A stretch of DNA of 64,000 bases from Exiguobacterium sp. s124 (GTDB lineage Bacteria; Bacillota; Bacilli; Exiguobacteriales; Exiguobacteriaceae), in assembly GCF_018617485.1 (NCBI RefSeq), contig NZ_JACSKH010000001.1, forward strand, positions 930,001-994,000, read 5' to 3'. Positions 1 through 64,000 of the stretch are shown here, in pieces. Under the pieces are notes generated by a model. The model made no database searches and had not been told where the DNA came from. It worked only from the letters and a program-made list of their open reading frames with translations. Position 1 is the stretch's first letter, and the number at the start of each line of letters is the position of its first letter. The position numbers were made by a program, and so were the translations under genes.

Positions 1-147
1 ACCATCAGTCTGATAATCGGGGTCGTCATGTATCATGAACCGTTCACGGCATATCACGTCTTCGCATTCACTTGTATTTGGCTAGCCATCTTCTTCTTCA
101 GTTGGAATAGCTGGGTCGTCGCTCGCAAACGTCGTCAACTCATTTGA
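1..147 (+). CDS. C-terminal end of a RarD/EamA-family permease (partial)
   Basis: Only the last 48 codons are in the window; the frame is open from base 1 and stops with TGA at 145-147. The peptide has a short hydrophobic run, the YHEPFT segment and a second membrane helix (FTCIWLAIFFF), ending in a basic tail (RKRRQLI). The YHEPF motif followed by a last helix is typical of the C-terminus of RarD-type members of the drug/metabolite transporter superfamily. These are inner-membrane permeases of mostly unknown substrate. The family call rests on this short tail alone, so the specific protein is tentative. Confidence 0.6.
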   Translation, partial: TISLIIGVVMYHEPFTAYHVFAFTCIWLAIFFFSWNSWVVARKRRQLI

Positions 148-158
148 GTTTGAAAGCT

Positions 159-186
159 GTTACATCTCGAAAAAACGTGGTAATAT
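159..186 (+). promoter_or_regulatory. Possible sigma-A promoter of deoC
   Basis: GTTACA at 159-164 and TAATAT at 181-186 are separated by 16 bases and lie upstream of the deoC ribosome binding site (GAGGAGG at 211-217). The -35 box is imperfect, so this is a candidate only. Confidence 0.35.
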
Positions 187-226
187 GTTAGATGTCAGAC
201 TTATTTGTCAGAGGAGGAAATGAATA

Positions 227-892
227 ATGGAATTAGCCCGTTATATCGACCACACAGCTTTAAAAGCTGAAACTACAAAAGATCAAGTTACAAAACTTTG
301 TGCAGAGGCACTCGAATATAAGTTCGCAAGTGTCTGTGTCAACCCGACATGGGTCAAATATGCAGCAGAGCAACTTCAATCAGATGACGACGTCAAAGTA
401 TGTACAGTCATCGGGTTCCCACTCGGAGCGAACACTCCTGAAGTGAAGGCATTCGAAACAAAAGACGCGATTGCAAACGGTGCGGATGAAGTAGATATGG
501 TCATCAACATCGCAGCGCTCAAAGACGGCGACTACGATCTCGTAGAGCGTGACATTCGTGCGGTTGTCGAAGCGGCAAACGGTACACTCGTCAAAGTCAT
601 CTTTGAGACGTGCATGCTTACAAAAGAAGAAATCAAGAAAGCTGCTGAACTTTCAGTAAAAGCTGGAGCAGATTTCGTCAAAACATCAACTGGTTTCTCA
701 ACTGGTGGCGCAACGGTCGAAGACATTCGTCTCATGCGTGAAACAGTCGGACCAGACCTCGGCGTAAAAGCCTCAGGTGGTGTTCGTGACTTCGAAGGCG
801 CGAAAGCGATGATTGATGCTGGTGCGACACGTATCGGTGCTTCAGCTGGTATCGCAATCGTCACTGGTGGACGTTCAGACAGCGACTATTAA
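227..892 (+). CDS. deoC: Deoxyribose-phosphate aldolase
   Basis: Class I aldolase that splits 2-deoxy-D-ribose 5-phosphate into glyceraldehyde 3-phosphate and acetaldehyde, the last step of deoxynucleoside salvage. The 221-residue length matches bacterial DeoC. The Schiff-base lysine is K152 in FVKTSTGF; a second active-site lysine lies in GVKASGG and an aspartate in [11 protein letters not shown] at 227 follows GAGGAGG at 211-217. No other deo genes (phosphorylase, phosphopentomutase) or DeoR-type regulator lie beside it. It stands between a permease end and rpsU, with its own apparent transcription unit. Confidence 0.96.
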
Positions 893-899
893 TAAGTGG

Positions 900-928
900 T
901 TGACCACACGACTTAATTTCACTATAAT
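900..928 (+). promoter_or_regulatory. Sigma-A promoter of rpsU-yqeY
   Basis: TTGACC at 900-905 and a perfect TATAAT at 923-928 are separated by 17 bases. This is a consensus-like housekeeping promoter that starts 8 bases after the deoC stop and drives the ribosomal protein gene. Confidence 0.75.
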
Positions 929-987
929 ATGATATGACGTGTGAAACACGTTTCCTTAGTCGTGTAATTCGGAGGGAGGGAAAACTA

Positions 988-1161
988 GTGGAAACTCGTG
1001 TCCGTAAAAACGAATCGCTTGAAGACGCTCTTCGTCGTTTCAAACGCGGTGTTTCGAAAGATGGCACACTTGCCGAAGTTCGTAAACGTCGTCACTACGA
1101 AAAGCCAAGCGTAAAACGTAAATTGAAATCAGAAGCTGCGCGTAAGCGTAAGAAATTCTGA
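988..1161 (+). CDS. rpsU: 30S ribosomal protein S21
   Basis: Small basic protein of the 30S subunit platform, involved in mRNA-16S rRNA contact during initiation. The product is 57 residues and carries the family core ([24 protein letters not shown]) and a basic tail. GTG at 988 is chosen because GGAGGGAGGG lies at 971-980 and gives the usual S21 N-terminus; an in-frame upstream ATG at 934 would add 18 residues foreign to the family and lacks a good ribosome binding site. It is followed after 34 bases by yqeY, the common Bacillales arrangement. Confidence 0.96.
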
Positions 1162-1195
1162 TTCCAGTTTCATTGTGTAGAGAGGGTGTTGGCTC

Positions 1196-1645
1196 ATGAG
1201 TCTTCAAGAACGCTTGACGGACGACATGAAGCAAGCCATGCGCGCTAAACAGAAAGATCGTCTCACGACGATCCGGATGGTAAAAGCGTCGCTCCAAAAT
1301 GAGGCTATCAAACTAGGTCGTCAAGATCTTACCGAGGAAGAGGAACTCACGGTGCTCAACCGAGAGATGAAACAGCGCAGAGACTCCCTCCGAGAATTCG
1401 AAAGCGCTGGTCGTGAAGACCTTGCTTCCAAAGTAGCAGAAGAGATTGTCGTCCTAGAAGCCTATATGCCTGAACAACTTTCAGAAGATGAAGTGACTGC
1501 GATCGTTCAAGCAGCAATTGCTCAAACGAACGCATCCGCTCCATCTGATATGGGTAAGGTGATGGGCGTCGTCATGCCGCAAGTCAAAGGCAAGGCAGAC
1601 GGTGGTCTTGTGAACCGAATCGTCAAACAACAATTGACGAATTGA
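1196..1645 (+). CDS. yqeY: GatB/YqeY domain protein
   Basis: A 149-residue stand-alone YqeY-domain protein, homologous to the C-terminal tail domain of the GatB subunit of Asp/Glu-tRNA amidotransferase. The start ([30 protein letters not shown]) and [12 protein letters not shown] region are typical. The family may help bind tRNA, but its physiological role is not settled. It lies in the rpsU transcription unit and is closed by a hairpin terminator. Confidence 0.92.
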
Positions 1646-1647
1646 TG

Positions 1648-1692
1648 AAAAAGCAGAACTTTTCGGGAAACCGAAAGTTTCTGCTTTTTTTT
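1648..1692 (+). terminator. Rho-independent terminator after yqeY
   Basis: An AGCAGAA...TTCTGCT stem with a GAAA loop region, one internal mismatch and a T-run at 1685-1692. It closes the rpsU-yqeY unit. Confidence 0.8.
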
Positions 1693-1700
1693 GCGTATTC

Positions 1701-1727
1701 TGAAACCACATTCAATCTTGTTTCGTA
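1701..1727 (+). promoter_or_regulatory. Sigma-W-type (ECF) promoter of nfeD-floA-yqfB
   Basis: TGAAAC at 1701-1706 and CGTA at 1724-1727 are separated by 17 bases, matching the Bacillus sigma-W pattern (TGAAAC, spacer 16-17, CGTA). The orthologous yqeZ-yqfA-yqfB operon of B. subtilis is a known sigma-W target, which agrees. Control by an ECF factor here is inferred. Confidence 0.7.
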
Positions 1728-1777
1728 TACACTAGAGATAGGAGATAGCTTTGAATTTGGAAGGGGGTAGCAAGACG

Positions 1778-2290
1778 ATGACATTTGGTCTCGGAGTGAT
1801 TCTGACAGTCTTTTTTGTCGGAGTCGTCCTTCTTGGAATTGAAGTGTTCGTTGCAGGGTTTGGATTGTTCGGTTTGCTTGGGATCGGAGCGGTCGTTGCC
1901 AGCTTGATTATGGCGGGTGCGACGATCGGTCAGCTATGGCTCTCAATCGGTTTGGCGGCAGCGGTGCTCACTGGACTCGGTTTCTGGGCATATCGCCGAT
2001 TAAGTACGAATCGACCGCTCATTTATAAAGGGTTGATTTTGACAGATTCGACATCGACCGAAAAAGGTTACTTGTCCCATGATGACCGTAAACAACTTCT
2101 TGGGAAAGTAGGTGTGACGTTAACACCACTTCGCCCGGCCGGTACTGCCGAAATCGACGGAGAGCGTATCGACGTCGTGACAGAGGGTGGCTATCTCGAT
2201 CAGCAGACAAAAATTCAGGTATATAAAGTGGATTCAGGGCGGATTGTCGTTCGGACCTTTATAGAACCGAAGGAGGATGTAACAGAATGA
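1778..2290 (+). CDS. NfeD-like membrane protein, short form
   Basis: A 170-residue protein with an N-terminal membrane region of three to four hydrophobic segments (about residues 5-80) followed by a soluble C-terminal part (about 110-165, [20 protein letters not shown]) typical of the NfeD OB-fold. NfeD proteins work with SPFH/flotillin proteins, and this gene overlaps floA by 4 bases. It lacks the N-terminal ClpP-like serine protease domain of long NfeD proteins such as B. subtilis YqeZ. ATG 1778 is preferred because AAGGGGGT lies at 1760-1767; a TTG at 1751 is an alternative that adds 9 residues. Confidence 0.85.
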
Positions 2291-3273
2291 CACCAGAACT
2301 ATTGACGACGTTACTCATCACAGGTGGAGGATTGATTGCGCTTGCCGTGTTCTTCACGTTCGTACCGGTCGGACTATGGATCAGTTCGTTTGCAGCAGGG
2401 GTCCATGTCTCCATCTTCACATTAATTGGAATGCGTCTTCGCCGCGTAATTCCATCAAAAATTGTGAACCCGTTGATTAAAGCGGTCAAAGCAGGCATCG
2501 AATTAAATACGAACCAGCTAGAGAGTCATTTCTTAGCGGGTGGTAACGTAGACCGTGTCGTGAACGCATTGATTGCGGCACATCGAGCAAATATCGAATT
2601 ATCATTTGAGCGTGCTGCTGCCATTGACTTGGCAGGTCGTAACGTGCTCGAGGCTGTACAAATGTCCGTTAACCCGAAAGTCATTGAAACACCTTTCATC
2701 GCCGGTGTGGCAATGGATGGGATTGAAGTAAAAGCGAAAGCGCGTATTACGGTACGTGCCAATATCGACCGTCTCGTTGGTGGTGCGGGGGAAGAAACGA
2801 TTATCGCACGTGTCGGCGAAGGGGTCGTATCAACGATCGGTTCGCAAAACAACCATAAACATGTATTAGAAAATCCGGATATGATTTCACGTACCGTACT
2901 CACGAAAGGGTTAGATTCGGGAACGGCGTTTGAAATTCTATCGATTGATATTGCAGACATCGATATCGGTAAAAACATCGGTGCGGTCTTGCAGACTGAC
3001 CAAGCCGAAGCAGACAAAAAGATTGCGCAAGCGAAGGCGGAAGAACGCCGTGCGATGGCGATTGCCCGCGAACAGGAAATGAAGTCTTCTGTTGAAGAAA
3101 TGCGTGCGAAAGTCGTCGGGGCCGAAGCGGAAGTTCCACTCGCGATGGCAGAAGCGTTGCGTAATGGTAAACTTGGCGTGATGGATTATGTGAATTACCT
3201 GAACGTACAAGCAGATACGGAAATGCGAAAAGCGATTGGGGCACCTGTCGATTCTGAATCAGATAGTGAGTGA
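2287..3273 (+). CDS. floA: Flotillin-like protein FloA
   Basis: Membrane scaffold protein that organises functional membrane microdomains and affects fluidity. It is 328 residues, close to B. subtilis FloA (YqfA). There is one hydrophobic hairpin/TM near the N-terminus (about 5-35), then the SPFH/PHB domain ([23 protein letters not shown] through [11 protein letters not shown]), then a charged helical stretch rich in Ala-Glu repeats (about 240-300) that drives oligomerisation. Its start overlaps the nfeD stop by 4 bases (ATGA) with AAGGAGGA just upstream, so translation is probably coupled. Confidence 0.95.
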
Positions 3274-3695
3274 TTGATATGGAAGGACTTTGGGTACTCT
3301 TGTTAGCCGCTTTCGGGATCGCCTCGGCTGTGATGAAGCGTCTTGAAAAGTCATCGTCCTCTGGCGATCGTCCTCAAAGCAGTGAGCTTAAGCGTTATTT
3401 GGATTCGGTTGGAGACGTGATGAAAGAGATTGAAACGGCGTTTGATGATTCGGAGCAAAAGCCCACGCCGCAAAAGGTGAGACGGCGAGTCGCTCGAGCT
3501 GAAGAGCGACCGGTTCCTCAAGAACGTCAAGTCGAGAGACCGAAAGTGAGTGCGCAGTTCGAGCAAGCAGTAAAAATCCCTCCGATTCAGGAGAAGACCA
3601 AACCGAAACAACTGAAAGTTTCGAAAAAGCGAATGCAGGAAGCGGTCATTTGGAGTGAGGTGTTACAACCTCCGGTCTCGAAACGAAAGAAGTAA
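3270..3695 (+). CDS. Small membrane-anchored basic protein at the yqfB position
   Basis: A 141-residue protein with one N-terminal membrane segment (about residues 7-20, [14 protein letters not shown]) and a long polar, Lys/Arg/Pro-rich cytoplasmic part. No enzymatic motif is visible. GTG at 3270 overlaps the floA stop; ATG at 3279 is an equally possible start with a weak ribosome binding site. It holds the third place in the sigma-W-type operon, where B. subtilis has the small gene yqfB; whether it is a true homologue cannot be told from sequence alone. A role with flotillin/NfeD at the membrane is inferred from context only. Confidence 0.7.
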
Positions 3696-3697
3696 GG

Positions 3698-3730
3698 CAA
3701 AGGCAGTAACCTCGTGTTACTGCCTTTTGC
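3698..3730 (+). terminator. Hairpin terminator after the floA operon
   Basis: A perfect 12-bp stem (AAAGGCAGTAAC at 3699-3710 with GTTACTGCCTTT at 3716-3727) with a 5-base loop and a short T-run. Confidence 0.72.
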
Positions 3731-3823
3731 ATGGGGAAATTACGCGGTCTTTCTTTCACGATAGGCGTGTTAGTGCTAAAGTAAAAGAGGAATAACCGAT
3801 ATTTAGAGGGGGCAACGTATCCA

Positions 3824-4786
3824 TTGATTATGACTGATAAAATACCATTCGTCATGGAACATGCGAATGAAGCACAAGCTTTACTCGGACCGAAAGATGA
3901 AGTGTTCCAAGCGATTGAGACAGAATTGAAAGTGGCGCTTATCCCGAGAGGCGAGGAATTGATTATCCAAGCTGACACAGGAGAGGCATTAGAATTGACG
4001 AAGCAAGTCATCATCACGTTACAGACATTGGTGAAAAAAGGTGCGCGTCTCAATGAAAGTGACGCAATCAGTGTCATCCAACATATTCAAGTCGGAAAGG
4101 GAGACGAATTGCTCGAGCATTACGAGCGTGTCGTCTTTACGACGAACAAGGGGAAACCGATTCGCGCCAAAACGGTTGGCCAGAGTCGTTATGTTCGCGC
4201 GATTGAACGACGAGATCTTGTCTTCGGAATTGGACCGGCCGGAACGGGTAAAACGTATTTGGCAGTCGTTCTAGCAGCACGTGCGCTAAAAGAAGGTCAA
4301 GTGAAACGAATTATCTTGACGCGACCTGCCGTTGAAGCCGGCGAGAACCTCGGATTTTTACCAGGTGACTTAAAAGAGAAGGTAGATCCATATCTTCGAC
4401 CGTTATATGATGCCTTATTCGACGTTTATGGTGTGGAGCAGACGAATCGATTGTTAGAACGAGGGACAATCGAAGTGGCGCCTCTCGCCTATATGCGTGG
4501 ACGTACGCTAGAAGATGCATTTGTCATTTTAGACGAGGCACAGAATACGACGAAAGAACAAATGAAGATGTTTTTGACGCGACTCGGATTCGGATCGAAG
4601 ATGGTGGTCACAGGGGATTTGACACAGGTCGATTTACCGAAAGGGAAGGCGTCAGGTTTACAAGAGGCGTTGCACTTATTAGAGGGCGTGGACGGGATTC
4701 ATTTTGAACACTTTAGCGCATCTGATGTCGTCCGCCATCCACTCGTCAAGAAAATCATTAACGCCTATAGTACAGACCTCAAGTAA
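3824..4786 (+). CDS. phoH: PhoH-family ATPase
   Basis: P-loop ATPase of the PhoH/PhoL family, linked to RNA metabolism and usually encoded beside ybeY. It is 320 residues. The N-terminal region (1-110) contains a KH-like RNA-binding fold; Walker A is GPAGTGKT at 137-144, and Walker B with the DEAQN motif lies near residue 230. TTG at 3824 is chosen because AGAGGGGG at 3805-3812 sits about 11 bases upstream; ATG at 3830 would remove two residues. pgpH and ybeY follow directly, while the Bacillus sporulation genes yqfC and yqfD that normally precede phoH are missing. Confidence 0.94.
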   Translation: MIMTDKIPFVMEHANEAQALLGPKDEVFQAIETELKVALIPRGEELIIQADTGEALELTKQVIITLQTLVKKGARLNESDAISVIQHIQVGKGDELLEHYERVVFTTNKGKPIRAKTVGQSRYVRAIERRDLVFGIGPAGTGKTYLAVVLAARALKEGQVKRIILTRPAVEAGENLGFLPGDLKEKVDPYLRPLYDALFDVYGVEQTNRLLERGTIEVAPLAYMRGRTLEDAFVILDEAQNTTKEQMKMFLTRLGFGSKMVVTGDLTQVDLPKGKASGLQEALHLLEGVDGIHFEHFSASDVVRHPLVKKIINAYSTDLK

Positions 4787-4827
4787 GGAAGTGAAAGAGG
4801 TCATTGATCGTGAAAGGGGGGGCACGA

Positions 4828-6915
4828 ATGCAGCAAGCTAAACATTGGACAGTCGCGACGATTTCGCTGATTTTCTTTCTCTTATTAGGTGCAATTCTTT
4901 ACTTCACCGTGCGCCCGTCCATCATCAGTGTGGAACCACTAGGGATTGCTGAACAAGACATCCGGTCTCCGATCACAGTCGAGGACCGAGTGGCGACTGA
5001 ACGGTTGAAACAAGAAGTGACGAACGGCGTCGGTAGTCAGTTCTCGCTCCGAAGAGAATTTGCTGACCAACAGATTGCGAAAGTCGAGCAATTGTTTGCA
5101 GCGTTCGATCAGACGGACGACGAGACGGAACTTGCGGATATTAAGAGCCGTTTGAATTCGACGGAGGCGAACGGGATTCTCGCAGACGAAGAACTAAACT
5201 CACTTCTTGAGGCGACGGAAGACACTCGGCAAACCGTCGAAGACGTGACGGTGACGGCGTTGCAACAAGTGATGGACGACCGGATCGAGACGAGTAATGA
5301 AGCAGTCGCAGCTGCTCGAGATCGTGCGGCTGCAATCGTCGATCAATCACCGCTCTCGTTCGAATTCCGTGCAATCGCGAAGACGCTCAGTGATGAACTC
5401 ATCGTTCCGAACTATGTGTTCGATTCTGAGGCGACGCGTCAAAAAGAGCAGGAGGCTGTTGATGCGGTCGACCCTGTCATCATTCAAGAGGGACAACTCC
5501 TTGTTAGTCAAGGAGAAGTCGTCACACGTGAGATTTATCGGAAGCTAGAATTAACTGGAGCAATCGATCCGAACCGTTCACTCGCGCCACTGTTTGGCTC
5601 GTTCTTGTTGAGCGGATTGTTGACGGGTGGTTTCTTATTCATGCTCATCCGTTCAAAGATTAAAGATTTATTATTGAGCCCAAAAATATTGGTGACTGTC
5701 TATGGGTTGCTTCTTTTACAACTTGGTATCTTCTTCGGCGTCGGATATATCGGTGTCGACTATACGACGTATGCTTATCTCTTGGCGCCGACCGCTTTCG
5801 TCGTTTTGTTACTCCGAATCTTGATTGACGAACGGGTCGCGCTCGCATCTGCCTTCATTACGATGATTGCGGGTAGTATCGTCGTCACGTTCGGACAAAG
5901 TACGAATTTCATGACGTTAGTGTACGTCGCAACCGGGAGTTTTTTAGCTGTCTTTTTAGTCGAGCCGAAAATTCAGCGGAAGCGCTTGTTCTTGTCGGGG
6001 ATCTTGCTCGGTGTCGTGAACATTATTATGGTCATCGCGTTACTTCTATTACGAAACGTTCAGATCACTTGGGAAATGGCGATGTATCTTTCTGGATTCG
6101 CCGTCATTAGCGCCTTGTTGTCCATCGTGTTGACGTTTGGATTCTTACCTTTCCTAGAACCGTGGTTTGGCGTCTTATCGTCTGGTCGACTTGTCGAGTT
6201 GATGAGTCCGACACATCCGTTGTTACGCAAACTTTTGATGGAAGCACCGGGCACATATCATCATAGTATGATGGTAGCAAACTTGGCGGAATCGGCATGT
6301 GAAGCGATTGGTGCAGACGGCTTGCTCGCAAGGGTAGCGAGTTATTACCATGACCTCGGAAAGACGGAACGTCCTCTTCACTTTATTGAAAACCAACAAG
6401 GTGGAGGGAATCCGCACGATCGACTGACGCCAGAAGAGTCCGCGGATATCATCATGGCTCATCCTTATGACGGGGCCGATCTGTTACGACGCTATAAATT
6501 ACCAAAGGAAATCATTGATATTGCTGAACAGCATCATGGGACTTCCTTATTGAAATATTTTTATGTCAAAGCGAAAGAAGATCATGAGAAAGACGTTGTG
6601 GAATCTCGATTCCGTTACCCTGGTCCGAAACCTCAAACGCGAGAAGCGGCGGTCGTCATGATTGTCGATTCGATCGAGGCAGCCGTTCGTTCGCAAAAAC
6701 AGCCGACGCCTGAGAAAATTCGGATGCTCGTTCGTGCCATTATCCGAGACAAGCTGGCAGATGGGCAGTTTGAGGACTGTGAATTGACGACAAAAGAAAT
6801 TTGGCGCGTTGGTGAGAGTGCGTGCGAGACGTTAACGGGCTTGTTCCATGAACGAATTGAATATCCAGAGCTAAAGAAAGAGGGAGAATTGCATGCAAAT
6901 CATCTCGAACGATGA
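4828..6915 (+). CDS. pgpH: 7TM-HD cyclic-di-AMP phosphodiesterase PgpH
   Basis: Membrane phosphodiesterase that degrades the second messenger c-di-AMP. It is 695 residues: one N-terminal TM (about 7-27), a large extracellular 7TMR-HDED domain (about 30-250), seven clustered TM helices (about 260-450), then a cytoplasmic HD domain with HHSMMVANLAE and YHDLGKTERP (the HD motif) and a later HHGTSLLKYFY histidine pair. ATG 4828 is chosen because an AAAGGGGGGG tract (4813-4822) precedes it; TTG at 4804 is possible but poorer. The next gene, ybeY, overlaps its end by 23 bases. Confidence 0.95.
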   Translation: MQQAKHWTVATISLIFFLLLGAILYFTVRPSIISVEPLGIAEQDIRSPITVEDRVATERLKQEVTNGVGSQFSLRREFADQQIAKVEQLFAAFDQTDDETELADIKSRLNSTEANGILADEELNSLLEATEDTRQTVEDVTVTALQQVMDDRIETSNEAVAAARDRAAAIVDQSPLSFEFRAIAKTLSDELIVPNYVFDSEATRQKEQEAVDAVDPVIIQEGQLLVSQGEVVTREIYRKLELTGAIDPNRSLAPLFGSFLLSGLLTGGFLFMLIRSKIKDLLLSPKILVTVYGLLLLQLGIFFGVGYIGVDYTTYAYLLAPTAFVVLLLRILIDERVALASAFITMIAGSIVVTFGQSTNFMTLVYVATGSFLAVFLVEPKIQRKRLFLSGILLGVVNIIMVIALLLLRNVQITWEMAMYLSGFAVISALLSIVLTFGFLPFLEPWFGVLSSGRLVELMSPTHPLLRKLLMEAPGTYHHSMMVANLAESACEAIGADGLLARVASYYHDLGKTERPLHFIENQQGGGNPHDRLTPEESADIIMAHPYDGADLLRRYKLPKEIIDIAEQHHGTSLLKYFYVKAKEDHEKDVVESRFRYPGPKPQTREAAVVMIVDSIEAAVRSQKQPTPEKIRMLVRAIIRDKLADGQFEDCELTTKEIWRVGESACETLTGLFHERIEYPELKKEGELHANHLER

Positions 6916-7369
6916 ACATGAATTGTTAACGGTGTCTCAAATCGAACTTGTCGAGTCGATTTTACAACATGCCGCACAATTAGAAGACGTGGAAGAACCG
7001 AGTGAATTATCCGTCACGTATTTAACGAATGAAGAGATCCATGAAGTGAATCGGGAATGGAGGGGCAAAGATGCCCCGACCGATGTAATTAGTTTTGCCT
7101 TTGATGAAATGGGTGAAGACGAGATGGATTTCACGCTTGATGAGGATGAACCACATCTCCTCGGAGACTTGGTCATTTCAGTGGAACGTTGCCGAGAACA
7201 AGCGGCGGACTACGGTCATTCGTTCGAGCGGGAGCTCGGTTTCTTGGCCATCCACGGATTCCTTCATCTGTTAGGATACGATCATATGACGCCAGAGGAA
7301 GAAGCGGAAATGACCGCAAGACAAGAAGAAGTCCTTACTCACTTCGAGTTGAAGCGAGGCAACGTGTGA
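6893..7369 (+). CDS. ybeY: Endoribonuclease/rRNA maturation factor YbeY
   Basis: Zinc-dependent RNase needed for 16S rRNA 3'-end maturation and ribosome quality control. It is 158 residues. The UPF0054 metal motif HGFLHLLGYDH supplies H121, H125 and H131. The conserved APTDVISFAF segment is also present. It overlaps pgpH by 23 bases and dgkA by 4 bases, so the run phoH-pgpH-ybeY-dgkA is likely cotranscribed and partly translationally coupled. The acidic insert between residues 70 and 90 (DEMGEDEMDFTLDEDE) is within the known variable loop. Confidence 0.95.
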   Translation: MQIISNDEHELLTVSQIELVESILQHAAQLEDVEEPSELSVTYLTNEEIHEVNREWRGKDAPTDVISFAFDEMGEDEMDFTLDEDEPHLLGDLVISVERCREQAADYGHSFERELGFLAIHGFLHLLGYDHMTPEEEAEMTARQEEVLTHFELKRGNV

Positions 7370-7713
7370 GACCGTTCCGTGTGGCATGCGAGGGAATCCT
7401 CCATGCCATTCGTACAGAGCGGAATATGCGTATCCACCTCATCGCGGCCTTACTCGTCTTCGCTGTGGCGATATGGTTACAAACGACGAAACTAGAAAAT
7501 CTAGTTCTTCTCGCCTGGGTGACGTTGGTCATCAGCCTAGAATTGATGAATACTGCCATCGAGCGGGCGGTCAATTTAGTCACACAAGAGGTCCATCCGC
7601 TCGCGAAACAGGCAAAAGATGTGGCTGCAGGTGCCGTACTCGTCGCTTCTATAGGAGCCGCTGTAACAGCACTCATTATATTCGGTCCAAGACTATGGAA
7701 CGTGCTATACTAA
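7366..7713 (+). CDS. dgkA: Diacylglycerol/undecaprenol kinase
   Basis: Small integral membrane lipid kinase; in Firmicutes the preferred substrate is undecaprenol, recycling the carrier lipid of wall synthesis. It is 115 residues with three TM helices and the signature ELMNTAIERAVNLV near residue 65, which holds the catalytic glutamate. GTG at 7366 is chosen: it overlaps the ybeY stop (GTGTGA) and gives the usual N-terminus RPFRVACEGILHAIRTERN. In B. subtilis cdd follows dgkA; here era follows directly, so cdd is absent from this site. Confidence 0.93.
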   Translation: MRPFRVACEGILHAIRTERNMRIHLIAALLVFAVAIWLQTTKLENLVLLAWVTLVISLELMNTAIERAVNLVTQEVHPLAKQAKDVAAGAVLVASIGAAVTALIIFGPRLWNVLY

Positions 7714-7743
7714 GAGTTCTGAAATTGAGAAAGCAGGTGCATT

Positions 7744-8652
7744 ATGTATCAAGAAGATTTTAAATCTGGTTTCGTGTCGATCATCGGTCGACCAAATGTC
7801 GGTAAATCGACATTCCTTAACCGCGTGATCGGACAAAAGATTGCCATCATGTCGGATAAACCACAAACGACACGAAACAAAGTACAAGGTGTGTATACGA
7901 CGGATGATTCCCAAATCATTTTCATCGACACACCGGGAATCCATAAACCGAAACATCGCCTCGGAGACTTCATGATGAAAGTGGCGACAAACGCCCTTCG
8001 CGAAGTCGATGCGATTCTTTTTATGGTGAATGTGACGGAACCTCGCGGTGCAGGTGATGACTTCATCATCGAAAAACTGAAAGGACTCGACACACCAATC
8101 ATTTTGGTGATGAACAAAATCGATTTGATTCATCCGGATGAACTTCCAAAAGTGATTGAGCAATACACGAATGAGTTGGACTTTGCAGCGTATGTACCGA
8201 TTTCAGCACTGCAAGGCAATAACGTCGAACCGCTCCTAGGAGAAATCAAGAAACTGTTACCTGAAGGACCGATGTATTATCCGGCCGATCAAGTGACAGA
8301 CCACCCGGAGCGTTTTATCATCTCTGAGATGATTCGCGAAAAAGTGTTGCATAAGACACGTGACGAAGTCCCGCACTCAATTGCTGTTGCAATCGAATCA
8401 ATCAAGAAACGTGAAAACTCCGAGATGATTGATGTCGAAGCGGTAATCATGGTAGAGCGTGATTCGCAAAAAGGGATCATCATCGGCAAAAAAGGGACGA
8501 TGCTTCGTGAAATCGGAACAGATGCCCGACAAGATATCGAGGCGCTTCTCGGTACGAAAGTGTATTTGAACCTTTGGGTCAAAGTTCAAAAAGACTGGCG
8601 TAACAAGATGGGTCAGCTTCGTGACCTCGGTTTCCGCGACGACGAGTACTAA
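7744..8652 (+). CDS. era: GTPase Era
   Basis: Essential GTPase that binds 16S rRNA and assists 30S assembly. It is 302 residues. G1 is GRPNVGKST (15-23), G3 is DTPG, G4 is NKID; the C-terminal KH domain carries [15 protein letters not shown]. The gene lies between dgkA and recO (3-base gap to recO), the standard Bacillales order. Confidence 0.97.
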
Positions 8653-8655
8653 GCC

Positions 8656-9405
8656 ATGTTACAAAAAGTCACGGGAATCGTCATTCGTACCGTCAATTAT
8701 GGTGAATCGAATAAAGTCGTGACATTGTTTACGGAAGAGCTTGGCAAAGTTGCGATTATGGCAAGAGGTGCGAAGAAACCGGGAAGTCGGTTCCATGCCT
8801 CGAGTCAACCGTTTGTAGAAGGTGTTTATATTTTCCCGTCTAGCCGAGGACTCGCTCAGTTAAAATCATCTGATGTCATGACGTCCTATCCAGAGGTTCG
8901 CAAAGATGTCGATCGGATGGCGTACGCGATGTATTGGTTAGAGCTCGTCGACCGATCTGTCGAGGATCGCGTACAAAATCGTCCGTTATTCCGGATTTTA
9001 CAGGACGCGCTTCAAGCATTGAATGCAGGAATGGACCCAGATGTGATCACGCATCACATGGAACTGCGCATGCTACATCTTCTGGGTGTTTCTCCTGTGC
9101 TGACCGGATGTGTCCGCTGCGGGGACGTGACGGACCCGATGTATTTCTCGGTCGCATCCGGAGGATTTTTATGTGGTCGCCATCGAGAAGAAGGATCGAT
9201 TCAATTGTCAGAGCGCCTAGCCAAACTACTCTATTTGATGAGCAAGCACGAACTGTCGGAATTTCGGAACGTGCCGTTGTCAAACGAGTCGAGACTCCTA
9301 TTGCGTCAACTGTTCGATGCGTACATGGAATCGTATAGCGGATTGCGACTGAAGACGAAGCGAGTGCTCGATCAAATGATTCGACTTCATCTGAATGAGG
9401 ATTGA
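8656..9405 (+). CDS. recO: DNA repair protein RecO
   Basis: Recombination mediator that anneals ssDNA and loads RecA with RecR. It is 249 residues: N-terminal OB-fold (about 1-80; GIVIRTVNYGESNKVVTLFTE) and a helical C-terminal region with a four-cysteine-type zinc site starting CVRCGD near residue 152 and continuing to the FLCGRH segment. It follows era closely. Its stop codon overlaps the -35 box of the promoter for the glyQS leader. Confidence 0.95.
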   Translation: MLQKVTGIVIRTVNYGESNKVVTLFTEELGKVAIMARGAKKPGSRFHASSQPFVEGVYIFPSSRGLAQLKSSDVMTSYPEVRKDVDRMAYAMYWLELVDRSVEDRVQNRPLFRILQDALQALNAGMDPDVITHHMELRMLHLLGVSPVLTGCVRCGDVTDPMYFSVASGGFLCGRHREEGSIQLSERLAKLLYLMSKHELSEFRNVPLSNESRLLLRQLFDAYMESYSGLRLKTKRVLDQMIRLHLNED

Positions 9406-9430
9406 CTTTTTAAAGTGAATTCGATACGAT
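9402..9430 (+). promoter_or_regulatory. Sigma-A promoter of the glyQS T-box transcript
   Basis: TTGACT at 9402-9407 and TACGAT at 9425-9430 with a 17-base spacer. It overlaps the recO stop codon. Confidence 0.7.
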
Positions 9431-9436
9431 GAGTTA

Positions 9437-9661
9437 CGATTAGACAATGAAATAGCGTGCGCGATGAAGGAAATAAGTAACTCTTCATGTCATGAATGAA
9501 GCGAGTTCGGGGTGGTGTGAGCCGAGCGTCATGAGAAGAGTGAATGGCGATTCCAGAGCGCCCACATCTTGTTAAGAGTGGTCCCAATGATTGGGGCAAG
9601 TAGGGTGGAACCGCGGGAATCAATCCCGTCCCTATGTGCTAGGCACATAGGGGCGTTTTTT
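9437..9661 (+). promoter_or_regulatory. T-box riboswitch (glycine) upstream of glyQS
   Basis: A leader of about 225 bases with the conserved T-box AGGGTGGAACCGCG at 9602-9615, where uncharged tRNA acceptor ends base-pair with the TGG, an upstream branched stem region, and a terminator. The likely specifier is GGC (glycine) at 9546-9548 in GAATGGCGA, consistent with the downstream genes. Uncharged tRNA-Gly should favour the antiterminator and raise glyQS expression. The T-box element is direct evidence; the specifier position is inferred. Confidence 0.93.
9629..9661 (+). terminator. T-box-controlled intrinsic terminator
   Basis: CCCTATGTGC (9630-9639), loop TAG, GCACATAGGG (9643-9652), then a run of six T at 9656-9661. 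It competes with the antiterminator containing the T-box sequence. Confidence 0.9.
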
Positions 9662-9691
9662 GTCGTTTCAATACTATTGGAGGTGTCATCT

Positions 9692-10594
9692 ATGAAGCAT
9701 ATGACTATGCAAGAAATCATTCTCACGCTACAAAACTTTTGGGCATCGAAAGGTTGTTTGACGATGCAAGCGTATGATGTGGAAAAAGGGGCAGGTACGT
9801 TAAACCCAATGACTACATTAAGAACGCTAGGACCAGAACCTTGGAATGTCTGTTACACAGAACCGTCGCGCCGCCCGGCTGACGGACGTTACGGGGAGAA
9901 CCCGAACCGCCTGTATCAACATCATCAGTTCCAAGTCATCATGAAGCCTTCTCCGAGCAACATCCAAGAGTTGTACTTAGAAAGTCTCGAGTTGATCGGA
10001 ATTAACCCGCTCGAACATGATATCCGCTTCGTTGAGGATAACTGGGAGAACCCGACATTCGGAGCAGCCGGTCTCGGTTGGGAAGTATGGTTAAACGGGA
10101 TGGAAATCACGCAATTCACGTATTTCCAACAAGTCGGTGGCATCGAGTGTGATCCGATTGCCGTTGAAATCACATACGGTCTCGAACGTCTCGCTTCGTA
10201 CATTCAAGAAGTCGAGAGCGTTTTCGACCTCGTTTGGACAGACGGATTCAAGTATGGAGATATCTTCTATCAGCCTGAGTTCGAACACTCAAAATATACG
10301 TTCGAGTTATCAGATGTCGATATGCTCTTTACTCTATTTGACACATATGAGAAGGAAGCAAAACGTGCTCTTGAAGAAAATCTTGTCTTCCCTGCGTACG
10401 ACTACATTTTGAAATGTTCACATACGTTCAACTTGTTAGACGCAAAAGGCGCGATTTCTGTGACAGAGCGGACTGGATTTATTCAACGCGTCCGTAATAT
10501 GTCACGTGCATGTGCTTCTAAATTTATTGAAGAACGGGAGCGTCTCGGTTTCCCACTTTTGAAACAAGAGAAAGCAGGTGACTTGAATGCGTGA
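9692..10594 (+). CDS. glyQ: Glycyl-tRNA synthetase alpha subunit
   Basis: Catalytic class II subunit of the alpha2-beta2 glycyl-tRNA synthetase. It is 300 residues, with motif regions such as [32 protein letters not shown] and YFQQVGG. ATG 9692 follows GGAGGTG at 9679-9685; the reading frame stays open upstream through the T-box but that part is leader RNA, not protein. It overlaps glyS by 8 bases. Confidence 0.97.
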
Positions 10595-12641
10595 CCTTTT
10601 ACTAGAGATTGGATTGGAAGAGCTTCCGGCTCAATACGTCTTGCGTTCAGAAAAACAGTTAGGAGAACGAATCGACTCGTTCTTGAAAGAAGCGCGAGTT
10701 GAGTTTGGATCAATCGAAGTATATTCGACACCTCGTCGTTTAGCTGTAATCGTTCGTGATGTGGCGGAAACACAACAAGATTTGACGGAAACACTTCGCG
10801 GACCTGCGAAGAAGATTGCTCAAGACGCAGAAGGGAACTGGTCGAAAGCGGCAGAAGGATTTGCCCGTGGTCGTGGATTGTCAGTGGAAGACCTATACTT
10901 TGCGGAAGAAAAGGGAGTCGAGTATGTCTTCGCGGAGCGTCATGAAAAGGGACAAGCAACAGGTTCTTTGTTAAGTGGTCTTGAAGACGTTGTTCGAAGC
11001 TTGACGTTCCCGAAAAACATGAAGTGGGGAACGAGCAGTTTACGCTACATGCGTCCGATTCGTTGGTTGATTGCCCTCTTCGGTCAGGATGTCATCGACT
11101 TTACGATTGAAGGCGTGAAGACAGGGAACGTGACGAGAGGACATCGCTTCCTCAGTAAAGGAGACGTCGTCGTCCATTCACCAGCTGAATATGTGGAAGC
11201 GCTAGATGCTGCCTTTGTCATGGCAAGTTACGAAGCGCGTAAAGCAGAAATTGAACGTCAAATCCAAGCGCTTGCGACAAACCAAGGATGGACGATCCCA
11301 CTTGATGCTGCCTTATTAGAAGAAGTCACAAACTTAGTCGAATGGCCGACTGCTCTCTTTGGTGAGTTTGATGAGACGTATCTTGACTTACCAGAAGAAG
11401 TACTCATCACGACGATGAAAGAGCACCAACGTTATTTCCCGGTATATGTCGATGGAACGTTGAAAAATTATTTCGTCACCGTTCGAAACGGAAATGCCGA
11501 TCATCTTGAAAACGTCGCACGCGGAAACGAAAAAGTCATTCGTGCGCGTCTTGCGGATGCCGTCTTCTTCTATGAAGAGGATAAGAATACGAAAATCGAT
11601 GACCAGCTTGCTCGTCTCGACCGAATCGTCTTCCATGAAAAATTGGGAACGACTGGAGCGAAAGCACGTCGCGTGACAGAAATCGCACAAACTCTTGCAC
11701 CACTCTTTGATGCGGATCTTGAAAAAGTGAATCGTGCTGGTGCAATCCACAAGTTTGACCTCGTCAGCCAGATGGTTTACGAGTTTACTGAACTCCAAGG
11801 AATCATGGGAGAGAAGTACGCGCTTCAACAAGGGGAGGACAAAGAAGTGGCTGCTGCGATTCGTGAGCACTATATGCCACGTTTCGCAGGAGATGCATCT
11901 CCTGAAACAGCGACAGGTGCGGTGCTTGCTCTCGCAGACAAACTCGATTCGATTGCTGCGTTCTTTGGCATCGGAATGATTCCGAGCGGTTCACAGGACC
12001 CGTTCGCACTTCGTCGTCAAGCTCAAGGCGTCGTCCAAATCCTTGGCGATTGGAAGATTGATCTCTCAATCGACAAACTTCTCTCGAAAGTTGTCGAATT
12101 ACAACTGGAAGCAGGACTCTATGAAGCCGATAAAGAACAAGTCAAGGCACAGCTCGTCGAGTTCTTTAAACTTCGCTTGAAATATCGCCTGCAAGAACAG
12201 CAGGTACGTTATGATGTGATCGATGCAGTGTTGACGACAACGCTTACGGTCGACCGTCTCGATGCTCGTGCACAGGCGATTCAACAGTTCGTCTCTACGG
12301 ACGCTAAATCGTTGATTGAACAACTCTCGCGCGTCGTCAATATCTCGAAAAAAGGTGAGCAGGGAGACGTTGATCCTTCATTGTTTGAAAATGACCAAGA
12401 GGTTGCGTTACATGAAGCGATTGAACAGACAGCTCCTGAAGCGACGAAGGCCGTTCAAGCGGGAGACTATAACAAAGCGCTTCAACTTCTTCAAACACTC
12501 GAATCACCAATTATGCAGTATTTTGAACATACGATGGTCATGAGTGATGACGAGGCGGTACGCCAAAACCGACTCCACGAAATGAACCGACTTGCTACGA
12601 CGATTAAGAGTGTCGCAGACTTCAACGCGCTCGTACTCTGA
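10587..12641 (+). CDS. glyS: Glycyl-tRNA synthetase beta subunit
   Basis: tRNA-binding beta subunit of the tetrameric glycyl-tRNA synthetase. It is 684 residues, starting [17 protein letters not shown] as in the family, with the HD-like and anticodon-binding regions in the C-terminal half. The start codon overlaps the glyQ coding end by 8 bases, which suggests coupled translation for equal subunit supply. Confidence 0.97.
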
Positions 12642-12662
12642 ACAAACTAGAGGGGGTTGGCT

Positions 12663-13292
12663 ATGCAACTGAATGAACGCCAACAAAAAATCGTCGAGAT
12701 TGTAAAAGAGAATGGACCGATTACAGGGGAACAAATCGCCCAGGAATTATCGCTCACCCGTGCGACCTTGCGTCCAGACCTTGCAATTTTGACGATGACA
12801 GGAATACTTGAAGCTAGACCTCGCGTCGGCTACACGTTCGTTGGCAAACGGAATTCGTCGATGCTCCGTGAAAAGTTAGACTCGTTGACTGTAGGGGACT
12901 TCATGTCCTCTGCAAAAGTCGTACGAGATGAGATGACGGTATATGATGCGATTGTCACGTTATTTTTAGAAGATGTGGGCTCACTGTTCGTTGTCGGACG
13001 TGACCGGGAACTAGTGGGAGTATTGTCTCGTAAAGACTTACTCCGTGCTGCAATCGGGAACCAAGACTTGGATCAATTACCTGTCAATGTCATCATGACA
13101 CGTATGCCGAACATCACAGTATGCGAGAAAACCGAGACATTAATCCGTGCGGGCATGAAATTGATTGAAAAGCAAATCGATGCCATGCCGGTCGTTGAAG
13201 AGAAGGACGGGAAACTAATTGTTCTCGGTCGGATGACGAAGACCAACATGACAAAGGTGCTCATTGCGTTAGCGAACGATGAGTCGATTTGA
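12663..13292 (+). CDS. ccpN: CcpN-type transcriptional regulator (HTH plus CBS pair)
   Basis: Repressor of gluconeogenic genes (gapB, pckA in B. subtilis). It is 209 residues: an N-terminal winged HTH (about 1-60, GPITGEQIAQELSLTRATLRPD) and two CBS domains (about 75-205) that sense adenine nucleotides. ATG 12663 lies 6 bases after AGAGGGGG; a TTG at 12657 sits right on the ribosome binding site and is unlikely. It is followed by ppsr, the known partner gene (yqfL) of ccpN. The end overlaps the region carrying the ppsr ribosome binding site. Confidence 0.92.
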   Translation: MQLNERQQKIVEIVKENGPITGEQIAQELSLTRATLRPDLAILTMTGILEARPRVGYTFVGKRNSSMLREKLDSLTVGDFMSSAKVVRDEMTVYDAIVTLFLEDVGSLFVVGRDRELVGVLSRKDLLRAAIGNQDLDQLPVNVIMTRMPNITVCEKTETLIRAGMKLIEKQIDAMPVVEEKDGKLIVLGRMTKTNMTKVLIALANDESI

Positions 13293-13305
13293 GGAGGAAA
13301 CCGAT

Positions 13306-14121
13306 TTGACTACGAAACAACTCGTATTTGTTGTAAGTGATTCGGTCGGGGAGACGTGTGAACTTGTCGTCCGTGCAGCGAGTATCCAATTCCATGAGAA
13401 TGCAATCGAAACGCTCCGCATCCCATTCGTTGAGGATGAGCAGACGATTATCGATGTTGTCACACAAGCGAAAGCGCAACAGGCGCTCATTGCATTCACG
13501 CTCGTCAACGAAGAGCATCGGGCTCTTCTCATGAGACTCGGGGAAGAACACCAAGTCAAGACGGTCGACCTGCTCGGTGATTTACTTGATGTGTTATCGG
13601 GACAATTGAAAGAGGCCCCGCGTGAAAAACCGGGACTCATCTATCGATTAGATGATGATTACTTCCGCAAAATCGAGGCCATGGAATTTGCGGTCAAGTA
13701 TGATGACGGTCGGGACCCGCGTGGGCTTAAAAAAGCCGACATCGTACTTGTCGGTGTCTCGCGAACGTCTAAGACGCCATTATCCCAATATTTAGCATTA
13801 AAACGATACAAGGTTGCCAACGTTCCACTCGTTCCAGAATCACGACCGCCTGAGGAGTTGTTTGACTTGCCGGCAGAACGATGTGTCGGATTGATCATCT
13901 CACCAGAGAAGTTGATTTCGATTCGGATGGAGCGACTCAAGTCACTCGGTTTGAAGCCAGAAGCGGACTATGCTCAACTCGAACGAATCAATCGAGAGCT
14001 CGAATATGCTCGTGGTATTTATGAGCGAATCGGTTGTGAAGTCATCGACGTGACGAATAAGGCGGTCGAAGAGACGGCGGGTATTATTTTGCGTCATCTC
14101 GAGCAATCAAAAGACGACTAA
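13306..14121 (+). CDS. ppsr: Pyruvate,phosphate dikinase regulatory protein / kinase-phosphorylase (DUF299)
   Basis: Bifunctional ADP-dependent kinase/Pi-dependent phosphorylase family (PPDK or PEP synthase regulatory protein; YqfL in B. subtilis). It is 271 residues: the start VFVVSDSVGETCELV is typical, and the P-loop-like GVSRTSKT is at 150-157. TTG at 13306 is chosen because GAGGAGG at 13291-13297 is optimally spaced and the length then matches YqfL; an in-frame ATG at 13279 inside ccpN would add 9 residues. No PPDK gene is visible in the window, so the substrate is not fixed. Confidence 0.92.
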   Translation: MTTKQLVFVVSDSVGETCELVVRAASIQFHENAIETLRIPFVEDEQTIIDVVTQAKAQQALIAFTLVNEEHRALLMRLGEEHQVKTVDLLGDLLDVLSGQLKEAPREKPGLIYRLDDDYFRKIEAMEFAVKYDDGRDPRGLKKADIVLVGVSRTSKTPLSQYLALKRYKVANVPLVPESRPPEELFDLPAERCVGLIISPEKLISIRMERLKSLGLKPEADYAQLERINRELEYARGIYERIGCEVIDVTNKAVEETAGIILRHLEQSKDD

Positions 14122-14163
14122 TTTGAATAAGTGTTTCAATTAGTAATCATTGCTTTGAGAGGG

Positions 14164-14169
14164 TATAAT
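14164..14169 (+). promoter_or_regulatory. Candidate -10 element upstream of dnaG
   Basis: A perfect TATAAT at 14164-14169 between ppsr and dnaG; no good -35 box is seen at 16-18 bases upstream. It could start a dnaG-sigA transcript with a leader that contains the 14189-14217 hairpin. Confidence 0.4.
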
Positions 14170-14188
14170 AGAGTATTGACAGTACAGT

Positions 14189-14217
14189 GAAACGGAACGT
14201 GATCAGCGTTCCGTTTC
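14189..14217 (+). other. Perfect hairpin in the dnaG leader
   Basis: GAAACGGAACG (14189-14199), a 7-base loop (TGATCAG) and CGTTCCGTTTC (14207-14217) form an uninterrupted 11-bp stem. There is no T-run after it, so it does not look like a simple terminator. It ends 31 bases before the dnaG start codon. Confidence 0.75.
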
Positions 14218-14248
14218 GTTGCGAGATTGGAAACAGGGAGTGGTCAAG

Positions 14249-16060
14249 ATGCCACGGATACCAGATGAAGTCATCGCAGAAGTGAAGCAAGCGACCGATA
14301 TCGTAGAATTGATTGGCGAGCGTGTCGAATTAAAGAAACAAGGACATCGGCTTGTCGGGTTATGTCCTTTCCATTCCGAAAATTCACCGTCTTTTTCCGT
14401 CTCACCTGAAAAAGGGATGTATCACTGCTTCGGCTGCGGAGCCGGAGGGAACGTGTTTACGTTCGTGATGGAGACCGAAGGGTTGTCTTTTCCTGAGACA
14501 GTCGAACGCTTAGCAACGCGTGCGAACATTTCAGTAGACGGCATACAAGGGGACGAAGAACTAACGCGTGAACAAGTATGGCGCAAACAGATGCGGGATG
14601 CGCACCGACTTGTCGCTGACTTGTACCATGAAGTCTTGATGAAGACAGAAGCTGGCGAAGTGGGATTAACGTATTTGCGAAATCGTGATTTAACGGAAGA
14701 GACGATTGCGCAATATCGGATTGGATTTGCCCCAGACCAACGGCGCTTTACTGTCGAGTTGTTGGAGCGGCGTGGGTTTGATTTAGAAGTGATGGTTGAG
14801 GCAGGTTTGATTTCAAAGTCAAAATCCGGTGAATATTTTGACCGATTTGAAGGTCGGGTCGTCTTTCCGATTGCGGATCGAGACGGCACCATTGTTGGCT
14901 TCAGCGGACGTGCGATTGATGACCGACAACCAAAATACGTGAATACGGCGGAAACACCGTTATTCAACAAGAGCGAATTGCTATTTGGCTTCTCACAAGC
15001 CCGTGCAACGATGCGAAAGAAAAAGCGAGTCTTCCTCGTAGAAGGTAACGTAGATGTCTTACAAGTCGCACAAGCGGGTATACAAGAAGTCGTGGCATCA
15101 CTTGGTACCGCGTTCTCTCCACAACATGCAAGAGCATTGTCTCGCATCGTGGAAGAAGTCATCATCTGTTATGACGGAGACCATGCAGGACAAGAGGCGA
15201 CTCAAAAAGTCATTCGCTTATTAGAGTCATCACCTCTTGATGTACAAATTTTGCCATTACCGGAGAAGACGGACCCAGATGATTATATTCGTCAACATGG
15301 GGGAACGCACTGGCAACAGTTTGTCGAGACTGAGCAGTTGAGTGTTCTTGATTTCATGAATCGTATGCTCAGACGAGGAAAAAACTTGAATCGAGAAGGA
15401 GAACGGATTCGTTTTATTGAATCTATGCTTGAAGAGATCGGTAAGACGAATGATTCGATTCGAAGAGATTTATACGTGAAAAAATTGTCGGATGAATTTG
15501 AGATTCCGCTTGAGACCCTTCGTTCGAGAATCCCTCGTCCGACGTCAAGCGAATCAACACCAGTCCGTACGATGGAACCTGCTGAACCCGTACGAAAGCG
15601 TTCGAGTAAAACAGGTGAACCGCGCTGGATGAAAGCAGAGAAATATTTGTTGCGTGCCATGTTGACTGGACCGGAACAAGTTCGATTCGTGCGTGACCGT
15701 CTAGGGCTTCGTTATCAAGATGAAATACATCGTATGTTAGGCTCGGCATTGTATGAAATCGTCTCTGAGACGATGACACAAGACGAGTTTGACCAAGTGA
15801 CGCCGCCATTTATGGAGCGTTACTGCGACCAGCGTCCCGATTATGCGATGCGCTTTGCGGAGATTCGACTGATGGCTGGACCGGATGAACTGTCTGAAGA
15901 TGTTTTAGACGAATATATTCGGGTCATAAACAGTTATGAGGAGCAACGTCAAATCGAGCGTGCAAAAAGGGAAATCGCACAAGACGCCGAAAGTATTGTT
16001 GACCAGGCGTCCAAGCTACAAGAATTGATTGCCCGTAGTCGTCGTCTACGAGAACGATGA
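14249..16060 (+). CDS. dnaG: DNA primase
   Basis: Synthesises RNA primers at the replication fork. It is 603 residues. The N-terminal zinc ribbon has C39, H42, C60 and C63; the TOPRIM core includes LVEGNVDVLQ and CYDGDHAG; the C-terminal helicase-binding region follows. ATG 14249 with AGGGAG at 14235-14240 gives the standard length; an upstream in-frame TTG at 14219 lies in the leader hairpin edge and is rejected. sigA follows after 35 bases, the classic macromolecular synthesis pair, but rpsU is 13 kb away and yqxD is absent. Confidence 0.96.
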   Translation: MPRIPDEVIAEVKQATDIVELIGERVELKKQGHRLVGLCPFHSENSPSFSVSPEKGMYHCFGCGAGGNVFTFVMETEGLSFPETVERLATRANISVDGIQGDEELTREQVWRKQMRDAHRLVADLYHEVLMKTEAGEVGLTYLRNRDLTEETIAQYRIGFAPDQRRFTVELLERRGFDLEVMVEAGLISKSKSGEYFDRFEGRVVFPIADRDGTIVGFSGRAIDDRQPKYVNTAETPLFNKSELLFGFSQARATMRKKKRVFLVEGNVDVLQVAQAGIQEVVASLGTAFSPQHARALSRIVEEVIICYDGDHAGQEATQKVIRLLESSPLDVQILPLPEKTDPDDYIRQHGGTHWQQFVETEQLSVLDFMNRMLRRGKNLNREGERIRFIESMLEEIGKTNDSIRRDLYVKKLSDEFEIPLETLRSRIPRPTSSESTPVRTMEPAEPVRKRSSKTGEPRWMKAEKYLLRAMLTGPEQVRFVRDRLGLRYQDEIHRMLGSALYEIVSETMTQDEFDQVTPPFMERYCDQRPDYAMRFAEIRLMAGPDELSEDVLDEYIRVINSYEEQRQIERAKREIAQDAESIVDQASKLQELIARSRRLRER

Positions 16061-16095
16061 ACGTGGATGAAGTTTGGAAGGAGTTGAACTGCTAG

Positions 16096-17190
16096 ATGGC
16101 AGAGAAGAAGAAAGAGGATTTATTTAACGCCATAGAAGAGCTTGAAAAGTTAGGGAAGAAAAAAGGCGTCGTCTCAATGCAAGCGATTCAAGATCGCCTC
16201 AGTCATTTTGAGGTGGACTCGGATTTCATTGATAACTTCATCGAGGATTTAGAAGCAAAAGATATTCGTGTCACAGAGGACGCAGCTGACGCAGAGGAAA
16301 CACCTGCGAAAAAAGAAGATGAAGAAGTCGACTTAAACGACTTATCGGTACCTCCTGGCATTAAAATTAACGACCCGGTTCGAATGTATTTAAAAGAAAT
16401 CGGACGTGTCGACCTTCTCAGTGCAAAAGATGAGACGGAGCTTGCGAAACGAATCGAGCAAGGAGACGAAGAGGCGAAAAAACGTCTTGCAGAAGCGAAC
16501 TTACGTCTCGTCGTTTCGATTGCGAAACGTTACGTCGGTCGTGGAATGCTCTTCCTTGATTTGATTCAAGAAGGGAACATGGGCCTCATTAAAGCGGTCG
16601 AGAAATTCGACTATATGAAAGGGTTCAAATTCTCGACTTATGCGACATGGTGGATTCGTCAAGCAATCACACGCGCGATTGCTGACCAAGCCCGTACCAT
16701 CCGGATCCCTGTCCACATGGTTGAAACAATCAACAAATTGATTCGTGTCCAACGTCAATTGCTCCAAGATCTCGGTCGCGAACCGTCTCCAGAAGAAATT
16801 GCGAAAGAGATGGAACTCACACCTGAAAAAGTACGTGAGATTCTAAAAATCGCGCAAGAACCGGTATCGCTCGAGACACCGATTGGGGAAGAAGACGATT
16901 CACATCTCGGTGACTTCATTGAAGACCAAGATGCGATGGCCCCACAAGATGCGGCAGCCTATGAGTTGTTGAAAGAACAGTTAGAAGACGTTCTCGATAC
17001 GTTGACGGACCGTGAAGAGAACGTTCTTCGTCTTCGTTTCGGTTTAGACGATGGTCGTACCCGTACACTTGAAGAAGTCGGTAAAGTGTTCGGCGTCACG
17101 CGTGAGCGGATTCGTCAAATCGAGGCGAAAGCGCTTCGTAAATTACGTCACCCGAGTCGTTCCAAACGCTTGAAAGACTTCCTCGATTGA
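16096..17190 (+). CDS. sigA: Housekeeping RNA polymerase sigma factor SigA
   Basis: Primary sigma-70 factor (also called RpoD). It is 364 residues: acidic N-terminal region 1.1, region 1.2 ([11 protein letters not shown]), region 2 ([25 protein letters not shown]), region 3, and region 4.2 helix-turn-helix ([17 protein letters not shown]). GGAAGGAG at 16076-16083 precedes ATG 16096 with a longish spacer. It recognises the TTGACA/TATAAT promoters noted elsewhere in this window. Confidence 0.98.
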
Positions 17191-17221
17191 TTTCATATTT
17201 GAATAAAGTGTGAAGTTTTAG

Positions 17222-17270
17222 AAGAAAGGAAGGAAAATGAGTGATTTTCCTTCCTTCTTTATTATTTTTT
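17222..17270 (+). terminator. Terminator after sigA
   Basis: GGAAGGAAAAT (17228-17238) pairs with ATTTTCCTTCC (17244-17254) with a short loop; extra outer pairs carry a one-base bulge, and a T-rich tail follows. Confidence 0.85.
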
Positions 17271-17322
17271 GAGTAAAATAGTGTTGGATAGAAATTTGGA
17301 ATGAACATGAGGGGGAACTACA

Positions 17323-17661
17323 ATGCGTAATCCATTGTTACCGTTTGCGGCAATCGCAATCGTCGCAATTATTGCCATGGTATCATTATCGTATTTTGGT
17401 GTGAATCAGGCGCAACAAGCGGCTGAAGGTCCAGCAGTCACTGAAATGAACCCAGAAGAATTATATGCAGCGAAGGGTTGCACAGGTTGCCACGGCGGAA
17501 ACCTTGAAGGTGGCGTTGGTCCAGCACTTACTGGTGTTGGCGATCGTCTTTCACCAGAAGAAATCGCAAACATCATTGTCAACGGACAAGGTGCGATGCC
17601 TGCAGGTCTTGCTTCAGCTGAAGAAGCAGAAGTTCTTGCAAACTGGTTGATCGAACAATAA
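17323..17661 (+). CDS. cccA: Membrane-anchored cytochrome c-550/551 type protein
   Basis: Small c-type cytochrome on the outer face of the membrane. It is 112 residues: TM anchor at about 8-26, a short Ala/Gln/Pro linker, and heme motif C53-T-G-C56-H57; an axial methionine is likely in QGAMPAGLA. B. subtilis cccA lies at the same place (sigA-yqfM?-cccA-trmK). It takes part in electron transfer to cytochrome c oxidase or similar acceptors. It is a single-gene unit with its own terminator. Confidence 0.9.
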   Translation: MRNPLLPFAAIAIVAIIAMVSLSYFGVNQAQQAAEGPAVTEMNPEELYAAKGCTGCHGGNLEGGVGPALTGVGDRLSPEEIANIIVNGQGAMPAGLASAEEAEVLANWLIEQ

Positions 17662-17667
17662 GAGATG

Positions 17668-17696
17668 GCGCACTCCGTAACGGGGTGCGTTTTTTG
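17668..17696 (+). terminator. Terminator after cccA
   Basis: CGCACTCC (17669-17676), loop GTAAC, GGGGTGCG (17682-17689), then six T. Confidence 0.85.
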
Positions 17697-17725
17697 TTGT
17701 CGAAGTCTAGAGAATTCGATACGCT
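17697..17725 (+). promoter_or_regulatory. Candidate sigma-A promoter of trmK-yqfO
   Basis: TTGTCG at 17697-17702 and TACGCT at 17720-17725 with a 17-base spacer, directly after the cccA terminator. Confidence 0.45.
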
Positions 17726-17757
17726 AAGGAAGAAGTAGAACAAAGGAGTTGTCTTAC

Positions 17758-18474
17758 ATGCAAGAACGTGTCATCTTAGACCGCCGCTTGAAGCAGGTTG
17801 TCGATTATATTCCTAAAGGAAGTGTGCTCGCCGATATCGGATCAGATCACGCATATGTACCATGTTATGCCCTTCAACAAGGAATCATTTCAAAGGGGAT
17901 TGCAGGTGAAGTAAATGTAGGTCCAATGGAGGCCGCAAAAGCGCAAGTAGACTTGATTGGAGCACGAGAAGTCATCGATGTGCGACTAGGCGATGGTCTC
18001 GCCGTGCTTCAAGAAGACGAAGCGACTTGTATCTCGATTTGTGGGATGGGAGGTAGTTTGATTCGTTCGATCCTGGAGTCTGGAAAAGAGAAGCTCGGTG
18101 CAGTCGAGCGTCTTATTCTTCAACCGAATGTCGATGGACAACACGTTCGGAGCTGGTTGCTTGAGAATGGTTACGTTCTCGTCGAAGAAGCGATTGTCGA
18201 AGAAAATGATAAGGTATATGAGATTCTCGTCGGCGAAAAAGGGACTGAGACGATTTACAGTGACGATCTAAATGAGCGGACTTGGCAACTGTTGTTCGGC
18301 CCATATTTGATTCAGGAACGCCCTGAACCGTTCAAACTGAAATGGAGTCGTGAAGCGGATAAGCTCGAATACGTACTCGGTCAAATGGCAGATGGCATTC
18401 AATCAGAGGCGTTAGTTCAAAAACAGATCGAATTCAAACGGATGCGTGACAAAATGAGAGAGGTGAGTCAGTAA
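17758..18474 (+). CDS. trmK: tRNA (adenine22-N1)-methyltransferase TrmK
   Basis: SAM-dependent methyltransferase forming m1A22 in tRNA. It is 238 residues, equal to B. subtilis TrmK (YqfN). The SAM-binding motif is ADIGSDHAYVP near residue 25 and the NVDGQH-type catalytic loop follows (LQPNVDGQ). ATG 17758 has AAGGAG 9 bases upstream; TTG at 17749 touches the ribosome binding site and is rejected. The stop TAA shares one base with the ATG of yqfO, so the two are tightly coupled. Confidence 0.94.
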   Translation: MQERVILDRRLKQVVDYIPKGSVLADIGSDHAYVPCYALQQGIISKGIAGEVNVGPMEAAKAQVDLIGAREVIDVRLGDGLAVLQEDEATCISICGMGGSLIRSILESGKEKLGAVERLILQPNVDGQHVRSWLLENGYVLVEEAIVEENDKVYEILVGEKGTETIYSDDLNERTWQLLFGPYLIQERPEPFKLKWSREADKLEYVLGQMADGIQSEALVQKQIEFKRMRDKMREVSQ

Positions 18475-19586
18475 TGGCGAACGGCAATCAAGTGATTCAG
18501 TTGTTTGAAGAGTTTGCGCCAAAACACTTAGCTGTCGAAGGTGATAAAATCGGCTTGCAAATCGGATCGCTGAACAAAGAGGTCAAACGGGTCATGGTGA
18601 CGCTCGATGTGCTTGAATCGGTCGTAGACGAAGCGATCGAGAAAGAAGTGGACTTGATCATTGCACATCATCCGCCTATCTTTAGCCCGTTATCTCAAGT
18701 CAACGATCGCTCCACGGCAGGGAAAATCACGATGAAATGTATTCAGCATGACATTGCGGTCTTTGTAGCACACACGAATTTAGATGTCTGTGTGGGCGGT
18801 GTGAACGATTGGATGAGCGAGGCAATCGGATTACACGATACGAAAGTACTCGTGCCGACGTATGAGGAACCGGTTTATAAACTAACCGTATTCGTTCCGG
18901 AAACACACGCAGAAGACGTTTCCCGTGCATTAGGCAAAGCAGGTGCCGGACATATTGGAGACTATGCGGATTGTCAGTTCCGTGTGGCTGGTACGGGGCA
19001 GTTCACGCCGCTCGAAGGGACGACACCGTTCATAGGCACACCAAATGAGACGGAACAAGTGAACGAGGTGAGGATTGAGACGGTCGTTCGCGAAAGTCAG
19101 AAGAAACGAGTCTTAAGAGCGATGAAAGATGCTCACCCGTACGAAGAAGTGGCTTACGACTTGATTCGAGATGAGATTGAAGGGCATGTCTACGGTCTAG
19201 GACGCATTGGTAAACTTGGACAGGCTTTGACACTTGAAGAGTTTGCCGAACATGTGAAGACGAGCTTTGGCGTGGAAGGTGTGCGTTTCGTCGGAGATTC
19301 GAAGCGCTTGATTGAAAAAGTGGCCGTCCTTGGAGGGGACGGAAACAAATATGTTTCCGCTGCGCACTTCAAAGGTGCAGATGCCTACGTGACAGGTGAT
19401 TTATACTTCCATGTAGCTCATGATGCGATGGCGTTAGGACTCGCGGTCGTAGACCCGGGCCATCACGTTGAGAGCGTGATGAAGCAAGGCGTTGTCGATG
19501 TGCTCGCAGAGAAGTTTCAGAAAGCGAAAATCGATGTCGATTTGATCATTTCCGAAGCGAACACGAACCCGTTCCAATTTAAATAA
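18474..19586 (+). CDS. yqfO: Nif3-like dinuclear metal protein YqfO
   Basis: NIF3/DUF34 family protein with a dinuclear metal site; proposed GTP cyclohydrolase-related function, still unclear. It is 370 residues: metal motifs AHHPPIFSPL (near residue 64) and VAHTNLD in the N-terminal half, the inserted PII-like domain (about 130-230, PVYKLTVFVPETHAEDV), and C-terminal motif VDPGHHVES. Cotranscribed with trmK, the usual arrangement in Firmicutes. Confidence 0.93.
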   Translation: MANGNQVIQLFEEFAPKHLAVEGDKIGLQIGSLNKEVKRVMVTLDVLESVVDEAIEKEVDLIIAHHPPIFSPLSQVNDRSTAGKITMKCIQHDIAVFVAHTNLDVCVGGVNDWMSEAIGLHDTKVLVPTYEEPVYKLTVFVPETHAEDVSRALGKAGAGHIGDYADCQFRVAGTGQFTPLEGTTPFIGTPNETEQVNEVRIETVVRESQKKRVLRAMKDAHPYEEVAYDLIRDEIEGHVYGLGRIGKLGQALTLEEFAEHVKTSFGVEGVRFVGDSKRLIEKVAVLGGDGNKYVSAAHFKGADAYVTGDLYFHVAHDAMALGLAVVDPGHHVESVMKQGVVDVLAEKFQKAKIDVDLIISEANTNPFQFK

Positions 19587-19593
19587 AACGATA

Positions 19594-19624
19594 AATCCCC
19601 CATCCTCTGAGAGAATGGGGGATT
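19594..19624. terminator. Hairpin between convergent yqfO and ispH
   Basis: AATCCCCCAT (19594-19603) pairs with ATGGGGGATT (19615-19624); the loop holds an inner CTCT/AGAG pair. T-rich sequence flanks it on the reverse strand better than on the forward strand; it likely serves both genes. Confidence 0.6.
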
Positions 19625-19627
19625 CCT

Positions 19628-20581
19628 TCACTTACGCAATGCTTTTACTTTCGGTAAGATACTGCGAAGTTCGAGATATGGTGTTTTATCATGTGTGCTC
19701 AAATCGTCTGGGTCGTACTGTGACAAGAAGTCGATGACCTTCTTCGTGATTGGTGTCGGTGTAGAGGCACCAGATGTCACAGCGACGGTCTCAACGCCCT
19801 CTAGCCAGTTCAAATCAAGCTCGCTCAAATCGCCGATACGATATGCATTTGTGCCGGCAATCTCTTTTGAGACTTGTGCCAAGCGATTCGAGTTATTTGA
19901 TTTTGGATCTCCGACGACGATCAACAATTCACAGTCACCCGCTTGTTCGGCGACGGCTTCTTGGCGGACTTGAGTCGCATTACAAATTTCGTTATGCACT
20001 TCAACATGCGGATAGCGGGCTTGGATTGTCTCGATCAGTGTGGAGACGTCCCATTGACTCATCGTCGTCTGGTTTGTCACAAGAATTTTCCGGTCGAATA
20101 AACGACTCGGTAACTGATCGATTTCATATTCATATTGAATCAAATGAACATGGTCGGGTGCGACACCGATTGCACCCTCTGGTTCTGGATGCCCGTGTTT
20201 TCCAATATAGATGACATCATATCCTTCTGCCGTCTTTTCACGAATCAAGTCGTGTGTGACGAGTACGTCAGGACAAGAGGCATCGACAATCGTCAATCCT
20301 TTTTCAATGGCACGTTTGCGGACGAGTGGGGAAATCCCATGCGCTGTGAAAACGACCGTTCCGCGATCGATGGTTTCAAGCGCCTGCATCCGGTCCTCGC
20401 CGTCAACCGTTTTGACACCGAGATCTTCGAACGCCTGTGTGACGTGACGGTTATGAACGATCATTCCAAGTATATGAATCGGGCGTGGCAAATCGGGATT
20501 TGCAACCGCCTCATTTGCGAGTTTCATGGCATCAACGACACCATAGCAATATCCGCGTGGACTAATTTTTTTAACTTTCAT
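19628..20581 (-). CDS. ispH: 4-hydroxy-3-methylbut-2-enyl diphosphate reductase IspH (LytB)
   Basis: Last enzyme of the MEP isoprenoid pathway, reducing HMBPP to IPP and DMAPP. It is 317 residues. The [4Fe-4S] cysteines are C12 (RGYCYGV), C103 (DASCPDV) and C200 (NEICNATQ); conserved histidines H43, H81 and H131 and E133 (GHPEPEG) are present. The ispG gene of the same pathway lies 14 kb downstream, also on the reverse strand. It is transcribed against its neighbours yqfO and the kinase gene. Confidence 0.97.
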
Positions 20582-20667
20582 ATGAAGACGAAGGCTCCTT
20601 TCGAAGTGCTTTCATACGTATTAGTCTAACATTGTTTCGAAAATACGAAAAGATTTGCGTGTATTCA

Positions 20668-20676
20668 TGCTATAAT
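20668..20676 (+). promoter_or_regulatory. Extended -10 promoter of the kinase/binding-protein pair
   Basis: TGCTATAAT at 20668-20676 is a TGn-TATAAT extended -10 element, 26 bases before the GTG start; no clear -35 box is needed or seen. It lies in the gap shared with the divergent ispH. Confidence 0.6.
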
Positions 20677-20701
20677 TTTTAGGTTAGAAAGGAGGGACAT
20701 C

Positions 20702-22465
20702 GTGAATCGAATGAAACAGTTGCGTGAACTTAGAAAATCATATTTTTTCCAAATCACTTTCATCATCATCATTATTCTAGCACTTGTCATCTCGTCACTT
20801 GCCTTTTCTGCTGATCGCGTCACGGTGTCTCGTGCAGAAGAGCTCGCAAAAGAGCAGTTTGACTACGCGATTGACGATAGCATTGAAAATGTCGAGTCCC
20901 GACTTGGAAAACTGTATGAAGATTTGGTTTACCTAGGAGCTTACGTCGGAAACGAGCCGTGGATTGAGGAACGGATTCGAACAGGCTATTTGAATCAACG
21001 GACAAGTTTTACTTCGATTTTCTATTATGACGTCAGCAAGAACTCGTTTAAATGGTATTCCGAGCGTCAAGTCTCTTCATCTGTCATTAAACGTGATTCA
21101 AAGTTCAAAGAAGTGTTGACGGCGAGTGGGAAAGAGCTATATATGAGTGACCCGATCATGATTAGCGGCGACATGGGGACGTTCTTATACGTTCCTGTCA
21201 TTGAAGATAACCGACCGGTCGGTATTTTTGGTGGAAGTATCAGTGTGCTCAACTCTGACTTATACCGTCGATCGCTCGAATCCGCGAATGATGACATGAT
21301 TCTTTATTTGTTGGACCAACAAGGAGAAGTGTTGACGACTTCGTTCAATTTGGTCACAGATGCAGAACGCCGAGTGTCACGTGAAGTCATTGACGATGTG
21401 TTAGGGCGGAGTACACGTACGATTTTAAGCACGGAAGAAGATACGTTAATGTATGAGCCAGATGCCCGAGTCAGTGGGTGGAGCATGCTTGCGAAACATC
21501 AGAACGATTCCGTGTATGAGACGGTCTACGATACCCGCTGGCAATACTTGATGATTGCGCTTGTCACTTTCTTCTTGAGCATCCTTGTCGGATTGTTGCT
21601 CTCGCGAACATTGACAAATCCGCTCGTGGAACTTGTCAATCATATTAAGAAGCAACAATCACTCGGAACCATCTCGCTAGAGCGAACCGGTTCAAAAGAA
21701 GTAGAGACGTTACTCGATACGTATAACGACTATGCACAGCGAATGGAAACATCAAGGCGTGAGCAGTTGAGCCAGCAACAGTTGATCTTGCATCAGGAGA
21801 AACTAGCATCACTCGGTCAATTGGCGGCAGGGATTGCCCATGAGATTCGAAATCCCCTCACACCGGTGCACATCACTTTACAGATGGCGCGAGAAGGGCA
21901 AAGCAATAAAGACATGGTGGATGTCGCCATTAAAGAGTTGGAGCGGGCAAACGATTTAATCTCGACGATGCTGACGCTCGCCAAGCCGGATCAGGCAGGA
22001 AAAGACGAAGAATGGATTGATATGTTAGACTTTGCGAAACGACTCGAATTCTTAATGGACGCCGAATGCTATAAGCGAGCGACCAAATGGGAATTACTCG
22101 TTCCGAATGATATGCCTCCATTCTATGCTTCTTTTGATATGCTCGTTCAAATCATCTATAACCTGTTCAAAAATGCGGTCGAGGCAGTCGAGTCGAAGGG
22201 CGCAGAGGGAAGTGTTGTCGTGACCGTCCTCTTTACGGAGCAGGAATATCGGTTCTTGATTGAAGATAACGGAATCGGGATGACAGAAGAACAACTCAAG
22301 ACGATTGGATCTGCATTCAATACGACGAAAGATAACGGCAACGGTCTAGGGATCTATATGATCAAAGAGTATTTGAAGAGTGTAAACGGATCGATGGAGG
22401 TCGATAGCGTCGTCAACAAAGGGACGGCGATGTTGATTAAAATTCCAAGGAGAGATCCATCATGA
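20702..22465 (+). CDS. Membrane sensor histidine kinase (double-Cache-like sensor, orphan)
   Basis: Predicted transmembrane histidine kinase of 587 residues. TM1 about 18-36, extracellular sensor about 37-281 with Cache-like features (FTSIFYYD, VPVIEDNRPVGIFGGSI), TM2 about 282-300, a HAMP-like linker, then HisKA with phospho-acceptor H380 in GIAHEIRNPL, N-box N487/N491, G1 DNGIG 522-526 and G2 GLG 548-550. The catalytic half resembles Bacillus KinB-type kinases. GTG 20702 follows AAAGGAGGG. The stop overlaps the next gene's ATG by 4 bases. No response regulator is encoded anywhere nearby. It occupies the place of sporulation gene yqfQ in B. subtilis. Ligand and output are unknown. Confidence 0.88.
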   Translation: MNRMKQLRELRKSYFFQITFIIIIILALVISSLAFSADRVTVSRAEELAKEQFDYAIDDSIENVESRLGKLYEDLVYLGAYVGNEPWIEERIRTGYLNQRTSFTSIFYYDVSKNSFKWYSERQVSSSVIKRDSKFKEVLTASGKELYMSDPIMISGDMGTFLYVPVIEDNRPVGIFGGSISVLNSDLYRRSLESANDDMILYLLDQQGEVLTTSFNLVTDAERRVSREVIDDVLGRSTRTILSTEEDTLMYEPDARVSGWSMLAKHQNDSVYETVYDTRWQYLMIALVTFFLSILVGLLLSRTLTNPLVELVNHIKKQQSLGTISLERTGSKEVETLLDTYNDYAQRMETSRREQLSQQQLILHQEKLASLGQLAAGIAHEIRNPLTPVHITLQMAREGQSNKDMVDVAIKELERANDLISTMLTLAKPDQAGKDEEWIDMLDFAKRLEFLMDAECYKRATKWELLVPNDMPPFYASFDMLVQIIYNLFKNAVEAVESKGAEGSVVVTVLFTEQEYRFLIEDNGIGMTEEQLKTIGSAFNTTKDNGNGLGIYMIKEYLKSVNGSMEVDSVVNKGTAMLIKIPRRDPS

Positions 22466-23400
22466 AAAAACTCAAACATTATTGGATTTGGTTACCAATC
22501 GTTTGGGCCATGATAATCCTTCTGATCACATCCATTCAATTACCCGAGCAAAAGACAGATGAAAAAGAGGTCGGGTTCGTGTTTGTCAGCGATAAACATG
22601 AGCACGCGAACAAGTTGTTGGATTCATTCGTTCATACGGCCAACCAAAAGGGATTTATCCCGATTCCAACGACGAGTGAAGACTCTCGCGTGTTAGAAAA
22701 AGAAAAATTGGACTCTTTGATTGATCGGGGCGTCGAGGCCATCTTCTTGACAACGCTCGATGACACGTTCATCCAACCGTCGTTAGAACGTGCGAAGCGA
22801 GAAAACATCCCGATCATTGCGATTGACCGGATGATTGATCATCCGAGTGTGTTAACTTCGGTTGTCTCTGACAATGTCGATATTGGTCGGATGGCAGCGG
22901 AACAAATTGCCGCGAAATATAGTGACCTCGATCGACCGATTCGTGTAGTAGAAGTCAGGGGAACACCGAAAGTTCGATCTACGATGGATCGGAGTCTTGG
23001 AATTCGAGAGTACGAAAAAGCGAATGCTGATCAATTCCAAATTATCGCCTCCATCACCGGAAACTATGATACGTTTCAGGCAGAGATTGAGATGTCACGT
23101 TGGTTAGAAGAAGACATCCCGTTTGACGCCGTCTTTTCGCACAATGACGATAATACGTTCGGTGTCGTTCGTGCTTTAGAAAGTCATGACTTAACAGACA
23201 AGACAATCGTATCGGTGGATGGCATTTCTGATATTTATCCACTGATTCAGAATGGGAAAGTCAACGCGACTGTCGTGCAGTCACCGAACGAGATGATGGA
23301 AGTGGGCTTCAAAGCGCTCGAACAACATTTAAATGGAAAGAAAATTGCCAAGCACTATTATTCATCGAGTTATTTATATGAAGGCGTGGCAAAAGATTGA
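22462..23400 (+). CDS. Membrane-anchored periplasmic-binding-protein type I (ribose-binding-like)
   Basis: A 312-residue type I substrate-binding protein of the RbsB/LacI sensor fold. An N-terminal hydrophobic segment (about 9-26) lacks both a lipobox cysteine and an AXA cleavage site, so it probably stays as a membrane anchor. Fold-typical segments are FVFVSDKHEHANKLLDSF, IPIIAIDRMI, SDNVDIGRMAAEQIA and SHNDDNTFGVVRAL. No ABC permease or ATPase is nearby. The 4-base overlap with the kinase gene suggests it feeds ligand information to that sensor, like LuxP with LuxQ or XylFII with LytS; this is inference. Confidence 0.85.
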   Translation: MKKLKHYWIWLPIVWAMIILLITSIQLPEQKTDEKEVGFVFVSDKHEHANKLLDSFVHTANQKGFIPIPTTSEDSRVLEKEKLDSLIDRGVEAIFLTTLDDTFIQPSLERAKRENIPIIAIDRMIDHPSVLTSVVSDNVDIGRMAAEQIAAKYSDLDRPIRVVEVRGTPKVRSTMDRSLGIREYEKANADQFQIIASITGNYDTFQAEIEMSRWLEEDIPFDAVFSHNDDNTFGVVRALESHDLTDKTIVSVDGISDIYPLIQNGKVNATVVQSPNEMMEVGFKALEQHLNGKKIAKHYYSSSYLYEGVAKD

Positions 23401-23428
23401 TTGACAAATGATTTGATTCCGCTATGCT
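23401..23428 (+). promoter_or_regulatory. Sigma-A promoter of cshB
   Basis: A perfect TTGACA at 23401-23406, starting at the base after the previous stop codon, and TATGCT at 23423-23428 with a 16-base spacer. Confidence 0.7.
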
Positions 23429-23461
23429 AGGAAAAGTGGAAAGAAACAGGAGGTGTATCGA

Positions 23462-24805
23462 TTGAACAGCTTCCAACAGTTCAAATTGCTACCGTTTATA
23501 GTCGATGCGTTAACAGAAAAACGCATCACGAAACCGACCGATATACAAGCACGGATTATTCCGGCTGCACAAAATGGTCGAGATATTATTGGGAAATCAC
23601 AAACTGGAACAGGGAAAACACTTGCGTTCCTATTACCGATTGTAGAAGCAATCAACCCAGAAGAAGCATCTGTCCAAGCCATCGTTGTCGCACCGACACG
23701 TGAACTTGCATGGCAGATTCACGAAGAATTAAAATCAATCCTCATTAAGAATCCGGATTATATCAAATCAAGTTTGATTGTCGGAGGAACAGACCGCGAA
23801 CGTCAAATCGATAAGATGAAAAATCCACCACAACTCATCATCGGAACACCGGGACGAATCCTTGACTTGATGAAAGCACAAGCGTTGTTCCCACATAAAG
23901 TGACGCATTTCGTTGTCGATGAAGCCGACCAAATGCTCGATATGGGATTCTTGCCGGAAGTTGACCGCATTGCGCAATCACTTCCAGAAAAACTTCAAAC
24001 GATGGTCTTCTCAGCGACAATTCCTGAGAAACTCGAGCCGTTCTTGAAGAAATACTTGCACGATCCACGTTTTGCAGAAGCTAGTGTTGAGCATCGTGTC
24101 GCACCAAAAATCAAACACCATGTCATTCCGGTACGTCACCGTGACCGCAAGGAATTGACCGTCGAAATTGCGAAAGCCATCAACCCATTCGTTTGTCTCG
24201 TATTCACGAATACGAAACAAGAAGCGGATGAATTGGAGACATCATTCCGTGAAGCAGGTCTGAATGTCGGTACGTTACACGGGGACATGCAAGCACGTCG
24301 CCGTAAACAGGCAATCAAAGATATTAACGATGCGAAGTATCAATACGTCATCGCGACGGACTTGGCAGCTCGTGGCATCGACATTTCAGGAGTTTCTCAC
24401 GTCATCAACCACGGGATCCCGAAAGACCTTGACTTCTACACGCACCGTGTCGGTCGTACCGGTCGTGCAGGTGCGTCAGGTGAAGCTTACACGTTATATG
24501 AGGACCATGAGAATGGACCAATCAACCGACTCGAAGAGCGTGGCTTTGAATTCACACACGTCGATGTTCGGAACGGTTCGATTCAACCAATCAAAACACG
24601 TCGTCGTCGCCAGACAGACCGGAAGATGAAAGTCTCGCATACGGCACATAGTCGTATGGCCGGTGAAATCAAGAAGGCGAAGAAAAAAGTGAAACCTGGC
24701 TATAAGAAGAAATTTAAGTATAAGTTAAAAGAGACGGCTTCACGCGAGCATATGCAACAGCAACGCTCGGATCGTCGTGCCGCTCGTAAGAAAAACAAGC
24801 GTTAA
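23462..24805 (+). CDS. cshB: DEAD-box ATP-dependent RNA helicase CshB
   Basis: RNA helicase for ribosome assembly, RNA turnover and cold growth. It is 447 residues with Q motif, motif I SQTGTGKT, motif Ia APTRELA, motif II VDEAD, motif III SAT and motif VI HRVGRTGRAG, then a Lys/Arg-rich tail (from about 380) that binds RNA. TTG 23462 is chosen with AGGAGGT at 23448-23454 (7-8 base spacer); GTG at 23453 overlaps the ribosome binding site. Location between ispH and nfo matches B. subtilis yqfR. Confidence 0.94.
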   Translation: MNSFQQFKLLPFIVDALTEKRITKPTDIQARIIPAAQNGRDIIGKSQTGTGKTLAFLLPIVEAINPEEASVQAIVVAPTRELAWQIHEELKSILIKNPDYIKSSLIVGGTDRERQIDKMKNPPQLIIGTPGRILDLMKAQALFPHKVTHFVVDEADQMLDMGFLPEVDRIAQSLPEKLQTMVFSATIPEKLEPFLKKYLHDPRFAEASVEHRVAPKIKHHVIPVRHRDRKELTVEIAKAINPFVCLVFTNTKQEADELETSFREAGLNVGTLHGDMQARRRKQAIKDINDAKYQYVIATDLAARGIDISGVSHVINHGIPKDLDFYTHRVGRTGRAGASGEAYTLYEDHENGPINRLEERGFEFTHVDVRNGSIQPIKTRRRRQTDRKMKVSHTAHSRMAGEIKKAKKKVKPGYKKKFKYKLKETASREHMQQQRSDRRAARKKNKR

Positions 24806-24811
24806 TCGTTT

Positions 24812-24847
24812 GAAGAATCGACTTCTTGGAGTCGGTTCTTCTTTTTG
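24812..24847 (+). terminator. Terminator after cshB
   Basis: GAAGAATCGACT (24812-24823) pairs with AGTCGGTTCTTC (24830-24841) with one G-U pair; five T follow. Confidence 0.8.
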
Positions 24848-24886
24848 TGTAAACTAAAGACAGAAGCTTATGAAGGGAAGATGATG

Positions 24887-25789
24887 ATGTTAAAAATAGG
24901 TTCACACGTTTCGGTATCAGGTAAGAAGATGCTACTTGCAGGTAGCGAAGAGGCCGTTTCATATGGAGCGAACACGATGATGGTATACACGGGAGCGCCT
25001 CAAAACACGCGTCGAAAGCCAATTGAGGACTTGAATATCGAGGCCGCACTTACCCATATGGCTGCTCATGACATCGAAGAGATCGTCGTTCATGCACCTT
25101 ATATCATTAACCTCGGAAATACGACAAAGCCTGAAACGTTCGAATTAGCCGTTTCCTTTTTGACACAAGAATTGAAGCGTGCTGAGGCGCTCCAAGTGGC
25201 GCGTCATGTCGTCCTTCATCCAGGCGCACATGTCGGTGCGGGGGAAGAGATTGGTCTCGCTCGCATCATTGAAGGACTCAATGAAGTGTTGACGGGTGAT
25301 GAACAAGTTAAGATTGCCCTTGAGACGATGGCTGGGAAAGGAAGCGAACTCGGAAAGACGTTTGAAGAACTTGCGACAATCATTGACGGTGTGACACACA
25401 ATGACCGACTCTCTGTCTGTTTCGATACGTGTCACGTACATGACGCAGGATATGACTTGGTCGGTGATTTGGACGGTGTCATCGAAGAATTTGATCGGAT
25501 CGTCGGACTCGATCGTCTAGGTGTCATTCATGTGAATGATTCAAAAAATGTACGTGGTGCGAGAAAAGACCGACATGAAAATATCGGGTACGGAGAAATT
25601 GGATTCGATACGCTAAATCGAATCATTCACCATGAGGCGTTTGCGCATCTTCCTAAAATTTTAGAGACGCCATATATTCCTGTGAATGAAAAAACGAAAG
25701 TGGCACCATACAAACAAGAAATCGAAATGTTCCGTGCGAATCAATTTGATGCAGAGTGGCGTGAACGCTTCACGCTTTCATATCAATAA
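24887..25789 (+). CDS. nfo: Endonuclease IV (AP endonuclease)
   Basis: Zinc-dependent apurinic/apyrimidinic endonuclease of base excision repair. It is 300 residues with the AP2Ec signatures: [10 protein letters not shown] at the start, [31 protein letters not shown] and HVNDSKN. Three ATGs in a row (24881, 24884, 24887); the last has the best distance from AAGGGA and gives the standard N-terminus. Confidence 0.95.
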
Positions 25790-25792
25790 GCA

Positions 25793-26362
25793 ATGACGAT
25801 CCTGCAGATTGACCCGAATCGATATGATGTCTGGAGTGCATTCCCGACTTATTTCTTAGAACAAAGTCCAGTCTATGTGAAAGGGACGGTGACGACACCG
25901 ACAGCATTCATCGAAGTGATGGGGCATGGGATCGTGGCAGAGGCAGAAGTATTGTTAGAGGAGATGATTGAGCAACCTGACGATCCGTATTGGCTCGGCG
26001 TTGAGGAGGAAGGGTTGGCGACGTATAGCTTAGTCGACTTAATCCAACTTCATTTTCACCATCCTCTTTTAAAAATAGGCATGTATGAGGCAGATGAACC
26101 GTACGAGTCGATTCATCAGAAATGGGTAGACGGGAATCACGTGCCCGCATCGAAATGGACAAAAGAGACGTATGAGGCGCATCTGTTTCGGGAGAAGCTC
26201 GTGGCCCCTTATGCTCCGGTGACAACATGCTCGGTTTGTGAGATCAATCTTTTCGAACGATATGGAAACGATGCTTCGAAACTGATGGAGTATCATCTGC
26301 AAGATGACCACGGGATTTGGGTTTGTCCAACCTGTCATAAAGCGATTCATACGTTAGACTAA
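25793..26362 (+). CDS. Unknown protein with C-terminal zinc-finger/HNH-like motif
   Basis: A 189-residue protein not recognised as a named family. The first 140 residues are acidic with no clear domain. The last 45 hold C-S-V-C, then YHLQDDH, then C-P-T-C-H-K-A-I-H. The CxxC/CxxCHxxIH frame resembles compact HNH or zinc-ribbon domains, but the usual central Asn-rich segment between the first histidines and the second CxxC is very short, so nuclease activity is doubtful. The ATG is 3 bases after the nfo stop without a clear ribosome binding site, which suggests coupling with nfo. A DNA-repair link is context only. Confidence 0.65.
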   Translation: MTILQIDPNRYDVWSAFPTYFLEQSPVYVKGTVTTPTAFIEVMGHGIVAEAEVLLEEMIEQPDDPYWLGVEEEGLATYSLVDLIQLHFHHPLLKIGMYEADEPYESIHQKWVDGNHVPASKWTKETYEAHLFREKLVAPYAPVTTCSVCEINLFERYGNDASKLMEYHLQDDHGIWVCPTCHKAIHTLD

Positions 26363-26392
26363 AAAAACGATGCCTCTCGGCATCGTTTTTTT
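26361..26392. terminator. Bidirectional terminator between the zinc-finger gene and XapX gene
   Basis: AAAAAAACGATGCC (26361-26374), loop TCTC, GGCATCGTTTTTTT (26379-26392): a perfect 14-bp stem with A- and T-runs on either side, working in both directions. Confidence 0.92.
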
Positions 26393-26561
26393 AGAATGGC
26401 CAGTTCGCCACGGCAAATTGATATACTTTCATCCCGAGGAAAACCCCGAAGATTCCGACGACACCTGGTAATACCGGTGGGGCCGGTAGTGGCAACTTGA
26501 GTGCAGTGAAGATGGCACCACAAATTAGGCCGGCGAGTAATGATAATAGAATCTCTTGCAT
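26391..26561 (-). CDS. XapX domain-containing small membrane protein
   Basis: A 56-residue membrane protein: MQEILLSLLAGLICGAIFTA, then a Pro-rich turn (LPLPAPPVLPG) and a second helix (VVGIFGVFLGMKVYQF). This is the XapX (DUF1427) pattern, named from its association with xanthosine/nucleoside transport genes; its molecular role is unknown. The gene has GGAGG upstream of its ATG on the reverse strand. A cre-like site and a possible promoter lie just upstream. Confidence 0.85.
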   Translation of the reverse strand: MQEILLSLLAGLICGAIFTALKLPLPAPPVLPGVVGIFGVFLGMKVYQFAVANWPF

Positions 26562-26585
26562 GTATTATTCCTCCGTATCTTCTAA

Positions 26586-26599
26586 TGAAAGCGCTTTAT
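26586..26599 (-). promoter_or_regulatory. cre-like site upstream of the XapX gene
   Basis: TGAAAGCGCTTTAT (read on the plus strand) matches 12 of 14 positions of the CcpA site TGWAANCGNTNWCA and contains its classic core. On the reverse strand it lies just after a possible promoter (TTGTAT, 17-base spacer, CATTAT), so CcpA repression is plausible but inferred. Confidence 0.5.
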
Positions 26600-26654
26600 A
26601 ATGACTGAACCGCATTTATTATACAATGACTTTCTCTTTTTGAGAAGTCTAACA

Positions 26655-28820
26655 TCAGTCATCTGTCATTTTCTCATTTTCGGCTCGGAGTCGTAAAACT
26701 TCGCGCTCAGCCCAATTTGAAGGTTCACGTTCGAATACGCTAGGAATGTTGTTCCAGCGTCCTCCCGTATATTGATGAATGATGATTTGAGATTGAATCT
26801 CTTCTTCATTGTTCTCCCGTTTCACGTATACATAACGACCGTCGGAACGCTGTCTCCTTGCCTTCACGTTATCGACAAGTTGCAGTGCCATCATATCTTT
26901 GATGTACGTTTTATGTGATGCATTGAGGATTGGGAAGAGAATCTCGATTCGCTTCTTCATGTTACGCGTCATCCAGTCTGCAGAAGAACAATATAAGTCT
27001 TCTTTGCCATTTTGATAGAAATAAAAGATGCGGGAATGTTCGAGATACCGATCGATAATCGAGATGACCCGAATATTTTCAGAAACACCTTTGATACCCG
27101 GTCGTAAGCAACAGATTCCTCGGATGATCAAGTCGATTTTCACACCTGCGGACGAAGCGTCATACAATTTTGTGATGATGGCCCGATCTGTAATCGAGTT
27201 CATCTTCGCAACAATTCTACCGTTCCCATATTTCTCGTGTAGTTTGATTTCCTCTTCGATTTTGTTGAGGAAGAAGTCTTTCATATCGTCAGGAGATGTC
27301 TCGAATTGGTGCCAGGAAGGTCGTTCTCCATAACCGGATAGCCAGTTGAAAAAGTTTGTGGCATCCTCGGCAAGCTCCTCATTTGTAGTCAGGAGCCCGA
27401 TATCTGTATACAGTTTAGCCGTAGAGTCATTATAGTTGCCCGTACCAAGATGAATGAACCGCTGCAAGACGCCACCTTCTAAGATGCGAACGACGAGTGT
27501 GATCTTCGAATGTGTTTTTAGTTCTTTGTAACCGTATATGACGTGGGCACCTGCTTTTTCAAGTTGTTTAGCCCATTGAATATTTTTTTCTTCGTCAAAT
27601 CGTGCTTTCAGCTCAACGAGGACGGTGACCTGTTTGCCGCTTTCGGCCGCATCGGTCAATGCCTTGATAATCGGAGAGTCTCCAGAAACTCGGTAAAGCG
27701 TCTGTTTAATCGCCAATACGTTTGGATCTTTCGCGGCTTGGACGATGAAGCGTACAATCGGATCGAACGAGTGATAAGGATGATGAAGCAAATAGTCTTG
27801 TTTGGCAATGCTTTGGAATAAATCTTTTCCGGATTCGAGACCTTCCGGGATGAACGGAATCAACGTCTCATTGATCATGTCGTCATATTCCATCCCGATT
27901 TGACTATATATGCTAAACAGGAAGGTCAGGTCAATCGGACCATCGACAATAAAAATGTCACGGTCATGCAAATCAAGAACGTCCTGAAGCATGAATAACA
28001 GCTCTTTTCGTAACGAACGCTGTTGCACTTCGAGTCGGATGGCGACCCCATAGCGTCGTTTTTTCAATTCTTTTTCGATTTGCTTCAAGACATCCCGACT
28101 GCCCTCCTCATGAAAAGGCATATCAGCATTTCGGGTGATTCGGAACGGCATCGTCGATTCGACGACAAACCCTTTAAATAGGGAATCGATAAATTGAATA
28201 ATGATATCTTCGAGCAAAATCAAATCGGTGTGCTCCTCGTCATCGGTAGGTAGTTCAAGATAACGAGGAAGGACAGAGGGAACTTGAACTAGGGCGAGTC
28301 GTTTCTTTCCTTCGCCATTCGAAGCGATTTCAACGGCAATATTCAGCGATTTTGATAAAAGCATCGGGAAGGGACGATAGGCATCGACCGCAATCGGTGT
28401 TAAAACCGGGAAGACGTGTGTCCGAAAATATTCTTTGACGAATTCTTGTTGCGCCTTATTCAAATGTTTTGGACGTAAAAATCGTACGTTTTGATTTGAT
28501 AACTGCTTCGTGATTTTCTTGTAAGTCGCGTATTGTGTCTCAACAAGTTCTTGAGCACGCATCGAGATGGCTTTAATCTGTTGCTTCGGAGTGAGTCCTG
28601 TCTTGTCTTCCGGACGGTTAAACCCTGCGAGCACCTCATCTTTTAGTCCTCCGACACGAACCATATAAAATTCGTCGAGGTTGGAACTGAAGATTGCTAG
28701 AAACTTCAGTCGTTCCATCAAAGGGTTTCGCTCATCCATCGCTTCCTCGAGGACACGCTCGTTGAAGTCGAGCCAGCTAAGTTCACGATTATTGAAATGT
28801 TCATACGTATATTCGGACAT
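26655..28820 (-). CDS. ppk: Polyphosphate kinase (PPK1)
   Basis: Makes long-chain polyphosphate reversibly from ATP. It is 721 residues. PPK1 features: N-terminal REL SWLDFNERVLEEA region, catalytic core with KTHSKITLVV (phospho-histidine region) and HLGTGNYNDSTAKLYTD, second catalytic segment RGICCLRPGI, and C-terminal DWMTRNMKKRIE. It lies 2 bases downstream of ppx on the same strand, so synthesis and hydrolysis enzymes form one operon. B. subtilis lacks this operon at this place. Confidence 0.97.
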   Translation of the reverse strand: MSEYTYEHFNNRELSWLDFNERVLEEAMDERNPLMERLKFLAIFSSNLDEFYMVRVGGLKDEVLAGFNRPEDKTGLTPKQQIKAISMRAQELVETQYATYKKITKQLSNQNVRFLRPKHLNKAQQEFVKEYFRTHVFPVLTPIAVDAYRPFPMLLSKSLNIAVEIASNGEGKKRLALVQVPSVLPRYLELPTDDEEHTDLILLEDIIIQFIDSLFKGFVVESTMPFRITRNADMPFHEEGSRDVLKQIEKELKKRRYGVAIRLEVQQRSLRKELLFMLQDVLDLHDRDIFIVDGPIDLTFLFSIYSQIGMEYDDMINETLIPFIPEGLESGKDLFQSIAKQDYLLHHPYHSFDPIVRFIVQAAKDPNVLAIKQTLYRVSGDSPIIKALTDAAESGKQVTVLVELKARFDEEKNIQWAKQLEKAGAHVIYGYKELKTHSKITLVVRILEGGVLQRFIHLGTGNYNDSTAKLYTDIGLLTTNEELAEDATNFFNWLSGYGERPSWHQFETSPDDMKDFFLNKIEEEIKLHEKYGNGRIVAKMNSITDRAIITKLYDASSAGVKIDLIIRGICCLRPGIKGVSENIRVISIIDRYLEHSRIFYFYQNGKEDLYCSSADWMTRNMKKRIEILFPILNASHKTYIKDMMALQLVDNVKARRQRSDGRYVYVKRENNEEEIQSQIIIHQYTGGRWNNIPSVFEREPSNWAEREVLRLRAENEKMTDD

Positions 28821-28822
28821 GC

Positions 28823-30352
28823 TTACTCCTCCTCGTTCATGACGATTTCAATCGATTGATCAATGGCGCGCTCTAAATGTTTTTTGTGTCGTGTGCTGCG
28901 CTGTAACTCAAATCGAGCAGACCCGTTCGTATCAAGCGAGATTGTGAGACCATCCTTCGAGCTAGACACATGAACATCGGAGACGATTTGTCGCTCTGTC
29001 AAATCGAGGGCATCGACAAGTTTGACAATCGAACCGAGCAGCTCAAGACTCTTTAATAATTTTTGGTCAAACCACTTAGGGAATGCCTCGATATGTTGTT
29101 CTAACACGCGTTTTGATTTAAATGACGTGACGAGCGCTAGTGCGAGCCGGTCTTCATTATTCAATCCTTTGAAATCATTCGTCGTGATCAAATGGAATGT
29201 GTGGTCGCTCTTATTATTATGGTCGATATATTCGCCAATATAGGCAAGTCGGCAAGCACCTTCAAGGAGACCAGGTTCGAACGGTTTCGGCTTGATGGCC
29301 TTCTCTTCGATAAGTCCGGTATATAGCTGACGAGCCAATCGAATCAAATGTTGATGGCGGGTCGGATTTACATCGTATTGTTTTTCAAAATGACGAAAAC
29401 TTTCTTCTTTTACATCGGCAAACCGGACTTTATCGTGCTCGTGTAAATAGTTCTCATAGAACAACCCTTCACGAAGTCCATTGTTACTCATCGTGAATTC
29501 GGGCACCTTCAAATATTTCGCAAGTTCACCAATCGCTGTGACAGCTGGGGAGATGATATCCACGCGATCTTTTGAAAGTCCATCGAGTCGTCCGAGTTGT
29601 TTGCTCGACATGCTTACAAGTTCGTCAATGACTTCCTCGAGTTGATCGGATGAGATTGTATACTGATGGATTCCTTCAAGTGGAAAGTTCGACATGGTCT
29701 GTTCGACACGAACTAAGTTACGGGCCGTCCCTCCGACGCCGACAAGTGGGACACCATGTGGTTCTAGCCACTCGATTTCTTTAAAAGCTTTCTTTAAGTA
29801 TGAGGTCAAAGCTTTACGTTCGTCTTTCGTCATTGTATCGTCTTTCATGAACTCTTTCGTCAAGGTGACGGCTCCAAACGGGAAGCTATGATAAAAGACG
29901 AGTTCACGGTTCTGGAAATAGGTGACCTCCATTGATCCTCCACCGATATCGACGGAGTAACCATCTTCAACATACGTCGAATTGACAATCGCAGAGTACC
30001 CATAGAATGCTTCTTCATAATCACTTAGTAAGCGAATCGTCATACCAGTGGCGTTTTTCACCTGCTGTAAGATGTCATCCGAATTGTTCGCATTACGGAT
30101 GGCGGCTGTCGCGACAGGAAGTACATCGGTAACAGTATGATAATCATTCAATTCTTTAAAATGACGTAGCGTATCGATCAAAGCAGCGATTCCGTCATCT
30201 GTCATTTCATTCGAATCACTTATATGACTAGATAAACGAGCAACTTCTTTCACGTTTAAGCGCTCGAAATATTGACCTTCCTCATTGACTTCAAAGATGA
30301 CATTCCGGATCGAGTTGGACCCGATGTCAATGACTGCAAGTTTCTTTTCCAT
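28823..30352 (-). CDS. ppx: Exopolyphosphatase / guanosine pentaphosphatase (Ppx/GppA)
   Basis: Hydrolyses terminal phosphate from polyphosphate or pppGpp. It is 509 residues, the long form: ASKHA-fold N-terminal half with AVIDIGSNSIR, VDIGGGSMEVTYF and GVGGTARNL motifs, and a C-terminal HD-like helical domain (about 310-509). ATG at 30352 is preceded by AAGGGG on the reverse strand. First gene of the ppx-ppk operon, divergent from the Zur-controlled zinc operon. Confidence 0.94.
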   Translation of the reverse strand: MEKKLAVIDIGSNSIRNVIFEVNEEGQYFERLNVKEVARLSSHISDSNEMTDDGIAALIDTLRHFKELNDYHTVTDVLPVATAAIRNANNSDDILQQVKNATGMTIRLLSDYEEAFYGYSAIVNSTYVEDGYSVDIGGGSMEVTYFQNRELVFYHSFPFGAVTLTKEFMKDDTMTKDERKALTSYLKKAFKEIEWLEPHGVPLVGVGGTARNLVRVEQTMSNFPLEGIHQYTISSDQLEEVIDELVSMSSKQLGRLDGLSKDRVDIISPAVTAIGELAKYLKVPEFTMSNNGLREGLFYENYLHEHDKVRFADVKEESFRHFEKQYDVNPTRHQHLIRLARQLYTGLIEEKAIKPKPFEPGLLEGACRLAYIGEYIDHNNKSDHTFHLITTNDFKGLNNEDRLALALVTSFKSKRVLEQHIEAFPKWFDQKLLKSLELLGSIVKLVDALDLTERQIVSDVHVSSSKDGLTISLDTNGSARFELQRSTRHKKHLERAIDQSIEIVMNEEE

Positions 30353-30452
30353 AAAAACATCCCCTTCATATTCTTAGTGTAATCGACAAGGTTTTGGACG
30401 AACATATGATTTACGTGAATTTTAACATTTAGCATAGGAGAAACGGTCTGGC

Positions 30453-30481
30453 TTGAAGGCATGCCAGATATTCTGTATAAT
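30453..30481 (+). promoter_or_regulatory. Sigma-A promoter of znuCB-zur
   Basis: TTGAAG at 30453-30458 and a perfect TATAAT at 30476-30481, spacer 17. Confidence 0.75.
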
Positions 30482-30497
30482 ACAAACGCCTAGAAAG

Positions 30498-30512
30498 TAG
30501 AAATGATTACGA
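30498..30512 (+). promoter_or_regulatory. Zur box
   Basis: TAGAAATGATTACGA matches the Bacillus Zur operator TCGTAATNATTACGA at 12 of 14 defined positions, with a perfect right half-site. It lies about 10-24 bases downstream of the predicted start site of the znuCB-zur promoter, so Zur bound here would block transcription when zinc is plentiful. Confidence 0.75.
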
Positions 30513-30537
30513 TTTATCAAATGAGAGAAGGGATTAG

Positions 30538-31299
30538 ATGACAGCATCCGTCGTCAAATTAAACGATGTGTCCTACTACTATGATGGGACACCGGCCTTA
30601 CAACAAGTTTCGATTGATATTCGACAAGGGGACTTCGTCGCAATCGTTGGAGAAAACGGTTCTGGGAAGTCGACATTGATTCGAACGATTCTTGGTTTAC
30701 TCCATCCACAACAAGGATCCGTCGAACTGTTCGGCAAGCCGATTTCGCAGTTTAAAGACAAGTCTCGTATCAGTTACGTTTCCCAAAAAGCGGCTTCATT
30801 TAACTCGGGATTCCCGGTTACCGTTGAAGAAGTTGTGGCGATGGGAAGATATGGCCGCCTCGGTTTATTCAAGCGTCTCAAAATGGAGGACCAGGCAGCG
30901 ATTCAAAATGCATTAGAAACGGTCAACATGTGGCAGTTCCGCCATCGTAAAATTGGAGACTTGTCAGGAGGACAACAACAACGCGTCTTTATCGCACGGG
31001 CGATGGTAAACCAACCTGACCTTTTGATTTTAGACGAGCCGACGGTTGGCGTTGACCAGAAACATTTACAGGATTTTTATGAAGTGTTGCATATGCTCAG
31101 AGAACACACGACGTGTACGTTTGTTCTCGTCACTCACGACTTAAACGTTGTAACAGACCTCGTTACGAAAGTCGTCCATCTCGACCGTGGGCGCTTAGCA
31201 TGTAATTGTGGTCTCCGAGAGTATAGTGAGCTCGGTGAATTGGCAACGTCTATCAAGCCATATCCGGTGAAAGTGCTTGTTCATGAGGGTACAACATGA
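30538..31299 (+). CDS. znuC: Zinc ABC transporter ATP-binding protein
   Basis: ATPase of a high-affinity zinc importer (AdcC/ZnuC type). It is 253 residues. Walker A GENGSGKST 38-46, signature LSGGQQQR near 139, Walker B LLILDEP, H-loop LVTHD. It is first in znuC-znuB-zur, with 4- and 8-base overlaps. The cognate binding protein (ZnuA/AdcA) is not encoded in the window. Metal specificity is inferred from the family, the Zur box and the linked zur gene. Confidence 0.92.
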   Translation: MTASVVKLNDVSYYYDGTPALQQVSIDIRQGDFVAIVGENGSGKSTLIRTILGLLHPQQGSVELFGKPISQFKDKSRISYVSQKAASFNSGFPVTVEEVVAMGRYGRLGLFKRLKMEDQAAIQNALETVNMWQFRHRKIGDLSGGQQQRVFIARAMVNQPDLLILDEPTVGVDQKHLQDFYEVLHMLREHTTCTFVLVTHDLNVVTDLVTKVVHLDRGRLACNCGLREYSELGELATSIKPYPVKVLVHEGTT

Positions 31300-32153
31300 T
31301 TGCAGACCTTTGGACATACAGTTTTCTACGCTATGCGTTCATTGCAGCGCTTGTCATCGGTTTTACGGCGCCGCTCATCGGTTCATTCATCGTCGTAAGA
31401 CGAATGAGCTTGATTGCCGACGCGCTGTCCCATATGACACTTGCCGGTATTTCATTCAGTTTGTTTCTCGGGCAATACATCGCCCTGTTCGCGGACCTCA
31501 ACCCGCTCTATATGGGAACGTTAATCTCAGTATTGGCGGCACTTGGACTCAACTGGTTACGAAGTAAATATGTACACTTCCAGGAACTATCGATTCCAAT
31601 CATGATGTCAGCTGGGATGGGATTGAGTGCAATCTTTATCTCTCTATCGAGAGGGTTCTCCGTGGATTTGTCGACGCTTCTGTTCGGATCGATCTCTGCA
31701 GTGAGTCAATCAGACATCACGTTGATTGTCAGTGTAGCGGTTTTAACGGTCCTCGTGATTTTTATCTTCTATAAACAGTTACTTTTCTTGTCATTTGATG
31801 AAGAGCAAGCGAAAGTGTCAGGACTACCAAGTACGATGCTCCATCTATTGTTCATGTTCATTGTGGCACTTGTGATCGCTGTCAGTATGCGAATCGTCGG
31901 TACACTCCTCGTATCTAGTTTGATTACGTTACCGGTTGCAGCGGCGTTACGATTCACCTCAAGCTTCAAACAGACCATCCTTTGGTCGATCATCTTCGGT
32001 GAAGTTGCGACAATCGGCGGACTCGTCCTCGCTTATGACCTTGATGTTGCGCCAGGTGGAGTCATCGTCTTGATCGCGGTCGGCATCTTAGCTGGGGTCA
32101 TGGTTCTTGAGAACGTGATGAGTTTCAGGAAAAAGGAGGCACAACATGAATGA
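31296..32153 (+). CDS. znuB: Zinc ABC transporter permease
   Basis: ABC-3 family membrane permease, 285 residues with about eight hydrophobic segments. Typical stretches: FIVVRRMSLIADALSHMTLAG (N-terminal, near 30-50), GMGLSAIFISL, and LLVSSLITLPVAAALRF near the C-terminal coupling region. Start overlaps znuC by 4 bases. It forms the membrane channel for metal delivered by an unlinked binding protein. Confidence 0.92.
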   Translation: MIADLWTYSFLRYAFIAALVIGFTAPLIGSFIVVRRMSLIADALSHMTLAGISFSLFLGQYIALFADLNPLYMGTLISVLAALGLNWLRSKYVHFQELSIPIMMSAGMGLSAIFISLSRGFSVDLSTLLFGSISAVSQSDITLIVSVAVLTVLVIFIFYKQLLFLSFDEEQAKVSGLPSTMLHLLFMFIVALVIAVSMRIVGTLLVSSLITLPVAAALRFTSSFKQTILWSIIFGEVATIGGLVLAYDLDVAPGGVIVLIAVGILAGVMVLENVMSFRKKEAQHE

Positions 32154-32571
32154 GACTGAACAATTGAATCGTCTTCGTGCGTCTTCTTTGAAAGTCACGC
32201 CGAAACGTCTTGAAATGTACGCCTTTCTCTCTGAGGAAGATCGCTATATCAGCGCTAAAGAAGTGCTGGAATATATGCGAGATAAGCATCCGACGATGAG
32301 TTTTGATACGGTATATCGAAACCTCAAGTCATTTGCTGAGGAGGGGCTTCTTGAGGCGACGGAGCTTGAAGGAGAAAAATCGTTTCGTGTCACATGTGGC
32401 ACGTCACATCATCATCACCATTTAATTTGTCGAAGTTGTGGAAAGACAAAGCTCCTCGATTTGTGTCCGATGCGATTTGTGGAAACGGTCGATCCTGAAT
32501 TCGAAGTGGTCGATCATAAATTCGAGATATATGGGTATTGTAAGGAATGTAAGCAAAAGGGATTGAATTGA
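32146..32571 (+). CDS. zur: Zinc uptake regulator Zur (Fur family)
   Basis: Zinc-sensing repressor, 141 residues: winged-helix N-terminal half (KVTPKRLEMYAFL, FDTVYRNLKSF) and a metal-binding C-terminal half with structural zinc cysteines C95, C98, C132 and C135 and a HHHHH run at about 88-92. Its place after znuCB and the Zur box upstream of the operon favour Zur over Fur or PerR; it would then be autoregulated. B. subtilis zur (yqfV) sits at the same place. Confidence 0.9.
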   Translation: MNETEQLNRLRASSLKVTPKRLEMYAFLSEEDRYISAKEVLEYMRDKHPTMSFDTVYRNLKSFAEEGLLEATELEGEKSFRVTCGTSHHHHHLICRSCGKTKLLDLCPMRFVETVDPEFEVVDHKFEIYGYCKECKQKGLN

Positions 32572-32588
32572 TTCAATCCCTTTTTTGT
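32556..32588 (+). terminator. Terminator overlapping the zur stop codon
   Basis: AAAGGGATTGAAT (32556-32568) and ATTCAATCCCTTT (32571-32583) form a long perfect stem followed by T residues. The left arm includes the last zur codons. Confidence 0.85.
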
Positions 32589-32606
32589 ATCGAAAGGGGA
32601 GGTCAG

Positions 32607-33995
32607 ATGATTTACACAGCTGCAGAAATCAAACAGATTGATCAAACCGCCAACCAAAGCGGAATGCCCGATACGGTACTGATGGAGCGAGCAGCCTCGG
32701 CAATTGTACCGAAGATTCAAATCGATTCGTCTTCAACCGTTCTAGTGATTTGTGGGAAAGGAAACAACGGAGGAGACGGATGGGTCGTCGCTAGAGAGCT
32801 TGCGATGAAAGGTCATGAAGTGAGCGTGTGGTCACCACTTGGGGAGAGTAAGTCTGAGGCCGCATCGGCGCATGCCGCCTATGCGTCATCGTTTGTTCAA
32901 GTTATAGAGCAACCGATCTCTACGGACGTCATCATCGATGCCTTGTTCGGTGTCGGGTTATCGGGAGCAGTTACAGGAAAAGCAAGAGACGTCATCGAAT
33001 GGGTGAACCAACAATCGGCGAAGGTGTTGTCGATCGATGTCCCTTCAGGTATGCCGAGTGACCACGCCCGTGAGTTTGACGGCTTTGCTGTTCAGGCGAA
33101 CCATACTTATTCCTTACACGGTTATAAACGGACAGCGTTTTTAAACCGTACTGCGCCGTATTATGGACAACTTGAACGAATTGACATCGGGCTCCCACAT
33201 ACAGCGGACTGGCGTATGTTGACCGAATCGGATTTTGAACGATCACTTCTAATGCGAGATCGTTACAGCCATAAAACGGATTATGGGCATGGCATGCTGA
33301 TTGGAGGGAGTCGTCATCTTCTCGGGGCGCCGTTTATGGCGGGCCGTGCGGCACTACGTTCTGGCATCGGCCTGTTAAACCTTTCGATTCCGAGAGAGGC
33401 AAGCCCCCTCATATCGACGTTACCTGAAGCGATGTACAATCAACATTCAGATCAATTGGAAAAAACATATGATGCGATTGCAATCGGTCCTGGAATGGTA
33501 GAGGGGGAAGGGGTGGATCATATTTGGCAACAAGTAACTCGACAGTCTTGTCCCGTCATTGTAGACGCGGGAGCATTATCGAAGAGGCGACTTGAGACCC
33601 GGGGACCGCTCATCCTTACTCCACACCCTGGTGAATTTTCTAAACTGACAGGTAAGTCGGTCGAAGAGATTGAAAGTGACCGTTTCACGATTGCCTCCGA
33701 ATTTGCGAAAGAGTATCGAGTCCATTTGATTTTAAAAGGAACGTTTACACTCATCGTCGCCCCAGACGGAACAGGTGCCGTCAATACAGTTGAAGCCTCT
33801 GCTCTTGCCAAAGGAGGAAGTGGGGACGTATTGACCGGGATTTTACTTGCACTATGGGCACGTGAAGGGGGAACATGGTCACCGAATGAACAAGCCGTGC
33901 TATGGCATGCGCTCGCGGCTAAATCGATCAGTCAGACGATTCATCCAGCAAGCGTACTCGCAAGCGATGTGATTGAAGAACTTAGTCGTATATAA
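32607..33995 (+). CDS. nnrE/nnrD: Bifunctional NAD(P)HX epimerase / dehydratase
   Basis: Repairs hydrated NAD(P)H. It is 462 residues: N-terminal YjeF_N epimerase domain (about 1-205; AEIKQIDQTANQSG, CGKGNNGGDGWVVAR, DALFGVGLSG) and C-terminal ADP/ATP-dependent dehydratase of ribokinase fold (about 220-460; GHGMLIGGS, LTPHPGEFSKL, LAKGGSGDVLTGI). ATG 32607 has AAGGGGAGG just upstream; the open frame before it runs through the zur terminator. B. subtilis uses a separate dehydratase (YxkO), so the fused form here differs. Confidence 0.94.
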   Translation: MIYTAAEIKQIDQTANQSGMPDTVLMERAASAIVPKIQIDSSSTVLVICGKGNNGGDGWVVARELAMKGHEVSVWSPLGESKSEAASAHAAYASSFVQVIEQPISTDVIIDALFGVGLSGAVTGKARDVIEWVNQQSAKVLSIDVPSGMPSDHAREFDGFAVQANHTYSLHGYKRTAFLNRTAPYYGQLERIDIGLPHTADWRMLTESDFERSLLMRDRYSHKTDYGHGMLIGGSRHLLGAPFMAGRAALRSGIGLLNLSIPREASPLISTLPEAMYNQHSDQLEKTYDAIAIGPGMVEGEGVDHIWQQVTRQSCPVIVDAGALSKRRLETRGPLILTPHPGEFSKLTGKSVEEIESDRFTIASEFAKEYRVHLILKGTFTLIVAPDGTGAVNTVEASALAKGGSGDVLTGILLALWAREGGTWSPNEQAVLWHALAAKSISQTIHPASVLASDVIEELSRI

Positions 33996-33999
33996 AAAG

Positions 34000-34034
34000 A
34001 AGGCATTCCCGTTTACTGGACGGGAATGCCTTTT
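34000..34034. terminator. Bidirectional terminator between nnrD and the HAD gene
   Basis: AAGGCATTCCCGT (34000-34012), 7-base loop, ACGGGAATGCCTT (34020-34032); perfect 13-bp stem flanked by A- and T-rich ends. Confidence 0.88.
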
Positions 34035-34617
34035 AGCGTTGATTGAGAATCATTTGTTTTTCGATGTGGGCAATCTGATGATGGGCTTCGCGCCACGTTG
34101 AAATACGTGTCACGCCTTCGGGCAGCGTTTTACGATTATAGGGGGCATCGAACAATAGTACGGGAATGGATGTCTCTTCATGGATGGAAATTGCATTTTC
34201 ATAACGGTCCTCCATGAATAGTTCGAGTGACAAGTCTTTGACGACATTGATTTTATCGTGTGATCCGGTCATCACCAGTGAATCGAGTGGAAGACGGTGA
34301 CTCGTGATCCATTCTTCCGTGACTGGTCGAACCGCCTCGCTTCTTGCAGTCACGTAATGAAGATGATGTTCGTCCTTCAACTTCCACAGTACTTCTAAAA
34401 CATCAGAGTGGGGAAGGGAACGACGATAAATCGCTTCTTCATGCCCTTCTTCAATCATAAATTTCCAAAACTCGTGCTGTTCCATCGTGGTATACGTATG
34501 CAACTCATACTCTGTCGCACGATGATAATCAATGGAGTAACCGAGTGATTCATTCATATATATAAAACAACTTCTCGGGTCCGTAACGGTTCCATCTAAA
34601 TCAATGCCGATTCGCAT
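34033..34617 (-). CDS. yqfW: HAD-superfamily nucleotidase-like phosphatase (YqfW type)
   Basis: A 194-residue HAD hydrolase. Motif I is GIDLDGTVTD near residue 4 (two catalytic Asp), motif II-like TARSE near 98 and motif III/IV ELFMEDRYENA near 140. The family is annotated as putative 5'(3')-deoxyribonucleotidase; substrate not proven. On the reverse strand AGGAGG precedes the ATG at 34617; a GTG at 34635 would overlap the ribosome binding site. Position between zur and ispG matches B. subtilis yqfW. Confidence 0.88.
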   Translation of the reverse strand: MRIGIDLDGTVTDPRSCFIYMNESLGYSIDYHRATEYELHTYTTMEQHEFWKFMIEEGHEEAIYRRSLPHSDVLEVLWKLKDEHHLHYVTARSEAVRPVTEEWITSHRLPLDSLVMTGSHDKINVVKDLSLELFMEDRYENAISIHEETSIPVLLFDAPYNRKTLPEGVTRISTWREAHHQIAHIEKQMILNQR

Positions 34618-34652
34618 CTCATCACTCCTCCTCACATGCCCTCTATTCTATC

Positions 34653-34681
34653 AAAAACCCGCACGGTTGCAACCGTGCGGG
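34653..34681 (-). terminator. Terminator after ispG
   Basis: A perfect 24-base palindrome (CCCGCACGGTTG and its complement, 34658-34681) followed on the reverse strand by five T. Confidence 0.88.
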
Positions 34682-34693
34682 AATGGTTAATCA

Positions 34694-35815
34694 TTAATTG
34701 GATTGATTGGCAAGCTCTTGTTCTTCGCGCTCACGCTCAGCCATTTTCTCAGCAGCGATTGCATCGATTTCTTTTTTCAATTCCTCGACCATCGTAGCTT
34801 CAGGAACTTTACGGATGATCTTACCGTGGCGGAAAAGAAGACCTTCATTCCGGGCACCGGCGATACCGATATCAGCCTCACGGGCTTCACCAGGACCGTT
34901 TACTGCGCATCCTAGAACGGCAACTTTAATGTTGACGTTAATATTTTGGATATATTCCTCGACTTCTTTTGCAATCGAAATCAAATCGATTTCGATACGA
35001 CCACATGTCGGACAAGAAATCAATGTTGCAGCGTTCGCTGCAAGACCGAATGACTTAAGCACTTCTTTCGCAACTTTCACTTCTTCTACCGGGTCATCTG
35101 AAAGCGAGACACGAACCGTTGAACCGATTCCGAGTGAGAGGATTGCACCAAGTCCAGCTGCTGATTTAAGTGAGCCAGAGAAGAGTGGTCCTGATTCCGT
35201 GATCCCGACGTGAAGTGGGTAATCAAACGTTTTCGCAGCGAGCGTATACGCTTCAAGTGCCAAGTTCACGTCAGAGGCTTTGAGCGAGATAATTGTGTTA
35301 TAGAATCCGAGATCTTCGAGAATCTTCACGTGATGCATTGCGCTCTCGACCATTCCTTGTGCAGTCGGATAGCCATACTTTTCAAGGAATTGTTTTTCGA
35401 GTGATCCAGCGTTGACACCGATTCGAATCGGGATACCTTTTGCTTTCGCAGCGTTTACGACAGCCTCGACTTTTTCACGGCGACCGATGTTACCCGGGTT
35501 GATGCGGATTTTATCGACGCCACTTTCGATGGCTTTTAAAGCAAGCTTATAGTCGAAGTGAATATCGACGACGAGCGGGATGTTGATGCGGCTCTTGATT
35601 TCAGCGAGTGCGTCAGCTGCACGTTCGTCTGGACATGCCACGCGAACAACTTGACACCCAGCCTCTTCTAGACGTTTAATTTCGGCGACTGTCGCCTCGA
35701 CGTCGTGAGTTTTTGTTGTGGTCATAGATTGAATGACGACTTCGTTCGATCCTCCGATAATCAAGTTACCGACACGAATCGGACGAGTTAATGAACGATG
35801 CAAAATTTCTGACAT
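34694..35815 (-). CDS. ispG: 4-hydroxy-3-methylbut-2-en-1-yl diphosphate synthase IspG (GcpE)
   Basis: Penultimate enzyme of the MEP pathway, converting MEcPP to HMBPP with a [4Fe-4S] cluster. It is 373 residues: TIM-barrel N-terminal part ([30 protein letters not shown]) and cluster-binding C-terminal part with SCPTCGR and [13 protein letters not shown] 35815 (reverse strand) follows GAAGGAG; an upstream in-frame ATG at 35848 is longer than the family needs. It functions directly upstream of IspH, encoded at 19628-20581. Confidence 0.96.
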
Positions 35816-36028
35816 ATACGTAATCTCCTTCTTTTGGAAAGATTCCAATCGATTTAAGAAAATAAGGTTTCTTCATTATCATAACGAAAAGAATGTGAAA
35901 AAGCATCTAGGATGCGTAATGGATGTGTGCTCTTTACAAACTCTAACGCTATCTTAACATCTACTTCATAATTTTCCACCGTCTCAAGACCGATATAAAG
36001 GCGAGAATAGAAAAAGAGGTGACATCAC

Positions 36029-37729
36029 ATGAAGTGGGTCTTTAAACGGAATTTAAGTGAGAAGGCGAAACTACACAATCGATCGAATCGACAGTTCAAA
36101 ATGGCGCACCGTCTCCAATGGACACTCATGCCGATTATTTTACTTGTCTTTACCATTACATTTAGTTGGTTCGCCATAAAGTCGGAACAACTGTTGTCCG
36201 CAGAAATCGAGCAACGCCTCATGCGGGAAGTCACAGTCATGCGAGAATCGGTGAAAACCTCCTACAACGCGTATGTCGCAAACGAGAAGCAACTAAATCG
36301 TTCATTGAAGTCCACGTATATGCAACAAGCTTCTATTCTATCAGGAGATGAATTCGAAGCCGCACAATTTTTAGTACGTGGAGATTCTGTTGATCAATTG
36401 AGTGGATCAAAAGGAATGAAGACAGAGCAGATTATGGAGAAAATTTCACAAACGACGAATACGGAAGTGGAAGAGACAGAAGAATGGTTAATGGCTTCAG
36501 TTACGATACCAGAACTAAAAGCAGATTACGTTCTCGTCGTCACGAAAGAATCTGCGCTCGGTCCAATGGCTGAATTGCGACAATATATCATTTTCATCTT
36601 ATTGATTGCGATGATTGGGATGGCCATCCTCTTCACACGATTCATTCATCGCGAAGTCAAACCGTTGAGTATATTGGCCCATTCATTGCGCCACGCCGTT
36701 GAAACGCGTCGATTCGATGATGTGGCACTCGGAGCAAAATCAAAAGAAATACATATACTCGAAACCGAGTTCAACACATTCATTCATTTATGGAATCAGT
36801 CCATGGACATGATGGGCAAGACAGCGAGCGCATTTCATCAAAGTCTTCCGGTTTTTAAAAAAGAACTGATGAACAGCCATCACCAAGTTGAACAATTCCG
36901 TGAAGTTGCGGCAACAGTTGAACATACGAGTCATTCGTATCAGTCAGTGACGAGCGATTCTACATTTAAAATGAGAGAAGTCACACAACAAATCGAAACG
37001 CTGGAACATCAAATTTCGAGTGTGGACGACCGTGGTAATCGACTGAAATCAATTTTACATGAAGAGCTTGAAACGTTCTCTTCCGTGAAAGAGGCGAGTG
37101 ATTATGTCGAGCAACAAGTGGAGAGCATTCAACAAAAACTTGTGGAAAGTGAGTCGAACTCCTCAAAAGCGGATGAGGCACTAAAGAGCATCCTTTCGGT
37201 GTCGGCAGCCACGAAGATGTTGTCGCTTAACGCGTCGATTGAGGCGGCTCGAGCTGGTGAGCACGGTAAGGGGTTTGCCGTTGTCGCTAGCGAGGTCGGA
37301 AATCTTGCAAAAATGACGAGTGAAGCAACGTTACTCGCAGTCCATGCCATTGAAGCACTGAACGAAGAACGAAAAGACTTACTATTAGAAGTCAATGATT
37401 TTATTAAAGAAGTACAGGTATTAAAAGATGCCGTTTTTCGAGTGGAAGGTGGGATTGAGGTCATTGACCGTGAAATCAAGGTTCAGTTAGATGAGTTTCA
37501 GTCCATCACGGATCAAACCTCACATACAGGAAGACAGCTCTTGCAATTAATTGAATCAAATGAGCGGTTGCGAGAAATCAGTTCGTTACTCGAACGAAAG
37601 TTATTTGAGCTGAACGATGGTGTCGATCGGTGGTCACATGTTCAGTCCGCTTTACAATCTGCAGGTACGGATTTGGGCGACCAAAGTGATGCGTTGAATC
37701 GGACGTTAGAGGAATTATCACCAAAATAA
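36029..37729 (+). CDS. Methyl-accepting chemotaxis-like protein, divergent tip
   Basis: Predicted transmembrane chemoreceptor of 566 residues: TM1 about 32-50, extracellular domain about 51-185, TM2 about 187-206, HAMP-like linker, then a coiled-coil signalling domain. The hairpin core reads [33 protein letters not shown] in two pieces resembling the family, but the canonical QTNLLALNA tip is changed (A for Q, K for N, S for A). No CheW/CheA-binding tail or methylation pentapeptide is seen. Neighbours are not chemotaxis genes. RBS AGAGGTGA precedes ATG 36029. It may be a receptor with altered CheA coupling. Confidence 0.82.
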
Positions 37730-37774
37730 AAACAACGACGAGCGTTTACGAAGACGCTTGTCGTTGTTTTTTTT
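37728..37774. terminator. Bidirectional terminator after the chemoreceptor
   Basis: AACAACGACGAGCGT (37731-37745) pairs with ACGCTTGTCGTTGTT (37754-37768), one G-U pair, then a T-run. The left loop edge contains the stop codon of the convergent gene. Confidence 0.85.
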
Positions 37775-38204
37775 GTGGCACTTTCGTTAAAGGGTAGGTG
37801 ATATATCCGAGTCCAATGATGAAACCAATCGATATAAGGGAAGGGTTCATATGGTATAACGTCACTAATAAAATAGTCGGAACGAATGTCATCGACACGG
37901 TATATGGCCAAGCTTGACGGTAGGCCCACATGTTTTTCGAGTAGACTTTTGTAAACAACTGAACGTATAAAGCCATGATGGCGACCCAAAGTAAATAGAA
38001 AAAGAAGATGGCGAATCCATGTAAGAATAGCCACATCGGAATGAAAAAGTCAGGACGAATCACAACAAAGTCCAAGACGGTGATCAGGAGCGTCAACACG
38101 AGAGTGGCTCCCATATAGGCATGAAGCGGAGCGAGTCGAAGGCGTAGTGTTCGCTTTGATGGCACTAAACTTGTTCGAAGGAACGTAAAGATGGTGGACA
38201 ACAT
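37746..38204 (-). CDS. Four-helix membrane protein of unknown function
   Basis: A 152-residue polytopic protein with about four TM helices (near 28-50, 57-82, 100-120, 122-140). It has basic ends and no catalytic motif. The frame has membrane-protein composition, in contrast to the overlapping reverse frame at 37642-38034. No family assigned. It sits alone between the chemoreceptor and the phosphate symporter and shares a terminator with the former. Confidence 0.7.
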   Translation of the reverse strand: MLSTIFTFLRTSLVPSKRTLRLRLAPLHAYMGATLVLTLLITVLDFVVIRPDFFIPMWLFLHGFAIFFFYLLWVAIMALYVQLFTKVYSKNMWAYRQAWPYTVSMTFVPTILLVTLYHMNPSLISIGFIIGLGYITYPLTKVPQKKQRQASS

Positions 38205-38292
38205 GCTAAAAACTCCAATCTGTTATATTACAACTAATAGAAAAATGGTTAAAATAGTACAGTGTTTTAATAAAACTTTTACATAAAACGTG

Positions 38293-38322
38293 TTTACATG
38301 AAGACGCCGATGAAGGCATAAT
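38293..38322 (+). promoter_or_regulatory. Promoter of the Na/Pi symporter gene
   Basis: TTTACA at 38293-38298 and CATAAT at 38317-38322, spacer 18. No Pho-box array with 11-base period is seen here, unlike pstS. Confidence 0.5.
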
Positions 38323-38384
38323 GAGTAGGGCATTAAAAACCAAGCAAATCCAACCAATTCTTAATTAAAAGGAGTACAAAAATC

Positions 38385-40028
38385 GTGGAATACAATTTGC
38401 AAGAAATGTTATTCATGTTTTTTGGAGGTCTAGGGATCTTCCTCTTCGGGATCAAATCGATGGGAGACGGACTCCAAAAGTCTGCAGGGAATCGCCTGCG
38501 TGACATCCTAGATAAGTATACAACGAATCCATTCCTTGGTGTACTCGCCGGGATCATCGTTACTGTATTGATTCAATCTTCTTCAGGTACAACCGTTATT
38601 ACGGTCGGACTTGTTAGCGCCGGCTTCATGACACTCCGTCAAGCAATCGGAGTCATCATGGGGGCAAACATCGGTACAACGGTGACAGCATTTATCATCG
38701 GATTCGATGTCGGTGAGTATTCACTCCCGATGATTGCAATCGGTGCAGTCTTACTCTTCTTCTTTAAGAAAGAGCGTTACCAGCACCTTGGACAAGTTAT
38801 CTTTGGCCTCGGGGCATTGTTCTATGGTCTTGAGTTGATGGGCGACGGAATGCGTCCGCTCCGCTCAAGTGAGTATTTCATCGACTTGACGCAATCAATG
38901 AGTGACAATCCGTTCCTCGGTGTCATCGTCGGTACGGTATTTACAGTCATCGTCCAGTCATCTTCTGCAACAATCGGAATTTTGCAAGAGCTCTATGCGG
39001 GTGGTTCAATCGATTTGGATGCCGCTCTTCCGGTATTGTTTGGTGACAACATTGGTACGACAATCACAGCCATTTTGGCATCAATCGGTGCATCAGTTGC
39101 CGCACGTCGCGCAGCTGCAGCGCATGTTATCTTTAACTTAATCGGAACAACGATCTTCATGATCTTGTTAATTCCGTTCACAAACTATATTTATTGGATT
39201 ACAGACTTCTTGGCAATTGAAGACAAGATGCAAATTGCATTCGCACACGGTACGTTTAACGTCGTCAACACTTTCGTCCAGTTCTGGTTCATCGGGTCGA
39301 TTGCGTGGATCGTGACGAAATTGGTGCCTGGTGAAGATTCAATCGTCGATACGAAAGCACAGCATTTGGATCCAATCTTCATTCAACAGTCGCCATCGAT
39401 CGCAGTGGAACAAGCGAAATACGAAGTCATCCGCATGGGAGATTTCGCAAAACTTGGTCTTGACGAAGCGCGTAACTATTTGACAACAGGCGACAAGAAA
39501 CATGCTGAAAAGTCAGCGCATATCGAAGAAGCATTGAACTCGTTGAATGCTAAAATTACAGATTACCTCGTAAAATTGGCAGCTGTCGATTTGACCGAGC
39601 AAGAATCACAAGAACACAAGACGCTCATGCATGCGATCAACGATATCGAACGAATCGGTGACCACGTTGAAAACATCATTGAGTTGATTGACTATAAGAC
39701 TGCTACGAAAGTGACACTTTCAGCAGATGCTCAAAAAGAATTGACTGAAATGTATGACCTCACACGCGAAACGTTAGAGAAATCCCTTCAGACGTTAGCG
39801 AGCGGTGACATGGTCGAAGCACGTAAAGTCATCGAAATGGAAGCGAAACTCGATATGCTCGAGCGTCAATTCCGTAAAAACCATGTTGTTCGCTTGAACA
39901 CGGGTGCTTGTGATGGACAAGCAGGTATGTTCTTTGTCGACATGCTCTCAAACCTTGAGCGGATCGGTGACCATGCCATGAACATCACAGAAATCACACT
40001 TGAAGATGCGAACGAAGTAACTGTATAA
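38385..40028 (+). CDS. Na/phosphate cotransporter with PhoU-like C-terminal domain
   Basis: Low-affinity sodium-dependent phosphate symporter of the NptA/PNaS family, 547 residues. Two inverted Na_Pi repeats in the first 310 residues carry paired signature motifs VLIQSSSGTTVITVGL and VIVQSSSATIGIL (the QSSS motif), and the last 180 residues are a PhoU-like helical bundle. GTG 38385 follows AAAAGGAG. It offers a second phosphate entry route beside the Pst system 6 kb away. Confidence 0.93.
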   Translation: MEYNLQEMLFMFFGGLGIFLFGIKSMGDGLQKSAGNRLRDILDKYTTNPFLGVLAGIIVTVLIQSSSGTTVITVGLVSAGFMTLRQAIGVIMGANIGTTVTAFIIGFDVGEYSLPMIAIGAVLLFFFKKERYQHLGQVIFGLGALFYGLELMGDGMRPLRSSEYFIDLTQSMSDNPFLGVIVGTVFTVIVQSSSATIGILQELYAGGSIDLDAALPVLFGDNIGTTITAILASIGASVAARRAAAAHVIFNLIGTTIFMILLIPFTNYIYWITDFLAIEDKMQIAFAHGTFNVVNTFVQFWFIGSIAWIVTKLVPGEDSIVDTKAQHLDPIFIQQSPSIAVEQAKYEVIRMGDFAKLGLDEARNYLTTGDKKHAEKSAHIEEALNSLNAKITDYLVKLAAVDLTEQESQEHKTLMHAINDIERIGDHVENIIELIDYKTATKVTLSADAQKELTEMYDLTRETLEKSLQTLASGDMVEARKVIEMEAKLDMLERQFRKNHVVRLNTGACDGQAGMFFVDMLSNLERIGDHAMNITEITLEDANEVTV

Positions 40029-40036
40029 AGATGGAG

Positions 40037-40065
40037 CACTCCGGCTAAATAGTCGGAGTGTTTTT
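40037..40065 (+). terminator. Terminator after the Na/Pi symporter gene
   Basis: CACTCCG (40037-40043) with CGGAGTG (40054-40060), 10-base loop, five T. Confidence 0.78.
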
Positions 40066-40088
40066 CTGTACTTAGCAAGGAATTTTCC

Positions 40089-40117
40089 TTGACACTGTAT
40101 AACATATTCAGTATATT
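40089..40117 (+). promoter_or_regulatory. Strong promoter of the tRNA pair
   Basis: A perfect TTGACA at 40089-40094 and TATATT at 40112-40117 with a 17-base spacer, 19 bases before the first tRNA. Confidence 0.82.
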
Positions 40118-40135
40118 ATTACTGTATAACAACAT

Positions 40136-40209
40136 GGCGGTGTAGCTCAGATGGCTAGAGCGTACGGTTCATACCCGTGAGGTCGTGGGTTCGACTCCCT
40201 CCGCCGCTA
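40136..40209 (+). tRNA. trnM: tRNA-Met (CAT), elongator type
   Basis: Cloverleaf: acceptor GGCGGTG/CGCCGCT with discriminator A, D-arm GCTC/GAGC, anticodon stem TACGG/CCGTG with loop TTCATAC (anticodon CAT), T-loop TTCGACT. It resembles the Bacillus and Mycoplasma elongator tRNA-Met sequence, not the initiator (which starts CGCGGG). The 3' CCA is not encoded. The T-stem has one T-T mismatch (GTGGG against CCCTC). Confidence 0.92.
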
Positions 40210-40216
40210 TTTATAA

Positions 40217-40290
40217 GGACCCTTAGCTCAGCTGGTTAGAGCAGACGGCTCATAACCGTCCGGTCGTAGGTTCAAGTCCTACAGGGTCCA
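40217..40290 (+). tRNA. trnI: tRNA-Ile2 (CAT anticodon, predicted lysidine-modified)
   Basis: Cloverleaf: acceptor GGACCCT/AGGGTCC with discriminator A, D-arm GCTC/GAGC, anticodon stem GACGG/CCGTC with loop CTCATAA, T-arm GTAGG/CCTAC. Anticodon CAT by DNA, but GGACC acceptor and CTCATAA loop match the minor tRNA-Ile that TilS modifies at C34 to read AUA. CCA is not encoded. Seven bases after tRNA-Met, same transcript. An automatic caller would label it tRNA-Met. Confidence 0.85.
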
Positions 40291-40294
40291 TTCC

Positions 40295-40328
40295 AAAACA
40301 ACTTTCATTTTGTGAAAGTTGTTTTTTT
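40295..40328 (+). terminator. Terminator of the tRNA operon
   Basis: AAAACAACTTTCA (40295-40307), loop TTTTG, TGAAAGTTGTTTT then more T: strong intrinsic terminator. Confidence 0.9.
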
Positions 40329-40404
40329 GTTTTCAATCTAAATTTCATGGGTAAATACTCGTTAGCATTTTGTTTTTTGAAAAATATGAAATGAGGCGGA
40401 CAAA

Positions 40405-41877
40405 ATGGAACGAAACCACACCATGATGCAGTTTTTTGAATGGCATGTCGAAGCGGATCAAAAACATTGGAAGCGGTTAAAAGAGAGAGCAGAAGATTTA
40501 AATAAAGCCGGAATTACAGCGCTCTGGTTACCTCCTGTCACAAAAGGACAGAGTGATAAGGACACGGGTTATGGCATTTATGACTTATATGATTTAGGAG
40601 AGTTCGATCAAAAAGGATCGATTGCCACAAAATATGGCACGAAGAAAGAACTTCTTGAAGCGACATCGTTCTGTCAGCAAGAACTAGGGATGCAAATTTA
40701 TATGGACGTCGTTATGAATCATAAAGCAGGTGCGGATGCGACCGAGAAGTTTGAAGTGCTAGAAGTGGACCCGGATGACCGCACAAAAGTCCTTTCAGAT
40801 GAGCCTTTTGAAATCGAGGGATGGACAAAGTTTGATTATGAAGCCCGGGATGGGAAATACTCTTCGTTCAAATGGGACTTCACTCATTTTAATGGGACCG
40901 ATTACGATGCGGCGACAGACCGTTCCGGGATTTTCTTCATTGTTGGAGAAAACAAGAGATGGAATGATAATGTCGATGATGAATTCGGTGTGTATGATTA
41001 TTTGATGTTCGCGAACATCGATTATCATCATCCTGAAGTCAGGGAAGAAGTGCTGAATTGGGGTAAATGGTTCATTGAGGAAACGAAGTGTGACGGATTC
41101 CGATTGGATGCAATCAAACATATCAACTACGATTTCGTCAAAGAGTTCAGTCAAACGATGCGAGAAGAGAAAGGCGACCAATTCTATTTCGTCGGAGAGT
41201 TTTGGAAATCAGATCTCGATGCTTGCCGCGAATTTCTCGATAACATCGATTACCACGTCGATTTGTTCGATGTTCCTCTCCACTATAAACTGCATCAAGC
41301 CTCGGAGGAAGGTGCCTCGTTCGATATGCGAACCATTTTTGATGACACGCTCGTCCAGTCACACCCGCTTCACGCGGTAACGTTCGTGGACAATCACGAT
41401 TCACAGCCTGAAGAGGCGCTTGAGTCATGGGTGAAAGATTGGTTCAAGCAAATCGCATACGGTCTCGTTTTACTTCGTAAAGATGGCTATCCATGTGTGT
41501 TCTATGGAGATTATTATGGCATAGATGGCCCTCACCCAACCGACGGAATGAAGCTAGCCATCGATACACTTCTTTATGCTCGTCGAGAAAAAGCTTACGG
41601 GGAACAGGACGACTATTTCGATGATTCAAACGTCATCGGATGGGTGCGTAAGGGTGTGGAAGAAATTGAACGTTCAGGATGTGCCGTTCTCATCTCAACT
41701 TCGGACGAGGCTGAAAAGCGTATGTTCGTCGGGGAAGAGCGAGCTGGTGAAACATGGGTCGACTTGACGAATACGCGTGAAGATAAAATTGAGATTGATG
41801 ATGAAGGATTTGGGGTATTTAAAGTGGCGGCGGGATCAATTTCGGTCTGGGCATTACCAGAAGAAGATGTAGAGTGA
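40405..41877 (+). CDS. Cytoplasmic alpha-amylase (GH13)
   Basis: Glycoside hydrolase 13 (subfamily 5-like) alpha-amylase cleaving alpha-1,4-glucans. It is 490 residues without signal peptide, beginning RNHTMMQFFEWHV, so it acts inside the cell on glycogen or imported maltodextrins. Catalytic residues: nucleophile D235 (GFRLDAIKH), acid/base E265 (FVGEFW), transition-state D332 (VDNHDSQP); also DVVMNHK region I. GAGGCGG precedes the ATG. The DUF4912-GH57 pair 8 kb downstream is a possible partner in alpha-glucan metabolism. Confidence 0.94.
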   Translation: MERNHTMMQFFEWHVEADQKHWKRLKERAEDLNKAGITALWLPPVTKGQSDKDTGYGIYDLYDLGEFDQKGSIATKYGTKKELLEATSFCQQELGMQIYMDVVMNHKAGADATEKFEVLEVDPDDRTKVLSDEPFEIEGWTKFDYEARDGKYSSFKWDFTHFNGTDYDAATDRSGIFFIVGENKRWNDNVDDEFGVYDYLMFANIDYHHPEVREEVLNWGKWFIEETKCDGFRLDAIKHINYDFVKEFSQTMREEKGDQFYFVGEFWKSDLDACREFLDNIDYHVDLFDVPLHYKLHQASEEGASFDMRTIFDDTLVQSHPLHAVTFVDNHDSQPEEALESWVKDWFKQIAYGLVLLRKDGYPCVFYGDYYGIDGPHPTDGMKLAIDTLLYARREKAYGEQDDYFDDSNVIGWVRKGVEEIERSGCAVLISTSDEAEKRMFVGEERAGETWVDLTNTREDKIEIDDEGFGVFKVAAGSISVWALPEEDVE

Positions 41878-41961
41878 GGCATTACAATTGAGTCGACCGT
41901 CACAAATCTGTTACATTTATAACGAACGATGTTCAAAACAATTTTAAGGGGGATTTTAGTA

Positions 41962-42570
41962 ATGGCTAAATTTGAATTACCACAACTTGATTACGCATAT
42001 GATGCACTCGAACCACACATTGACGCACGCACGATGGAAATCCACCACACGAAACACCACAACACTTACGTCACAAACGTAAACAATGCACTCGAAGGAA
42101 AAGACGTGGAGTACTCTTCACTCGAAGACTTGCTCCAAAAAATCGATTCACTTCCTGCTGACATTCAAACTGCTGTCCGTAACAATGGTGGCGGTCACTG
42201 GAACCACTCGTTCTTCTGGAAACTCTTGAAGAAAAACGAGAATGGCACACCGTCTGGCGAACTCGCTGCTGCAATCGATGAGTCGTTCGGTAGCTTCGAT
42301 GCATTCAAAGACGAATTCACAAAAGCTGCAACAACTCGTTTCGGATCAGGATGGGCATGGCTCGTCGTGAAGAACGGTAAACTTGAAGTGACGTCTACAC
42401 CAAACCAAGATTCACCGATTATGGAAGGCGTTTCGCCAATCCTCGGACTTGACGTTTGGGAGCACGCTTACTACTTGAACTACCAAAACCGTCGTCCTGA
42501 CTATATCAATGCATTCTTCCACGTCATCGACTGGGATTATGTTGCGAAATTGTACGCTGACGCAAAATAA
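41962..42570 (+). CDS. sodA: Superoxide dismutase (Mn/Fe)
   Basis: Converts superoxide to oxygen and hydrogen peroxide. It is 202 residues. Metal ligands: H28 (EIHHTKHH), His in [12 protein letters not shown], Asp and His in [10 protein letters not shown]. Manganese is most likely for Bacillales. ATG 41962 follows AAGGGGG at 41946-41952; an in-frame upstream ATG at 41929 would add 11 residues foreign to the family. Location upstream of pbpA and pst matches B. subtilis. Confidence 0.96.
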
Positions 42571-42576
42571 GCCGAC

Positions 42577-42614
42577 AAACCCTGAGATTCTTCATAGAGT
42601 CTCGGGTTTTTTTG
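42577..42614 (+). terminator. Terminator after sodA
   Basis: AAACCCTGAGATTC pairs with GAGTCTCGGGTTT (one bulge, one G-U pair) and is followed by seven T. Confidence 0.82.
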
Positions 42615-42625
42615 TGTCTTTCATT

Positions 42626-42641
42626 AATTTGTAAACAAATT
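42626..42641. promoter_or_regulatory. Perfect palindrome in the pbpA promoter region
   Basis: AATTTGT (42626-42632), AA, ACAAATT (42635-42641): a 7-bp inverted repeat overlapping possible -10 sequences (TATGAT, TATAGT). Operator-like, regulator unknown. Confidence 0.4.
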
Positions 42642-42727
42642 ATGATATAGTGAAAAACGGACAAAATAATAGATGACCATGTACTCTATATTATAGAAGG
42701 AATCGATTGTGGAAGGAGATAACGGAC

Positions 42728-44791
42728 TTGGCTAAAAATCGTGTGAAAGTGCCGAAAAAACGGCGAAACCACTTACCGTTACGTTTGAATTTGTTATTTT
42801 TCATCGTCTTCGTTCTATTTGCGACCTTGATTTTTCGATTAGGTGTCGTTCAAATCGTGAATGGAGAATTGATTGCGCGTGAAGTACAAAAAACGGAGTC
42901 AAGTAAGATTAAATACGAGGTACCACGAGGGAAAATTTATGACCGTAACGGTCAAGTGCTCGCGGATACGATTTCGAACTACTCGATCATGTATCGACGT
43001 TCGCAAGTGACGAAAGCGGATGAACGTTTAGATGTCGCCAAAAAGTTGTCAGAAATCGTCGATATTCCAGAAAAGGATCGCAAAATGACGGAACGTGACC
43101 GCAAAGACTACTGGATTGCGACGAATCCTGAATTGGCACAAGAACGCACGCAGGCATTGTTGGAAGAGTTACCAGAAGATGAGCGAGCTGCGTTGTCCAA
43201 CCAGGACGTGGATCGACTCTTGCTCGACTCTATCACAGAAGAAGAAATCACGTTCGATGATGCGACCGAAGAAATCATCGCGATTAAACATAATATGGAG
43301 AGCGGCTATGCGCTCGATCCACAAGTCATCAAAATCGGCGCCAGCCCGAAAGAGATGGCAGTCATTGAAGAGAACTTAGAAATGTTGCCAGGCGTGAGTG
43401 TCGAACCATACTACCAACGGGACTATCCGTTCGATGAGACGTTCAAGAGCTTTTTAGGAAGCTATCGTCAAATCCCAGCCGAACAACGAGCTTCTTATCA
43501 GGCGAAAGGGTACGGATTGAATGACCGGGTCGGGACGTCCTACTTGGAGCAACAATATGAAGATGTCCTTCGCGGGACGCCTGCCTACGATGTGTTCACG
43601 ACATATAAAGGTGAACCGGTCGGGGAGCCGACACGCGTGAGTGGGAACCCGGGGAAAGATATCGTGTTGTCGACTGACATTGAATTCCAGAAAGAAGTCG
43701 ACGAGATTTTGAAAAAAGCGATTCGTGCCGGACGCTCTGGAAGTCCTCATTTCGATCGCGCGTTCGCTGTCGTCATGAACCCGCAGACAGGTGAACTACT
43801 CGCCTTGTCAGGACAGGAGCTTGATTTAGAGACGAATGAGTTCAATGACGTCTCAACAGGGACTGTGCTTCGTGCCAGCCAAATTGGGTCAACCATCAAA
43901 GGGGCGACCGTCGCCTATGGATTTGAAGAAGGCGTCGTCGAGCCAGGAGAGTATATTTATGATGCGCCGATTAAAATTGGATCATCTACCAAAGCCTCTT
44001 ACCGCAATATGGGGAACATTAACGATTTAGATGCACTCGCTATGTCGTCAAACATTTATATGTTCCAAATCGCGTTACGTTTAGCTGACTATTATTCTAC
44101 CGGACAAATCGTCGGGGATAATGTCACACAAGCATTTGAAACGATGGAACATTACTATAAACAGTTTGGTCTCGGAATCGAGACTGGGATTGATTTACCG
44201 TTCGAGTCGATCGGATTCCGTAGCGTTCCCGACCGTGTCACGCTCCTCATGGATATGTCGATCGGACAGTATATCTCGTATACGCCGATCCAATTGGCAC
44301 AATATACGTCTACGTTAGCGAATGGCGGTTATCGCATTCAGCCACACTTACTAAAAGAAATCATTGAGCCGGGTTCGCTCGATGAAAACAAGAAGCAAGT
44401 CGTCAGCACGTTCCAACCAAACGCGTTGAATAAAGTGGATATTCAAGACGAGTATATTGAGCGGGTTCGTGAAGGGTATCGTCAAGGGGTTGAATCTTCG
44501 TCTGGATCATCTCGAATCTTGCAACAGACAGGGATGACTGCGGCCGGTAAGACCGGAACAGCGCAGGCCATTGCTGAAGGTGCAGACGGTCAGGCGAAAC
44601 GGAACGCAAAAGGGGAACCAATCAAGACGCTTAACTCGAACCACGTCGGTTGGGCACCGTTTGATGATCCTGAAATCGCATGGGCGATTATCATGCCTGG
44701 ACTTGAGGCGGAAGGAATCAACACTCGGGTCGCGCACGATATTATGAAAGCTTACTTTAATTTAGAAGACGTGAATGCAATGCTTCAATGA
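42728..44791 (+). CDS. pbpA: Class B penicillin-binding protein (PBP2A/PbpA-like transpeptidase)
   Basis: Monofunctional D,D-transpeptidase cross-linking peptidoglycan, probably for cell elongation. It is 687 residues from TTG 42728: short basic cytoplasmic start, TM about 22-42, PBP dimerisation domain (YEVPRGKIYDRNGQVLAD) with a long insert, then the transpeptidase domain with SxxK (GSTIKG, S388), SxN (MSSNIYM) and KTG (AGKTGTA). GGAAGGAG at 42711-42718 supports TTG 42728; TTG 42707 is another option. Its position after sodA matches B. subtilis pbpA. Confidence 0.94.
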   Translation: MAKNRVKVPKKRRNHLPLRLNLLFFIVFVLFATLIFRLGVVQIVNGELIAREVQKTESSKIKYEVPRGKIYDRNGQVLADTISNYSIMYRRSQVTKADERLDVAKKLSEIVDIPEKDRKMTERDRKDYWIATNPELAQERTQALLEELPEDERAALSNQDVDRLLLDSITEEEITFDDATEEIIAIKHNMESGYALDPQVIKIGASPKEMAVIEENLEMLPGVSVEPYYQRDYPFDETFKSFLGSYRQIPAEQRASYQAKGYGLNDRVGTSYLEQQYEDVLRGTPAYDVFTTYKGEPVGEPTRVSGNPGKDIVLSTDIEFQKEVDEILKKAIRAGRSGSPHFDRAFAVVMNPQTGELLALSGQELDLETNEFNDVSTGTVLRASQIGSTIKGATVAYGFEEGVVEPGEYIYDAPIKIGSSTKASYRNMGNINDLDALAMSSNIYMFQIALRLADYYSTGQIVGDNVTQAFETMEHYYKQFGLGIETGIDLPFESIGFRSVPDRVTLLMDMSIGQYISYTPIQLAQYTSTLANGGYRIQPHLLKEIIEPGSLDENKKQVVSTFQPNALNKVDIQDEYIERVREGYRQGVESSSGSSRILQQTGMTAAGKTGTAQAIAEGADGQAKRNAKGEPIKTLNSNHVGWAPFDDPEIAWAIIMPGLEAEGINTRVAHDIMKAYFNLEDVNAMLQ

Positions 44792-44820
44792 AAGGAGTCA
44801 CTTCGGTGACTTCTTTTTTG
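44792..44820 (+). terminator. Terminator after pbpA
   Basis: AAGGAGTCAC (44792-44801), TTCG tetraloop, GTGACTTCTT (44806-44815), then T-run. It ends 3 bases before the first Pho box. Confidence 0.88.
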
Positions 44821-44822
44821 TC

Positions 44823-44861
44823 TTTACAATTCTTTTACGTTCCGTTTATTTCTCGTTAATA
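44823..44861 (+). promoter_or_regulatory. PhoP-binding Pho-box array upstream of pstS
   Basis: Four direct hexamers TTTACA (44823), TTTACG (44834), TTTATT (44845) and TTAATA (44856), each exactly 11 bases apart (6 + 5), match the Bacillus PhoP site TT(A/C/T)A(C/T)A. A possible -10 element (TATTAA at 44876-44881) follows. This indicates induction of pstSCAB-phoU by PhoPR under phosphate limitation. Confidence 0.88.
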
Positions 44862-44943
44862 GAAGTTCATTAGGATATTAATTGTAGGACAGAACAACAG
44901 ATCCACAACAAAAATCAAAGCAAACTCAAGGAGGACGTCACAA

Positions 44944-45879
44944 ATGTCTTGGATGAAAAAATCAGCTTTACTCGCTTCAATCACTTCGGTCGCACTCGTA
45001 GGTGCAGCCTGTGGGAACAATGAAGAAGGTGGCGCTGCTGAAGGCGAAGGGCTCTCAGGAAAAGTCGTCATGGACGGATCATCAACTGTATTCCCAATCA
45101 TGGAAGCAGTCGCAGAAGAATATTCAGCTGAGCAACCGGAAGTTGAAGTGACAGTCGGTGTCTCTGGTACGGGTGGTGGCTTCAAACGCTTCGTGACGGG
45201 AGAGACAGACTTCTCGAACGCATCACGTGAAATCAAAGAAGAAGAAGCAGCCGAAGCTGAGAAAAATGGTGTGGAATTTACACAACTCTCAGTCGCACTT
45301 GATGGTCTTTCACTCGTTGTCAACCCGGCGAACGATTGGGCACAAGATATCACGATTGAAGAATTGAATAAAATGTGGACTGACACAAGCGTGAAAACGT
45401 GGAAAGATGTTCGCTCTGACTGGCCAGATGAAGAGATCTCATTCTTCGCACCAGGTAAAGATTCAGGTACGTACGATTTCTTCGACGAGAAAGTTCTTGA
45501 TGAGACAGATATTCGTCAAGACGCACAATTGTCTGAAGATGACAACGTACTCGTAACAGGTGTAGCTGGGACAGAGGGTGCAATCGGATTCTTCGGATTC
45601 GCTTACTACCTCGAGAACCAAGACACACTTCGTGCCTTGAATGTTGAAGGAGTAGAGCCAACACATGACACAATCAACGACTTGTCTTACCCACTCTCAC
45701 GTGAAATTTACACGTACGTCAACAACGCTTCGTTGAAAGACAAAGAGCAAGTGGCTGACTTCGCACGCTTCATGAATGAAAATGCAGCTGACCTTTCAGA
45801 AGAGGTTGGTTACGTGAAAATGGAGCAAGCGCGTTACGACGAAAACATGAAGATGATCGACGAAATCGCTGGAGAATAA
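44944..45879 (+). CDS. pstS: Phosphate-binding lipoprotein PstS
   Basis: High-affinity phosphate receptor of the Pst ABC importer, tethered outside the membrane. It is 311 residues: signal peptide with lipobox-like VGAAC, acylated at C23, and phosphate-site motifs MDGSSTVFPIMEA, VSGTGGGFKRF, SNASREIK and GKDSGTYDFF. First gene of the pst operon; the Pho-box array lies upstream. A hairpin separates it from pstC, which would allow higher PstS levels. Confidence 0.96.
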   Translation: MSWMKKSALLASITSVALVGAACGNNEEGGAAEGEGLSGKVVMDGSSTVFPIMEAVAEEYSAEQPEVEVTVGVSGTGGGFKRFVTGETDFSNASREIKEEEAAEAEKNGVEFTQLSVALDGLSLVVNPANDWAQDITIEELNKMWTDTSVKTWKDVRSDWPDEEISFFAPGKDSGTYDFFDEKVLDETDIRQDAQLSEDDNVLVTGVAGTEGAIGFFGFAYYLENQDTLRALNVEGVEPTHDTINDLSYPLSREIYTYVNNASLKDKEQVADFARFMNENAADLSEEVGYVKMEQARYDENMKMIDEIAGE

Positions 45880-45889
45880 AATGATACGT

Positions 45890-45923
45890 GGCAGAAGGTG
45901 AGACTAGCTCTCACCTTCTCGCC
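45890..45923 (+). other. Intercistronic hairpin between pstS and pstC
   Basis: GAAGGTGAGA (45894-45903), loop CTAGC, TCTCACCTTC (45909-45918), with further weak outer pairs. No T-run follows, so it is more likely an RNA-stabilising or attenuating element than a full terminator. Confidence 0.72.
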
Positions 45924-45962
45924 ATGCTTTCTAGTATGAAGAGGTAGGGAGCGATACACGAG

Positions 45963-46907
45963 ATGAATGAACCAAACAAAAAGCTCTCGATTCGAGAGAT
46001 GATTCAACAAAATAAACAAAAGAAATATAGTACGACGAACGTGTTTGATAAAATCATGCCGTTCTTATTATTCTTGAGCGCATTTGTATCAGTCGTAACG
46101 ACAATTGGTATTGCGTTCACACTTGGCTTTGAGCTATTTAAGTTCTTTGAACGAGTGCCAGTCGCTGAATTTTTAGGATCGACAGAATGGTACCCGCTTA
46201 GTGCAGATCAGCGCTTCGGGGTATGGGCGCTTGTGATGGGGACGCTCCAAATTACTGTGATTGCTATGATTGTAGCCGTCCCGCTTGGTTTGGCGTCTGC
46301 GATTTATTTGAGTGAGTACGCCTCTGATCGAGCTCGCCGTGTGTTAAAGCCAATCTTAGAAGTGTTGGCAGGTGTACCGACCATCGTCTTTGGTTTCTTC
46401 GCATTGTCATTCATTACGCCGATTTTACAAGCTTTGATTCCAGGACTCCAAATTTACAATGCGCTTAGTCCGGGGATTGTCGTCGGGATTATGATTATTC
46501 CGATGATTGCTTCGATTTCTGAGGATGCGATGAGTGCGGTACCGAAGAAAATTCGCGACGGTGCCCTCGGTCTTGGGGCAACACGTCTTGAAGTGGCGAC
46601 GAAAGTCGTCATGCCTGCAGCGACTTCTGGGATCATTGCCTCAATCGTTCTCGGAATGAGCCGTGCGATTGGTGAAACGATGATTGTGACGATCGCTGGT
46701 GGATCGCAACCAAACTTTGAGTTCAATCCGCTCAATGCGATTCAAACGATGACAGCTTATATCGTTCAAATCGCAAAAGGTGATGCAGGTTACGGCACAA
46801 TCGAATACTACAGTATCTATGCGGTCGGTGCGTTATTGTTCGTCTTTACCCTCTTGATGAACTTGTTCGCCAACTGGGTGACGCGCCGCTTCAGAGAGGA
46901 GTACTAA
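45963..46907 (+). CDS. pstC: Phosphate ABC transporter permease PstC
   Basis: Membrane subunit of the Pst importer, 314 residues with six predicted TM helices (first about 30-55). The EAA-type loop reads KIRDGALGLGATRLEVATKVVMPAA near residue 195 in two parts, contacting PstB. Followed by pstA after one base. Confidence 0.95.
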   Translation: MNEPNKKLSIREMIQQNKQKKYSTTNVFDKIMPFLLFLSAFVSVVTTIGIAFTLGFELFKFFERVPVAEFLGSTEWYPLSADQRFGVWALVMGTLQITVIAMIVAVPLGLASAIYLSEYASDRARRVLKPILEVLAGVPTIVFGFFALSFITPILQALIPGLQIYNALSPGIVVGIMIIPMIASISEDAMSAVPKKIRDGALGLGATRLEVATKVVMPAATSGIIASIVLGMSRAIGETMIVTIAGGSQPNFEFNPLNAIQTMTAYIVQIAKGDAGYGTIEYYSIYAVGALLFVFTLLMNLFANWVTRRFREEY

Positions 46908-46908
46908 T

Positions 46909-47820
46909 ATGGCTTTACCGAACAGTGAGTTCAAGAATACGAAGAACCTGATGGATCGTGAGACGGTGTCTGAACGTATCAAGCGCCGTTTACAACTGAA
47001 TGAAATTTTTAAGTATATCTTTTTGGCAGGGCTCGTCTTTGCGTTAGTCGTCTTGTCGACGTTGATTTATGACATCGTTTCAAAAGGGGCAGGATGGGTC
47101 GACCTTGATTTCTTGCGTAACTTCCCGTCACGTCGTCCTGAAGATGCGGGGTTATATCCTGCATTGATTGGATCGCTATGGTTGATGTTACTCATCGTGC
47201 CAATGGTGTTCGTCATCGGTGTCGGTGCAGCCATCTATCTAGAAGAGTATGCACCGAAAAATCGAATGACTTCATTTATCGAGGTCAACATTTCGAACTT
47301 GGCTGGTGTCCCTTCAATCGTTTTTGGATTACTCGGTTTGACGATATTCGTCCGAGTGATGGAGTTAGGAAACTCGGTTATGGCCGGTGCGTTAACACTC
47401 GGTCTCATGAGTTTACCGATTGTCATCGTAGCTTCACAAGAAGCATTGCGGGCAGTCAAAATGGAGTTACGTCACGCTTCTTTAGCACTTGGTGCTTCAA
47501 AATGGCAAACCACATTTAATGTCGTCTTGCCATCAGCGATTCCTGGGATTATTACAGGGATTATCTTAGCCGTCTCCCGTGCAATCGGTGAAACAGCACC
47601 ACTAATCATGGTCGGTGCAGCAACGTTTATTTCAACGACACCAAGTGGGATTTTCTCTGACTTTACGGCACTGCCGATTCAAATTTATAACTGGACGAGC
47701 CGACCGCAAGCAGAATTCCAAAACTTGGCTGCAGCAGGAATCATCGTACTCATGACGATGCTCATTGCGATGAACTCTGTAGCGATTTATATCCGAAACA
47801 AATATACGAACCGACATTAA
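46909..47820 (+). CDS. pstA: Phosphate ABC transporter permease PstA
   Basis: Second Pst membrane subunit, 303 residues with six TM helices (first about 33-55). The coupling loop contains ELRHASLALGASKWQT. Its ribosome binding site (AGAGAGGAG) lies inside the end of pstC, so the two subunits are probably coupled in translation. Confidence 0.95.
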   Translation: MALPNSEFKNTKNLMDRETVSERIKRRLQLNEIFKYIFLAGLVFALVVLSTLIYDIVSKGAGWVDLDFLRNFPSRRPEDAGLYPALIGSLWLMLLIVPMVFVIGVGAAIYLEEYAPKNRMTSFIEVNISNLAGVPSIVFGLLGLTIFVRVMELGNSVMAGALTLGLMSLPIVIVASQEALRAVKMELRHASLALGASKWQTTFNVVLPSAIPGIITGIILAVSRAIGETAPLIMVGAATFISTTPSGIFSDFTALPIQIYNWTSRPQAEFQNLAAAGIIVLMTMLIAMNSVAIYIRNKYTNRH

Positions 47821-47855
47821 GTCGTTTTTGCAGATGAATGAGGAGGAAGCTCGAG

Positions 47856-48692
47856 ATGATGAAACAACAAGAGCTCAATAAAGGAGATCAAAACGTGAAC
47901 ACAACAACGACGGAACCGACAATTACTGAGATGAAAAAAGATAGCGCTTATGTCGTCAATAACTTGAACTTATGGTACGGAGAAGACCAAGCGTTGATTG
48001 ACGTCAACCTCGACATCAAAAAGAATGAAGTCACGGCAATCATCGGACCTTCTGGATGTGGAAAATCGACATTCATTAAAACGTTGAACCGCATGGTCGA
48101 ACTCGTCCCATCTGTTCGTACAAATGGTGAAATCTTGTACCATGGACGTAACATCTTCGATCGTGGATATAAAGTAGAAGATTTACGTACATCCGTTGGG
48201 ATGGTATTCCAGCAACCAAACCCATTCCCGAAATCGGTGTACGACAATGTAGCTTACGGACCTCGTACGCATGGCATTAAAAATAAGAAAGTACTCGATG
48301 AGATCGTTGAACGTTCGCTTCGTGGCGCTGCCATCTGGGATGAAGTGAAAGATCGCTTGAACGAGAACGCATATGGACTTTCTGGTGGACAACAACAACG
48401 TCTATGTATCGCTAGAACGCTAGCGATCGAACCGGACGTCATCTTGATGGATGAGCCGACTTCTGCCCTTGACCCAATCTCTACGTTGAAAGTGGAAGAA
48501 CTCGTTCAAGAGTTGAAAGAGCAATACTCGATCATTATCGTGACGCATAACATGCAACAAGCTGCCCGTGTTTCGGATAAAACGGCCTTCTTCTTGAATG
48601 GAGAAGTTGTCGAGTTCGATGTAACAGATAAGATTTTCTCGAATCCATCTGACAAACGGACGGAAGACTATATTTCTGGCCGTTTCGGTTAA
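47856..48692 (+). CDS. pstB: Phosphate ABC transporter ATPase PstB
   Basis: ATP-binding subunit of the Pst importer. It is 278 residues from ATG 47856 with AGGAGG upstream; a GTG at 47895 with its own AAAGGAG would give a 265-residue form closer to the family average. Walker [10 protein letters not shown] 64-72, signature LSGGQQQR, Walker [15 protein letters not shown]-loop THNMQQA. One pstB only, whereas B. subtilis has pstBA and pstBB. Confidence 0.95.
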
Positions 48693-48708
48693 GGAGGAGA
48701 CTAGATTG

Positions 48709-49371
48709 ATGGCACAAAATCGCACATTTTTTGATACGAAATTAACTGAATTAGAAGATAAAGTGGTCCGTTTGGCAAATTTGACGATGCGTCAGACGGC
48801 AACCGCAATCGAAGTGTTAGAAAAGCATGATTTAGAGTTAGCGCAAACGGTAATCGATAATGACAACGAACTAGATGATTTGGAATTAACAATTAACGAT
48901 GAAGCAATTTTATTAATTGCCAAGCAGCAACCGGTTGCGACCGACTTACGTCGTCTGATTGTAACGATGAAATCGGCGACGGACTTAGAACGCATTGCGG
49001 ATTACGCGACGAACATCGCTAAAGCTGTGACGCGAATTGAACATGTTCCTTATTTACATGACATTCAACCACTTAAACAGATGGCTGAACAGTTGATTGA
49101 CATGCTCGAGTTGGCAACGCGTGCGTATCGTAAAGGAGAAGTGAGTCGTGTCCGTGAACTCAATGAGATGGACCGTGTAATTGATGAAATCAATCTAACG
49201 GTGATTAAACAATACATCGGTTCTCTTCCGGCGATGACAGTCGGAACGAACGATGTGTACGAGTTCTCAAACATCGCTCGTTATCTTGAGCGGATGGGCG
49301 ATCACGTGACAAACTTCGGAGAACATTTAATTTTCCTTGAAAAAGGGAAACATTATGATTTGAATCAATAA
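48709..49371 (+). CDS. phoU: Phosphate signalling complex protein PhoU
   Basis: Negative modulator of phosphate signalling and Pst activity, 220 residues, all-helical with two PhoU repeats (metal-binding E/D runs such as DNDNELDDLE and EMDRVIDEIN). AAGGAGGAGA begins within the pstB stop codon. TTG 48706 is an alternative start. Presence of phoU in the pst operon resembles many bacteria but not B. subtilis. Confidence 0.94.
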   Translation: MAQNRTFFDTKLTELEDKVVRLANLTMRQTATAIEVLEKHDLELAQTVIDNDNELDDLELTINDEAILLIAKQQPVATDLRRLIVTMKSATDLERIADYATNIAKAVTRIEHVPYLHDIQPLKQMAEQLIDMLELATRAYRKGEVSRVRELNEMDRVIDEINLTVIKQYIGSLPAMTVGTNDVYEFSNIARYLERMGDHVTNFGEHLIFLEKGKHYDLNQ

Positions 49372-49380
49372 GATTAGTGG

Positions 49381-49415
49381 TAAAGAACAACAGTGCTGTT
49401 GTTCTTTATTTTTTT
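49381..49415 (+). terminator. Terminator of the pst operon
   Basis: TAAAGAACAACAG (49381-49393) and CTGTTGTTCTTTA (49396-49408) form a 13-bp stem around TG, then seven T. Confidence 0.88.
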
Positions 49416-49487
49416 GGGCAGGAATTCATAAAGAATGAGCGAATACTAGTCTACATGGATTTTTTACATGAAGGGAGCCATACAGAG

Positions 49488-50240
49488 ATGGAAGAGAAAA
49501 TCGTATCCTTGAAGCAACAAGGACTTACGTTGAAACAGATTGCGGCAGAACTAGACGTCCCGATTGGCAAAGTCCAATACGCATGGCGAAAATGGAGAAA
49601 TCAGCAACAAGAGTTGGAGGAAGTTGTCCCTGTGAAACAAAAGAGTAATAAGAAAGCTAAAGCTAAAGCGTCGGGATCAACTTCGCGTAAACAAGTCGCA
49701 TCAGCAAAAGAGACGGTTGATGTGAAACGTTCTCCACTCCTTGAAAAGAGTCCTGAAGGTTATTGGCAATTGCCAGAACGATATAACGTAGACTTCTTGC
49801 ATGCGGTCGTTCAATCACCGAACTCAGTATATGTGTGCTGGGAAGTGTCTGACTTAGTGAAAGAAACGTTAGAGCTCCAGTTTATGAGACGATGGGAAGA
49901 GCTACCGAAAGCGTTCCGTATCTTAGATGTGACCTTGCTCGATTACGCGAGTGGTCACGCGAATCGTTCGTATACGTTCGATCTCCCTGAAATGACGAAC
50001 AGTTGGTTCGTTCGACCTCTCGATCCGAATACGACCTACGTGTTTGAGTTCGGGATTCGCACGATGGAGGGAGAATTTTTACCAATTGTGGCATCGGCAC
50101 CACTTGATACACCACGTGCAGAACCAGTTGGTATCGGACGCTTCGCGGAGCCAGTGAGACGTTGGCAGTACGGAGAAGTTGAATCTCCAGAGTTGTTAGA
50201 TACATTACCAAAATATGCGGCATACCGTCACGTACGTTAA
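49488..50240 (+). CDS. DUF4912 protein with N-terminal HTH-like segment
   Basis: A 250-residue protein. Residues 1-40 (IVSLKQQGLTLKQIAAELD, then VPIGKVQYAWRKWR) look like a helix-turn-helix resembling resolvase/MerR-style recognition helices. A Lys/Ala-rich linker (about 45-80) leads to a DUF4912 domain (about 95-240; LPERYNVDFLHAVVQSPNSV, YVCWEVS, RSYTFDLPE, WFVRPLDPNTTYVFEFG) that looks beta-rich, perhaps carbohydrate-binding. DUF4912 genes often lie next to GH57/DUF1957 genes. ATG 49488 follows AAGGGAG at 49471-49477. The GH57 gene starts 14 bases later. Confidence 0.85.
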   Translation: MEEKIVSLKQQGLTLKQIAAELDVPIGKVQYAWRKWRNQQQELEEVVPVKQKSNKKAKAKASGSTSRKQVASAKETVDVKRSPLLEKSPEGYWQLPERYNVDFLHAVVQSPNSVYVCWEVSDLVKETLELQFMRRWEELPKAFRILDVTLLDYASGHANRSYTFDLPEMTNSWFVRPLDPNTTYVFEFGIRTMEGEFLPIVASAPLDTPRAEPVGIGRFAEPVRRWQYGEVESPELLDTLPKYAAYRHVR

Positions 50241-50254
50241 GGAGGACTTTCTAC

Positions 50255-52456
50255 ATGAAACCAGGATACTTTTCACTCGTCCTTCATGCTCATTTACCGT
50301 ACGTTAGGCATGAAGAGAAGCATCGTTTAGAAGAAAGATGGGTGTACGAAGCCATCTCAGAAACATATATTCCAATCCTTTGGCAAGTTGATCGCTTGAA
50401 GCGTCCGTTGCATTGGACAGTTAGTATTTCACCACCTGTTGTAGAAATGCTCGCGGACCCGCTCATCCAAGATCGATACGTCGAACACTTAGATGAGATG
50501 CTTGAGTTGATCGCGTTAGAGCTCTCTGAAGGGAGAACGGATGAAGAGATATCAACGTTACATTTCTATGAGCAACGTTATCGTGATTTGAAAAATACGT
50601 TCCTTCATTGGAATAAAAACTTGAATGTAGCGTTCCGTACATATCGAGAAGCGGGTTATATTGACATGGTGACTTGTACAGCGACCCATGGTTTCAACCC
50701 CCACCTCTTTACGGAACAGGCAGCTCGTGCTGAAATTCGGACAGGTCTTAACTGCTTCGAACGTCACTATGGGTTCCGTCCGACCGGCATTTGGTTGCCT
50801 GAGTGTGCCTACACGCCAGGTGTAGACAGAATCCTGTATGAAGAAGGGATTCGATACACATTTGTCGACGAACATGCATTGCTCGATGCGGATCCAACTC
50901 CAGAGAAGGGCATTGGAGCTCCCGTCTATTCTCCACACGGAGTCGCATTGTTCCCGAGAGATCAAATCATTTCGGGTAAAATTTGGAGTTCGATGATTGG
51001 ATATCCGGGTCACCCTGATTATCGTGAATTCTATCGAGATTTGGCCTACGACCGAGATTGGGATTATATCCAATCGTTCATGCATCCGGAAGGCATTCGA
51101 TTCGACACAGGATTAAAAATGCACCGCATCACAGGTGACACCGATCAAAAAGACTTCTATGTACGTGAGTGGGCTGAACATCAAATTGAGAATCATGCGA
51201 CAGACTTCGCACAAACGTTAGAGGGCCATCTCGAGGCCCATGGAGGTCAAACGTTCCCGCCGTTCTTGGTGACGGCACCGTTTGATGCAGAATTGTTTGG
51301 TCATTGGTGGTTTGAAGGTCCTGAATTTCTCGGGAAGGTCGCAGAGCGACTCGAGGAATTTGGAATCGAAACGATCACGCCGGCGATCTTCCTAGAGCGT
51401 CACTTCAAAGATTTACAAACCGTCCATGTTTCCATGAACACATGGGGACGAAAAGGCTACGGTGAAGTGTGGATCAATGAACGGAATGAATGGATGCTCC
51501 GTCATCTTCATATGATGGAAATGCAGCTTGTCAAAGACGTAGCCGATTATCGTGATCAGTCTGATTTGACGAATCGTGCCTTAAAGCAATTGATTCGCCA
51601 TTATGTGTTAGCTGTATCAAGTGACTGGGCGTTTATCTTAGATGGTCAAACGACGGCACAATATGCGGCTGAGCGCTTCCGTGAGCATACACGCCTCTTT
51701 GCCGAACTTGAGACGGTGCTTTATCAAGGTGGGGTATCAAGTGAACTGCTCGATGATCATTATGCGGCGTACCCATTCCTACAAGACGAAGACCTTGATG
51801 TCGATTCATTCCTGTCTCCTCACGATTATTATGTGACGACTGAGCGGGATGTAGAAGATCCGGCAATTCTCATGATCACACCGGAATATCACGGTCATAT
51901 CGTCGGTGGACTTGGGCATCGTGTCGTCGAGGAAGTAGAGGCGAGAGCGAATGAGGGAGAAACCGTCTATGTGTTGACACCGTATCACGATGAGTTGCCG
52001 GAATACGAACGACATGGAAACGTTCATGTATATCGGGTCCGTCCGACTAGCCCATTTTTAGAGCACGTCATGAATCAGGTCGCCACACAAAATATTGCGT
52101 ATGTAAAACTCGTTCATGAACTTTCAAAACGAGTATCGTTCAAAGTGATTCATCATTTTGATTGGATGACGATTCCTGCTGCAAGAGAACTTGCGCAATC
52201 CCTTGCGCTTCCGTTATACTCAACTATGTTGTCCTTTGAAGCGACACGTAACCCGCACGGTCATGGTGGTTTGTTCGATGCGATCCATCGAATTGAAAAC
52301 AGTGTGTTCTCTGCAGCGGAGTGCGTATATGTCGGCGAAGAGCTCTCGATGCATGACCTAGAACAATGGTATAAGGTAAGCGAGAATGTCAACACATGCC
52401 TACCCCTTGAAACTTCTCCATATGGACAGGAATCAATGAAAAAGAACGTGAAATAA
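50255..52456 (+). CDS. GH57 (DUF1957) branching-enzyme-like protein fused to half a glycosyltransferase
   Basis: A 733-residue fusion. Residues 1-520 are a GH57/DUF1957 1,4-alpha-glucan branching-enzyme-like domain: start FSLVLHAHLPYV, nucleophile E183 in GIWLPECAY, acid/base D344 in APFDAELFGHWWFEG, and the helical C-domain (WGRKGYGEVWINERNEWMLR). Residues about 536-725 resemble the N-terminal Rossmann domain of GT4/GT5 glycogen-synthase-type transferases (ITPEYHGHIVGGLGHRVVEE). The protein ends where a GT C-terminal nucleotide-sugar domain would start. Cotranscribed with the DUF4912 gene. Role in glycogen-like alpha-glucan is inferred. Confidence 0.85.
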   Translation: MKPGYFSLVLHAHLPYVRHEEKHRLEERWVYEAISETYIPILWQVDRLKRPLHWTVSISPPVVEMLADPLIQDRYVEHLDEMLELIALELSEGRTDEEISTLHFYEQRYRDLKNTFLHWNKNLNVAFRTYREAGYIDMVTCTATHGFNPHLFTEQAARAEIRTGLNCFERHYGFRPTGIWLPECAYTPGVDRILYEEGIRYTFVDEHALLDADPTPEKGIGAPVYSPHGVALFPRDQIISGKIWSSMIGYPGHPDYREFYRDLAYDRDWDYIQSFMHPEGIRFDTGLKMHRITGDTDQKDFYVREWAEHQIENHATDFAQTLEGHLEAHGGQTFPPFLVTAPFDAELFGHWWFEGPEFLGKVAERLEEFGIETITPAIFLERHFKDLQTVHVSMNTWGRKGYGEVWINERNEWMLRHLHMMEMQLVKDVADYRDQSDLTNRALKQLIRHYVLAVSSDWAFILDGQTTAQYAAERFREHTRLFAELETVLYQGGVSSELLDDHYAAYPFLQDEDLDVDSFLSPHDYYVTTERDVEDPAILMITPEYHGHIVGGLGHRVVEEVEARANEGETVYVLTPYHDELPEYERHGNVHVYRVRPTSPFLEHVMNQVATQNIAYVKLVHELSKRVSFKVIHHFDWMTIPAARELAQSLALPLYSTMLSFEATRNPHGHGGLFDAIHRIENSVFSAAECVYVGEELSMHDLEQWYKVSENVNTCLPLETSPYGQESMKKNVK

Positions 52457-52458
52457 TC

Positions 52459-52487
52459 TTGCTTTTTCACAAGAAACTTGGTAGGAT
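52459..52487 (+). promoter_or_regulatory. Candidate promoter of rpmG
   Basis: TTGCTT at 52459-52464 and TAGGAT at 52482-52487 with a 17-base spacer, starting 3 bases after the GH57 stop codon. Confidence 0.4.
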
Positions 52488-52555
52488 AATTGAGTATGCT
52501 TAGACTGTAAAGCAAAAGCACTTGATACAACATCATTAAGATGGGAGTGAAAGAA

Positions 52556-52705
52556 ATGCGCGTTAAAATTACATTAGCTTGCACAGAAACAGGCGATCGC
52601 ACGTACATCACGAAGAAAAACAAACGTAACAACCCTGAGCGCCTTGAGTTGCGCAAATACAACCCACGTCTCCGTCGTCACACGCTTTACCGCGAAGTGA
52701 AGTAA
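52556..52705 (+). CDS. rpmG: 50S ribosomal protein L33, cysteine-poor form
   Basis: A 49-residue large-subunit protein ([20 protein letters not shown]...[16 protein letters not shown]). The CxxC pairs of zinc-binding L33 are absent: only one Cys remains (CTETG) and the second pair is NPRL. This form does not need zinc. GGGAG precedes the ATG at 52556. Too short for usual ORF cut-offs but unmistakable. Confidence 0.95.
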
Positions 52706-52712
52706 TAAGGGA

Positions 52713-52743
52713 CCGGCCGTCACATATGTGGCGGCTTTTTTTG
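52713..52743 (+). terminator. Terminator after rpmG
   Basis: GGCCGTCACAT pairs with ATGTGGCGGC (one G-U pair) and is followed by seven T. Confidence 0.8.
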
Positions 52744-52759
52744 TAAGGAGGAATGCGTT

Positions 52760-53314
52760 GTGGAAGAAAAAGCAGCGTTAAGACAGACCGTCCATCAATC
52801 CATTAAACAAATCAATAATCGACCACATGTCGATCAATCCATCCATCAACGGTTGTTCTCGACAGATATATGGAAGGAAAGCCAGACAATTGCGTTGACC
52901 TCTTCACTTCCGCTCGAAATTGATACGTCCCCAATCATTCATGAGGCGTTTGAAGCAGGAAAAACGGTGTGCGTCCCGAAAGTAACGGGGCAAGGGTTGA
53001 CGTTTCATATCATTCATTCTGTGAATGATCTCGAGACAGGTGTCATGAATATTTTGGAGCCGACCACTCCACCGACGACTCAAGCAATCGACTTATGTCT
53101 TGTACCGGGAAGGGTATTTGACCGATCGGGATACCGTATTGGTTGGGGTGGAGGATATTATGACCGCTTTTTACGTACATATGAAGGGGTAACGGTTTCG
53201 TTAGCGTATTCCGTTCAACTTGTCGATCAAGTGCCGACAGAACCACACGATCTTCCTGTGCAGTGGATTGTGACAGAAAAGGAGATGATTCAATGTTCGC
53301 CATATTTGTTGTAA
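52760..53314 (+). CDS. fthC: 5-formyltetrahydrofolate cyclo-ligase
   Basis: Converts 5-formyl-THF to 5,10-methenyl-THF with ATP (YqgN in B. subtilis). It is 184 residues, with PGRVFDRSGYRIGWGGGYYDRF as the ligase signature in the C-terminal half and KVTG near the middle. GTG 52760 lies 7 bases after AAGGAGG. Its end overlaps the start of the DUF92 gene by 22 bases. Confidence 0.93.
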   Translation: MEEKAALRQTVHQSIKQINNRPHVDQSIHQRLFSTDIWKESQTIALTSSLPLEIDTSPIIHEAFEAGKTVCVPKVTGQGLTFHIIHSVNDLETGVMNILEPTTPPTTQAIDLCLVPGRVFDRSGYRIGWGGGYYDRFLRTYEGVTVSLAYSVQLVDQVPTEPHDLPVQWIVTEKEMIQCSPYLL

Positions 53315-54063
53315 CTTGTATCGTCGCCTTTCTCGGATATCGGTTGCGCTCCTTAACGCTCTCAGGAGCAATCTTGACGGTGATAACAGGGGTATTGATT
53401 GGACTGTCGTTTGGGTGGTTCGGACTTTATTTACTCGGCGTCTTCTTCTCGACGTCTTCTCTCGCATCAAAATATCGATCTCGCGATAAAGTAAGTGTGG
53501 ATGAAATCGTCGAGAAAACGGGGGCTCGAGACGCCATCCAAGTGTTAGCCAATGGAGGGGTAGGGATACTTTGTGCCCTCGGTTATTTGCTGACGGACGA
53601 TGTTGTCTATCTATACATGTACATCGTGTCCATTGCAGCAGCGACGAGTGACACGTGGGGATCTGAATTCGGTGTCCTCGCAAAACGTAAACCTCGGTTC
53701 ATGTTCTCGTTCAGGGAAGTTGAGCCGGGAACGAGTGGCGCTGTCTCAACATTTGGAACGGTCATGTCGGTATTAGGCGCATTTATGATTGTCTGCTCAT
53801 CTCTTTTGTTTGTCGAATTAGACTTGGCATTACTATTGGCACTTTGGGGAATCGGACTAAGTGGAAGCGTCATCGACACATTGCTCGGTGCAACAGTACA
53901 ACGAAAGTTTCGCTGTACGGTGTGTGGGAAGTTGACCGAGAAGAACATTCATCATCAAGTTCCGACAACATATGTGTCGGGATGGCGAGTTTTTGGAAAC
54001 GATGCAGTCAATTTTTTGTCCGTATTTGGAGCGGCGATGATTTGTTTTTTCGTGTTCGGATGA
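53293..54063 (+). CDS. DUF92 membrane protein (TMEM19/VTE6-like)
   Basis: A polytopic membrane protein of 256 residues with six to seven TM helices (first about 1-20). The DUF92 signature includes GLSFGWFGLYLLG, SSLASKYR, QVLANGGVG and AAATSDTWGSEFG. Plant VTE6 of this family is a phytyl-phosphate kinase; the bacterial role is not known. ATG 53293 follows GGAGATGA inside the end of fthC. Confidence 0.87.
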   Translation: MFAIFVVTCIVAFLGYRLRSLTLSGAILTVITGVLIGLSFGWFGLYLLGVFFSTSSLASKYRSRDKVSVDEIVEKTGARDAIQVLANGGVGILCALGYLLTDDVVYLYMYIVSIAAATSDTWGSEFGVLAKRKPRFMFSFREVEPGTSGAVSTFGTVMSVLGAFMIVCSSLLFVELDLALLLALWGIGLSGSVIDTLLGATVQRKFRCTVCGKLTEKNIHHQVPTTYVSGWRVFGNDAVNFLSVFGAAMICFFVFG

Positions 54064-54125
54064 AAATAGTACAGGAAATGAAGATGTTTCAAATGAATGT
54101 GAAAGTTGTCACAATATTGCCAAAG

Positions 54126-54139
54126 TGAAAACGGTTTCC
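54126..54139 (+). promoter_or_regulatory. cre-like CcpA site upstream of ldh
   Basis: TGAAAACGGTTTCC matches TGWAANCGNTNWCA at 13 of 14 positions, about 25 bases upstream of the first Rex-like site. CcpA control of ldh is plausible. Confidence 0.6.
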
Positions 54140-54153
54140 GCTGTAGTTAGGGT

Positions 54154-54194
54154 TTGTGAATGATGTTACAATCTTGTTGTAACAGAGATAACAA
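54154..54194 (+). promoter_or_regulatory. Two tandem Rex-like operators upstream of ldh
   Basis: TTGTGAATGATGTTACAA (54154-54171) and TTGTAACAGAGATAACAA (54177-54194), 23 bases apart, resemble TTGTGAANNNNTTCACAA with 12 and 10 of 14 fixed positions. A candidate -10 TACAAT (54167-54172) lies within the first. Between them GTTACAA-N5-TTGTAAC is a perfect inverted repeat. NADH-dependent repression by Rex is inferred. Confidence 0.6.
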
Positions 54195-54232
54195 ATACAT
54201 GAAACAGATTGTTCGAAGGGTGGAGAAACAAT

Positions 54233-55189
54233 ATGGAAACATTAAATCATGCTAAAGTAACGCGCGTTGCACTCGTAGGGGCAGGGGCAGTTGGAGCGAG
54301 CTTCGCATACCAGTTAACGACAGCAAGTCTTTGTGAAGAGCTTGTCATCATTGACATCAACAAGGCAAAAGCAGAAGGGGAAGCGATGGACTTGAACCAC
54401 GGTGTCTCGTTCGCATCTTCACCAATGCGTGTTTGGGCAGGAGACTACGCAGACTGTGGTGTAGCAGATATCGTCGTCATTACTGCAGGTGCACCACAAC
54501 GTCCAGGGGAGACTCGTCTTGACCTCGTTGAAAAAAATGCGAAGATCATGAAATCGATGATTTCAGACATTATGGATTCTGGCTTTGATGGTATCATCAT
54601 TATTGCCTCAAACCCAGTCGACATTATGACACATTTGGCATGGAAATATTCTGGACTTCCGAAGCATCGCGTCTTCGGATCCGGTACAGTGCTCGATACG
54701 TCTCGTTTACGTTACATGCTCGGCGATTATTTCAACGTCGACCCACGCAACTGTCATGCCTACATCATGGGTGAACATGGTGACACCGAGTTCGCTGCAT
54801 GGAGCAATGCCCGAATTTACGGGAAGTCTGTTGAACAGTTGCTTGAAGAGCATGATGAATATAACTGGCAAGACCTTGAGGACATTTATGTGAACGTACG
54901 TGATGCGGCTTATCACATCATCGAACGTAAAGGTGCGACATACTATGCTATCGGACTCGGATTACTTCGCCTTGTCAAAGCGGTTCTTCGTAACGAAAAC
55001 ACGTTGTTGACAGTCGGTGCTCACCTCGATGGGGAATACGGATTACACGATATTCATATCGGGGTACCGGCCATCATCAACCGTCAAGGTGTGCGTGAAG
55101 TCGTTGAGATTGAATTGTCAGAAGAAGAGCATCAAAAAATGCAACATTCTGCGAATGTCCTCATGAAAACGATGGAGCCTGTCTTGTAA
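54233..55189 (+). CDS. ldh: L-lactate dehydrogenase
   Basis: NAD-dependent reduction of pyruvate to L-lactate in fermentation. It is 318 residues: Rossmann motif GAGAVGAS 16-23, substrate Arg region [12 protein letters not shown], catalytic His in [12 protein letters not shown] 54233 follows AAGGGTGGAG. The upstream region carries Rex-like and cre-like sites. Confidence 0.96.
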
Positions 55190-55204
55190 TCTAAATACTG
55201 ATTT

Positions 55205-55234
55205 ACCCGTAGCCGTAGAGGTTGCGGGTTTTTT
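55205..55234 (+). terminator. Terminator after ldh
   Basis: ACCCGTAGCC (55205-55214), loop GTAGA, GGTTGCGGGT (55220-55229) with two G-U pairs, then T-run. Confidence 0.8.
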
Positions 55235-55310
55235 GTACGTTTGAAACAAGTCACGACTTTGTGGTGAGATGTCACGTGATTTACAATAGAATAAGAGAGG
55301 AGGGGTATTG

Positions 55311-56360
55311 GTGGCGACATGCTTTTGGGAAGATATTTATCAGGCGGTCGAGGACGGTGGCCGAATCGAAGGGATCTTAGAGCCGTCCCGTGCGGTCATC
55401 TTGTTTGATACAAAAGCAGGTGACCGCTATGACCTATACGTTCAAACTGAAAAAGCGTGGGCGAATCATGTCAGTACCGATGTGAACGCCATCCTGAGCG
55501 CATTTCGTCTATCTCGAATCGGGCGAAAGCGATTGACGCTTCATATATATGGTGAACGTCTTGTCGATGAAGAGCGGATCGAGAGCATGACTTTCCCGAT
55601 TCCACCGAGAGTGACGTTATCTCGCTCGATTTGTAGCCCTACGATGGAAGACGATCGTTTTCGAATGCTCGCGGTCGCAATGGATCGAAAGAAGAAAGCG
55701 GAGTTAAAGAAACGATTCTCGTTCGGCAAACCACAAGTAGTGTACGGGTTGATGTTCATTACGTTTTTAGTCATGTGGCTGGCTGAATCCGTCGGTTCGA
55801 CGCTCGATCCGAACACGTTGATTGCATTCGGTGCGAAAGTGAACCCACTCATCGACGAGGGAGAGTGGTGGCGGTTGATTACGCCGATGTTTTTGCATAT
55901 CGGATGGTTTCACTTTGCCATCAATATGTTTGCGCTCTGGTCACTTGGTCCGCTCGTTGAACGGATGTATGGGTCGATCCGGTTTTTTATCATATACGTG
56001 GTTGGTGGCATTCTAGCGACGACGGCATCATATGCGTTCAGTGAATCGATTTCAGCCGGGGCATCAGGAGCATTATTTGGTCTGGTCGGCGCGCTTCTCT
56101 ATTTTGGACTTCGTGATCGCTCCCTCTTTATGAAGACGCTCGGACCTCCGCTGTTTATTATGTTAGGATTAAATGTGGGACTTGCGTTTGTACTAGGCGC
56201 GAGTTTGGACCACTTCGCGCATGCGGGTGGGTTACTTGGTGGATTCGTCGTCTCTGGGGTCGTCGGATTGCCCGATGAAAAAAATCGCAAGCAACGTATC
56301 TTATTTTCTGTGCTCGCGACCGTGTTATTTGGTCTACTATATGGGTACGGTTCTTGGTAA
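55311..56360 (+). CDS. gluP: Rhomboid-family intramembrane serine protease (GluP-like, no TPR tail)
   Basis: Membrane protease of 349 residues. An N-terminal cytoplasmic region (about 1-140) precedes six TM helices. Catalytic Ser is in GASGALFG (about S252) and the His in LDHFAHAGG (about 301-304); HIGWFHFAINM marks helix 2. B. subtilis GluP (YqgP, 507 residues) has a C-terminal TPR domain that is missing here. GTG 55311 is preferred over TTG 55308 because of spacing from GGAGGGG. The M42 peptidase gene follows; its ribosome binding site begins in the stop codon. Confidence 0.9.
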   Translation: MATCFWEDIYQAVEDGGRIEGILEPSRAVILFDTKAGDRYDLYVQTEKAWANHVSTDVNAILSAFRLSRIGRKRLTLHIYGERLVDEERIESMTFPIPPRVTLSRSICSPTMEDDRFRMLAVAMDRKKKAELKKRFSFGKPQVVYGLMFITFLVMWLAESVGSTLDPNTLIAFGAKVNPLIDEGEWWRLITPMFLHIGWFHFAINMFALWSLGPLVERMYGSIRFFIIYVVGGILATTASYAFSESISAGASGALFGLVGALLYFGLRDRSLFMKTLGPPLFIMLGLNVGLAFVLGASLDHFAHAGGLLGGFVVSGVVGLPDEKNRKQRILFSVLATVLFGLLYGYGSW

Positions 56361-56369
56361 GGAGAGAAT

Positions 56370-57395
56370 ATGATGATTGATACACTGAAAACATTAGTTG
56401 AAATTCCAAGTCCGTCTGGTATGACGGAGGAGGCGATTCGTTTTGCAGAAAAAGAGCTTCAGTCAATCGGTGTTAAAACGTCTCGGCTACATAAAGGGGC
56501 ATTACTGGCCACATTCCCGGGTCGCTCGAAGGAGGCGCGTCTATTGACGGCGCATGTCGATACACTTGGAGCGATGGTCAAGGACATTTTGCCAAGTGGA
56601 CGCTTACGACTCACTCAAGTTGGAGGGTACGCTTGGACGGCAATTGAAGGTGAGAACTGTCTCGTTCATCGTGAGGAAGGCGAGGCAATCGAAGGGACCA
56701 TCCTCATCCATCAATCGAGTGTGCATGTCTATAAAGACACGAATTCTGCAGAGCGCTCTCCATCAAACATTGAAGTTCGGTTGGATGAGAAAGTTCATTC
56801 TCGTGAAGATGTGACGGCACTTGGAATCGAAATCGGGGACTTCGTATCATTTGATCCACGATTCAAGGTGACGACTTCCGGATACGTGAAATCACGTCAT
56901 TTGGATGATAAAGCATCCGTAGTTATTTTATTAGACTTGGCTAAAGATTTGGTTAGCTACGACTTGCCTCACACGGTTCACTTCTTGATTTCGAATTATG
57001 AAGAAGTTGGATTCGGGGGCAATGCAGGCATTCCGGAAGAGGTTGTGGAATACATTGCCGTCGACATGGGAGCGCTCGGAGATGGTCAACATTCAGATGA
57101 ATATACAGTCTCAATTTGTGCCAAAGATTCATCTGGACCATATGACATCAATCTTCGCAGAAAGTTTACCTCATTATGTAAGGAGCATGACATTGCATAT
57201 AAGGTAGATATCTATCCTTATTATGGATCGGATGCATCGGCTGCCATTCGTGCAGGCTACGATGTAAAGCATGCTTTGATTGGTCCAGGGATTGAGTCGA
57301 GTCATAGCTATGAACGGACACATGTGTCATCTATGGAAGCGACAAGGGAATTGTTAAATCGTTATGTCCAGTCCACGATGGAGGAAGAAGCATGA
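56370..57395 (+). CDS. M42 family metallopeptidase
   Basis: Cytosolic dinuclear metallo-aminopeptidase (M42, FrvX/tetrahedral-aminopeptidase type), 341 residues. Metal and catalytic motifs in order: TAHVDTLGA (H, D), SRHLDDKA (bridging D), NYEEVGFGG (E, E), VDMG (D), and SSHSYERTH (H). It probably trims peptides in the cytoplasm. AAGGAGAG precedes ATG 56370. It overlaps yqgQ by 4 bases. Confidence 0.93.
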   Translation: MMIDTLKTLVEIPSPSGMTEEAIRFAEKELQSIGVKTSRLHKGALLATFPGRSKEARLLTAHVDTLGAMVKDILPSGRLRLTQVGGYAWTAIEGENCLVHREEGEAIEGTILIHQSSVHVYKDTNSAERSPSNIEVRLDEKVHSREDVTALGIEIGDFVSFDPRFKVTTSGYVKSRHLDDKASVVILLDLAKDLVSYDLPHTVHFLISNYEEVGFGGNAGIPEEVVEYIAVDMGALGDGQHSDEYTVSICAKDSSGPYDINLRRKFTSLCKEHDIAYKVDIYPYYGSDASAAIRAGYDVKHALIGPGIESSHSYERTHVSSMEATRELLNRYVQSTMEEEA

Positions 57396-57586
57396 AAAAC
57401 TTTTATGATGTCCAACAGTTTTTAAAGTCGTTCGGAACCATTATTTATATCGGGGAACGGGATGCAGAAATCTCACTGATGATGATGGAACTCGACGAGT
57501 TGTATGAAGGGGGCATCATCGAACAGCGTGTTTATGATACAGCGAAAATCATTTTGACCCACGAATTAAAAAATTCAACAGATTGA
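57392..57586 (+). CDS. yqgQ: YqgQ family protein
   Basis: A 64-residue helical protein (DVQQFLKSFGTIIYIGERDAE...ELDELYEGGII) of the YqgQ/DUF910 family, which in B. subtilis lies just before glcK. Structure of the family is a small three-helix bundle; function unknown. ATG overlaps the M42 stop (ATGA). Confidence 0.92.
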   Translation: MKNFYDVQQFLKSFGTIIYIGERDAEISLMMMELDELYEGGIIEQRVYDTAKIILTHELKNSTD

Positions 57587-57591
57587 CAGAA

Positions 57592-57625
57592 ATCCCCTTA
57601 GTGCAAAGGGTTGCACTAAGGGGAT
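57592..57625 (+). other. Strong hairpin between yqgQ and glcK
   Basis: ATCCCCTTAGTGCAA (57592-57606), loop AGGG, TTGCACTAAGGGGAT (57611-57625): a perfect 15-bp stem with 4-base loop but no T-run. Its right arm contains the likely -35 box of glcK. Confidence 0.85.
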
Positions 57626-57638
57626 AATAGTGTACACT
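57611..57638 (+). promoter_or_regulatory. Candidate promoter of glcK
   Basis: TTGCAC at 57611-57616 and TACACT at 57633-57638, spacer 16. A cre-like sequence TGAAAGCGATTTAG (57645-57658; 12 of 14) follows at about the start site. Confidence 0.5.
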
Positions 57639-57679
57639 ATTCAATGAAAGCGATTTAGTTGAGATGAGGAGTGAACGGT

Positions 57680-58642
57680 ATGAAATGGTTATTAGGAATC
57701 GACATCGGTGGTACAACGGTGAAGATGGCTGTTTTAGACATGAATGGCATCATTTCTGATAAGTGGGAAGTTAAAACGGATATTCGAGAAAACGGTGTAC
57801 ATATTCCAAAAGACATCGCAGCCTCATTTGAAACGTATTTAGAGACATCAGGGAAGAAAAAAGAAGATTTCGCAGGTGCAGGAATCGGGGCACCCGGATT
57901 TATTAGTTTCACAGAGGGTGTTGTCGAATATTCACCGAACATCGGTTGGAAAGACTTCGCACTCGTGAGTGAATTCGAAAAGGCGGTCGGTCTTCCGGCA
58001 GTTCTCGAAAACGATGCGAATGCTGCTGCCCTCGGTGAAATGTGGAAGGGTGCCGGAGAAGGTGCATCAGAACTACTCGCCATCACGCTCGGAACAGGCG
58101 TCGGTGGAGGCGTCATTACGAACGGGAACATCGTTCATGGTACGGCTGGAATGGCCGGAGAAATCGGTCATATTACCGTCGAGCGAGATGAGGCGAAAGC
58201 AGTAAAATGTGGTTGTGGTCGTCTAGGGTGTATCGAAACGATTGCCTCTGCGACAGGTATTTCTCGTTTAGCCCTCCAAAAACGAAAAAATCAACATACT
58301 ACATTGAACGAATTGAAAGAAGTAACGGCACGTGACGTATTTGAAGCATATAAAGCCGGAGACGCGATTGCGACAGAAGTTATCGATGAGATGACAGAAT
58401 ACCTCGGATTGACGATTTCAAATATCGCAAACACGCTCAACCCGAAAATGATCGTCATCGGTGGTGGCGTCTCGAAAGCGGGTTCAGCATTGCTTGAACC
58501 GCTTGATGCTCAATTCAAGCGCTTTGCGCTCGAACGTGTATATGAGTCGACGACGTTTAAAATTGCTGAACTCGAAAATGATGCCGGTGTGATTGGATGT
58601 GCTTGGCTCGCACGTAAACACTTCCTTCCGACTCGCGTATAA
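57680..58642 (+). CDS. glcK: Glucokinase (ROK family)
   Basis: Phosphorylates glucose to glucose 6-phosphate with ATP. It is 320 residues: GIDIGGTTVKMAV at the start, sugar-binding ENDANAAALGE, ROK signature GEIGHITVERD and zinc motif CGCGRLGCIE. ATG 57680 lies 8 bases after GAGGAG. The preceding yqgQ matches the B. subtilis order. Confidence 0.95.
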   Translation: MKWLLGIDIGGTTVKMAVLDMNGIISDKWEVKTDIRENGVHIPKDIAASFETYLETSGKKKEDFAGAGIGAPGFISFTEGVVEYSPNIGWKDFALVSEFEKAVGLPAVLENDANAAALGEMWKGAGEGASELLAITLGTGVGGGVITNGNIVHGTAGMAGEIGHITVERDEAKAVKCGCGRLGCIETIASATGISRLALQKRKNQHTTLNELKEVTARDVFEAYKAGDAIATEVIDEMTEYLGLTISNIANTLNPKMIVIGGGVSKAGSALLEPLDAQFKRFALERVYESTTFKIAELENDAGVIGCAWLARKHFLPTRV

Positions 58643-58647
58643 AACGG

Positions 58648-58676
58648 ACACGTCTGCACACTGCAGGCGTGTTTTC
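58648..58676 (+). terminator. Terminator after glcK
   Basis: ACACGTCTGCA (58648-58658), loop CAC, TGCAGGCGTGT (58662-58672) with one G-U pair, then T residues. Confidence 0.78.
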
Positions 58677-58867
58677 TTATGGGAAAGGGTATGGGATATT
58701 GTAAAATTTGTAACGTCACAGTTGATTTTTTATTAAAAAAGGGGTAAGATTTGGACTTGATACTGGACGTGTACTATTCATATTGAATTGTACAAAGATT
58801 GAACAAATATAAAAAATAATGGCTAATAAAAACATGCCGAAAACTGAAAAGAGGAGGAGACCGTCAG

Positions 58868-60784
58868 ATGAATTCATCTCAACGCTTCTCGAAGCTATCG
58901 ACGAGACTGAACGATACGGTCCGCGCTTCGTTTCAAGAATATCGTCTATTTTGGATTTTTACGTTATTGCTTTGGACGAAGACGTATATCGTCTATCAAT
59001 TTTTCTTTAACATTCCGATTGAAAACACCGCACAAGCCTTTATCTTGCTGATCAGCCCGATCAGCTCGACAATATTCCTGTTTGCTTTCCATTTCTTCTT
59101 TAAAGGAAACAAACAAAAATGGGTGCTCTACACACTTTATGCGCTCGCCTCATTCATCTTATTTGCGGATGCCGTGTACTATCGTGAATTCACGGACTAT
59201 TTAACAATGCCAGTCATTATGCAACCATCGAACATGGAGACGCTGTCGACATCGTTCACATCACTTCTTGAATGGAAAGACTTAATCATCCTTGGCGATG
59301 TATTCGTCTTACCATTTATCTTGTGGCGTATGAACATGAAAGAGAATGCCGCTTCACATAGACGCGCACTCGTCACGTTCGTTGCCGCTGTATCGGTATT
59401 CTTGTTCAACCTTTCATTGGCTGAAACAGAACGACCTGAATTGTTGACTCGTTCATTCGACCGTGAATTATTAGTGAAAAACATCGGAACATTTAACTTC
59501 CATGTATATGATGCGATGCTTCAAACGAAAACATCTGCTCAAAAAGCGATGGCTGATGAATCTGAGCTCGCAACAATCGAACAGTTCACCCGTCAAAACT
59601 ATGCTGCACCGAACCCAGATTTGTTTGGTAAGTATAAAGGGAAGAACGTAATTGTTGTTTCGTTTGAATCAGCACAGAATTTCACACATAACATGAAAGC
59701 GCCGAACGGTGAATATATCACGCCAAACTTGAACAAGCTGATTGAAGAGTCTCACTATTGGCCAAACTACTACCATACAGTAGGTCAAGGGAAGACATCG
59801 GATGCGGAGTTTGCGCTCGATAACTCACTATACGGCTTACCGCGTGGTGCTGTGTACTTTACGAACGCGGATAACGAATATCAAGCACTTCCAGAGTTGA
59901 TTAAAGAAGATAACTATTATTCGGCCGTATTCCATGCGAACAATAAATCGTTCTGGAACCGTGACCAAATGTATAAAAATATTGGTGTCGACCAATTCTT
60001 CGATGAGAAGAGCTACGATCTTGGAAATCCAGAAGACATGACAGAATGGGGTCTCTTAGATGATAGTTTCTTCGAACAATCGATTCCGATGCTTCAAGAA
60101 TTGCCTGAGCCGTATTATGCGAAGTTCATCACATTGACGAACCACTTCCCATATACGATGCCAAGCGAAGACTATGAACTCGTACCGAAGTTCGAGACAA
60201 GTTCAACAACGTTAAACAACTTCCCACAGGCGCTTGCTTATCAAGACTATGCACTCGGTCTCTTCATCGATCAATTGAAAGAGAACGGAATGTGGGATGA
60301 TACGATTTTCGTCGTATACGGTGACCATTATGGTATCTCGACGAACCACAACAATGCGATGGCAGAGTTGCTCGGGAAGGAAGAGTTGACGCCATATGAT
60401 GTGGCGAAATTGCAACAAGTCCCGTTCGCTGTTCACTTGCCAGGTCAAGACAAAGGTGAAGTGCATGAAACGATCGGAAGTCATGTCGACATGAAACCGA
60501 CAATCCTGCATTTACTTGGAATTGACACGTCGGACACAATTGGATTCGGGAATGACTTATTCTCTGAAAACCGAAACAGCCGTGCAATCTTCCGAGATGG
60601 TACGGTCGTGACCGATGAATATGTGTGGACACAATCGACGTGTTACAATGCTACATCTGGAGAAGTAGTGGAAGACACGACACTTTGTGGTCCAATGACG
60701 GAAGAAGCGGAAAAAATCTTACAAATGAATGATGATTTGATTTACTCTGACTTGCTCCGTTTTAAAGAACAAACGAATGAATAA
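58868..60784 (+). CDS. ltaS: LtaS-family lipoteichoic acid synthase (YqgS position)
   Basis: Polymerises glycerol-phosphate from phosphatidylglycerol onto the LTA anchor. It is 638 residues: five TM helices in the first 185, a signal-peptidase-like region near SAQKAMAD (about 223-230), then the extracellular sulfatase-fold domain with catalytic T310 in GQGKTSDAEF, metal ligand E267 (SFESAQ) and VYGDHYG. Start ATG 58868 follows GAGGAGGAGA. B. subtilis yqgS, one of four LtaS paralogues, is at this place; whether this is the main synthase is not known. Confidence 0.93.
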   Translation: MNSSQRFSKLSTRLNDTVRASFQEYRLFWIFTLLLWTKTYIVYQFFFNIPIENTAQAFILLISPISSTIFLFAFHFFFKGNKQKWVLYTLYALASFILFADAVYYREFTDYLTMPVIMQPSNMETLSTSFTSLLEWKDLIILGDVFVLPFILWRMNMKENAASHRRALVTFVAAVSVFLFNLSLAETERPELLTRSFDRELLVKNIGTFNFHVYDAMLQTKTSAQKAMADESELATIEQFTRQNYAAPNPDLFGKYKGKNVIVVSFESAQNFTHNMKAPNGEYITPNLNKLIEESHYWPNYYHTVGQGKTSDAEFALDNSLYGLPRGAVYFTNADNEYQALPELIKEDNYYSAVFHANNKSFWNRDQMYKNIGVDQFFDEKSYDLGNPEDMTEWGLLDDSFFEQSIPMLQELPEPYYAKFITLTNHFPYTMPSEDYELVPKFETSSTTLNNFPQALAYQDYALGLFIDQLKENGMWDDTIFVVYGDHYGISTNHNNAMAELLGKEELTPYDVAKLQQVPFAVHLPGQDKGEVHETIGSHVDMKPTILHLLGIDTSDTIGFGNDLFSENRNSRAIFRDGTVVTDEYVWTQSTCYNATSGEVVEDTTLCGPMTEEAEKILQMNDDLIYSDLLRFKEQTNE

Positions 60785-60791
60785 CGTAATG

Positions 60792-60828
60792 ACGAACCAA
60801 ACCACAATGTGATTTGGTTCGTTTTTTG
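60792..60828 (+). terminator. Terminator after ltaS
   Basis: ACGAACCAAA (60792-60801) and TTTGGTTCGT (60813-60822), 11-base loop, then T-run. Confidence 0.85.
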
Positions 60829-60902
60829 GTTTTTTCTTTAACAACGTAGAATGTTAATCCTTTAGCACATTTTCATATAAATGTTGATTCGTTTTTAAGC
60901 AC

Positions 60903-60925
60903 AAAAAAAGCGACCGAAGTCGCTT
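60903..60925 (-). terminator. Terminator after the DUF2759 gene
   Basis: On the reverse strand AAGCGAC, TTCG loop, GTCGCTT, followed by seven T. Confidence 0.85.
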
Positions 60926-60948
60926 GATGATTGCTTGATGCGAATCCA

Positions 60949-61128
60949 TTAACCTGGAATACCACCGTAGATCAACGTGGCAACACCAAAGAATCCGAAT
61001 ACGAGTACAGTTAAACCTGCAACTGCGAGCGGAAAGAATTGGCGTTTTTTGAATGAACGAATCATTCCCCATACAGCCACAATCGCGACGATGACAGAAA
61101 TCCATCCGAACGGTTCATACAAATGCAT
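60949..61128 (-). CDS. yqgW: DUF2759 small membrane protein (YqgW-like)
   Basis: A 59-residue protein with two TM helices (MHLYEPFGWISVIVAIVAVW and FPLAVAGLTVLVFGFFG) around a basic loop (RSFKKRQ), ending GGIPG. It matches the DUF2759 style and lies just before the yqgX-like gene, as yqgW does in B. subtilis. Reverse-strand AAAGGGGGAA precedes the ATG at 61128. No function known. Confidence 0.82.
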   Translation of the reverse strand: MHLYEPFGWISVIVAIVAVWGMIRSFKKRQFFPLAVAGLTVLVFGFFGVATLIYGGIPG

Positions 61129-61286
61129 GACGAGTTCCCCCTTTAATTATACGTCATGAAATTCATAAAAATTTCACTGAAATATCATTATTATTTTATC
61201 CGATTATTGAGGCGCTGTCGAGCAAAGGTTGACATCGATACAATTTTGCCACAATATTGTTTTGAATGAGAGAGGGGGACCATCAC

Positions 61287-61907
61287 ATGCAAGTAAAGAA
61301 GATTACGTCTGGCTTAGCGCAAGAGAACGGATATGTTCTTGAAAAAGAAGGAACTGTCATCATCATCGATCCAGGGACGGATGACCCAAGATTTTTCGAG
61401 ACAATCGATCGCCTTGGAACACCTGCGGCGATTCTGTTGACCCACGCGCATTTCGATCACATCGGGGGGATTGATTCACTCCGTGAACGCTATCAAATCC
61501 CTGTGTACGTGCATCGTCTTGAAAGCGATTGGTTGATTGATGGAGAAAAGAACGGTGCAACAGCCTTCAATCTTGCTGTACCTGCGATGAAACGGGCAGA
61601 GAAAGTATACGAAGGTGATCTGTTGGTCATCGGCGATTTCACATTCCATCTATATCACACTCCAGGTCATTCTCCTGGTAGTGTCGTATTATATCTGGCG
61701 GATGAAGGTATTGCGTTTTGTGGGGACTTGATATTTAAACAATCAGTCGGTCGTACCGATTTATTCGGAGGCGATCAGGCGACGTTAATGGGATCCATTG
61801 AACGAATGAAGCACGTGATGCCGGGTGCGACGGTCCTTTACCCAGGTCACGGGCCAAAGACGACGCTTGAGGAAGAAAAGCAAACAAATCCATTCTTCAA
61901 GCAATAA
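61287..61907 (+). CDS. yqgX: MBL-fold metallo-hydrolase (YqgX, glyoxalase-II-like)
   Basis: Metallo-beta-lactamase-fold hydrolase of 206 residues. Metal motif H53-A-H55-F-D57-H58, later HTPGHSPGSV, GDLIF and YPGHGP supply further ligands. The family includes glyoxalase II-like thioesterases; the substrate here is not proven (bacillithiol conjugates are possible). ATG 61287 has AGAGGGGGA 8 bases upstream. A perfect TTGACA at 61229-61234 may be its -35 box. Confidence 0.92.
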   Translation: MQVKKITSGLAQENGYVLEKEGTVIIIDPGTDDPRFFETIDRLGTPAAILLTHAHFDHIGGIDSLRERYQIPVYVHRLESDWLIDGEKNGATAFNLAVPAMKRAEKVYEGDLLVIGDFTFHLYHTPGHSPGSVVLYLADEGIAFCGDLIFKQSVGRTDLFGGDQATLMGSIERMKHVMPGATVLYPGHGPKTTLEEEKQTNPFFKQ

Positions 61908-61940
61908 AAAAGATTGTCTCCGACGAGACAATCTTTTTTA
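61906..61940. terminator. Bidirectional terminator between yqgX and yqgY
   Basis: AAAAAAGATTGTCT (61906-61919) and AGACAATCTTTTTT (61926-61939), 6-base loop; works for both converging genes. Confidence 0.92.
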
Positions 61941-62201
61941 CATTTGGAAGTTGCTCCAATACGTAAAGACAACGAAGAAAATTGTCAAATACGCGCCGAA
62001 GACGTATACATATGTTTTTTCAGTAAGCTTTAAGTAGCCAAGTGCAACGAAGAAAATCGTTTGTGCTAAGAAGACAAGTCCCATAACGATAAAGTCACCA
62101 GTATGTTCACTACTACTTTGGTCGCCGCCTAGTGCGCCTACGAAAGCAAGTGCCGCCACTAGCCCAGTCCAGAAGCCTAGGACACGAAACATTCTTGCCA
62201 T
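61938..62201 (-). CDS. yqgY: DUF2626 membrane protein (YqgY-like)
   Basis: An 87-residue protein with about three TM helices (MARMFRVLGFWTGLVAALA; FIVMGLVFLAQTIFFVALGY; YVYVFGAYLTIFFVVFTYW). The RMFRVLGFWTG start is typical of DUF2626, and the neighbours (yqgX, yqgZ/mgsR) agree. GGGGG precedes ATG on the reverse strand. Function unknown. Confidence 0.85.
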   Translation of the reverse strand: MARMFRVLGFWTGLVAALAFVGALGGDQSSSEHTGDFIVMGLVFLAQTIFFVALGYLKLTEKTYVYVFGAYLTIFFVVFTYWSNFQM

Positions 62202-62336
62202 GTTAATCCCCCCATACGTGCATTATTCCATTCTCATTCACTATTTTACCAACACATTCGAAAAAATGCTATGGAAACGTGAGAATTGAGCAAAATAATC
62301 GTGAAAAATATGTGAAATCAATATGGAAAATAAAGT

Positions 62337-62399
62337 TGTACAAAATTTATAAAAAAGTTGTACAAAATATGTACAAACGGGGTATAAGAGATGTATAAT
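62337..62399 (+). promoter_or_regulatory. Helically phased TGTACA array and promoter of the MgsR-like gene
   Basis: Palindromic TGTACA at 62337, 62359 and 62370, with a degenerate copy (TATAAA) at 62348, gives an 11-base period. A longer direct repeat AAAGTTGTACAAAAT occurs twice, 22 bases apart. A perfect TATAAT is at 62394-62399; a sigma-B-like -10 GGGTAT is at 62380-62385. The regulator is unknown. Confidence 0.6.
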
Positions 62400-62451
62400 C
62401 AACTTATACAAAATGAGCGACTTGAAAAGTTGAAATGAGGAGGAACATAAA

Positions 62452-62838
62452 ATGGCATCAGAATTAATGTTTTACACGTACCCGAGCTGTACTTCTTGCC
62501 GGAAGACGAAAGCGTTTTTACAGGAACAAGAGCTTCAGGTGAGTGAACGTCACATTTTCAGAGATGCACCAACTGTTGACGAATTATTAAAACTCCTTGC
62601 GATTAGTGAAGAAGGTGTAGATTCTTTACTTGCTACGAGAAGCCAAGCTTTCAAACAACTCGACGTTGATGTGGAAGATTTGAAGTTGAGTGAGCTACTC
62701 AAACTAATGAGCGAAAATCCGAAGTTGTTAAAACGTCCGATCTTAACGGATGGAAAAGAAGTGATTGTCGGATATGACAAAGTTTCAATTGAAACATATG
62801 CCCGTCGTCATCATGTCGTTTCGACACAAGTTTCATAA
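62452..62838 (+). CDS. mgsR: Spx/MgsR-family thiol-redox regulator (ArsC-like fold)
   Basis: A 128-residue ArsC/Spx-family protein with redox switch C13-T-S-C16 in YPSCTSCRK and the RPILTDGKEVIVGYD segment. B. subtilis mgsR (yqgZ), a modulator of the general stress response, has the same place after yqgY. Spx-like proteins bind the RNA polymerase alpha subunit under disulfide stress. AGGAGGA precedes ATG 62452. Calling it MgsR instead of another Spx paralogue rests mainly on position. Confidence 0.85.
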   Translation: MASELMFYTYPSCTSCRKTKAFLQEQELQVSERHIFRDAPTVDELLKLLAISEEGVDSLLATRSQAFKQLDVDVEDLKLSELLKLMSENPKLLKRPILTDGKEVIVGYDKVSIETYARRHHVVSTQVS

Positions 62839-62841
62839 AAC

Positions 62842-62874
62842 AAGTCCACTTTAAACAAGGTGGGCTTTTTTTTT
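62842..62874 (+). terminator. Terminator after the MgsR-like gene
   Basis: AAGTCCACTTT (62842-62852) and AAGGTGGGCTT (62857-62867) with two G-U pairs, then nine T. Confidence 0.85.
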
Positions 62875-62897
62875 ATGCTTTTCTCGAGGTGAACGAG

Positions 62898-63704
62898 ATG
62901 AAACAACTCATTGAACAACTGATGATTGTGGCTCGAGATGCAGGAGCGAGCGATCTCCATTTTATACCGAGCGCCGATGGAGTGAAGATCCAGATCCGGT
63001 CAGATATGAAGCTGCTTGAACTGCAGTCGATGGATGTAGAGCAATACGATCGTCTCACGCTTCACATGCGATATTGGTGTTCATTGCCGGACACGAACCA
63101 ACGTGTGCCGCAGTCAGGCGTGTACGAACTCGATCAGGAAGTCATCCGAGTTACATTTCTCCCTTCATTCGAACAGACATTGATGTCTTGGAGGATTCCG
63201 AATCAAGCGTTTGAGCTTCAGCGGTTATTACGACCTCGAGATGTTGAGCGGTTCCAAGAAATGACTGCATCGCGCACCGGCTTGTTGTTGATCGGCGGGG
63301 CTACTGGGGCGGGCAAGACGACGATGTTGTACGCCTTATTGAATTATTTAAAGCGGGAGCGGATCGTCACGATTGAAAATCCTCCAGAACAAAAAATTGA
63401 TGGAGTGATCCAACTTGAAGTGAATGCAAAAGCAGGGTTGAACCATCGACAGTTGCTGAAAGAAACGTTACGTGCCGACCCTGACATCATTGTAATCGGG
63501 GAAGTGCGGACGGAAGAAGAGTTGATTGTCGCCTATGATGCTGCTCTCAGTGGGCACTTGACGATCACTACGTTTCACACTGCGACAATTCAAGATGGGG
63601 AGAAGCGGATCGAACAATTGCTTGGGAAAACATCTGTGAAAAGGCATTGGTGTGTACTTACGCGTGATCAGGAGGTGACTTGTGAATGGGCAACGCTTCA
63701 GTAA
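62898..63704 (+). CDS. comGA: Competence pilus ATPase ComGA (short form)
   Basis: Secretion ATPase driving assembly of the competence pseudopilus for DNA uptake. It is 268 residues: N-terminal GASDLHFIP motif (residues about 16-24), Walker A GATGAGKT 134-141, Asp box region LRADPDIIVIGEVRT and His box GHLTITTFHTA. B. subtilis ComGA has about 356 residues; this one stops about 40 residues after the His box, so the usual C-terminal region is missing. ATG 62898 is 7 bases after CGAGGTG. It overlaps comGB by 19 bases. Confidence 0.9.
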   Translation: MKQLIEQLMIVARDAGASDLHFIPSADGVKIQIRSDMKLLELQSMDVEQYDRLTLHMRYWCSLPDTNQRVPQSGVYELDQEVIRVTFLPSFEQTLMSWRIPNQAFELQRLLRPRDVERFQEMTASRTGLLLIGGATGAGKTTMLYALLNYLKRERIVTIENPPEQKIDGVIQLEVNAKAGLNHRQLLKETLRADPDIIVIGEVRTEEELIVAYDAALSGHLTITTFHTATIQDGEKRIEQLLGKTSVKRHWCVLTRDQEVTCEWATLQ

Positions 63705-64000
63705 ATCCACCAATTCAATTGATTCACCGTTTTCTACGTCTCCAGTCTCGAGGTGTTTCGTTAAAAGCCACTATGGAAACGCTCGAATATCATGAAAAAG
63801 GAAGTAGGAAAGTCGATGTGCAACAGATGAGGGCACGTCTTGAAACGGGCACAAGTTTAGCAGACGTATTCTCGCAAATCATCACGAATCGACAAATGCA
63901 AGAAATATTGATGACAGCCGAACGGAATGGCCGATTTATGGATGGGTTATCTCAAGTCGTTTTAGTTTTGGAAATGCGAATGCGATTGAAGGAGGAATTG
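63686..64000 (+). CDS. comGB: ComGB, type II secretion system F-type membrane protein (partial)
   Basis: First 105 codons of a gene that runs out of the window. MGNASVNPPIQLIHRFLRLQ is followed by EYHEKGSRKVDVQQMRARLE, ETGTSLADVFSQI and AERNGRFMDGLSQ, the first GspF-like domain of the polytopic pilus platform protein. ATG 63686 lies 8 bases after AGGAGGTG inside comGA. It is the second gene of the comG operon. Confidence 0.9.
   Translation, partial: MGNASVNPPIQLIHRFLRLQSRGVSLKATMETLEYHEKGSRKVDVQQMRARLETGTSLADVFSQIITNRQMQEILMTAERNGRFMDGLSQVVLVLEMRMRLKEEL

Follow-up and report, generated by a model that had tools for sequence, protein, structure and literature searches.

The GH57 enzyme of solved structure that lies closest to the protein described here is PDB 2b5d, which we take to be AmyC (TmGBE57) of Thermotoga maritima. 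It is the best solved match of residues 5-500 (E 1.5e-117) and it likewise lacks the insert with the loop tyrosine of PDB 3n8t, but it has 528 amino acids and no glycosyltransferase (GT) part. In mycobacteria a GH57 protein, Rv3031, presumably pairs with the GT4-type elongating enzyme Rv3032; the two are separate complete proteins and are likened to the present case by description, not by sequence. Rv3032 is described as an alpha-1,4-glucan elongating enzyme in the accessible text of PMC6686919.

Several known glycosyltransferases share the N-domain fold of the GT part (Z 19.3-21.2): the glycogen synthase of Pyrococcus abyssi (2bis, 3l01), mycobacterial GlgM (6tvp) and MshA (3c4q). Unlike the half considered here, they are complete two-domain enzymes. 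The N domain of sucrose-phosphate synthase (6ldq), matched in the same Z range, is also a lone N-terminal GT-B half that folds, but it is a laboratory construct and not a natural protein.

Natural fusions of a GH57 enzyme with a GT occur in Bacilli and Clostridia, for example in Halalkalibacter oceani (L021) and Moorella mulderi (L098). These proteins resemble ours in the GH57 domain with BE_C, in the position of the linker and in the N-terminal GT half, and their genes also have a DUF4912 gene upstream. They differ in the C-terminal half (PF00534) with its EPFGIVALE motif, which is found in 16 of 16 full-length fusions tested. No description of a GH57-GT fusion or of its truncation was found in the literature searched, which is sparse in subscription papers and gives weak evidence on this point, and no biochemical study of the full-length fusions was found among the literature matches listed. 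The words glycosyltransferase, GT4, GT5 and fused are absent from the main text of a GH57 subfamily survey (PMC6037648) in its accessible form. The accessible text of PMC13233415 reports GH57 for 186 of 187 Exiguobacterium strains, describing it as starch-degrading.

The gene studied here comes from Exiguobacterium sp. s124 (order Exiguobacteriales, class Bacilli). The window is the whole stretch of DNA that was analysed, 64,000 nucleotides long (positions 930,001 to 994,000 of contig NZ_JACSKH010000001.1). Coordinates within it are given in Table 1.

Results

Gene order around the GH57 gene is pstA-pstB-phoU-DUF4912-GH57-rpmG-5-formyltetrahydrofolate cyclo-ligase, with the neighbours named by matches over NCBIfam cut-offs and DUF4912 by Pfam.

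Table 1. Positions of the features in the window
Feature	Position	Strand	Basis
DUF4912 gene, directly upstream of the GH57 gene	49377..50240	+	PF16258
GH57 gene with half GT-B, 733 aa	50255..52456	+	Open reading frame; orthologues in 38/38 genomes of the order
GH57 catalytic domain, residues 8-316	50276..51202	+	Best stretch in Pfam
Proposed nucleophile E183	50801-50803	+	Kept in 38/38
Proposed acid/base D344 (motif PFDAELFGHWW)	51284..51286	+	Kept in 38/38
BE_C, residues 417-511	51503..51787	+	PF09210, E 1.3e-19
Half GT-B, N-terminal Rossmann domain, residues 536-705	51860..52369	+	Pfam, fold model, signature-column loss, omega 0.061
C-terminal tail, residues 706-733	52370..52453	+	Poorly conserved, largely low-confidence
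rpmG (ribosomal protein L33), next gene downstream	52556..52705	+	TIGR01023, over cut-off

The enzyme part of the protein is a member of a known family. Its GH57 domain matches PF03065 (E 4e-47) and is followed, after the barrel, by BE_C with 70.9 bits against a cut-off of 25. The catalytic Glu and Asp are intact in all 38 genomes of the order; from general knowledge of GH57 we take E183 to be the nucleophile and, on the same footing, D344 to be the acid/base. No NCBIfam model is over its cut-off for this protein, including the equivalog models NF041133 (291.8 of 1000 bits) and NF041566 (259.5 of 920), which are named for Thermococcales and Thermus. The alignment has an 11-residue gap against 3n8t, and no such gap against 2b5d, at the flexible loop with what we take to be the loop tyrosine. 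This places the protein in the loop-less group and not outside the family, as 92% of GH57 branching enzymes lack the loop and strands according to the accessible text of PMC10346327. The same source reports weak branching in vitro and more alpha-1,4 transfers for loop-less enzymes, which weighs against a branching role of the present protein.

Beyond the enzyme part, only N-terminal GT-B families of Pfam match, as proposed in a preliminary description that let an N-terminal GT-B Rossmann domain begin at about residue 536; codon 536 indeed starts at the position given there, 51860. Glyco_trans_4_4 matches residues 551-706 (E 1.6e-6) with 28.9 bits, just below the cut-off of 29.7, and passes it with 31.8 bits in a scan restricted to residues 528-733. 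Glyco_transf_4 at 550-709 and Glyco_transf_5 at 538-636 also match, and the family profile of the half matches GlgA and GlgM. Residues 528-733 are predicted to fold alone (pLDDT 84, pTM 0.83, with the last approximately 16 residues at low confidence), compared with pLDDT 85.7 and pTM 0.74 for the model of the whole protein. The half-domain model reaches Z 21.2 among GT-B N domains (MshA), which goes beyond a chance resemblance, and the upper matches listed in its PDB search are GT-B-type glycosyltransferases.

No C-terminal GT family of Pfam matched the 733-residue protein at E <=1, and the stop codon aligns with the hinge between both Rossmann domains of full-length relatives. The protein thus ends where the donor-binding domain should start, as first suggested. 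The further suggestion that no remnant is left ahead of rpmG agrees with a tblastn search of window positions 52301-54300 with the C halves of 16 full-length relatives, where hits before rpmG had E >=3; the best hit (E 0.039) lies past rpmG at about 53.5 kb, and nothing credible was found downstream. A displaced C half was also sought elsewhere in the genome, and none was seen among eight PF00534 matches and six matches to the C half of a relative. Judged by sequence membership, the half is not a glycosyltransferase, since it lacks the C domain and has lost most of the cleft motifs.

The stop is conserved. All 38 genomes of the order, from two genera with 19 genomes apiece, have a single GH57 copy, and the protein ends at 726-733 amino acids in all of them when starts are set by alignment to the window protein. 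Lengths in the first genus are 726 (one protein), 727 (four) and 733 (14), and in the second 727 (18) and 729 (one). Upstream of the common end there is no stop or frameshift in any of the 38 genomes. An internal TGA was flagged in five genomes, but these stops come after residue 726 or 727 and there is no readthrough into GT sequence. In Exiguobacterium sp. s122, the homologue (L020) is 85% identical, has 727 amino acids and lies in the same gene order. The preliminary description was therefore right to consider the gene truncated, but the truncation is an old event in the order and not a defect of this copy.

Full-length GH57-GT proteins, which had been proposed as a search target, are common outside the order. 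A sample of 398 Bacilli genomes, with E limits of 1e-30, 1e-80 and 1e-100 and at most two or three candidates scored per genome, held a GH57 gene in 114, namely the 38 of the order and 76 others. In 74 of these 76 the open frame has 882-1127 amino acids, long enough for a full GT, a count that is based on frame length with some of the frames aligned. Both GT halves were found by Pfam in all three GH57-GT4-type proteins scanned (L021, L024, L098); in L021, PF13439 is at 552-725 and PF00534 at 737-896. Among 79 further homologue loci (L021-L099), 67 proteins have 522-583 amino acids and 12 have 885-1049, with none between. Across the Bacilli sample and these loci, the half-GT form was found in the order of the window alone.

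Some frames outside the order are irregular, among them the two of the 76 that are shorter (G050 and G052). In G050 the GH57 frame has 613 amino acids and the GT goes on in another frame, and in G077 the GH57-GT frame of 884 amino acids is frameshifted inside the C half; both fusions (L130 and L138, respectively) are thus broken within the GT part, by sequencing error or a real break. In G052 the GH57 frame has 514 amino acids and no GT part, and a GT gene adjoins on the opposite strand (L131:5561-6727, minus); the GH57 part groups with fused proteins in the tree, on a long branch. A MAG of Terriglobia (Acidobacteriota) has GH57-BE_C fused to a GT5 enzyme of starch-synthase type (L090:3992-7138; PF08323, E 5.3e-78), which is probably separate from the GT4-like fusion of Bacilli.

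A tree of the GH57 part was built from 12 of the 39 truncated proteins and 43 other rows. The 12 truncated proteins form one clade (100/100), nested in a clade of 20 together with eight fused Bacilli proteins (100/98), with an arbitrary root. Downstream of the GH57 gene, rpmG is found in the loci of the order. When 14 relatives outside the order were compared, phoU was upstream in six and rpmG downstream in five, while rpmG was not found in the available flank of the other nine; two relatives (L135 and L052) have both. The distance from the end of the GH57 gene to rpmG is 0.1 kb in the window but approximately 3.0 kb in L021, 3.2 kb in L024, 3.2 kb in L133, 0.9 kb in L135 and 1.2 kb in L052. 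This difference makes an ancestral deletion likely, and a single one that ran from the GT-B hinge almost to rpmG before the two genera diverged is the likely mechanism. By the same synteny, the tail is the probable region of the deletion junction.

The remaining half has lost many residues. A column was counted as conserved when 15 or more of the 16 full-length proteins agreed in it (L130 and L138, which are frameshifted, the very divergent L132 and the GT5 fusion L090 were left out), and as kept when 17 or more of a genus's 19 proteins had it. The first genus has kept 20 and the second 11 of the 54 conserved columns in the N-terminal GT domain, compared with 96 and 95 of 103 in GH57 and BE_C. 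In all 38 genomes Phe replaces the second His of HAHDW and Gln replaces the Trp at the column of residue 608; changes common to all of them fit a loss of function before the genera split. The GGL loop is deleted in all 19 proteins of the second genus and partly retained in the first, where the second Gly is found in eight of 19, including the window. In the window copy GGL is present, EHGRN is represented by its Glu, Arg and Asn, and HAHDW reads HHFDW. Erosion of the cleft is incomplete, given this partial GGL and the retention in 38 of 38 of H633 (the first His of HAHDW), E662 and R665 (the Glu and Arg of EHGRN).

Substitution rates show both relaxation and constraint. Mean dN in the N-terminal GT domain and in GH57 is 0.365 and 0.410 in eight full-length relatives (ratio 0.9), compared with 0.145 and 0.049, and 0.179 and 0.061, in the two genera of the order (ratios of approximately 3.0 and 2.9). 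Pooled omega, a counting estimate without a codon model from 13 independent pairs with dS 0.05-0.8 and each sequence used once, is 0.061 for the half (95% 0.048-0.076) and 0.022 for the enzyme part (0.0185-0.026). Medians of omega were taken in a separate comparison, from pairs with dS 0.05-1 only. By these estimates the half is under strong purifying selection and is not decaying freely; since the enzyme part has an omega only about a third as high, some of the signal is relaxation. Conservation is spread across several strands and helices of the half, with no nameable interface.

A DUF4912 gene immediately precedes the GH57 gene, in the same orientation, in all 38 genomes of the order and in eight of nine other Bacilli examined. 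In 79 homologue loci from many phyla, it does so in 65 and was not found in 11, with too little flank in two. One locus has DUF4912 and GH57 fused in a single protein (L067:2357-5575). The DUF4912 protein is a likely functional partner of GH57 enzymes of branching type.

GlgA (TIGR02095), of GT5 type, is over its cut-off in all 38 genomes of the order and GH13 GlgB (TIGR01515) in none, with a best score of 73 bits against 464. The genome of the window has a cluster glgC-glgD-glgA-glgP, each over its curated cut-off and without glgB; a phosphohexomutase gene comes next, with no match over a cut-off. The other 360 Bacilli comprise 123 genomes with GlgA and GlgB without GH57, seven with all three, 67 with GH57 alone, 161 with none, two with GlgA and GH57 without GlgB (G130, G311) and none with GlgA alone. 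All 40 sampled Bacilli with GlgA but without GlgB thus carry a GH57 gene; 38 of them are one clade, so these are at most three independent cases. From this distribution, branching in the order is probably the task of the GH57 protein, as partner of GlgA. The GH57-GT frame is still full-length in G130 and G311, and loss of the GT is therefore not a necessary consequence of having GlgA without GlgB. G311 is the best-scoring genome outside the order, and its combination of GlgA with an intact GH57-GT is a plausible earlier state.

Discussion

We propose that the ancestor of the order carried a GH57-GT4/5 fusion, as most GH57-positive Bacilli do today, and that the fused chain would probably have been alpha-glucan synthase and branching enzyme at once. 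With GlgA present the fused GT would be dispensable, because in a GlgC-GlgD-GlgA-GlgP pathway that lacks GlgB elongation can be left to GlgA and only the GH57 half is indispensable. A deletion from the GT hinge to just upstream of rpmG would then have taken out the nucleotide-sugar-binding half. The leftover N-terminal Rossmann domain would have seen much of its cleft erode while its fold remained under constraint, and may persist because the branching enzyme uses it, without catalysis, for structure or docking, be it for stability, oligomer formation or the binding of a partner. We give this reading, with fusion, deletion enabled by GlgA and retention of the half, a probability of about 60%. 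It is a tentative further step that the half was co-opted as a docking or regulatory module through which the only branching enzyme contacts GlgA, the DUF4912 protein or, in an oligomer, further copies of itself.

The preliminary description considered a glucan acceptor-binding module, which would tether the branching enzyme to glycogen. In GT-B enzymes the acceptor side is generally the N domain (accessible text of PMC10937113), and purifying selection together with the few cleft columns left, among them the three residues common to all 38 genomes, would suit such a module. Yet most signature columns are gone, including the second His of HAHDW throughout the order and the GGL loop throughout the second genus. 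Because many of the lost residues are signatures of the GT cleft, this idea found no support and we regard it as improbable, although another surface of the half may bind glucan. It is similarly doubtful that the half is a leftover without a role, which does little harm or causes misfolding if disturbed. Its rate relative to GH57, about three times that in full-length relatives, and its poorly conserved tail are what such a leftover would show, but the low omega, the steady length of 726-733 amino acids and the intact frame in every genome argue for constraint. The variant in which disturbance misfolds the protein moreover comes close to the structural reading.

Pairing in trans with the C-terminal half of another protein, as a split glycosyltransferase, is conceivable since engineered GT-B halves from two enzymes assemble in trans (accessible text of PMC10937113). 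This is very unlikely here: the N half has lost cleft residues, and the eight PF00534 matches and six C-half matches in the genome are all in open frames of 366-503 amino acids, with no stand-alone C half. The idea that this copy was truncated recently, is a pseudogene or owes its stop to a sequencing error can practically be dismissed. The full domain in relatives was to speak for such an origin, and relatives outside the order do carry it, but neither a recent event nor an error follows from this; the stop is common to 38 genomes in two genera, which contradicts an assembly error as well, and the window has no downstream remnant.

Conclusions

The GH57 protein of Exiguobacteriales is a clear natural case of a two-domain GT-B enzyme that has been halved and kept, and intact relatives, some at the same locus, allow direct comparison with the half. 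If the half does have a docking or regulatory role, it would amount to a pseudo-glycosyltransferase half that acquired a new function in protein interaction and was maintained throughout a bacterial order. The protein also suggests which enzyme forms the branches in an order where glycogen synthase is present and GH13 GlgB is missing. Outside the order, GH57-GT fusions may be self-contained glucan synthase and branching enzymes in Bacilli without GlgA, and the 67 of 360 genomes with GH57 but neither GlgA nor GlgB may make alpha-glucan by the fused protein alone.
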